Shown piece by piece: positions 1 to 42,564 of a DNA stretch of 42,564 nucleotides (within the stretch, counting starts at the first letter, position 1; each line of letters begins with the position of its first letter). A program made the position numbers and the translations under genes. The DNA is taken from NCBI GenBank assembly GCA_018715925.1, contig DVKQ01000101.1, positions 1-42,564 of the forward strand. Reading direction: 5' to 3'. The notes under the pieces are model-generated. The model was not told the DNA's origin and did not search any database. It worked only from the letters and a program-made list of their open reading frames with translations. Source of the stretch: Candidatus Onthousia faecipullorum. GTDB lineage: Bacteria; Bacillota_I; Bacilli_A; RF39; UBA660.

Positions 1-7390: not shown

Positions 7391-7652
7391 TGTCGACCAA
7401 AACATTTCAATTACTTTTTTTATAAAATTTTTTACTAGTATTCATATATCTATCGCCTCGGGATTTACCTTGTATTTATTTTCTTACAACTAACACTCTC
7501 CTTTCGTTAGTAATTCATATATATACTGCTTTATGATTACTCAAATACAATTATAACACAAATTTTGACTTATAAAACATAAAGTTGCTCCTTGTGAAGG
7601 AGCAGTATGTTAATGATATTTCCTATAAAATTATTTATAGGAGGTACTAACG
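7391..7652. other. Intergenic region with two hairpins before an XRE gene
   Basis: No convincing gene is seen. A perfect 8-bp hairpin TGCTCCTT-GTG-AAGGAGCA lies at 7586-7604. A second perfect 8-bp hairpin, CCTATAAA-ATTA-TTTATAGG, at 7622-7641 overlaps the first two bases of the GGAGG ribosome binding site (7640-7644) of the next gene, so it could mask translation. On the minus strand GAGGCGATAGATAT precedes an ATG with 12 codons (7443-7405 region), too short to call. Confidence 0.5.
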
Positions 7653-7919
7653 ATGAACAACATTTATGATTTATTTAATCTTATAGGAAGAAATATGAAA
7701 GCTATAAGAACTGAAATAATCGGTAAATCACAAGAAAAAATGGCAGAAGAAAACGATTTAAGTAGAAGTTTTATTTCACACATCGAAAGTCCAAATGTGG
7801 ATACAGGAGTTTCATTAGATACCTTATTTTACTTAGCACAGAAATATAACTTTGATATTAGAAAATTCTTCGATGGATATGAAGAACTTATGAATAAAGA
7901 CAAAAGAAATGATGAATAA
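7653..7919 (+). CDS. Small XRE-family HTH protein
   Basis: An 88-residue protein, mostly helix-turn-helix (about residues 13-70: KSQEKMAEENDLSRSFISHIES then a long helix LDTLFYLAQKYNFDIRKFF). Its ATG has GGAGG eight bases before it, partly buried in a hairpin. This type of single-domain regulator is common in phage-like and integrative elements. It is transcribed toward the CAP-domain gene and ends in a shared terminator. Confidence 0.8.
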   Translation: MNNIYDLFNLIGRNMKAIRTEIIGKSQEKMAEENDLSRSFISHIESPNVDTGVSLDTLFYLAQKYNFDIRKFFDGYEELMNKDKRNDE

Positions 7920-7930
7920 TCATTTCTTTT
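7902..7930. terminator. Bidirectional terminator
   Basis: Perfect 12-bp stem AAAAGAAATGAT/ATCATTTCTTTT with a 5-base loop and flanking T/A runs. It overlaps the stop of the plus-strand XRE gene and directly follows the stop of the minus-strand CAP gene. Confidence 0.85.
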
Positions 7931-9055
7931 TTAATAGTTCATTCTAAACGATGCTACTGCATACCACATTCCATTTTTCTCATACACACTTACTGCCATA
8001 GCTGTATTTTCATTCCTTAACATAGTTTCTCTATGTGTTGGGCTATTTTTCCAAGCCTCAAAGAAGTTACCACCTGCTGTACCATAACCAATATTTTCTC
8101 CAAAACCGTAGGAAGCATTATGAGAATAATTGCTTACAATTTGTTTAGCTCTCATGTCAGCTTCATTTTGTGCTTCTGTAGTGATTGGTAATTCAGATTT
8201 ACCATTTTGTCTTCTATAAGCATTAATCTGAGATGCGTATGTGCTAGCAATATCTCTTCTGTAACCTTCTGATGATTGCTGAGAAGTATTGTTACTTGAT
8301 TGATTGCTTGAATTATTACTTGTTATATTATTGTTGTTTTTGCTCGAACTAGTATTATTATTGCTTGAAGAAGGAGCAGGATTGTTTTTAGCATTCTCAT
8401 ATTCAATCATTGCATCACTTTTATATATAGTACCATCAATAGTTTTACTAACTTTACCTTCTTCTTTAGCTGATTCTAAATCAATAATTTCTAATGTAAA
8501 ATTTTTAGATGTTTTATTTTCATATTGATCTGTTGCAATTACTTCTAATTCATAAGTACCAATTTTAGATAAATCATAATCACCATCAATAGTGATTTCA
8601 ACTTTCGATAAATCCTCTGCTTCAAAGAACTTTGTTAAATCTACATCTTTGGAGTTTTGTTCTAAAGTTATTTTTTCTGGTACTGTTTTAAATTCTGGTT
8701 TTTTAGTGTCTTCTACTTTTATTTGAAATTGAATTTCTTTATCTTTATATTTCATAGATAATTTATAAGTACCTACTTCTAATAATTCAGCACCTTTTGA
8801 TAATAGTTTATTATCTACTATACTGAATTTATCTTTATCATCGATATTAAGTTTATATTCATCTATATCTTTTATTTCCTCAGGATTCTTTAAATAATAA
8901 GATGATGTAAAAGGCACTTCATCTCCAAATTCAAATACAAAAGTATCTTTTTTCAATACAAGCTGATTTTTATTTAATAAAAGAAAAGAAATAACAGTTA
9001 CAGATATTATTATAATAATGGAAATTAAAATGATAATCAATTTTTTTCGTTTCAT
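7931..9055 (-). CDS. Secreted or membrane-anchored CAP-domain (SCP/PR-1, YkwD-like) protein
   Basis: About 374 residues. A basic N-terminus (MKRKK) and a signal-anchor span lie at about 5-28. Two beta-rich, Ig-like segments (about 35-112 and 115-195) follow, then a Ser/Asn-rich linker (about 220-265), then a C-terminal CAP domain with YRRQNGKSELP, SHNAS, GENIGYG and THRETML. The start is the ATG at 9055, seven bases after GAGG, rather than the GTG at 9064. Such proteins sit outside the cell, with unknown substrate. A surface protein behind a regulatory cassette fits an accessory element. A small GC-richer hairpin at 9081-9099 lies before it. Confidence 0.88.
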   Translation of the reverse strand: MKRKKLIIILISIIIIISVTVISFLLLNKNQLVLKKDTFVFEFGDEVPFTSSYYLKNPEEIKDIDEYKLNIDDKDKFSIVDNKLLSKGAELLEVGTYKLSMKYKDKEIQFQIKVEDTKKPEFKTVPEKITLEQNSKDVDLTKFFEAEDLSKVEITIDGDYDLSKIGTYELEVIATDQYENKTSKNFTLEIIDLESAKEEGKVSKTIDGTIYKSDAMIEYENAKNNPAPSSSNNNTSSSKNNNNITSNNSSNQSSNNTSQQSSEGYRRDIASTYASQINAYRRQNGKSELPITTEAQNEADMRAKQIVSNYSHNASYGFGENIGYGTAGGNFFEAWKNSPTHRETMLRNENTAMAVSVYEKNGMWYAVASFRMNY

Positions 9056-9107
9056 TTGATACACCTCACACGTCTATGTAAATGTGGCAAAGCCACATTA
9101 TATACTT

Positions 9108-9569
9108 CTAATTAATATGAAATTCATAAGTCATTTGATAAATATAAGACACTCTATTGTTATAAATTGCTAATAAATAAAATGCTCTAGGTTTATACTT
9201 TCTAACCGTTCTCTCTGCTATCTTCATTTTAGCAGAAATTTGTGAATCTGTCAGTCCATAAAATCCTTTCCACATTAATAATTCTCCCAACATAGCATCT
9301 TTACTTTGAATTTCACATATATTTTTGATATATTGTCCAACTTTATCTTTTTCATTATCCAACTTCTCTACTATTTTATTTTCAAATGAGCTTTTTTTTC
9401 TAACCTGATTTGAGAATTTTATTAAACTAGTAGAGTTCATTGGAATAGTTAGATTTTTTTTAATTCGTCTTTCAACTAATGGCTGATATTTCGTACAAAG
9501 TTTCTTACCATTTAAGATTGTTTTTTGTTCATCTATTTCTGGTATATAAACTTCAGAAGCCTCAATCAT
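9108..9569 (-). CDS. ArpU-like / sigma-region-4-like HTH protein
   Basis: A 153-residue protein. The C-terminal part, about residues 100-140, reads LLMWKGFYGLTDSQISAKMKIAERTVRKYKPRA, summarised here by its LTDSQISAKM...ERTVRKY core, which is a sigma-70 region 4-type HTH as found in phage late transcription regulators such as ArpU. The N-terminal half is charged and shows no clear domain. There is no good ribosome binding site and the ATG follows the cold-shock gene stop by one base, so it is probably translated by coupling. It is last in the overlapping cassette. The ArpU assignment is by pattern only. Confidence 0.55.
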   Translation of the reverse strand: MIEASEVYIPEIDEQKTILNGKKLCTKYQPLVERRIKKNLTIPMNSTSLIKFSNQVRKKSSFENKIVEKLDNEKDKVGQYIKNICEIQSKDAMLGELLMWKGFYGLTDSQISAKMKIAERTVRKYKPRAFYLLAIYNNRVSYIYQMTYEFHIN

Positions 9570-9570
9570 A

Positions 9571-9792
9571 TTATGCCACAGTTTCTACTTCTTCTTGTTC
9601 TATTTTATAAACATTGACTGCTTTCTTTAATTCTGGATCATAGTCAAACTTAACTAAATCTCCTTCATCTAATGTTTTAAAACCACTCATCATAATTTCT
9701 GAAAAATGAACATATATATCATTTTCCACTTCCTCACTTTGAATAAATCCATACCCCAACTGAGCATCAAACCATTTTACTTTCCCTTTCAT
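9571..9792 (-). CDS. Cold-shock domain protein (CspA-like)
   Basis: A 73-residue nucleic-acid-binding protein with the CSD fold: KGKVKWFD at the start, RNP1-like GYGFIQ at about 13-18 and RNP2-like IYVHFSEI at about 26-33. The acidic C-terminal tail EQEEVETVA is unusual. Unlike the normal solitary csp genes it is embedded in a multigene overlapping operon; its ATG lies within the end of the upstream membrane protein gene. It may act as an RNA chaperone or single-strand binding protein for this cassette. Confidence 0.9.
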   Translation of the reverse strand: MKGKVKWFDAQLGYGFIQSEEVENDIYVHFSEIMMSGFKTLDEGDLVKFDYDPELKKAVNVYKIEQEEVETVA

Positions 9793-10343
9793 CTTCTTTT
9801 TCCCTTTCCTTTCGTCTTTAATTCATTTTCTCCTGTAGCAAGTTCATATAATTTATCAATTCTTACTGTAATAGAATTAACAATTAATATCATTGCTACG
9901 GTTACTACCAAATAATAAAAACTACTCATTAAACTACTAAATACTGCAAAATGTATAATTAATAAAACTATTTCTGGTATCAATAAAATTCCACATATAA
10001 ACATCATAATAATTTCTTTTGTACTTTTTATATTTTTCTTTTTGATTGCAATTAATGTTATTGCAAATACAAGTGTAATAATACATATATTGTAAACATC
10101 TAAAATAAAAGCAATAAACTTATTAATATTTATGATATTAACACTTGTAAGATATATTAAACTTTGTGTAACCAGATTTACAAATATAAAAGTTGTTAAT
10201 AAAAATATTATTTGCTTTACTACTTTTAAAATATTAGAAACTTTATGATATTTTTGCATCCTTTTATTATTTCCTTCGCCCTTCCAATACTCCATAGCAC
10301 TTCTATCATATAAATCAGTATAAAACTGTTTTAGTTTTTTCAT
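9789..10343 (-). CDS. Four-span membrane protein of unknown function
   Basis: A 184-residue protein. A basic cytoplasmic start (MKKLKQFYTDLYDRSAM) is followed by four hydrophobic segments (about residues 42-62, 73-98, 108-132 and 136-158) and a basic tail rich in Lys/Gly. It overlaps the MazF gene upstream and the cold-shock gene downstream by four bases each, and has a GGAGGAG site. I do not recognise a family. Confidence 0.65.
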   Translation of the reverse strand: MKKLKQFYTDLYDRSAMEYWKGEGNNKRMQKYHKVSNILKVVKQIIFLLTTFIFVNLVTQSLIYLTSVNIININKFIAFILDVYNICIITLVFAITLIAIKKKNIKSTKEIIMMFICGILLIPEIVLLIIHFAVFSSLMSSFYYLVVTVAMILIVNSITVRIDKLYELATGENELKTKGKGKRR

Positions 10344-10675
10344 TTCTCCTCCTTCAATGATAGAGATATAGATATTGCTTCATCAATATCTTTCATAGTA
10401 CTACGTTTTAAAGTATATTGGTAACAGATTATCTGCTCTTTTGAGATAGTAAAGATATGTTCACATAAAGCCATCTGCTTTGAATCAATCCTTACATGAA
10501 TTGGTAAATCAGTTCTTTTAATTTTTGTAGTAATTGGCACAACAATTAGTGTTTTAGAAAAAGTATTAGCGTAATCATTCTGGACGATTATACATGGACG
10601 TCTTCCGTTTTGAATGTTAGGATAAGAATTATTAAGATTAACTAAATAGACATTGCCCTTTTTATAATTTTTCAT
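10340..10675 (-). CDS. MazF/PemK-family endoribonuclease toxin
   Basis: A 111-residue protein with the MazF fold. The start is KKGNVYLVNLN, then GRRPCIIVQND at about 24-34 and IVVPITTK at about 45-52, with a later CEHIFTI strand; length is normal. It would cleave mRNA in a sequence-specific way. No MazE-type antitoxin is recognisable. The preceding gene (10672-10935) overlaps it by four bases and is the only positional candidate. Its ribosome binding site is weak, suggesting coupled translation. Cassette neighbours include a cold-shock protein, which is unusual for this toxin family. Confidence 0.88.
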   Translation of the reverse strand: MKNYKKGNVYLVNLNNSYPNIQNGRRPCIIVQNDYANTFSKTLIVVPITTKIKRTDLPIHVRIDSKQMALCEHIFTISKEQIICYQYTLKRSTMKDIDEAISISLSLKEEK

Positions 10676-10935
10676 AAAAAGTATATTTTAATTGGTGTTT
10701 TTACTTCAAGAATATAATAAGCGTTTAGAGGATATTTGGACTTTCTTTTGAATCTATCTTTAGGGTTTTCATAAATAATTCTTAATTCACAATTAAATCC
10801 AATCTTTTCTAACTGTTTGATTACATTTTCTTTTCCTACACGTTTTACAAGATCCCTGCCACAAGAACAATTACCAAATTTATCCAGATGATTGATAATC
10901 CATTGTGGTATTATTTCTTCATTAGATTTAGACAT
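10672..10935 (-). CDS. Hypothetical protein preceding the MazF-like toxin
   Basis: An 87-residue protein with no recognised family. It starts at the ATG after GAAAGGATGACATCTAA. It carries NCSCGRDL near residue 22 and a basic central stretch (KDRFKRKSKYP). Its end overlaps the mazF-like start by four bases, so it is a candidate antitoxin or accessory factor, but it has none of the usual antitoxin DNA-binding motifs (AbrB, RHH). Confidence 0.55.
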   Translation of the reverse strand: MSKSNEEIIPQWIINHLDKFGNCSCGRDLVKRVGKENVIKQLEKIGFNCELRIIYENPKDRFKRKSKYPLNAYYILEVKTPIKIYFL

Positions 10936-11034
10936 TTAGATGTCATCCTTTCAACATTACTATTCAACACTTCATAATACTGCACTTTGGAAACCAACCT
11001 GTCTTTTTGTTTCTATCTATCACTCCTCTCTTTT

Positions 11035-11051
11035 GTAGACTACAGGAAACA
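11035..11051 (+). repeat. 17-bp operator-like repeat, copy 1
   Basis: GTAGACTACAGGAAACA, one base different from copy 2. Part of a four-copy set matching GTnnACnACnGGnAACA across 11.03-11.96 kb. Confidence 0.65.
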
Positions 11052-11105
11052 TTTACTTTTTTTAAAAACACTAGTTATTAAGTGTAATTTTAAAAGTATT
11101 AGTTT

Positions 11106-11122
11106 GTAGACCACAGGAAACA
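11106..11122 (+). repeat. 17-bp operator-like repeat, copy 2
   Basis: GTAGACCACAGGAAACA. It is flanked by TTT on the left and TTT on the right, as in copy 1, giving a 23-base near-identical block. Confidence 0.65.
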
Positions 11123-11286
11123 TTTTGCTTTAAAAAAATAAGTACTCCCTCTAGTTATGTTATGATTTCTCATCACCATCCTCGGTACTTCATCCTACAC
11201 ATACATATTAATCTTTTTTTTGAAAAAAGTCAACCGCTATTTTGAAGATTAAATTGCTGTATAGATATTTTCTATACAGCTTGGTA

Positions 11287-11604
11287 CTATTTTCTCATTA
11301 TTGAGTCAGAATAATCAGATAATAATTTTAAAGTATTATCTAAAATGTCTTCATCCTCTATTGAAACAGTACCAATGATACCAACTGCATTTATTAAATT
11401 TTCTAATTTTACTGCTAATGAACTCGTACATAAAAGATCTTGAGTGGTAGTCTTATAATCTTTTATTATTACATTGAGTTTTTGGAGCAACATTGATAAG
11501 TCTTTATAATTCATACTTTCCTTTAATTCAATGTGCTTTTGTACTACGGTTAATACTTCATCTACTTCTTTTACTACTTTTACTGCTACAATTTCATTAG
11601 TCAT
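11287..11604 (-). CDS. Hypothetical helical protein
   Basis: A 105-residue, probably all-helical, acidic protein without membrane segments. I do not recognise it. It overlaps the upstream small gene by eight bases and has an AGGAAAAAAG site, so the two form an operon expressed from the promoter at 11868-11896, which carries an operator-like repeat. Confidence 0.6.
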   Translation of the reverse strand: MTNEIVAVKVVKEVDEVLTVVQKHIELKESMNYKDLSMLLQKLNVIIKDYKTTTQDLLCTSSLAVKLENLINAVGIIGTVSIEDEDILDNTLKLLSDYSDSIMRK

Positions 11605-11755
11605 ACTTTTTTCCTTCCTTTTTTTGAGTGGTATTTGTGGCTTCTTCCCCCTTTAAATGATTAATACACTCTTCAAGAATCTGGATAGTTGTAGCTCGAT
11701 CTAATTGTGTAGAAATTTTAATCTTTTTATCTTTCCTTGTACTTACACTAATCAT
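11597..11755 (-). CDS. Small basic hypothetical protein
   Basis: About 52 residues from the ATG at 11755 (MISVSTRKDKKIKI), or 61 from the ATG at 11782 (MSSCQVRS). I prefer 11755 because the first ATG lacks a well-spaced ribosome binding site and because a 16-codon leader ORF ends overlapping the second ATG. The segment TQLDRATTIQILEECINHL resembles a short ribbon-helix-helix-like stretch but is too short to be sure. Function unknown. Confidence 0.5.
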   Translation of the reverse strand: MISVSTRKDKKIKISTQLDRATTIQILEECINHLKGEEATNTTQKKEGKKYD

Positions 11756-11798
11756 TATACTTCTGACCTGACATGAAGACATCTCTATATTTATTCAC
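11748..11798 (-). CDS. Possible 16-codon leader peptide, coupled to the next gene
   Basis: GTG start at 11798 with AAGGA six bases upstream, reading MNKYRDVFMSGQKYND and stopping at TAG. The TAG lies within ATGATTAG, so its stop overlaps the ATG of the following small gene, a layout used for translational coupling. It is very short, so the call is tentative. Confidence 0.35.
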   Translation of the reverse strand: MNKYRDVFMSGQKYND

Positions 11799-11867
11799 CT
11801 CTCTTCCTTAGGGTGAAAAAACCACCCTTTTCAAACTATCGCCTCCACTTCATATACTACTAATTTA

Positions 11868-11908
11868 ATAATATCAAAAAAAATTATGTTTGTCTACCAC
11901 AGGCAACA
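11868..11908 (-). promoter_or_regulatory. Minus-strand promoter overlapped by operator-like repeat, copy 3
   Basis: TAGACA (11891-11896), 17 bases, TATTAT (11868-11873) on the minus strand. The repeat GTCTACCACAGGCAACA (11892-11908, plus strand) covers the -35 box, so bound protein would block RNA polymerase. It drives the genes at 11287-11798. Confidence 0.65.
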
Positions 11909-11942
11909 TAATTGCTTAATAATTAAAATTGAAAAGATATTT

Positions 11943-11970
11943 TTGTTACCCGTGGTAGACATTTTATAAA
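11943..11970 (+). promoter_or_regulatory. Promoter of the XRE gene with operator-like repeat, copy 4
   Basis: TTGTTA (11943-11948), 16 bases, TATAAA (11965-11970). The inverted copy of the repeat, TGTTACCCGTGGTAGAC (11944-11960), fills the -35/spacer region. Copies 3 and 4 face each other across 35 bases between divergent promoters, as expected for an autoregulated switch. Confidence 0.7.
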
Positions 11971-12005
11971 AAAAATAGTAAAATGATAAAGAAAGAGGTT
12001 GGATT

Positions 12006-12383
12006 ATGACTAGAAATGAAGCAATAAAAAAAATTGTATCTGATTATATATCATCCAATGGATTATCACAAAGTGATTTTGCTAGGCGTGGTGGATTAAC
12101 TAGAGTTTATGTAAATAAACTTATTAAAAGAGATCCATCAACAAAATATGGAATATCCTCTACCATGTTTGCTAAAATTGCTGATGCAATGAGAATGCAA
12201 GTGCAAGATTTAGAAGATTTAGTACACCTATATGAAGAAAATGATTCTATTCCAAAAGATTACACAGAAATTTCCAAGATTAAAAATGACATAATAAACA
12301 TAATTAGAAATTCAAACCTTAATGAAAAACAATTATTAGAAATATATTACTTTATAAATCAATATAGCTCTAAAAATAGTTAG
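12006..12383 (+). CDS. XRE-family HTH regulator, probable master regulator of the 11-12 kb region
   Basis: A 125-residue protein. HTH at about residues 15-62 (GLSQSDFARRGGLTRVYVNKLIKRDPSTKYGIS, cited by its SQSDFARRGGLT and YVNKLIKRD parts), followed by a helical C-terminal half about 80-125. RBS AAAGAGG is well placed. Its own promoter and the divergent one each carry a copy of a 17-bp motif, and two further copies lie before the MazF cassette. The natural inference is that this protein binds the motif and represses all three. Such switches are typical of integrative elements and phages. Confidence 0.82.
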   Translation: MTRNEAIKKIVSDYISSNGLSQSDFARRGGLTRVYVNKLIKRDPSTKYGISSTMFAKIADAMRMQVQDLEDLVHLYEENDSIPKDYTEISKIKNDIINIIRNSNLNEKQLLEIYYFINQYSSKNS

Positions 12384-12398
12384 AGTTTTTATTTTGCT

Positions 12399-13166
12399 TT
12401 AATACTCAAGTTCTAATTCATCATTTTCTTTATACCATCCCGTTTCATCATCCCATTCTATTTGCTCCAAACTTTCTAATTTTTCAATATTGCTATACAT
12501 CGAGGCTTTAAAATAATTATATTTATTTTCAATTAGATTTCCTTCTTCATCTTTAAATTTATTCTTAATAACTTTATTTGTAATATAATGACTAATTTTA
12601 ATGAGTTCTTGATATGAATATTCAGATAATAATTTATTAAACATTTCATCATATTGAAACAAATCAATATCCATGTCCGAAACATAGTTTTTTTCAATTA
12701 AATCTTTTGTTAAAGGATTTAAATTATTTAAATCAAAAAAAGATGACTTTTCTTTATCATCTTTATCATTTTGTTCTTTAGTATTTTGTTTATTAGTATT
12801 TATTTGCGTTGGGTTATCCATATCTGGATTATCCATATATGGATTTTCCGTATCTGGATAAACTAATTCTTTTTCTATATGTGGTTCTTCATAAATAATA
12901 TATGTATATTCAAATAATCCCTTATCATTTTTGCTCTTTTCTATTACCAAATAATTATTATCTTTTAATTCCTTAAGAGTAGATCTAATTGCATCCTTAC
13001 CCTCTTTACAAATAGAACAAAGTCCAGCAAGAGAATAATCCCAGTCATCAGGTAAGGATAACATGAACGAAAGTAATCCTTTAGCTTTTAATGAAAGTGA
13101 TTTATCTCTTAAATGATAATTACTCATTACTGTGTAATTCTTATTTTTTTCTACTTTAAACACCAT
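12399..13166 (-). CDS. Winged-helix replication-type protein (helix-turn-helix/DnaD-like, element-associated)
   Basis: A 255-residue protein. The N-terminal 95 residues form a winged helix often seen in plasmid, ICE and phage replication proteins (YHLRDKSLSLKAKGLLSFML, LPDDWDYS, GKDAIRSTLKELKDNNYL). A low-complexity linker repeats DNP-type units (PDTENPYMDNPDMDNPTQ). The C-terminal part, about 165-245, is helical. It has a strong GGGGAGGAG site. The family suggests a role in element DNA replication. It follows the terminator of the mobile valS and may need its own promoter, which I could not locate. Confidence 0.75.
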   Translation of the reverse strand: MVFKVEKNKNYTVMSNYHLRDKSLSLKAKGLLSFMLSLPDDWDYSLAGLCSICKEGKDAIRSTLKELKDNNYLVIEKSKNDKGLFEYTYIIYEEPHIEKELVYPDTENPYMDNPDMDNPTQINTNKQNTKEQNDKDDKEKSSFFDLNNLNPLTKDLIEKNYVSDMDIDLFQYDEMFNKLLSEYSYQELIKISHYITNKVIKNKFKDEEGNLIENKYNYFKASMYSNIEKLESLEQIEWDDETGWYKENDELELEY

Positions 13167-13193
13167 ATTCTCCTCCCCTTTCTGACATATAAA

Positions 13194-13212
13194 AAAGAGC
13201 TTAACGCTCTTT
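13194..13212 (-). terminator. Rho-independent terminator of the second valS
   Basis: AAAGAGC-TTAAC-GCTCTTT: a perfect 7-bp stem with a 5-base loop, followed on the minus strand by a T run. It overlaps the valS stop codon. Confidence 0.85.
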
Positions 13213-15631
13213 AATCATTAGAATCCAAATTCAACTCTACCTTATTTACTTTATAATCTTTATCAACTACATTTAATTGTAAATTTTCGATAAATAAAGT
13301 GGCTTTAAAATCTTTGATTGAATTTTCTATTGCATCCTTCAAATCTTCGTTAACATCTAAATCCAAAGTCTTAATCGGAGTTTTTAAAGAAACATTATTA
13401 TTTGTTTTTTCTCCTCTTGCAATACTAATAATTTCAATAATTTGATCTCCTAATTTCATTTCTTTATCAAAACTATTATTTAATTCTTTAATTTCAGTTA
13501 AATGAATTGATTTCTTATTATGATATAATTCTTGATAAATTTCTTCAGTAATGAATGGGAAATAAATACTAAAATCTTGTAATAATTTATAAAGTAAAGT
13601 ATAAACTGTTTTTTGTCCAGAATATCTTGCCTCATCACCAAATTCTTCAGGACGATATAATCTATGTTTTACAATTTCAATATAGTTGTCACAGAAGTTC
13701 CAGAAAAATTTCTCTAGGTGATTCAATGCAAGTCCTACTTCGTATTCATCAAGATATTTTAAAAATCCTTTTTCCATTTCTTGATATTTTCCTAATATCC
13801 ATTTATCAATATATTCATAATTATTAAATTCTTTATCTTTATAATCTTGAAGGTGCATTTCAATGAATTTGGATACATTCCAAATCTTATTTACTAATTT
13901 ACGTCCTCTCTGTAGTGTTTCTTCACTATAAACAATATCTGTTCCTAGACGTCCTGAACCAGCCCAATAACGAATGACATCAGCAGAATATTGGTTAATA
14001 AGATTCAAAGGTTCTACTTTGCTATTACCCTTACTCTTACTAATTTTTTCACCTTTACCAGCCATTACAAATCCAGAAATCATTACATTATCCCATGGTC
14101 TTTGTCCAAAGTGATAAAAACTTTTAACGATTGTATAAAAATCCCATGTTCTAATAATTTCTGAAGCATTAGTTCTTAAACTCATAGGTTTTAAAATATC
14201 TTCATAGTTATCTTTTTCACCATAACGCATATTGATTAATGGTGTTACTGAAGATGTTGCCCAAGTATCCATTACATCTGTTTCAGGAACAAACTCAGTA
14301 CATCCACATTTAGGACATTTATCTACCTTTGGTGAATCCACTAATGGATTAACTGGTAAATCTTCTTTTCTTGCAAATATTGGCTCTCCACACTCTTTAC
14401 AATACCAAACTGGGAATGGAACTCCAAAGTATCTTTGTCTTGATATACACCAATCCCACATGATATTCTCAACCCATTCATTATATCTATTTTGCATGTG
14501 AGCTGGATGCCATTTAATTTCATTTCCAATTTTCAAAAAGTCTTCTTTATGATCCATAGTATCAATAAACCATTGTTTCATAACAGAGTATTCTACTTCT
14601 TTACCACATCTTTCATGTGTTTGAACTTCATGCTCTAATTCTTCAATTTTTACTACAAATCCACCTGCTTGTAAATCTTCAATAATTTGTTTTCTTGCTT
14701 CTTTAATTTTTACTCCTCCATAATTTGGAACACTATCTATAATTCTTCCATCATTTGTAAAAATATATTTTAATGGTAAATTATATTTCTTCCACCACTC
14801 AATATCAGTTTGATCTCCAAAGGTACAACACATTACTACTCCAGTACCTTTATCAATAGCAACTTTCTCATCTGCCATAATTGGTACTTCTACATCTATA
14901 ACAGGAATATGGGCTGTTTTACCAATTAAATGATTATGCTTTTCATCATTAGGATTTACAAAAACACATACAATAGCAGGTAATAATTCTGGACGAGTTG
15001 TTGCAATAGTAAACTCTTCTCCATCTTCTACAGTTTTAAAATTAATATAATTGAATGTTGTTTTTATTGTTTTTGTTTCTAGTTCTGCTTGAGCAATAGA
15101 AGTTAAACATTCATTACACCATAATGCTGGTGATTCTTTATGATAGCAATGACCTTTATCAATTAAGTCTAAGAAAGAAGTTTGACTGATTTTAATTGTA
15201 GAAGGACTAACTGTCTTATAATGAATATCCCAATCTGTACTTACTCCCATTTTACTAAATAATTCTTGAAACTCTGCTTCATATTTATCTGTAGTTTGGT
15301 AACATAATTTTGAAAATTCTTCTCTACCAATTTCATGAGCTTTTTTTCCTTGCTCTTTTTCTACAAGACGTTCACTTGGTAATCCATTATCATCAAAACC
15401 AAAAGGATAGAAAATGTTAAATCCTCTTAATCTTTTGTATCTTGCAATCATTTCTGTTTGTGAATAAGAAAAAATATGTCCAATATGAATTTTACCATTA
15501 ACTGTTGGAGGTGGTGTATCTATAGAAAACACTTTCCTTCCATCTGGAATAAACTTATATATTTTATTCTCATTCCAATAGTTCAACCACCTTGCTTCTT
15601 TTTCTTGTGCATTATATTTTTTATCTAACAT
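13211..15631 (-). CDS. valS: Valyl-tRNA synthetase, archaeal/Rickettsia-like type (replacement copy)
   Basis: A complete 806-residue class I synthetase that would charge tRNA-Val in the cytoplasm. HIGH is at residues 49-52 within [13 protein letters not shown], followed by [16 protein letters not shown], which marks the archaeal-like ValRS group rather than the usual bacterial type ([10 protein letters not shown]). A CP1 editing domain has TTRPELLPA and [15 protein letters not shown]. Zinc-ribbon cysteines occur in WCNEC, CKECGEP and [16 protein letters not shown] (about 527-536) is the KMSKS loop, followed by an anticodon-binding domain. At 806 residues it is shorter than bacterial ValRS (about 880). 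It starts inside the last codons of a broken bacterial-type valS and so lies in that gene's T-box operon. It is most likely the cell's working ValRS. Confidence 0.93.
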
Positions 15632-16545
15632 ACTACATTTTCCTTTCTTTTTATATTAAAAATACTATTAACTGCCATAACTATATCCTTGATAACCCTT
15701 ATAATTACAGGATTTGTACCATCGGGTGTAGTCTTTACACACCCCGTTCCAAACTCTGGATCAGCATGATAATCTCCTACAATAGGTATTTCTTTATTAA
15801 CAATAGGTAGAATTACAGTCTTACCAATTAAATGTTTATATCTATCGTCACTTGGATTAACGGCAACTGCAGTATCACCAAATAGAGTCTCTGGACGAGT
15901 TGTTGCCACATCTAAATATTCATCTGTGCCAGTTATATAATACTTAATATGATAAAATGCTCCCTTATCTTCTTTATAAATAACCTCTTCATTAGATAAA
16001 GCAGTCATTTGTACTGGATCCCAGTTAATAATTCTCTCTCCTCTATAGATTAAACCTTTCTCATAAAGTTTAACAAAGACATATCTAACCGCTTTACTAA
16101 GTCCTTCATCTAAAGTAAATCTTTCTTTAGTATAATCAAGACTAAGTCCTAGTTTAGCCCATTGTTCATGAATAGTAGTAGCATACTCATCTTTCCAACT
16201 CCAAGCATGTTCTAACCACTCATCACGGCTTATACCTCTTGGATTAATTTCCATTTCTCTTAGTCTTTTATCAACTTTCGCTTGAGTTGCAATACCAGCA
16301 TGATCCATTCCTGGAAGCCATAAAGCATCATAGCCGTTCATTCTCTTATATCTAATAATAATATCTTGTAGTGTCGTATTCCAAGCATGACCTAAATGTA
16401 GTTTACCTGTAACATTAGGTGGTGGTATTACTATACAAAAAGGCTCTCTACTCTTATCTTTATCACCTTTAAAGTATCCTTTATTAACCCAATTATTATA
16501 CTTATCTTTTTCTACTTCTTTATGATTATATTTTTTATCTAACAT
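15625..16545 (-). pseudogene. valS: Host bacterial-type valS, truncated after about 274 codons
   Basis: The start is the ATG at 16545 after AGGAGAAAGG. Residues 1-274 are a normal bacterial valyl-tRNA synthetase: HLGH at 50-53, [23 protein letters not shown] and the start of the editing domain ([16 protein letters not shown] at 266-271). After TTP at residue 274 (position 15724) similarity stops abruptly and 32 unrelated codons lead to a stop. The rest of the catalytic domain, KMSKS loop and anticodon domain (about 600 residues) are missing, so it cannot charge tRNA. A break at one sharp point inside a conserved gene, with a foreign complete valS just beyond, points to insertion of a mobile element or recombination. 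The first 21 bases are identical to those of the second valS. Confidence 0.9.
15632..15726. other. Putative integration junction (element end) inside valS
   Basis: Position 15724 is where host valS homology stops. From there to the start of the second valS at 15631 is non-homologous sequence that includes an imperfect inverted repeat, ATCCTTG...ACAGGAT (about 15685-15713). A site-specific attachment core would be expected here, but without the other element end it cannot be defined. Confidence 0.4.
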
Positions 16546-16975
16546 GACCTTTCTCCTCACTTTTCCTATTTTTTTTAATCATTTGATTTTCTATCATCTC
16601 AAGTCCATATATCTCATCAGTATAAATAGTATCATCTACTTTTCTAAAAATATATGCACCTATAGTTGTATAACTAGCATAATTATCTTTATGATTTTCA
16701 AAATATTCCAACTGTCTATCTGTAACTTTACTAGGAAGATAAAATGCTATGACACCTATATCATCTTCAGTCTTATAATTAAAATGTCCTAACTCTGCAA
16801 TACTAAGACCTGCTCCATGTGATTCATCATCTCTAAACTTAAATCCTAATTTATACTTGTCAGAAAAATTCTGATAAGCTTTAACATGAGATTCACCATC
16901 TAAAATATCCTGTTCAAACTTATTTTCTAGTATTTGTTCTTCATCTGGAATAATGGCGACTTTCCCTCTTTTCAT
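16535..16975 (-). CDS. Hypothetical protein in the valS T-box operon
   Basis: A 146-residue soluble protein of unknown family. The start is the ATG at 16975, six bases after AAGGAGG; an upstream ATG at 16981 touches the ribosome binding site. It is acidic and mixed alpha/beta, with [18 protein letters not shown] and [11 protein letters not shown] as its most distinctive stretches. It overlaps the start of the broken host valS by 11 bases and directly follows the T-box terminator, so it is co-regulated with tRNA-Val charging. Confidence 0.6.
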
Positions 16976-16990
16976 AAGCATCCTCCTTAA

Positions 16991-17219
16991 AATAAAAAAT
17001 AACTATAACTTAAGGGCATAGATAACCTACACTGTACCACCTTAATTTATAGTTATTAAACTATCTTATTACTTATAACGGACTTTTCCGTGGTAACTTA
17101 CTACTATTTCAGAAACCCTGCTCTATTCACTACCTTCCATATATCATATTGTTAATTTCCACCAATCATTAACTCTCTATCAATACTTTATATGTACTCC
17201 TTGAATATCAATCGCATTT
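16991..17219 (-). promoter_or_regulatory. T-box leader of the valS operon
   Basis: On the minus strand the leader ends in a strong terminator: a 16-bp stem (17041-17056 with 16999-17014, one mismatch) followed by TTTTTTATT. Inside its loop lies AAGGTGGTACAGTG (17030-17043), the T-box sequence that pairs with the uncharged tRNA acceptor end and forms the alternative antiterminator. Upstream are a perfect hairpin ACGGA-AAAG-TCCGT and a Stem I-like region with AGAGAG and GGTGGAAA. Uncharged tRNA-Val should allow read-through. A GTA in GGAAGGTAGTG could be the specifier codon, but I cannot place it in the specifier loop with certainty. Confidence 0.88.
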
Positions 17220-17225
17220 AAGTGT

Positions 17226-17254
17226 ATTATACGCTATTATTTAGTGTTTTACAA
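17226..17254 (-). promoter_or_regulatory. Promoter of the valS operon
   Basis: TTGTAA (17249-17254), 17-base spacer, TATAAT (17226-17231) on the minus strand, placing the transcript start near 17219. It immediately follows the stop of the upstream gene. Confidence 0.75.
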
Positions 17255-18211
17255 CTATTTAGTTACCTCTTTTAAAGAAAAATAACTAACAACCTCACTT
17301 AATTCTCCATCAAATACCACTGTTTTATCTTTAATAACATTAGAATTAGTTAATAAACCAGGCTTTAATAATTTCAAATCAATGCTATCTTTAATTAATA
17401 AAAATAATTCATTTCTTTGATAATCATTAATAGAATCATTTATATAACAACTAATAGTATCATTAGTAATAAAACCTATAACTAAATTATAATCACTAAC
17501 TAAATCAATATAAGAATTACTATTTATCTGATAAAATCTTTTTAAAACATTTAATATCTCATCTTTATGAAAACTTTTCGTAACACTTTTTTTAATTATT
17601 AAATCAGACATTATTATAACAATACCAGCATTTCTATTATTTAAAAGATATTTACTATAATCTTCTAAAACTAAACTAGCAAGATTAAAGTCACGATATT
17701 TAGAAAACATTTCTCTTAAGTCATTATCTAATAATAAACTCTTCTCTTTATAAAAACACTCACATATTTTAAAAGGATTTCTTTCTTCTTTAGAATAATT
17801 ATAAGTATAATCATAAAAATCATAATCATTATCTAGGTAATTAGTGATTGTCAAACTAGTTGAATCATAGTTATCTAAAACATCTTGTAAATCTTTTAGA
17901 TCAAGCATACTAACTTTAGAAGGAATATAAATATCTACATTATAATCATCTAATAATGTTACTTCTCCCATACTACTAATAGCTTTATGATAAGCTCTAA
18001 CTATAGTAGTATTATTATCTAAGTTTCTCTTATAAATATCAGTTATTTTTTTATTACCATTATCTAATTCTTCATCACTATATAATCTTAAAGATTTACT
18101 TAAACTTCTATAACTTTGTTTTTTAATATTATCATCACTTATAAAAGCATCTTTCTTTAAGACTTGTCCATCTTTTATAAAATATAAATTTCCTAAATGT
18201 TTACTATTCAT
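17255..18211 (-). CDS. Hypothetical protein, about 318 residues
   Basis: No family is recognised. It is Asp/Asn/Tyr/Ser-rich, without membrane spans, predicted mixed alpha/beta. The first 30 residues (LGNLYFIKDGQVLKKDAFI) look like a small beta domain. The start is probably the ATG at 18211 with GGGTG upstream; an in-frame GTG lies at 18220. It precedes the valS operon promoter directly and is transcribed in the same direction. Confidence 0.6.
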   Translation of the reverse strand: MNSKHLGNLYFIKDGQVLKKDAFISDDNIKKQSYRSLSKSLRLYSDEELDNGNKKITDIYKRNLDNNTTIVRAYHKAISSMGEVTLLDDYNVDIYIPSKVSMLDLKDLQDVLDNYDSTSLTITNYLDNDYDFYDYTYNYSKEERNPFKICECFYKEKSLLLDNDLREMFSKYRDFNLASLVLEDYSKYLLNNRNAGIVIIMSDLIIKKSVTKSFHKDEILNVLKRFYQINSNSYIDLVSDYNLVIGFITNDTISCYINDSINDYQRNELFLLIKDSIDLKLLKPGLLTNSNVIKDKTVVFDGELSEVVSYFSLKEVTK

Positions 18212-18332
18212 AAACTTCACCCTAAATAATAATATAACTACTTTTCTTTAATATCAAGATTATATTGCAAACAATTAGTAGATTCTCTCATCATATGACC
18301 ATAATTAAAATTTATTTATAAATAAATTTTAA

Positions 18333-19331
18333 TTATTTATATCTATATTTAACTTCAACTTCACCTTTTGTACTTAAAAACATTAAAAATTCATCTACAC
18401 ATTCATGCCCTATAGATTTTTGTAATTCTATAATATTTACGTTCTGTAAACCACCATACTTTTCATAAACTATCTCTAAAAAATCTTTTATAGCTTTTTC
18501 TCTAACTTTAATAGATTCATCCCATCTTCTTATCTCAAATATTCTTGATAAAGAATGCTTTATAGATATTCTCTTTAACTCTTCTTTAAAGAAAACATTC
18601 CTCTTTATACTTTTTACATCTTCTTCTAATTTATCTAATACTTTAAATATATCATATATCTTATCTGTTTTTTTATAAGTCCTAAAAGATAAACTATCAT
18701 AATTATTTACTCTATAATAATAATTAATGGCAGGTAATATTGTAATCTTCTCTGCTTTCATCATCATAAAATAAGTAAACTCTACATCTTCAAATAAAGT
18801 ATTTTCCATAAATCTATGATTACCTATTAATTCTCTTTTATATAATTTAGTACATGAAGATGGTGTTTCATAAGGAATAACATGCTTCCTATCTTTATCA
18901 TGAGGATTAAAACTAAAAACATCTTCAAGTAATGTTGGAGTCTTATTAAAAAAACTATCATCATATACATAATCTATATATGTTATTACTAAAGGTGCAT
19001 TAGTTTCTATAGCAATATTATACATATTTTCATACATAGTACAACTAACATAATCATCACTATCAACAAAACCAATATATTCTCCTCTTGCAACGTCAAG
19101 TCCTCTATTTCTAGATGCTCCTTGTCCTAGATTCTTTTCATTATGATAAACTTTTATCCTAGAATCCTTCTTAGCATACTCTTCTAAAATAAGTAGACTA
19201 TTATCAGTAGAACAATCATCTATAGCAATTATTTCTATATCTTTAAGTGTCCCTCTAACTATAGAATCAAGACAAGTCTTTAAATATTTTCCACTATTAT
19301 AAACTGGTACAATTATACTAACTTTTGTCAA
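18333..19331 (-). CDS. Family 2 glycosyltransferase
   Basis: About 332 residues. The GT-A nucleotide-binding start TKVSIIVPVYNSGKYL is followed by EIIAIDDCSTDNS, NLGQGASRNRGLDVARGEYIGFVDSDDYV (the DxD motif is in FVDSDD) and a C-terminal helical domain. It transfers a sugar from a nucleotide donor, probably for a surface polysaccharide or teichoic-type polymer. A TTG at 19331 is the likely start, since it aligns with the ATG of the neighbouring paralogue and AAAGGA lies about ten bases upstream; a GTG at 19340 is too close to that site. It is a tandem paralogue of 19534-20526. Confidence 0.9.
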   Translation of the reverse strand: MTKVSIIVPVYNSGKYLKTCLDSIVRGTLKDIEIIAIDDCSTDNSLLILEEYAKKDSRIKVYHNEKNLGQGASRNRGLDVARGEYIGFVDSDDYVSCTMYENMYNIAIETNAPLVITYIDYVYDDSFFNKTPTLLEDVFSFNPHDKDRKHVIPYETPSSCTKLYKRELIGNHRFMENTLFEDVEFTYFMMMKAEKITILPAINYYYRVNNYDSLSFRTYKKTDKIYDIFKVLDKLEEDVKSIKRNVFFKEELKRISIKHSLSRIFEIRRWDESIKVREKAIKDFLEIVYEKYGGLQNVNIIELQKSIGHECVDEFLMFLSTKGEVEVKYRYK

Positions 19332-19533
19332 AATAACCACATCCTTTCAAATTTTTCTTAATTAATCATTCTTTTTATTAAGAAGAGAATAACTGCAAGC
19401 TATAAAATAAGTTTACATACATATTTTCCCATAATAAAAAGCACTAAATAATTAGTACCAAAATATTTAATAATTCCTTTCATTTATATTATATAAACAA
19501 TATTAAATTTTTTTCGCATTTTTATCTAATATT

Positions 19534-20526
19534 TTATAAAGACTTTGGTCTTTCTTTTTCATTATCCAAGTAATTAGTATATTCATCTACTATATTTATT
19601 CCACATTTTGATTCTAGTAATGCTATATCAACACCATCTAAATTACCATATTTTTCTTCTATTAAAGAAAACATTTTATCTTTAATTAATCTTTTCTTCA
19701 TATCATCTGCATCCCAATTATTTACTTCTTCTATTCTAATAAGAGAATAAGCAAGTTGTATAAGTTTTATTTCATCTTTAAATACTTCATATCTAGAACT
19801 TTCTTTCATATCAAAATCTAATCTATCTAATACTTTAAATATATCTGTTATATGATTATTCTCTCTATAATTTATAGAAGATACTCCTCTAGTTATATTT
19901 CTTCTATAAAAATAATTAATACTTGGGACAGTTACGACCTTAAATGCTTCCATATATTTAGTATAACTAAAAGGAATATCTTCAAATAAAGAATCTTCTA
20001 CAAAATAAAAGTCTTTTAAAATATCTCTTCTAAAAATCTTATTACAAACAGCAGGACTTTCAAAAATAACAGCATTCTTATCAACCATAGGATTAATTAT
20101 CTTTTCTTTTCCTCTTGATAAAAACTCCAAATCTCTATTTGCATAACCATCATCTTTTACAAATAATATCTCGGTAGTAACAACTTCTGAATCGTTATTA
20201 TTAACGAGAGCCCTATACATATCTTCATACATTGTATTTCTAACATAATCATCACTATCTACAAAACCTATATATTCTCCAGTTGCAAAACTTAACCCTT
20301 TATTTCTAGATGCACCTTGACCGATATTCTTTTCATTATGATAAACTTTTATATTAGGATACTTTCTAGCATAATCTAACAAAATATTTAAACTATTATC
20401 AGTAGAATTATCATCTATTGTAATTATTTCTATATCATCAAGAGTTTGATTAATAAGACTATCTAGACAAGTAGAAACATATTCCTCTTCATTATAAACA
20501 GGAACTATTATACTTACTTTAGTCAT
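19534..20526 (-). CDS. Family 2 glycosyltransferase (tandem paralogue)
   Basis: About 330 residues with the same plan as the preceding-coordinate gene: MTKVSIIVPVYNEEEYV, IITIDDNSTDNS, GASRNKGLSFATGEYIGFVDSDDYV, then a helical region including VFDRLDFDMKE-like helices. The start is the ATG at 20526 after AAAGGAGG. The two genes, about 200 bases apart, look like a duplication followed by divergence in the acceptor-specific half. The intergenic region shows no other gene. Confidence 0.92.
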   Translation of the reverse strand: MTKVSIIVPVYNEEEYVSTCLDSLINQTLDDIEIITIDDNSTDNSLNILLDYARKYPNIKVYHNEKNIGQGASRNKGLSFATGEYIGFVDSDDYVRNTMYEDMYRALVNNNDSEVVTTEILFVKDDGYANRDLEFLSRGKEKIINPMVDKNAVIFESPAVCNKIFRRDILKDFYFVEDSLFEDIPFSYTKYMEAFKVVTVPSINYFYRRNITRGVSSINYRENNHITDIFKVLDRLDFDMKESSRYEVFKDEIKLIQLAYSLIRIEEVNNWDADDMKKRLIKDKMFSLIEEKYGNLDGVDIALLESKCGINIVDEYTNYLDNEKERPKSL

Positions 20527-20626
20527 TTTAACCTCCTTTACATTTATTGATATATAATACATCTAAAATTGAAATATATAAAGTAATTTATCTAAAACTA
20601 TGCTATGATTATACTAGGTGAAGGTT

Positions 20627-23047
20627 ATGATAAGTTTTAAAAATGTTAACAAAGAGTACAAAAGTAAGAAAGGACAAGTTACTAAAGCCTTAAATAATAT
20701 TAATATCAATTTAAGCAATAAAGGCCTAGTATTTATTATTGGTAAAAGTGGTAGCGGTAAGAGTACTTTATTAAATATTTTAGGAGGACTTGATAGTAAA
20801 ACAAGTGGTAAAATTTATATTGATAACAAAGATATAGATAGTTTTAAAGAGAAAGATTATGATAGTTATAGAAATACTTATATAGGTTTTATCTTTCAAG
20901 ACTTTAATCTATTAGAAGAATATAATGTCTTTGATAATGTTATGTTATCGGCCAAATTATTAAGAAAGAAAGTAGATAAAGAAGAAATACTTAATCTTTT
21001 AGATAGACTTGGTCTTAAAGGATTAGAATATCGAAATATTAATGAATTATCAGGAGGTCAAAAACAAAGAGTTGGTATTGCAAGAGCTTTAATTAAAAAT
21101 CCTAAGGTGATACTAGCAGATGAACCTACTGGTAATTTGGATAGTCATTCTAGTTTAGAAATATTTAAATTATTAAAAGAGATTAGTAAAGAAAAATTAG
21201 TAGTTGTCGTATCACATGACTTAGAAAATGCTAATGCTTTTGCCGATAAAATATTAGAACTACAAGATGGAAATGCTATTAGAAATAATTTAGCTACTGA
21301 AGAATTAGATGATAATACTTTCTCTTTAACTAAGTCAATGCTACCCTTTAAAGAGTGTTTACACTTTGCCTTTACATCACTAAAAAGTAATAAAGTAAAA
21401 CTATTCTTTACAGTAATATTAACAATGATCTCTTTAGTCTTTATGGGAATATCTGTTAATACCAGTATGTTCGATAAAAATATTCTTGCAACTGATACTT
21501 TAATCGAAAACAAGGAAACATATTATGATATTAGTCATGTTAATATTGTTAATCCAAGGTTTGGAGAAATAAAAGAACTACCTATGACTGATAAAATAAT
21601 TAATGATTTTGAAAAAGAAAACGATGTAATAGCAAATCCAACCTATGAATTATTCGATAATAACACTCTATTATCATTTGAACTTGCTAATCAAGATGAA
21701 AATAATCAGAGTCACCCTATTGTTAACTATATAGAAGTTAAAGATGATAAATTATTATCTAATATTATAGGTAGTATTCCAGCATCTAATAATGAAATTG
21801 TAATTCATAAATATTTAGCAGATACAATTATGGAAAAAGGAATTAAAGATGCAAATGGTAATCTTTTTAAACCTACATCATATGATAATTTAGTTAATAG
21901 CAGAAGAGAACTTCCTTTAGGATTAAATAATGTTGTTATTGTAGGAATAGTTAATGATGATAAAAGCAAATACAAAGATTTAAGTAATGAAACTATCTAT
22001 CAAGATTATATGAACTATTATGCTGACAAAGCTTATACTATTTATGGTAAAAACTTAGATTTAAAGTTTAATACTACTGATGAAGCGATTTTAAACCATG
22101 CTGTTATAAATGAAGATAAAGTATTAAAAGATGAAGGAATAAGTGGTATAAAAGTATATAACAATAATAGTGATGTTATAACACAAGTTACTAATTTAAA
22201 CAGTGATGAAGTAATAGTATCTCTTAACTACTTACAAGAATATGTTGATGGTTTTAAAGAAGAATTAGATATTTACTTAGGAAATAATAATGGTGATTAT
22301 AATACTCTTCTAAGTACTTTTGTAACTAATTATATTACCACTAATAATTTAACAGTTCCTTTTGAGACTGGTTATAATGGAAAAAATTATTATAAAGATT
22401 TAAAAATTGCAGGTGTTAGTCTAACAGATAATTATATCAGTAAAGATTATTTAGAAGAACTAAAAAGTGAAGCTGTTCATAAAGAACTAACTTCCTTTAG
22501 AGTATATGATGATAATGAAGCATCCCTTTTAAAGACATTTAGAAAATATCCTAGTTATATGGAAGATGCTAGAGGTGAAACTTTACTTATAACTATGCCC
22601 TACTCTGATGATATAAATTCTCTTGCTTATATTTATAGTTATCTAAATAAATATATAAATATCGTTACTTTAGTATTTATTCTATTTACAATACTACTAT
22701 TCTCTAACTTTATCTATGTATCTATAAATTACTCTAAGAAACAAATAGGTATACTAAGAGCTTTAGGTACTAATAAAGGAGATATTATTAGAATATTCTT
22801 ATATGAAAGTTTAACTGTAGGTATTATCTCTTATATAGTTTCTATTATTCTTTGGTTTATTATTATCAGTATTTTAAATAATTCTATCTTTGGTAGTAGA
22901 GGATTTATCTTTAATGGTATAGTTACTCATCCTTTAGTACCAATTATTATGTTTATCTATACTATTATCATATCTATAATTATTACCGTTATATCTTTAA
23001 GTAAAATTACTAAGATTAAACCTATTGATGCTATACTTAATAAGTAA
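20627..23047 (+). CDS. ABC transporter ATPase-permease fusion (FtsX-type)
   Basis: About 806 residues. The N-terminal ATPase has Walker A IGKSGSGKST at about 36-45, signature LSGGQKQRV and Walker B VILADEPTGNLD. It is followed by a span at about 255-280, a large outside domain about 285-680, and three C-terminal spans (about 685-710, 745-770 and 785-803) with the FtsX motif KKQIGILRALGTNKGDI. This MacB-like order in one chain is common in Bacillota; the substrate is unknown. The ATG at 20627 follows AGGTGAAGG; a GTG nine bases earlier is less likely. It is transcribed divergently from the glycosyltransferases. Confidence 0.9.
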   Translation: MISFKNVNKEYKSKKGQVTKALNNININLSNKGLVFIIGKSGSGKSTLLNILGGLDSKTSGKIYIDNKDIDSFKEKDYDSYRNTYIGFIFQDFNLLEEYNVFDNVMLSAKLLRKKVDKEEILNLLDRLGLKGLEYRNINELSGGQKQRVGIARALIKNPKVILADEPTGNLDSHSSLEIFKLLKEISKEKLVVVVSHDLENANAFADKILELQDGNAIRNNLATEELDDNTFSLTKSMLPFKECLHFAFTSLKSNKVKLFFTVILTMISLVFMGISVNTSMFDKNILATDTLIENKETYYDISHVNIVNPRFGEIKELPMTDKIINDFEKENDVIANPTYELFDNNTLLSFELANQDENNQSHPIVNYIEVKDDKLLSNIIGSIPASNNEIVIHKYLADTIMEKGIKDANGNLFKPTSYDNLVNSRRELPLGLNNVVIVGIVNDDKSKYKDLSNETIYQDYMNYYADKAYTIYGKNLDLKFNTTDEAILNHAVINEDKVLKDEGISGIKVYNNNSDVITQVTNLNSDEVIVSLNYLQEYVDGFKEELDIYLGNNNGDYNTLLSTFVTNYITTNNLTVPFETGYNGKNYYKDLKIAGVSLTDNYISKDYLEELKSEAVHKELTSFRVYDDNEASLLKTFRKYPSYMEDARGETLLITMPYSDDINSLAYIYSYLNKYINIVTLVFILFTILLFSNFIYVSINYSKKQIGILRALGTNKGDIIRIFLYESLTVGIISYIVSIILWFIIISILNNSIFGSRGFIFNGIVTHPLVPIIMFIYTIIISIIITVISLSKITKIKPIDAILNK

Positions 23048-23074
23048 AAGAACTCTAATAACTAGAGTCCTTTT
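23046..23074. terminator. Bidirectional terminator
   Basis: AAAAGAACTCTA/TAGAGTCCTTTT stem with one mismatch and a 5-base loop. It lies between the convergent genes ending at 23047 and 23078. Confidence 0.8.
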
Positions 23075-23077
23075 CAT

Positions 23078-23335
23078 TTATGCAAGCTCTTTAATGTAAT
23101 TTTTTATCTCTATATCAGTTAAAACATTACCAGTAGAGACAACTTTATCTTCTATCATAAGAGCAGGAATGACATTTATGTTATATTTCTTTTTATAAGT
23201 AGAGTCTATTTTCTCAATATTAAATTCCATATCAAGTTCACGTTCTACTTTAGATAAGTTCTTTAATATTTTCATACCATTACTACAATTAGCACCTATA
23301 ACTTTTATATTTACGATATAATCTCCTCCTTTCAT
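23078..23335 (-). CDS. Thioredoxin-fold protein with a single cysteine
   Basis: A small redox-active-disulfide-type protein: NIKVIGANCSNGMKI, then KYNINVIPALMIEDKVV with the cis-proline in IPALMI. The usual CxxC is reduced to CSNG, so only the first cysteine is present. The frame is open from an ATG at 23335, but the AAAGGAGG site lies inside its first codons. The real start is probably about seven bases after it, at a codon that is not ATG/GTG/TTG (ATC or GTA); the mature protein would be about 79 residues. Confidence 0.7.
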   Translation of the reverse strand: MKGGDYIVNIKVIGANCSNGMKILKNLSKVERELDMEFNIEKIDSTYKKKYNINVIPALMIEDKVVSTGNVLTDIEIKNYIKELA

Positions 23336-23377
23336 AATTTAAGTATAAAGGAAAAATATGGGAAAACTATGGGCTAA

Positions 23378-23665
23378 TTATGAAATATTAACTAAATCGA
23401 TAACTAGATTAGAGTATTCTTTATGATTATTAATCCATTTAATAGCATACGTACAACTACATTTTACTTTAATATTATTTTCTTTAAAATAATTAAAAGC
23501 ATAAGTTAAAAGAAGACTTGCGATACCTTTTCCTCTTAAACTTATATCAACATAAGTATGATTAACATCTACAACATTAGAAGATATATAAGGATAATCT
23601 ACTTCTCCTAAAATATTACCTTTATCATCTAAATATATTGTTCTATTCTCTTCTACTTTAAACAT
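23378..23665 (-). CDS. Small GNAT-like acetyltransferase (YjdJ type)
   Basis: A 95-residue protein with a beta start (EENRTIYLDDKGNILGEVDYPY), then THTYVDISLRGKGIASLLL, cited by its LRGKGIASLLL acetyl-CoA loop, and CSCTYAIKWI. Length and layout match the YjdJ/At1g77540 group of minimal GNAT domains, whose substrates are unknown. It is monocistronic and has no strong ribosome binding site (GATCGTGATAAA). Confidence 0.82.
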   Translation of the reverse strand: MFKVEENRTIYLDDKGNILGEVDYPYISSNVVDVNHTYVDISLRGKGIASLLLTYAFNYFKENNIKVKCSCTYAIKWINNHKEYSNLVIDLVNIS

Positions 23666-23764
23666 TTTATCACGATCCTTATAGACTAATTATATAACAG
23701 AAATTTCCTATTTACTATATATTTGCCATAAGTTATAATAAAACAAAAAGAAAGGAAGAAGTTT

Positions 23765-24022
23765 ATGAAATGTCCAGTATGTAAAGATGTTACTCTATTA
23801 ATGAGTGAAAGACGTGGTGTAGAAATAGATTATTGTCCAGAGTGCCGTGGTATCTGGTTAGATCGTGGAGAGCTTGAAAAGATTATGGAAAAAGAAGATA
23901 CTTATATAAATAAAGAAATTAAAGAAAGTTCTCACAAAGAATCAAAACATTATGAAGAAAAACCTAAAAAGCATAAAAGAGAATCATTTATGAGTGAAAT
24001 CTTTGAAATGTTTGGAGAGTAA
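23765..24022 (+). CDS. Zinc-ribbon protein (zf-TFIIB domain)
   Basis: An 85-residue protein. The N-terminal 40 residues hold CPVCKD and YCPECRGIWLDRGELEKI, the exact pattern of the bacterial zf-TFIIB family (two CxxC pairs for one zinc, then W-LDRGEL). The C-terminal half is Lys/Glu-rich. Function unknown. GGAAGAAG precedes the ATG and TATAAT lies at 23734-23739. Confidence 0.9.
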   Translation: MKCPVCKDVTLLMSERRGVEIDYCPECRGIWLDRGELEKIMEKEDTYINKEIKESSHKESKHYEEKPKKHKRESFMSEIFEMFGE

Positions 24023-24023
24023 A

Positions 24024-24052
24024 AAAATAGTAGTTAAGAACACTACTATTTT
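24024..24052. terminator. Bidirectional terminator
   Basis: Perfect 11-bp stem AAAATAGTAGT/ACTACTATTTT, 7-base loop, with A and T runs on the two sides. It lies between convergent genes. Confidence 0.87.
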
Positions 24053-24056
24053 TATT

Positions 24057-24818
24057 TTATAATCCTATCTTACTACTTTCATCTTCCTGTAATATTTCAC
24101 TTAATACCCAGTTATTATCATCATTTTTAACAAATTTCCAAAACTCTACAAAAGATTTATTTTTAGTATTTCCACTAACTATATTATTTGTCTTAGTATC
24201 AACGATATAATCTATCATTTTTCCTTTTATATAAAACCAAATCAAATCTTTATTATCATCTTTATCATCATAAACAGATACCGGTTTTAGATTAACTAAT
24301 CTTATTTTCTTTAAGATATTTCTTCTATTATTAATATCCATCCACTCAAGTTTAGACTTAAAGTTCTCATATAAATCTTTATCCATATAGTCTTTTGCTT
24401 TACTAATATCGTTACTAGTCCAAGCTTCTTGTACGATATAAAATGTTTCTATTACTCTATTTTCAATAGTTTTATACTTCCAAGTAATATCCTTATTATC
24501 TAATAATCTTAAATATCTTTTACTATTAAAAGATGCTCTTAATACTTTAAAATATAAGATTATTGTAGATGCAAATATTATAAGCATAAATATTATAGAA
24601 GAAATAATAGTAGAAAGAGGATTACTATAACCTCTACTTCCATAATGTCTACTACTAGAACCACCAGAACTTGAATGAGATCCACCACTACTTCCCCCAC
24701 CTGCTCTTAAAATTGTTATAGGACTATTATAAGACATTTCTTTAGCATTTACTACAATAGCATTACAAGAAATAACTACTAATAAAAGTAGAAATGATAA
24801 TAATAAAACATTTCTCAT
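24057..24818 (-). CDS. Tim44-like domain membrane protein
   Basis: A 253-residue protein. A signal peptide (about 1-25), a Gly/Ser-rich segment (GGGSSGGSHSSSGGSSS, about 40-62), one membrane span (about 72-95), and a cytoplasmic domain about 110-248 resembling the bacterial Tim44/MBA1-like fold (FYIVQEAWTSNDISKAKDYM, then beta strands and VEFWKFVKND). These proteins are widespread in Bacillota with unclear roles. It is last in a run of four same-strand genes. Confidence 0.78.
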   Translation of the reverse strand: MRNVLLLSFLLLLVVISCNAIVVNAKEMSYNSPITILRAGGGSSGGSHSSSGGSSSRHYGSRGYSNPLSTIISSIIFMLIIFASTIILYFKVLRASFNSKRYLRLLDNKDITWKYKTIENRVIETFYIVQEAWTSNDISKAKDYMDKDLYENFKSKLEWMDINNRRNILKKIRLVNLKPVSVYDDKDDNKDLIWFYIKGKMIDYIVDTKTNNIVSGNTKNKSFVEFWKFVKNDDNNWVLSEILQEDESSKIGL

Positions 24819-24823
24819 AAACT

Positions 24824-25300
24824 TTAACCTTCTTCTATTATTTTACATACATCTATCCACTCTTTATAATTAGATGTTTCTTCTAACTCTTTAATAGTAA
24901 GTTTTACAGCACTGTTACTACTACCACAAGCAGGATAAACTATATCGAAGTCTTTTAGAGATATATCTAAATAAACATCTACCCCTTCATTTATACCAAA
25001 AGGACAAACTCCACCTACTTTATGACCAATAAGAGGTTCTACCTCATCAGCTTTAAGCATTTTGGCTTTCTCATTGAATTTACTTTTATATTTGGAATTA
25101 TCTATCTTTCTATTACCTGCTGTTACTATTAATATAGGTTTATTACTTACTAAAAATGATAGAGTTTTAGCAATTTCCGCTTCTTTACAGTTTAAAGCAA
25201 TAGATGCTTCCTTAACCGTTGCAGATGATGTATCAAATTCTTTTATCTTACTATCTAATCCATATTTTTCTAAATGTTCTTTCGCATTTTTTAATGACAT
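24824..25300 (-). CDS. YbaK/EbsC-type aminoacyl-tRNA deacylase
   Basis: A 158-residue protein. The pattern EASIALNCKEAEIAKTL, PILIVTAGNRKIDNSKY, GHKVGGVCPFGI and PACGSSN is that of the YbaK/ProX editing fold, which hydrolyses mischarged tRNAs such as Cys- or Ala-tRNA-Pro. The conserved Lys (AKTL) and GG..PFG loop are present. The ATG at 25300 follows AAGGAGTGAAAG. It lies in an operon between a nucleotide kinase-like gene and the Tim44-like gene, with three- to five-base or slightly larger gaps. Confidence 0.9.
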   Translation of the reverse strand: MSLKNAKEHLEKYGLDSKIKEFDTSSATVKEASIALNCKEAEIAKTLSFLVSNKPILIVTAGNRKIDNSKYKSKFNEKAKMLKADEVEPLIGHKVGGVCPFGINEGVDVYLDISLKDFDIVYPACGSSNSAVKLTIKELEETSNYKEWIDVCKIIEEG

Positions 25301-25312
25301 AACTTTCACTCC

Positions 25313-25801
25313 TTATCTATTTTCTAACTCATTTAATTTATCTTTATCTAAATAAATAACTTTTTCTTTAAAATTATTTATATAATCTAGCTTCTTCTTT
25401 TCTTTCTTATAATAACTATTAACAACTCTAACCATATCTATTAACTGTAATAATGTTGGTGGATAATTATACTCTTCCTTACCTTTCCTCCTATTAAACC
25501 ACCGTTTTATAACTCTTTTATAAACTTCTCTTTTCTTTAAGCTTATATAATATATCTTATCACATTTTTCTAAGCCTTTAACAAATTTACTTCTTCCTAC
25601 ATCTTCTATTATAAAAGAATCTTTAGATAAAATATCATTAAACATTTTCTTAATAGTTTCATCATCTCTTCTAGTATGATTATTATTATCATCAAAAACT
25701 AATTTATCAAGTTCATATCTTTCTATGTTATATTTCCTACTTAATACTTTACTTAAAGTTGTTTTACCTGAAGCAGGTGGTCCTATAATATATATTTTCA
25801 T
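25313..25801 (-). CDS. P-loop kinase-like protein (FlaR / adenylate-kinase-like)
   Basis: A 162-residue NTPase. Walker A is GPPASGKTT at residues 6-14, ELDKLVFDDN follows with a metal-binding Asp, then SFIIEDVGRS as the Walker B-like strand, and KRWFNRRKGKEEYNYPP as a basic lid. This matches the group annotated as topology modulation protein FlaR, probably a small-molecule kinase. It sits directly downstream of the VanZ-like gene. Confidence 0.85.
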   Translation of the reverse strand: MKIYIIGPPASGKTTLSKVLSRKYNIERYELDKLVFDDNNNHTRRDDETIKKMFNDILSKDSFIIEDVGRSKFVKGLEKCDKIYYISLKKREVYKRVIKRWFNRRKGKEEYNYPPTLLQLIDMVRVVNSYYKKEKKKLDYINNFKEKVIYLDKDKLNELENR

Positions 25802-25808
25802 AATAGTT

Positions 25809-27161
25809 CTAACTTAACTCCTCAATCATTACATTTAAATCTTTATCAACATTTATTTTATATTTCTTTTCTAAGTTCAATGTATCATCTTTAACATTTA
25901 AAATTCTAATACTAGCATTCGTTTCACCAACTTCTTTAGGTATAACAAAGAACTTTAATCTATATTTAGAACTAGTAGGATTATTTATATCATAATCTGA
26001 ATAAGCTTCTACTTCTTCTATATTTACAAGTTTTTCATCATCAATTTTAATATCTGCATAAATTTCTCCAGTCCCACTAATATTTATTTCTTCATATTTA
26101 TTTACTCTTGTATATTCTAAGCCAGCATCTTTCATCTTATCAATCGTAATATAGTAAGCTATATTATTACTATTTAATAAATCTTTCACTAAATATTTTT
26201 CATTATCATTAATTACTGCATAAACATTATCACTCTTTTTACAATTAAAATAGTATTCATAATATTTATCTTCAAAAAACAATTCTTTTTCTCCATCACA
26301 ATCTAGGGAATCATCTACTATTTCTAATCTATAATTATAATAATTATCATATTCTTCTAAGTTTTTATCATAGAGTGTTCTTCTATAAAAAACTAATCCT
26401 ACTCCTAAACTTACAACTATTAAAAAGGCAATTACTATTTTAACAATAGAACTTCTTTTTATTTTATTATTCTCTAATAAGAAAATATTTCTTAACAATT
26501 TATTTAATGAAGGTATCTTTAATATTTTATAGATGATGAGTGCAAAAGAAACATTTAAAATTAAATCATCTATATCACAACTACCTGACAATGTTATAAA
26601 TTGAAGTAGTTCAATTCCTAAAACAAATAGAATAATAGTTATTAAAAACACTTTAAAATTATTCTGTTTTTTAAAGAGTAATGGTAAAAAGAAAGCCATA
26701 GGTATACAAGCGACAATATTTCCTAAGAGATTATACATAATAGTGCTAGTATCATATAAACTATCAAAAGCGTTTATATAACTTGTAATAGTTGCAAAAG
26801 GGATAATATTAAATCTATCTTTTAAATAACTATTTAAAGTTTCACTTGACCAAGAAATATTAAAAAAGCCTGTTCTTCCAAAATATTCATCAAATAATGT
26901 TAAGGTAAAGAATAGAAGTAAATATAGAATAAAGAATATCCATAAATTTACTTTCATTGGTTTATTATCATTTCTATATTTAGATAAATAAAAACCACCA
27001 AAATATAAAAATATACAACTTATAATTAATAATAGTAATCTAAGAATTGCTGTCATACTTATTGTCTTTGTTAAATCAAATAATAAATAGGCTCCAATTA
27101 TTATAATAGAAAATAAGTAAAATAAGATCGAAAGTATTAATAAGATTCTTTTAGTTTTCAT
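25809..27161 (-). CDS. VanZ-like membrane protein with C-terminal outer domain
   Basis: A 450-residue protein. The N-terminal half has about six membrane spans with VanZ-family motifs: FNIIPF at about residue 117, NLLGNIVACIPMAFFLPL at about 143-160, and GIELLQF...SCDIDDLILN. After another span (about 237-257) comes a beta-rich outer domain of about 190 residues that typical VanZ proteins (about 160 residues) lack. The role is unknown; VanZ itself lowers teicoplanin susceptibility. Confidence 0.82.
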   Translation of the reverse strand: MKTKRILLILSILFYLFSIIIIGAYLLFDLTKTISMTAILRLLLLIISCIFLYFGGFYLSKYRNDNKPMKVNLWIFFILYLLLFFTLTLFDEYFGRTGFFNISWSSETLNSYLKDRFNIIPFATITSYINAFDSLYDTSTIMYNLLGNIVACIPMAFFLPLLFKKQNNFKVFLITIILFVLGIELLQFITLSGSCDIDDLILNVSFALIIYKILKIPSLNKLLRNIFLLENNKIKRSSIVKIVIAFLIVVSLGVGLVFYRRTLYDKNLEEYDNYYNYRLEIVDDSLDCDGEKELFFEDKYYEYYFNCKKSDNVYAVINDNEKYLVKDLLNSNNIAYYITIDKMKDAGLEYTRVNKYEEINISGTGEIYADIKIDDEKLVNIEEVEAYSDYDINNPTSSKYRLKFFVIPKEVGETNASIRILNVKDDTLNLEKKYKINVDKDLNVMIEELS

Positions 27162-27338
27162 AAATAAACTCCTCGTATAACTTTTAAATAATTATATCAG
27201 TGTTAAGATAACAAAACAAGTAACACACTTATATCTATAAAGTATATTCTTTATATTAACAATTATTTAAACCTAAATTAAGAAACTTTCCCAAAAACGC
27301 AAATTCCTTATAGATAAAAAATAGAACTCTTAAAAGCC

Positions 27339-28571
27339 CTATTTTAAATCTTCTTTATTATAAATAAAATCTACTATATTAACATTTTTAATACCTTCAA
27401 CATTTCTTTGCAATACTAAGTCTGATACAAATAGATATCTAGGATACATTTCCTTTATTTTGTAAAATGGTTTATATTCTCTTTCGGCAGTTTTCTCATC
27501 ATCTATATTTTTAGTAACTTGAATATAAAAGTACTCATCTACACCACGTCTTGCAATAAAATCACATTCTAAATTTCCTATTCTACCTACACTTAAACTA
27601 TAACCTTTAGTTTTCAAATATGAAAATAGTACATTTTCTAAAACAGGTCCATAATTAATTCTATTATCAGTATTTAAGGCATAATATATACTTAAATCTG
27701 CTAAATAATACTTCTTTTCTCCTTCTAATACTTTTTTTGATTTCATATCAAATAAATCACATGAATATATAATCTTAGCATTTTCTAAAATTTCTATATA
27801 TGTTTTAATAGTTCTCCTATCAACATTTATTTTTTGTCCTACTAAATAATCATATATACTACCTACACTAATAACAGAACCAAAATTATTTACAACAAAA
27901 TTTTGTATTACTTCAAATAAATCTTTATCCTTTATTTTTTTATGTGTCTTAATATCTTTATCAAAAATTTGCCCTATAACATTTCTAGTATATAATAATT
28001 TATCTTCATATTTTTCATAATATAACGAACCTGGAAAACCACCATTTCTTATAAACTCTTCAAATTCTAAATAAATATTAGAATTAATACTTTTATTAAG
28101 AAACTTTTTCATATCAACATATTCATAAAAGTTAAGTGGTAACATTTCTATCTCAATATATCTTCCAGTTAATTTAGTTACAAGTTCACCACTAAGTAAA
28201 TATGAGTTTGATCCCGTTAAAAATATTGAAAAATTACCTTCTTCCCTGTAAGCATTAACAACAGATTCAAAACCACTAACATTTTCTACTTCATCAATAA
28301 AGAGATATTTAAAATGATTATCTTTTATTAAATCATCAATGATCTTTTCAAGTTCTTTAGGAGTTTTAACATCTTTATATTCTTTTCTATCTAATTCAAT
28401 ATAAATAATATCTTTATCTTTTACTCCTTTATCTTTTAATTCCTCTATAACTGTTTTTAACAAATAAGATTTACCACATCTTCTAATACCTGTAATTACT
28501 TTTATCATCGTATCGTCATAAAAGCCTCTAATCTTATTTAAATAATCTTCTCTTTTATATAATCTTTCCAT
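27339..28571 (-). CDS. AAA-family ATP-binding protein with DUF4143 domain
   Basis: A 410-residue protein. Walker A reads GIRRCGKS (about 28-35), Walker B YLFIDEVEN, sensor TGSNSYLLSGEL. A linker HTH (about 215-260) is followed by a C-terminal DUF4143 domain with GPVLENVLFSYL and LECDFIARRG, which resembles a PD-(D/E)xK-like core. The function of the family is not established. A paralogue lies at 35200-36402. The promoter abuts a long inverted repeat. It is monocistronic. Confidence 0.9.
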   Translation of the reverse strand: MERLYKREDYLNKIRGFYDDTMIKVITGIRRCGKSYLLKTVIEELKDKGVKDKDIIYIELDRKEYKDVKTPKELEKIIDDLIKDNHFKYLFIDEVENVSGFESVVNAYREEGNFSIFLTGSNSYLLSGELVTKLTGRYIEIEMLPLNFYEYVDMKKFLNKSINSNIYLEFEEFIRNGGFPGSLYYEKYEDKLLYTRNVIGQIFDKDIKTHKKIKDKDLFEVIQNFVVNNFGSVISVGSIYDYLVGQKINVDRRTIKTYIEILENAKIIYSCDLFDMKSKKVLEGEKKYYLADLSIYYALNTDNRINYGPVLENVLFSYLKTKGYSLSVGRIGNLECDFIARRGVDEYFYIQVTKNIDDEKTAEREYKPFYKIKEMYPRYLFVSDLVLQRNVEGIKNVNIVDFIYNKEDLK

Positions 28572-28589
28572 TGTTCTTCACCTACATTA

Positions 28590-28618
28590 ATTATATACTA
28601 CATCGTATAAATAGTCAA
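28590..28618 (-). promoter_or_regulatory. Promoter of the first DUF4143 gene
   Basis: TTGACT (28613-28618), 17 bases, TATAAT (28590-28595) on the minus strand. Its -35 touches the 20-bp inverted repeat that follows. Confidence 0.8.
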
Positions 28619-28667
28619 GTTATCGACCAATTTTGAACGGTAATATGTCAAAAATGGTCGATAACTT
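28617..28667. repeat. 20-bp inverted repeat next to the DUF4143 promoter
   Basis: Arms 28617-28636 and 28648-28667 match at 19 of 20 positions (core AAGTTATCGACCA), separated by 11 bases. There is no T run, so it is not a typical terminator. Its place directly upstream of the -35 box suggests a binding site or a residual end of a small mobile element. Confidence 0.7.
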
Positions 28668-28705
28668 ATAAAGCTTAGTATAAATTATTTTGTCAACCTA
28701 GACTT

Positions 28706-29236
28706 TTATAAATTTATTTTTTCTATTTTAACTACAACTCCTGATACTATCTGATTAAATTTCTTCCACTTCTTTTCTTCTACTATTTCAAAGCCAACAT
28801 TTTGAAAAAGTTTTAAAGCATTAACTCTGTTCTTTTCAAAATTGTCATATAAAGAGTCTATTTCCTTTGAAAATGCTTGTTTGAGGAGAAGTATTAAAGC
28901 TGGTTTAGAATAACCACAACCTCTATATTTTGATTCTATAACAATACCACATTCATATCTATTTTCTTCATTATTATAGTTATAATTTACATATCCAACA
29001 TATTTATTTAAGTTAACATCTTTTATATAAGCAAAAAAAGTATTTTTATCTTTCCGTTTATTATACTTTTCTAACCATTTATCTTTGTCAAAATCAATAC
29101 ATCCTGTATCATAATGATATCCACTATAAGAGACATCATATCCTGCATTATAAGACATTGTATCTTTATCACTTAATAATTTTTGTTCATAATAATATTC
29201 TTCTAGTTTTGGTTCAATTAATATAATGTTTTTCAT
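28706..29236 (-). CDS. GNAT-family acetyltransferase
   Basis: A 176-residue protein. The GNAT core includes YVGYVNYNYN, CGIVIESKYRGCGYSKPALILLLKQAF (acetyl-CoA loop YRGCGYSK, about 112-119) and NRVNALKLFQNVGFEIVEE, which is the RimJ/RimL-type C-terminal motif. The substrate is unknown. It is transcribed alone, with GAAAGGATGAAAA before the ATG. Confidence 0.87.
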   Translation of the reverse strand: MKNIILIEPKLEEYYYEQKLLSDKDTMSYNAGYDVSYSGYHYDTGCIDFDKDKWLEKYNKRKDKNTFFAYIKDVNLNKYVGYVNYNYNNEENRYECGIVIESKYRGCGYSKPALILLLKQAFSKEIDSLYDNFEKNRVNALKLFQNVGFEIVEEKKWKKFNQIVSGVVVKIEKINL

Positions 29237-29267
29237 CCTTTCACCTCTAATAATAAAATTATACCAG

Positions 29268-29291
29268 TAAAAAAGAGCCTTAGAAAGCTCT
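29268..29291 (-). terminator. Terminator of the Nat-type ABC operon
   Basis: AGAGC/GCTCT short stem with an 8-base loop, followed on the minus strand by six T. It overlaps the stop of the permease gene. Confidence 0.6.
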
Positions 29292-30429
29292 AAAATAATA
29301 CTTTTTCACTCTTATATTGTTTAATTATTACTACTAAGACTAATGTAATAATGACAATTGTTGATAAACTCATTAATAAAATATTAACAATATCTATATT
29401 ACCTACAACTATATCTTGAAATAAAAGTGTAAAGTTTAAGAAAGGTACTAATGATAAAAGTGGTGATGAACTAATACCAGCCATAAAAGCAATCATACCT
29501 GGAAAGAAACATATAAAAGTTAATGGTGTTAAAGCACTTTGAGCTTCTTTAAAGGTTTTAGATTTACTGGCAATGGCGATACAAAGACCACTAACTAGTA
29601 GAGAGTATGCAATAATTACTAATACTGCAAAGATTAAACTACTAGTAGATAACATTAAATTAGTATCTTTATATATTTCAAAAGCACCATTAGCATACAC
29701 TAACGAAATAATCATTAAGATTAAACTAACAATACCTGTAATAATTGATGATAAAGAAACACTTAAGAACTTACCAACAATGATATCTCTACTTTTAATT
29801 GGAAAAGTAAGTAATGTTTCAAGAGTTCCTCTTTCTTTTTCTCCTGCTGTTGTATCAGTAGCAGGATATGTTGCAGATATAGTAATAGCCATAATTATAA
29901 ATAGAAAGCCATAGTTTACAATATAATTACCATAAAAATTTTCTGTTTCTTTTATATCTTTATTAACAGTTATAATAGAAGTAACATCAGTAGGATTTAT
30001 ATCATTTTCAGTTAAATAATTAGTTTGTAATGCTTCTTTATAAGTAGCAAAGTAAGTATCCATTAAACTTGTAGCATAAGTACTAGTCTCATTATCTTCA
30101 CCATTTATAGTATAAGTACTATCATCTTTTGTAATATATAAATCTATTTCTCCATTACTATACTTATCCTCTAACTCTTCAGTACTTCCACTAATAACTT
30201 CTATATCTAAATTATCTGCAATATCTTTTTCTATCTCATTTAATTCATAATCAAAACCAATTTTATTATAATCAGTTATAGGTTTATTAGTTTGTGCTTC
30301 AAATAAAGCAGACATTCCTATTACTAAAGCGGGTATTAAAATAGGAATAATTAACATCATCATAAGAGATTTCTTATCACGAAACATCTCTCTTAATTCT
30401 TTCTTTAAAATATTACCTAAATTACTCAT
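29290..30429 (-). CDS. ABC-2 transporter permease, NatB-like
   Basis: About 379 residues. One span lies at about 23-43, an outside domain about 50-165 (TNKPITDYNKIGFDYELNE region), then five spans. The cytoplasmic motif between spans 2 and 3 reads TDTTAGEKERGTLETLLTFPIKSRDIIVGKF, cited by its GEKERGTLETLL core, which is the hallmark of NatB/YhaP-like permeases. The ATG at 30429 follows GGAGGTG and overlaps the ATPase gene by eight bases. It probably exports Na+ or an unknown compound. Confidence 0.85.
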   Translation of the reverse strand: MSNLGNILKKELREMFRDKKSLMMMLIIPILIPALVIGMSALFEAQTNKPITDYNKIGFDYELNEIEKDIADNLDIEVISGSTEELEDKYSNGEIDLYITKDDSTYTINGEDNETSTYATSLMDTYFATYKEALQTNYLTENDINPTDVTSIITVNKDIKETENFYGNYIVNYGFLFIIMAITISATYPATDTTAGEKERGTLETLLTFPIKSRDIIVGKFLSVSLSSIITGIVSLILMIISLVYANGAFEIYKDTNLMLSTSSLIFAVLVIIAYSLLVSGLCIAIASKSKTFKEAQSALTPLTFICFFPGMIAFMAGISSSPLLSLVPFLNFTLLFQDIVVGNIDIVNILLMSLSTIVIITLVLVVIIKQYKSEKVLF

Positions 30430-31177
30430 TAGAAACACCTCCTATTAAAGTAAAGAAAGCATCTCTTAAATTAGTAGTTTTAGTAGATTTTTTTATTTCA
30501 CTAGGAGTACCTTCTTTAATTACAATACCTTTATTAATCATAATAACATTATCACAAATATTTTCAGCTTCTTCCATATAATGAGTAGAATATAAAATTA
30601 TCTTCCCACGTTTCTTTTCTTCTTTAATAAAATCTAAAATAATTTGACTAGAAATAATATCAAGTCCACTAGTCGCTTCATCTAAAATATAGTATTTAGG
30701 ATCGTGCACTAAACATCTTGCGATATTAACTCTTTGGGTTTGTCCTGTCGATAAGTTTTCAATTCTATTATATAGAAAACTATCCATATTTAATTTTTCA
30801 GATATTTCTTTTATTCTACTTTCTAATTTACCTTCCTCTACTCCATAAATATTTCCACACATTTTTAATAATTCATATGGTGATAAAGTATTATAAAGTT
30901 TTGTATTACCAGAAAGATAGGCAATATTTTTCTTAATTTCTATCTCATTATGAAGGTAATTTAACTTTCCAAAATTAATAGTTCCACTAGTAGGCTCAAG
31001 AATACCTGCTATCATTCTAAGTAGTGTTGTTTTTCCTGCCCCATTTGGTCCTAATATTCCGATGATTTCTCCATCTTTAGCTTTAAAACTAATACCATTA
31101 TCAGCATAAAACTCTTCTTTTTTACGTTTAGCATTATACTTAACAAACTTCTTCTTTAAGTCATGTACTTCTAACAT
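30422..31177 (-). CDS. ABC transporter ATP-binding protein, NatA-like
   Basis: A 251-residue ATPase. Walker A GPNGAGKTT at about 43-51, signature LSTGQTQRV at about 145, Walker B YYILDEATSGLD. It is in one operon with the permease that overlaps its end. An insertion near the start (KYNAKRKKEEFYADNGI) is typical of the NatA group. Confidence 0.92.
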   Translation of the reverse strand: MLEVHDLKKKFVKYNAKRKKEEFYADNGISFKAKDGEIIGILGPNGAGKTTLLRMIAGILEPTSGTINFGKLNYLHNEIEIKKNIAYLSGNTKLYNTLSPYELLKMCGNIYGVEEGKLESRIKEISEKLNMDSFLYNRIENLSTGQTQRVNIARCLVHDPKYYILDEATSGLDIISSQIILDFIKEEKKRGKIILYSTHYMEEAENICDNVIMINKGIVIKEGTPSEIKKSTKTTNLRDAFFTLIGGVSNE

Positions 31178-31230
31178 AATTCACCTCTTCCAGGCAAAAT
31201 TATATCATAAGCATAATTATTAAGACAATA

Positions 31231-31256
31231 CAAAAAGAAGAACTTTATATTCTTCT
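31231..31256 (-). terminator. Rho-independent terminator of the flavin reductase gene
   Basis: AGAAGAA/TTCTTCT stem, 7-base loop, followed by TTTTTG on the minus strand. Confidence 0.7.
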
Positions 31257-31296
31257 AGTTAGATTAAAATATATATTATTTTCAAGTATGTAAAGC

Positions 31297-31878
31297 CTAC
31301 TTCATATATTTGTTGCCACTCTTCCAAGCCTCTCCTACTTTTTCACCAATTGCATAATAACCATTTTGGAATTGGTCAAAGATAAAAGCATTTAATTTAG
31401 TAGGGTCAACTTTACCATTTGAATCAAGTACTTCTTCATCTGCTAAAACATTAACTATTTCTCCAACTACTCTAAAACCATCTTCATCTTTTTGAATCTT
31501 ATCAACTTTACATTCTAAAGTAATTGGATACTCTTCAATTATTGGAGCATCTACTCTTTCACTTTTAACTGCATGCATTCCACTTCTTTCAAACTTATCT
31601 TTCATTCTATTACCTGATGCTGTACCAAAGAAGTCAGATTCTGCTAAGTGTGGAATATCTGCAACACTAATAGTAAAAGCTCCTCTTTCTTTAATATTTT
31701 GTGACGTCTTATGAGATTCTGTGATATTTAAAGCAACTTTATTGTTATCACAAATACCTCCCCAAGCCATATTCATAACATCAACACTACCATCTTCACA
31801 GTATGTTGCAATCATTAAAACAGGTATTGGAAACAAATAAGGTTTTACACCTAAATCTTTTTTTGCCATTTTTATCAT
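31297..31878 (-). CDS. Flavin reductase-like (FMN-binding split-barrel) protein
   Basis: A 193-residue protein. PVLMIATYCEDGSVDVMNMAWGG, ALNITESHKTSQNIKERGAFTISV and FFGTASGNRMKDKF match the DIM6/NTAB flavin reductase family, which binds FMN at the split barrel. The partner is unknown. GGAAAGAAT precedes the ATG at 31878; another ATG at 31869 is possible. Confidence 0.88.
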   Translation of the reverse strand: MIKMAKKDLGVKPYLFPIPVLMIATYCEDGSVDVMNMAWGGICDNNKVALNITESHKTSQNIKERGAFTISVADIPHLAESDFFGTASGNRMKDKFERSGMHAVKSERVDAPIIEEYPITLECKVDKIQKDEDGFRVVGEIVNVLADEEVLDSNGKVDPTKLNAFIFDQFQNGYYAIGEKVGEAWKSGNKYMK

Positions 31879-31964
31879 ATTCTTTCCATAACTGTTTTAC
31901 ATCAACTAAACAATTAAATCTATAGCTAAGCTTGTAAATGTGGAACAAATAAAACAAACTAATA

Positions 31965-32771
31965 CTAACTTTTTTTTATATCTAATATTTTTTGAAAGTT
32001 TTCTTTTTTTAATCCTATTTCTACTTTCTTATATATTTTCTCTGTTTCTTTGTATTTTAAAATTAAAGCTTTATCTTTAGAGATAACATCAACAAAAGAA
32101 TCATTATAAGCAGCAAATTCAACTTGTAATTTTTGTTCTTCTTTACTTATACATAGACTTGACTCTTTTGTTATTTTAAGTGCAGTAGGTATTATTGTTG
32201 TCAGTAAATAAAACATATTTTTCTGATAATTTTCATCTTTTAAAAACATTTCATTGATTGGCTCTATAAAAATATTAGATAATGTTTTATAAAATTCTAT
32301 CATTTTTTCATTTTCAATAGTTGGTAATAAATCATTACGCATACTATATGCTCTTTTTAATGTATTCATGATAATCCATCCTAAACACAATTCACTAAAG
32401 GTTAAATCTTCTGCTTTTACGCGCCAAAATTTATCAACATAATCTTTTCTTTTTAATTGTTTTAATAGAGGATTATTCATTTCTTGAAAGTTTAATTTTT
32501 TATAAAATGCTTCAACTGTTCCATTTAATCCTCTATTGACATCAAATATATAATTTGTGATATTACTTCCTCTTTTAATTATTATTTCTTGCTCTTTATT
32601 CACTATACTATAAGCGTTTTCTTTATTCAATTTATATTTATTTAATAGCCTTTTCATTAATACATTATTAATATTTCTTGTATAAAAAACACTTTGATTA
32701 TTATATACAGTGTTATAAATAAGTTCAGATGTTGGCATTAGTTTTAAGTTTTTTATTTTTCTATCAAACAT
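31965..32771 (-). CDS. Hypothetical protein, 268 residues
   Basis: No family is recognised. It is a soluble, Lys/Asn-rich, mostly helical protein. The segment LCLGWIIMNTLKRAYSMRNDLLP (about 128-150) is the most hydrophobic but contains charges. GAGAGGAG precedes the ATG. It borders the decayed stretch that follows. Confidence 0.6.
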   Translation of the reverse strand: MFDRKIKNLKLMPTSELIYNTVYNNQSVFYTRNINNVLMKRLLNKYKLNKENAYSIVNKEQEIIIKRGSNITNYIFDVNRGLNGTVEAFYKKLNFQEMNNPLLKQLKRKDYVDKFWRVKAEDLTFSELCLGWIIMNTLKRAYSMRNDLLPTIENEKMIEFYKTLSNIFIEPINEMFLKDENYQKNMFYLLTTIIPTALKITKESSLCISKEEQKLQVEFAAYNDSFVDVISKDKALILKYKETEKIYKKVEIGLKKENFQKILDIKKS

Positions 32772-32940
32772 AGCAATTCTCCTCTCAGTTAAATGCCTAT
32801 ATTATATTACATATTTAGTAATAATTCAATTTTTTTAGATAATAGCAAATTTATACCAAAAACAGAAAAAAATATATTAACAAATATATCTTCTAGATAG
32901 TACACTTAAGTTACAAATGTTAAGCAGAGACATTCACATT
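32772..32940. other. Intergenic, possible left flank of an IS605-type remnant
   Basis: No gene is seen. The sequence is AT-rich. The last 40 bases (ACAAATGTTAAGCAGAGACATTCACATT region, 32915-32940) directly precede the tnpB-like start and may be the element's left flank. Confidence 0.35.
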
Positions 32941-33066
32941 ATGGAGATATATAAAGCATATAAATTTAGGTTATATCCAACAGATGAACAAAAAGTCTTA
33001 ATTAACAAAACTTTAGACTGTAAACGTTCTGTATATAACTATTATTTAAATTATTTGAAGGATTAA
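32941..33066 (+). pseudogene. tnpB (IS605 OrfB) remnant, N-terminal 41 codons
   Basis: The reading MEIYKAYKFRLYPTDEQK, then KTLDCKRSVYNYYLN, is the N-terminal helix-turn-helix of TnpB/OrfB proteins of the IS200/IS605 group. A stop follows after 41 residues, while intact TnpB has about 370-400, so RuvC and zinc-finger domains are missing. It is a deletion remnant. Confidence 0.85.
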
Positions 33067-33243
33067 AGTTACACTATAATTTAGTTAGTTTAGTATAGAT
33101 AATGTTTTAGATAAATAATACCCAAGTACGGTAATGCTTTAAGGAATTTAAGCCTATGAAAAACAGATGGTTACTCTATCTATGAAGTAGAAATCCTTGG
33201 AGGTAACGACAAGGGAGAAATAAAATTTATTTTATTTCTTTTG
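33067..33243 (+). mobile_element. Probable 3' end of the same tnpB element
   Basis: After the remnant comes CCCAAGTACGGTAATGC, a stretch around GACAGATGGTTACTC-like sequence (33165-33178) and GGAGGTAACGACAAGG (33199-33214). In the plus frame this reads GNALRNLSL, a TGA, then KTDGYSIYEVEILGGNDKGEIK, cited by position 33132-33225. I take this as the retained right end (or guide-RNA region) of the element, joined to its left end by an internal deletion. This is from pattern memory and is tentative. Confidence 0.45.
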
Positions 33244-33307
33244 TTCTATTAACTCAGTATTTAAATAATAATAGTAATGAAGTAATTCTCTTTTATATTC
33301 TACAATT

Positions 33308-34742
33308 TTACCTTTCTGGTAAGACTAACATTCTAGTAACTCCAATCTGTTCTACAAAAGAAGGGTTATGACTTACCATTATTAAGGTACCAGTATAATT
33401 CTTAAAGTTCTCACCAATAATCTTCTGTGTTTCCGGATCAAAGTGATTAGTTGGCTCATCTAATATGATAATGTTAGTTCTTTGAATAAGTATTTTACAC
33501 AATGCTACTCTTGCTTTTTCTCCAGGAGATAACACTTTTACTTTCTTAAAGACATCATTATTAGAAAATAAAAAGTTACCTAAAAAGTTTCTTAACTCAT
33601 TATCACTATAATTAGGATTATCTACATTTTCTAAAATAGTTTTATCTTCATCTAATATCTCTAACTCCTGGGCATAATAAGCTATAGTTGCATGATAGCC
33701 ATAATCTATTTCTCCTTTAATAGGTTTTAATTTACCAACAATTAGTTTTAATAAAGTTGATTTACCAACACCATTTTATCCAACTATTAAAAACTTCTCT
33801 CCTCTTGCCATCTGAAATGATAAATTATGATATAAATCACTTTTACCTGGATAATGAAAAGTTAAATGTTTTACTTCTAAAGGTATTTTACCACTTACCT
33901 CTTTAGGCTCTACTTTCATTGTAACAGTCTTATATTTTTCTTCCCTTACCTCTAATTCATCTAGCTTTTTCTCTAACATTTTCTTTCTAGACTGTCCTAA
34001 CCTTTTTAAGTTATGATTAGTACGAGATGCCTCCTCTGCTTTTTTAACAACTTCTTCAAGTTTCTTTATTTCTCTTTCTTGTTCTTTTATTCTAAGCTCT
34101 TTCTCTATCATCTCATTAGCATAGAGTCTTTTAAATTCTTTATAATTACCTTTATATACTTTTATTTTATGAGTAACTTTATTAATAAACATTGTCTTAG
34201 TAACTACTTCATTTAAAAAGTCAATATCATGACTAATAACTAAAACCATACCATGATAATTTTTTAAATAATCTATGACAAAGTCTTTAGTTTTAGCATC
34301 TAAATGATTAGTAGGTTCATCTAAAAGTAAAATATCAGAGTTTGAAAAAAGAAGTTGTGCGAAAGCGATCTTAGATTTTTGTCCTCCTGATAAATCTCCT
34401 ACTTTCATCTCTAACAAGTCACTATCTATCTTCATATTTTCAATTAATGATAATAGTTCATCTTCTGCTGTATATTGATTTAAACTATCAAGTTCACTTT
34501 GAATCTTTTCTGCTTGTCTTAAAAGTTTATTTTGCTCTAATTCACTTGCATTACTTAACTTTTTATAAATGACATTTAACTCTTGTTCTAGCTTTTCAAT
34601 AGGCCTTCCACTATATAAATAATCTAAGACATTTTTCTCTTTATCAGTAAAATTAATCTCTTGAGGAAGTAAAATAGATTTATTTAATAATTTTGCACTT
34701 TCCATATTTTGATTATCATTAACACCACATAATATTAAAGTT
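33308..34742 (-). pseudogene. ABC-F ATPase, N-terminally truncated with a stop in the second Walker A
   Basis: The frame from about 34742 to 33308 encodes most of an ABC-F (translation-associated) ATPase: first-domain signature LSGGQKSKIA, Walker B ILLLDEPTNHLD, the charged linker (about 34150-33930), then the second domain. The second Walker A reads G-stop-NGVGKST, with TAA at 33776-33778 where a sense codon (Glu, Gln or Lys) is expected. After it the same frame stays open through LSPGEKARVALCK and IIILDEPTNHFDPE to a normal end. The first Walker A and about 60 residues before it are missing, because the 5' end joins a truncated hydrolase gene. It is therefore broken in two ways. Confidence 0.88.
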
Positions 34743-35180
34743 TTACAAGTTACTTTCTATATCTAAATTACTCATAGAATTAACAAGAGAAATAAAATCT
34801 TTCTTCTCACATCCCATTTTCTCAAAAATAGATCTAGGCATAATCTTGAATATTAGTCCTTGGACTTTAAAAAGAAACTTAGGTACTTTATAAGGTGTTC
34901 CAATTAATATAAGAGAATTTACTTTATCAGGATGCTCTTTTGCATAGTTTAAAGCAAGTATACCACCAAGTGAAAGGCCACATAGATTTAATTTTTCATC
35001 AAAATTATTACAGTAATTAGAAAATTTTTCATATAAAGTATCATAATCTGATGTAACATCTTTTAGCATTGAATATAAACTAGGAGTTTCTACCTTTATA
35101 TTATTACTTTTTAACTCTTCTTCTACTTTATTCCAACTTACTTCGTTTTGTCCTAATCCGTGTATTAAAATATTTTTCAT
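34743..35180 (-). pseudogene. Alpha/beta hydrolase, C-terminally truncated
   Basis: 145 codons from the ATG at 35180 after GAAGGAATTGATGTA. ILIHGLGQNEVSWN carries the oxyanion loop and LCGLSLGGILALNYA the nucleophile elbow Ser. The gene stops at DIESNL about 60-80 residues before the usual end, so the catalytic His is missing. Its end abuts the truncated ABC-F gene, so one deletion may have removed the end of one gene and the start of the other. Confidence 0.75.
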
Positions 35181-35199
35181 TACATCAATTCCTTCATTA

Positions 35200-36402
35200 C
35201 TAATTATTATCTTGTAAAAGCCAATCAACTACATTTATTTTAGTTATTCCATCATAGTCTGACTCTAAATCCATATCTAATGTTAATAAATATTTAGGGT
35301 AATGATCACCAGTCTTTTGTAATGAACGCAATTCTCTTTCTAACACTTTCTCATCACGAACTGTTAAAGCTACTTGAAAATATTTTAAACCATCACGAGA
35401 TTCAGCGACAAAGTCAACTTCTAAATCATCAACTTTACCAACATATACTCTATAACCTCTTCTTAATAGTTCAAGATATACTATATTTTCAAGAATATGT
35501 CCCATATCATTATCTGCTTTCTTACCTAATAAATAACTTCTTAATCCTTGATCTACTACATAGTATTTATAATCTCTAGCTAGTAAGTTTTTACCTTTAA
35601 CATCAAATCTTTCAGCTTTATATATTAAAAAGCTCTCTATAAAAGCAATTATATACTTTTCAACAGTATGATTACTAGTACTCATTCCTTTACTAGTTAA
35701 AGTATCACTTATTTTTTTAGTTGATATAGGACTGCCAATACTATCAAAAATAAATTTTAAAACACTTTCTAAAAGCATTTTATCATTAATATTATTTCTA
35801 GCCATAATATCTTTATAAACAATAGTAGAAAAAATTCCATCTAAATATTTATCTAAATCATTAGGATTAGATTTTATAATACTAATATTTCCAGGCATAC
35901 CGCCATTTTTCATATAGTTTAAAAATAATTGTTGATAATTATTATCATCAAAAGCAGATACATACTCTTTAAATGATAATGGTAACATTTTAATTTCTAT
36001 ATATCTTCCTGATAATAAAGTTGCAAGTTCTCCTGATAATAAATAAGCATTAGACCCAGTAATATATACATCTACATTTTTCTTTATATATAAACTATCA
36101 ACAGCCTTTTGAAACATAGGTACATTTTGGACTTCATCCAAAAAGACATAATATGTCTTTTTAGAATCCATTTTTTCTTTTATATAATCATATAGTTGTT
36201 TATAGTCTTCAAAATTATAATCAGCATCTTCTAAATTTATAGATATTATTTGTTCATTATTAATACCAGTACTCTTTAAATAATCTATAAATAATTGAAA
36301 CAAAGTAGATTTACCACATCTTCTTATACCGGTTATAACTTTTATTAAATCTTTGTCTTTCCATCTTTTTAATTCTTCAAGATATTCTGTTCTTTCTATC
36401 AT
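35200..36402 (-). CDS. AAA-family ATP-binding protein with DUF4143 domain (paralogue)
   Basis: A 400-residue protein with the plan of 27339-28571: GIRRCGKST (about 24-32), YVFLDEVQNV, TGSNAYLLSGELATLLSGRYIEI, and a C-terminal GHILENIVYLELLRRG and LEVDFVAE, where the D and E could be nuclease-fold residues. Its promoter has the same TTGACT-17 layout as the paralogue's. The gene appears intact despite lying between pseudogenes. Confidence 0.9.
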   Translation of the reverse strand: MIERTEYLEELKRWKDKDLIKVITGIRRCGKSTLFQLFIDYLKSTGINNEQIISINLEDADYNFEDYKQLYDYIKEKMDSKKTYYVFLDEVQNVPMFQKAVDSLYIKKNVDVYITGSNAYLLSGELATLLSGRYIEIKMLPLSFKEYVSAFDDNNYQQLFLNYMKNGGMPGNISIIKSNPNDLDKYLDGIFSTIVYKDIMARNNINDKMLLESVLKFIFDSIGSPISTKKISDTLTSKGMSTSNHTVEKYIIAFIESFLIYKAERFDVKGKNLLARDYKYYVVDQGLRSYLLGKKADNDMGHILENIVYLELLRRGYRVYVGKVDDLEVDFVAESRDGLKYFQVALTVRDEKVLERELRSLQKTGDHYPKYLLTLDMDLESDYDGITKINVVDWLLQDNN

Positions 36403-36422
36403 AGTTTTTCACCTCTACTATG

Positions 36423-36451
36423 AGTATACATTAAAAAATATGCAAAGTCAA
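36423..36451 (-). promoter_or_regulatory. Promoter of the second DUF4143 gene
   Basis: TTGACT (36446-36451), 17 bases, TATACT (36423-36428) on the minus strand. It is followed upstream by ACAACTTGACT, similar at its start to the flank of the first paralogue's promoter. Confidence 0.75.
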
Positions 36452-36525
36452 GTTGTGGAAATATTATTCCAGAACTCTTATATTTTATTATCTTTTGGAA
36501 CTTGCAATTTAAATAAAATTATATC

Positions 36526-36819
36526 TTAAACATAATAAATAATCTCTTTATTTAAAGATTTAGCATACTCTATTTCATTTTTAGTACTACTTCCAATATA
36601 ACCATCTACATTAACAACTACAATAGCATCACTTAACTTTATTTTTTCTTTGTGCATTTTATCAATCATTAAAGCTTCTTCTTAGCTATAATCATCTTTA
36701 TTAGATTTTGATAATTCATTAGGCATCAAGACACAATTACCTTTTAAAGTTAATTTTTCTGCAATATCAACTGTCTCTTTTTTAAATTTATAACTACCAC
36801 ATACTGTTATTACTTTCAT
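36526..36819 (-). pseudogene. Nucleoside 2-deoxyribosyltransferase-like gene with internal stop
   Basis: 98 codons from the ATG at 36819: MKVITVCGSYKF, then VLMPNEL, then a TAA at 36682-36684, then EEALMIDKMHKEKI, LSDAIVVVNVDGYIGSSTKNEIEYA and a normal stop. The GYIGSST.NEI.YA motif is the signature of small deoxyribosyltransferase/DUF4406-like enzymes. A single base change to TAA in DYS-stop-EEAL breaks an otherwise good frame. Confidence 0.8.
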
Positions 36820-36821
36820 AC

Positions 36822-37385
36822 TTATTTACAACTACCTCCATTATCTTCAAAATATTTTTCTATATTTTCTATGCTATGCTCTATATTAGCATAATCTGTA
36901 ATATCTTTTAAATAGATTTCCATATCTTTATTACACTCCATACATTCAAAATAATTATCTTCTCCAATTGTAATCAAATAATTATTATCGCCAATAGAAC
37001 AATTTAAATCAGCAGATATTATCTCTGTCGTTGTCTTTTGCTCATTAGGAAAAGCAGTAAATAAAATTAATGCAATGACAAAAAGTATTACATATATTAT
37101 TGATAATATTCCTATTACTTTTAAAATTTTAATTATAATGCCTGCTAACTTTTCTGTATTACTAACTTTAGCTTCTAAAACATTTTTAATATCATTATTA
37201 GTTAATTCATCTAAACTAACATTAAATACTTTAGATAATTCTTTCGCTTGTTTAATATCAGGAGCTGTCTCACCTAACTCCCATTTAGATATTGTTTGCC
37301 TACTAACTCCTATTTTTTCTGCTAATGCTTCTTGAGAAAGATTATTTTTCTTTCTTAACTCTAATATTTTATTTCCTATTTCCAT
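36822..37385 (-). CDS. Membrane-anchored XRE-family HTH regulator with cysteine-containing outer domain (paralogue)
   Basis: 187 residues, with the same order as 3668-4237: XRE HTH at 5-60 (LSQEALAEKIGVSRQTISKWE), VSNTEKLAG at about 75-83, a membrane span at about 88-115, and an outer domain with LNCSIGDNNYLITIGEDNYF, CMEC and GGSCK. The outer domain is the best conserved part between the two proteins, suggesting the same signal. RBS GAGGTGAAAAA. Its stop lies two bases before the ATG of the broken deoxyribosyltransferase-like gene. Confidence 0.86.
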   Translation of the reverse strand: MEIGNKILELRKKNNLSQEALAEKIGVSRQTISKWELGETAPDIKQAKELSKVFNVSLDELTNNDIKNVLEAKVSNTEKLAGIIIKILKVIGILSIIYVILFVIALILFTAFPNEQKTTTEIISADLNCSIGDNNYLITIGEDNYFECMECNKDMEIYLKDITDYANIEHSIENIEKYFEDNGGSCK

Positions 37386-37484
37386 TTTTTCACCTCAGTT
37401 AAAAGTATATAATTTTAAACTTTTTTATTCTACCAATATCTAATGGAAGTTATGCTAATTTTCTTAACATTATAATAACTAATA

Positions 37485-37935
37485 CTATTTATTATCTTTC
37501 CACTCATGATAAAGAATATCTTTTAAAACTATCATACTATCTTGTTCATTATAACAAATACTCACTAGATAAACTATCAAGCATCATTCTAATTCCTTTA
37601 GCATATTTAGATATATCTACCTCTTTTTGATATGTTACTAACACTTTATATTTCTTACCCCAAGCATTTGTCCAATTAATTTTTGATTCTTTCGCCTCAT
37701 CAGTATTTTTAATAATTTCTTCTATTTCTTTTAAATCTACATCAAACTCTATTAACTCATCCAAAGATAGTTTATATAATTTAGAAAGTTTTTTGGCCTG
37801 ATAAATATCTGGAATAGTTTCATTTGTTTCCCATTTTGAAATAGTTTGCCTACTGACACCTAATTTTTCTGCAACTCTTTCTTGTGATAAGCCTGCCTTC
37901 TTTCTTGCTTCAAATAAATTATTTCCTAAACTCAT
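37485..37935 (-). pseudogene. XRE-family HTH regulator with probable C-terminal frameshift
   Basis: The start is the ATG at 37935 after GGAGG. HTH at about 6-62 (LSQERVAEKLGVSRQTISKWE), then a helical region. The frame stops after DSLSSEYLL at 37549. A one-base shift at that point opens a second frame, NEQDSMIVLKDILYHEWKDNK, ending at 37485, which looks like the natural tail of this regulator type. The main part may still work; the loss of about 21 residues may or may not matter. Confidence 0.65.
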
Positions 37936-38062
37936 TTTATCAACCTCCAAATTAAGTGTACTATTTTAAACTAATTTTTTCTATCAACTATATTTTACAT
38001 TTTTGCTAGTTTTCTTAACAAACTAGGCATATTTACTAAAAATAAAGGAATCTATATCAAAA

Positions 38063-38368
38063 TTAGAAAATTCCTCTATTATACTTAAATTGCCCATAAA
38101 GTAGAAAAACTAAACCAATGATAACACCTACTAAAGTAATAAACCATAGACTTGCAATTTCAAAAATCATTTGTAAAATAGCAGTTATAGTTAAACTAAC
38201 TCCAATTATTATTGTTCCAAGCCCCATTGCTTCTCCATATTTCTTAGAATTTTCTTTTGTAATTCTTGTCCTATTATACCAATGAATAGAAGAAATATTA
38301 CCTTTATAATTTAAAATTCCTAAAACTATAATACATATACCAAAAATTATCATAAATATATATTCCAT
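38063..38368 (-). CDS. Three-span membrane protein, DUF3784-like
   Basis: 101 residues with spans at about 3-20, 48-70 and 74-94. Between the first two is HWYNRTRITKENSKKYGEAMGLG, the loop that characterises DUF3784-type proteins found next to XRE regulators in Bacillota. Function unknown. AGAGGTTAAAATT precedes the ATG. Confidence 0.7.
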   Translation of the reverse strand: MEYIFMIIFGICIIVLGILNYKGNISSIHWYNRTRITKENSKKYGEAMGLGTIIIGVSLTITAILQMIFEIASLWFITLVGVIIGLVFLLYGQFKYNRGIF

Positions 38369-38409
38369 AATTTTAACCTCTCTTTACCATTACTACTTAT
38401 AATTATTTA

Positions 38410-38577
38410 TTATTCTTTTTTTATCTTTTTAAACACTAAAATTGCTTTTGCAGTTCCTGTAATTGACATAGTAACTAGTTCAAAACCGACTTGTAACATT
38501 TCATTAGCTTTTTCCTCTACTTTTTGTGCCATTTCATTAGCTTTTGGAGAATATTCTATAACAACTGTTTTATACAT
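38410..38577 (-). CDS. Small DUF4177-like protein, 55 residues
   Basis: Reads MYKTVVIEYSPKANEMAQKV, then an amphipathic helix, GFELVTMSITGTAKAILVFKK. This matches the small DUF4177 fold (strand, helix with GWELV-like motif, two strands). AGGAAAGGTGAAAT precedes the ATG, and it overlaps the end of the upstream membrane protein gene by eight bases. Confidence 0.7.
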   Translation of the reverse strand: MYKTVVIEYSPKANEMAQKVEEKANEMLQVGFELVTMSITGTAKAILVFKKIKKE

Positions 38578-38976
38578 TTTTTATTTCACCTTTCCTCTTT
38601 TTTATTTTTGATACTACTATTGGAGATATAAATGTGGTAATGACAACTAAAATCCATAGATTACCTGTTAAAAAGTTATATGAACCTAATAAATCTTTGA
38701 TTCCTCCACCCTCACTAATATACATAAATAAATCAAATAGATTCGTTAAAATAAACCAAATTATTCCAAAGATAAAATAATCTGTTTGTTTACAATTTTT
38801 GATTTTTGGTATTAATAAGTATGCTACTACAAATATACATATACTTAAAATAATTCCACTTAATAGTAGTGCAATATCACCTAATTTAATCAAGATATTT
38901 TCTCTTAACCCACCATTTATAATTGCTAATGGAATAATTAAAAACCATATTCCTATTGCTTGAATATATTTACTCA
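38570..38976 (-). CDS. Four-span membrane protein of unknown function
   Basis: About 135 residues from the ATG at 38976, which follows GGAGG at eight bases. Four spans: about 5-25, 35-58, 68-88 and 100-122. A basic C-terminus (KIKKRKGEIKNV). No family is recognised. It is coupled to the small DUF4177-like gene downstream. Confidence 0.65.
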
Positions 38977-39109
38977 TAATAACAACCTCCATAAATTGTA
39001 ATTTGCTAGTGAGTTTTCTATTTTCGTTATATCTACTTTTCCATCCATAATTTTTTCTACAATAAAAATACTATTGCCACTACCTATTATAAGTACACCT
39101 CTCAAACTA

Positions 39110-39418
39110 CTATTTATTAGTTAATTTAGCTCTTAGTTTATATACATTTATAACTATTAAAACTATTAAAGTAAGAAACATAACCAGTATTAACCAAGGA
39201 ACTATCATTTTATCTACTGTTGCTGTATGAAACAAAAACTCTAAGTCTGTACCACCAAAAGCAAAACTACTTTTTCTTGCACAAAACAGATATGTAACAA
39301 CAAGTGTAATCACTGTTAATAACATTTGAATTATACCAAGTTTTTTATTATCATTTATTATTGCAAATATTCCTATTGTAATACCAAATCCAGTTAATAA
39401 TCCGATTATAAAATCCAT
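39110..39418 (-). CDS. Three-span membrane protein of unknown function
   Basis: 102 residues with spans at about 2-20, 30-47 and 72-95. The loop CARKSSFAFGGTDLEFLFHTATV lies between the second and third. AAGGAGAAG precedes the ATG. No family is recognised. Confidence 0.65.
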   Translation of the reverse strand: MDFIIGLLTGFGITIGIFAIINDNKKLGIIQMLLTVITLVVTYLFCARKSSFAFGGTDLEFLFHTATVDKMIVPWLILVMFLTLIVLIVINVYKLRAKLTNK

Positions 39419-39449
39419 ATTTATCTTCTCCTTAACAAATTACTATTTA

Positions 39450-40112
39450 TTAAATATATTTACTTGCTTCCCTCACACTTAAACTACTCATTTTATCTTT
39501 ATATTTATTTATAAACTCTCTTACCCATTCAGGATTAGTTTTAGAATAATCTCTTAAAGTCCAACCTATCGCTTTATTAATAAATAATTCATCACTACCA
39601 AAATTATTAACTAATATTTTTTCTAATAGTACTGTATCAGTTTTATCTTTTCTACATAATTGATGATCTATCGCTATTCTTCTTACCCAAAAGTCATTAT
39701 CACAAGACCATTCTAACATTAAGTCATCTACTCTACTATCTCTTAAACCTATCTCTCCAATAACTCTATCTAGAAAATCAATCGTATCCCACCATTGTTT
39801 TGTTTTTATATACTTTTCTATTTTAGGTATATCATCATAAGTTAAAAAGTTATTCATTGCAATTAAATAATCAGATACTAAATATTGAAATTCTCTATGG
39901 GAATCTTCGTAACATTTATCAAGAAAATCCCAGTCAACTTTTTTACCTTTTTTTTCATCTTTAAGAAAATCTTTATATAATACTTTTCTTTTAGGAGTAG
40001 GAATACCATAAAACTCAAATAAGTTTCGCATATACTTTGCCATTGCTACAGCATTTTCTTTATCTTCATTCTGTTCAAATAACTTTTTTATTTCTAAGTA
40101 TTTATCCATCAT
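39450..40112 (-). CDS. DNA alkylation repair protein (AlkD-like)
   Basis: A 220-residue all-helical HEAT-like protein: AMAKYMRNLFEFYGIPTPKRK, SHREFQYLVSDYL, KTKQWWDTIDFLD and DNDFWVRRIAIDHQL are family patterns of AlkD glycosylases, which remove N3/N7 alkylated bases. The catalytic Asp lies in WWDTID. Full length. Another alkylation repair gene, tag, lies at the right edge. Confidence 0.9.
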   Translation of the reverse strand: MMDKYLEIKKLFEQNEDKENAVAMAKYMRNLFEFYGIPTPKRKVLYKDFLKDEKKGKKVDWDFLDKCYEDSHREFQYLVSDYLIAMNNFLTYDDIPKIEKYIKTKQWWDTIDFLDRVIGEIGLRDSRVDDLMLEWSCDNDFWVRRIAIDHQLCRKDKTDTVLLEKILVNNFGSDELFINKAIGWTLRDYSKTNPEWVREFINKYKDKMSSLSVREASKYI

Positions 40113-40133
40113 AATCCCACTTTCAAATTAATA

Positions 40134-40919
40134 TTAATTATTACTAACATCATTATTTATATAATTATCAAAATATTTAAACATATCAGTCATTATATTC
40201 TTACCTATTTCATTTGTTTGATTATAGTCCATAACAATATTATATATCTCATCTTGTGTCATAGTTTGAAAAAGATATCTTACAGCAAGATAAGATAATT
40301 TATATAGATTATAATTATCATTTCTAAAATCATTTCCGTGTTTTATTCCTTTTAATTCTGGAATATATTTTGTTTCCTTTTTTACTTTATTATAAAACTT
40401 AACAAATTCATTAAAGTCTTGTTCTAAATAATCATATTCTCCTGATAAATTTTGAGCTAGTCCTTCATCAAACCAAACAACTCTTAATTTAGAATTTCCA
40501 TGGGCACAATTATTAAGATAGATAATATGAATAAGTTCGTGAATCGGAGTAGATATTCTTCTTATATAAACTTTATCAGAAATATATTCATTTTTATTAT
40601 CTTTTAGAACATATACACCATGCTTATCTTTTCTTAATTCAACAAATTGATTACACATACCTTTATCATAAGTGCCAACTGCATAATCAGGTAATGTATT
40701 GTTCCCATTTCTTAAATCGTTTATAACAAAACTTCTAAACTTTTTAATGTCATCAAACAAATTAATTTGATATTTACTATAACTTTTTAAATGATAAAAG
40801 TTAAATACTTTATCACATTGTTTATAAAAATAATTGACAATATCATCTACTATAAACTTTAAACTGTCTGGTGCACATATTTTTAACTTATCATCCTCAT
40901 ATTGTATTTTTTCTACCAT
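40134..40919 (-). CDS. Zinc metallopeptidase-like protein (HExxH, gluzincin-type)
   Basis: 261 residues without a signal peptide. STPIHELIHIIYLNN (about 125-139) is HExxH, and WFDEGLAQNLSGEYDYLE (about 152-169) gives the third zinc ligand Glu, as in peptidase-MA-like proteins. The C-terminus is helical (LSYLAVRYLFQTMTQDEI). A cytosolic protease is likely; the substrate is unknown. Confidence 0.75.
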   Translation of the reverse strand: MVEKIQYEDDKLKICAPDSLKFIVDDIVNYFYKQCDKVFNFYHLKSYSKYQINLFDDIKKFRSFVINDLRNGNNTLPDYAVGTYDKGMCNQFVELRKDKHGVYVLKDNKNEYISDKVYIRRISTPIHELIHIIYLNNCAHGNSKLRVVWFDEGLAQNLSGEYDYLEQDFNEFVKFYNKVKKETKYIPELKGIKHGNDFRNDNYNLYKLSYLAVRYLFQTMTQDEIYNIVMDYNQTNEIGKNIMTDMFKYFDNYINNDVSNN

Positions 40920-40948
40920 AACTTTCTCCCTGAATTAAAATCTATTAT

Positions 40949-42564: not shown

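What the first reader, a model, noticed from the sequence alone, without database searches (positions are those of the whole stretch)
11035..11960. Four copies of a 17-bp operator-like motif around three promoters
GTAGACTACAGGAAACA, GTAGACCACAGGAAACA, GTCTACCACAGGCAACA and (inverted) GTCTACCACGGGTAACA share GTnnACnACnGGnAACA. Copy 3 covers the -35 of a minus-strand promoter, copy 4 fills the -35/spacer of the XRE gene promoter, and copies 1 and 2 lie in the leader of the MazF cassette. This looks like a regulon switch run by the XRE protein at 12006-12383.
Basis: partly seen in the sequence, partly recalled or inferred. Interest (0 to 1): 0.75.

Follow-up and report, generated by a model that had tools for sequence, protein, structure and literature searches.

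The report
Four-operator switch of a mobile element
Four copies of a short DNA sequence look like landing sites for one regulator protein that controls its own gene, a facing operon and a toxin-like gene cassette on a small mobile element of gut bacteria; related elements keep the same layout with matching changes in all four sites, so the switch is very probably real, but it works like many known phage-type switches.

Summary
GTnnACnACnGGnAACA occurs exactly four times in the 1.41 Mb genome, all at 11035-11960; looser matches are at background. The unit is better described as a 16-bp dyad, GTNNAC-N4-GTNNAC, with one half degenerate in this species. Nine related elements in other genomes of the same bacterial family carry the dyads at the same places: a facing pair between the XRE gene and a divergent operon, and (where the contig reaches) two in the leader of the MazF-like cassette. 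In all 20 divergent promoters examined, five bases of the -35 box are the end of the dyad, followed by a 17-nt spacer. The four sites of one element resemble each other more than those of other elements (best of 720 permutations), whereas their flanks do not. Where the cassette carries a very different XRE protein, the dyad is missing. Best reading: the XRE protein is the element's master regulator, most likely a repressor. It would block both divergent promoters at -35 and the cassette by a roadblock in its leader. Binding, sign of control and trigger are untested. The design is known (SetR, Rco, Stl, C proteins); this is a new member, in an apparently undescribed element family.

The parts
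11035..11050 (+). operator copy 1 (leader site nearest the cassette), GTAGACTACAGGAAAC
11106..11121 (+). operator copy 2 (leader site nearest the promoter), GTAGACCACAGGAAAC; in a 36-nt, 81% direct repeat with copy 1
11892..11907 (+). operator copy 3 over the -35 of the divergent (minus-strand) promoter
11945..11960 (-). operator copy 4 over the -35 of the XRE promoter
11956..11984 (+). XRE promoter TAGACA-17-TAAAAT
11868..11896 (-). divergent promoter TAGACA-17-TATTAT (TG before the -10)
12006..12383 (+). XRE/HTH_3 regulator, 125 aa, proposed owner of the four operators
11808..11834 (-). micro-ORF MKRVVFSP with Shine-Dalgarno in the divergent leader, conserved in the related elements
11597..11782 (-). 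P0002, 61-aa protein, first full-size gene of the divergent operon; conserved
11287..11604 (-). P0003, 105-aa protein, second gene of the divergent operon; conserved
11256..11280 (-). terminator-like hairpin of the divergent operon
   Evidence: similar hairpin in the relatives
11205..11233 (-). promoter TTGACT-17-TAATAT of the MazF cassette, matching the conserved TTGACW-17-TATTAT of the relatives
10672..10935 (-). P0004, 87-aa conserved protein ahead of MazF (no family match in Pfam)
10340..10675 (-). MazF/PemK-like protein
9789..10343 (-). membrane-type protein of the cassette, conserved
9571..9792 (-). cold-shock protein of the cassette
9108..9569 (-). 153-aa protein with a weak match to a phage transcriptional activator family
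12399..13166 (-). HTH_36 / phage replication-initiator-like protein, conserved neighbour of the XRE gene

Best explanation
The four sequences are operators of the XRE protein encoded at 12006-12383, the master regulator of a small integrated mobile element. A dimer probably binds the 16-bp dyad GTNNAC-N4-GTNNAC. Bound to copies 3 and 4 it covers the -35 boxes of the two divergent promoters, so it would limit its own synthesis and hold down the facing operon. In the six independent element types these two sites are separated by close to whole helical turns (31-54 bp), which suggests cooperative binding on one face of the DNA. Bound to copies 1 and 2 in the leader of the MazF-like cassette it would stall RNA polymerase as a roadblock; in relatives the first leader site sits directly at the expected start of transcription. 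Shown here: the sites, their conservation, their coupling to the -35 boxes, and their change in step within each element. Inferred: binding by this XRE protein, repression rather than activation, cooperativity and the roadblock. Unknown: what lifts the repression.
For: Exactly 4 exact matches in the genome, all here, control 0. The same layout in relatives: 36 dyads with at most 1 mismatch in 5.2 kb of the two control regions against 16 in 149 kb elsewhere. All 20 divergent promoters have the -35 (TRGACW) formed by the last five operator bases plus one, spacer 17, -10 with 5 of 6 matches. Promoter sites match the leader sites of their own element better than those of others (mean 2.6 vs 5.1 mismatches, best of 720 permutations), while the 10-nt flanks show no such signal (11.5 vs 11.6, 339 of 720). 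Spacing of the divergent pair is phased with the helix (R 0.84, p about 0.009, n=6), leader spacing is not. Dyads are absent in three loci of the cassette type with a different XRE protein. The protein has an HTH fold nearest to SinR and C proteins.
Against: No binding data. The dyad in this species is imperfect: one half is GGNAAC instead of GTNNAC. The operator centre, near -39.5, would also suit an activator that touches sigma. The first leader site at the start of transcription, seen in the relatives, is missing in the window, so roadblocking would rest on sites 76 and 147 nt downstream. The XRE protein scores only just above the HTH_3 cut-off (24.2 vs 23). In the swapped type I could not identify the operator between the XRE gene and the divergent operon.
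Confidence: 0.85

Rival explanations
1. The XRE protein binds the four sites but acts as an activator, or as both activator and repressor depending on its amount, like Rco of pLS20, with the -35-overlapping site helping RNA polymerase at its own promoter. (This shares the binding claim with the best explanation and differs only in the sign.)
For: Operator centre near -39.5 is close to where class II activators bind; -35 boxes are TAGACA or TGGACW rather than TTGACA. Rco of pLS20 both activates and represses its own promoter (PMC4207663).
Against: The promoters already have 17-nt spacers and good -10 boxes, so need little help; the operator covers the -35 box itself; leader sites downstream of the start of transcription fit repression better.
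Confidence: 0.2
2. The leader copies act in RNA, as hairpins near ribosome-binding sites, rather than as DNA operators.
For: Leader sites are in the presumed 5' UTR; in some relatives they fold well (both L034 sites, one L033 site). In the swapped type two unrelated dyads sit just upstream of ribosome-binding sites.
Against: The window copies do not fold better than shuffles. The same sequence occurs upstream of both divergent promoters, where it is not transcribed from them, so the shared function must be in DNA.
Confidence: 0.07
3. The sites belong to another protein of the element or host (replication initiator, integrase accessory factor, P0002 or P0003).
For: Several other conserved proteins of the element are unassigned; the replication-initiator-like protein is a DNA-binding type.
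Against: Sites sit on the XRE gene's own promoter and other control regions only; the elements whose XRE protein is of a different type keep homologues of P0002, P0003, P0004 and the replication-initiator-like protein but lack the dyad.
Confidence: 0.08
4. Chance or repeat-born similarity without function.
For: Copies 1 and 2 are part of a 36-nt direct repeat, so one may be a recent duplicate.
Against: Genome-wide uniqueness, conserved layout in related elements and absence of any signal in the flanks.
Confidence: 0.01

Closest known systems
SetR switch of SXT/R391 integrative elements
   Same: HTH_3 master repressor, four partly dyad operators separated by AT-rich spacers, divergent promoters, self-control (PMC4542580)
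   Different: SetR is 215 aa with a LexA-like domain cleaved in the SOS response; the XRE protein here is 125 aa without it. SetR's four operators are in one region; here two lie in a second operon's leader (a further distant SetR site was suggested but never assessed).
Rco of plasmid pLS20
   Same: Xre-family regulator, divergent promoters, one operator at the promoters and one more than 85 bp downstream of the main promoter (PMC4207663)
   Different: Rco works by DNA looping at one divergent region and controls conjugation genes; no conjugation genes were recognised near this element.
Stl repressor of SaPI / phage-inducible islands
   Same: Element master repressor divergent to element genes (own knowledge); weak structural similarity of the model; small element with integrase and replication-initiator-like protein in relatives
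   Different: No phage packaging or capsid-interference genes recognised; inducer unknown; the Stl chains matched are longer.
C proteins of restriction-modification systems (C.Kpn2I, C.Esp1396I)
   Same: Short XRE fold; C.Kpn2I inhibits a promoter at the -35 and also acts as a roadblock to elongating polymerase (PMC6237814)
   Different: No restriction-modification genes next to it.
SinR of Bacillus subtilis
   Same: Best sequence and fold match among solved structures
   Different: Chromosomal biofilm regulator; different context, and the sequence match covers only the DNA-binding part.

Membership tests
XRE / Cro-CI type HTH regulators (PF01381) | HTH_3 domain above the curated cut-off | tested here: met
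   24.2 bits, cut-off 23; predicted helical HTH domain
XRE / Cro-CI type HTH regulators (PF01381) | Binds dyad operators at its own promoter | tested here: inconclusive
   Dyads present and co-varying; binding itself not testable here
SetR / lambda CI type repressors | C-terminal LexA-like self-cleavage domain | tested here: not met
   125 aa, no Peptidase_S24 match
ICEBs1 ImmR-ImmA type | Adjacent ImmA metalloprotease gene | tested here: not met
   Neighbours P0002, P0003, P0007 have no such match
Phage-inducible chromosomal islands | Integrase, divergent master repressor and replication gene | tested here: inconclusive
   Integrase next to the element in most relatives but not recognised in the searched part of the window; replication-initiator-like protein present
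Phage-inducible chromosomal islands | Induction and packaging by a helper phage | not testable with these tools
   No packaging genes recognised; induction needs an experiment
C proteins of restriction-modification systems | Next to restriction and methyltransferase genes | tested here: not met
   No such gene among neighbours searched
Type II MazEF toxin-antitoxin | PemK/MazF toxin domain | tested here: met
   82.6 bits to PF02452, cut-off 23.1
Type II MazEF toxin-antitoxin | MazE-type antitoxin ahead of the toxin | tested here: not met
   P0004 overlaps the MazF start but has no Pfam or NCBIfam match

The most novel reading that the evidence does not exclude
A family of small mobile elements, apparently undescribed, whose one short XRE regulator (no protease domain, no known partner) controls a MazF-like cassette through paired operators in the transcribed leader. 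Release would come from a partner specific to the element, perhaps the conserved 8-11 aa peptide (ending V-M/V-x-S-S/P) encoded first in the operon that the XRE protein controls.
Probability: 0.12. Interest if true: 0.65.

Novelty: new member of a known kind. Interest (0 to 1): 0.42.

Why it matters
It ties a MazF-like gene cassette to the master regulator of a mobile element in a lineage of uncultured gut Bacilli. It also gives a natural series of regulator-operator pairs in the same gene cassette, including a replaced regulator, in which the rules of XRE site recognition can be tested. The architecture itself, an autoregulated divergent switch with extra operators, is familiar.

Tried and rejected
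Looked for XRE relatives in plasmids, phages and viral contigs: none; for P0004 relatives in viral contigs: none. Exact motif hits in other genomes of the genus: besides the near-identical G004, only single hits in G028, G030 and G032; G028's lies inside a coding frame without an XRE context, and those of G030 and G032 were not examined further and are taken as chance. Considered RNA hairpins for the leader copies; the window copies do not fold. Considered that the within-element likeness is due to duplication; flanks show none, although copies 1 and 2 of the window do share a longer repeat. Considered that 17255-18220 is the element's integrase, as a loose clustering suggested; it has no integrase match, so the window copy seems to lack a recognisable integrase. 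An alignment-based XRE search in viral contigs could not run.

Full report
Observation. The four copies are present at the coordinates given. The exact pattern occurs four times in the 1.41 Mb genome, all here, while the reversed control pattern has none. With two mismatches allowed, the genome has 51 matches against 38 for the control, so nothing beyond the four stands out from background. Near-identical loci in public Bacilli genomes, two of them from chicken by their titles, carry the same sites; these are essentially the same species and do not count as independent evidence.

The real unit. Relatives of the XRE protein at 20-32% identity were found in other genomes of the same family. Upstream of each, at the same place as copies 3 and 4, is a facing pair of 16-bp dyads of the form GTNNAC-N4-GTNNAC, for example GTCTACAATAGTAGAC in L032. 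Read this way the window copies are the same dyad with one half changed to GGNAAC.

The element. The relatives share a gene set: a tyrosine integrase in most, a replication-initiator-like protein, the XRE gene, a divergent operon of two small proteins (P0002, P0003), then after a terminator a second operon. That operon holds a 62-aa protein (missing in the window), P0004, the MazF-like protein, a membrane protein, a cold-shock protein, a protein weakly like a phage activator and a CAP-domain protein. The element lies next to secA in several genomes and is found in a small minority: XRE relatives in 16 of 385 genomes of the order, many of these weak and only some of them true homologues, and P0004 relatives in 13 of 386 genomes of the family, two of these weak. 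This patchiness and the integrase mark it as mobile.

Four sites per element. Outside the window's species, nine elements were examined. Each has two sites between the XRE gene and the divergent operon, and two in the leader of the cassette unless the contig ends first. In one group (G111, G135, G074, G800) the site at the XRE promoter is weaker and was recognised by position with two mismatches. With at most one mismatch, there are 36 dyads in 5.2 kb of these two regions and 16 in 149 kb outside (window included). The elements are not all independent; they fall into six types.

Coupling to promoters. In all 20 divergent promoters (ten elements, window included) the -35 hexamer is the last five bases of the operator plus one, always followed by a 17-nt spacer and a -10 box with five of six consensus bases. 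This explains why copies 3 and 4 read GTAGAC on the side facing the gene whereas copies 1 and 2, which carry no -35, do not. In the relatives the cassette promoter is TTGACW-17-TATTAT with the first leader site right behind it and the second just ahead of the next ribosome-binding site. In the window the matching promoter is at 11233-11205, and copies 2 and 1 lie about 76 and 147 nt downstream of its expected start. Copies 1 and 2 share a 36-nt repeat, so this leader seems to have lost the first site and doubled the second; that is an inference.

Sites change together. Taking one element of each of the six types, promoter sites differ from their own leader sites at 2.6 of 16 positions on average and from those of other types at 5.1; the true pairing is the best of all 720. 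The ten bases on each side show nothing (11.5 against 11.6 of 20; 339 of 720 pairings as good). So the likeness is confined to the site, as expected for sites kept by one co-evolving protein and not for copied DNA.

Helical phase. The two sites between the divergent promoters lie 31, 33, 34, 44, 53 and 54 bp apart in the six types, near 3, 3, 3, 4, 5 and 5 turns (R 0.84, p about 0.009); the leader pairs are not phased. This fits cooperative binding on one face, but n is only six and the test was thought of after seeing the spacings.

A natural replacement. In G848 and G761 the same cassette carries an XRE protein of a very different type, and G327 has the same cassette type with its contig cut before the XRE gene. 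None of the three loci contains a GTNNAC-N4-GTNNAC dyad with at most one mismatch. Instead their leaders have two copies of TGTCAGTTyrAACTGACA, which the other elements lack. I could not recognise an operator between the XRE gene and the divergent operon in that type, so this is support from absence plus an open question.

Protein. The XRE protein passes the HTH_3 cut-off narrowly. The model (mean pLDDT 83) has a helical DNA-binding part and two further helices. SinR is the best match among solved structures by sequence and by fold, followed by C proteins and, further down, SaPI Stl; the fold matches are weak (no E-value below 0.001).

Mechanism. The best reading is a repressor that occupies the -35 boxes of its own and the facing promoter and blocks the cassette in its leader. 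Both modes have a precedent in one protein, C.Kpn2I, which inhibits one promoter at the -35 and stalls elongating polymerase elsewhere (PMC6237814). A dual activator-repressor as in pLS20 Rco (PMC4207663) is not excluded. RNA action of the leader copies is unlikely because the window copies do not fold and copies 3 and 4 lie upstream of both divergent promoters.

Known or new. SetR of SXT has four dyad operators in one divergent region (PMC4542580), Rco has a second operator downstream of its promoter, and Stl is the corresponding repressor of phage-inducible islands. The switch works like these but does not meet the defining tests of SetR (no protease domain), ImmR-ImmA (no protease partner) or C proteins (no restriction genes). 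One literature search for mobile elements of the RF39 group (my own guess at the lineage) gave nothing relevant, so the element family looks undescribed, but that search was limited.

Noticed in passing
window 11808-11834 (-); leaders of the divergent operon in L031-L036, L038, L052, L053: A micro-ORF of 8-11 codons with a Shine-Dalgarno, ending V-[MV]-[FVI]-S-[SP] (V-V-F-S-P in the window), is conserved in all ten elements with the dyad; its stop is kept as TGA, TAA or TAG, which speaks for translation. It may be a leader peptide or a small regulator.
   Followed up: partly
window 10672-10935 (-): P0004, conserved 86-94 aa protein with invariant GNCxCG and KYP..AYYILE, overlaps the MazF start in place of a MazE; no family match. 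Possible unrecognised antitoxin.
   Followed up: partly
L054 662-679 and 899-916; L068 1482-1499 and 1719-1736; L069 19-36 and 255-272: In the type with a different XRE protein, two TGTCAGTTyrAACTGACA dyads each lie just upstream of a ribosome-binding site in the cassette leader.
   Followed up: partly
window 13211-15631 and 15625-16560 (-): Two reading frames for valyl-tRNA-synthetase-like proteins, a long one (806 aa) and a shorter N-terminal piece (311 aa), lie next to the element; L032 has two seryl-tRNA-synthetase-like genes at the same place.
   Followed up: no
L034 6805-6832 (-) and the same leader in L031, L032, L036, L052, L053: Between the two leader sites of the relatives there is a conserved GGAGGTG Shine-Dalgarno-like sequence followed by a tiny open frame or none, perhaps an mRNA-stabilising or attenuation element.
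   Followed up: no
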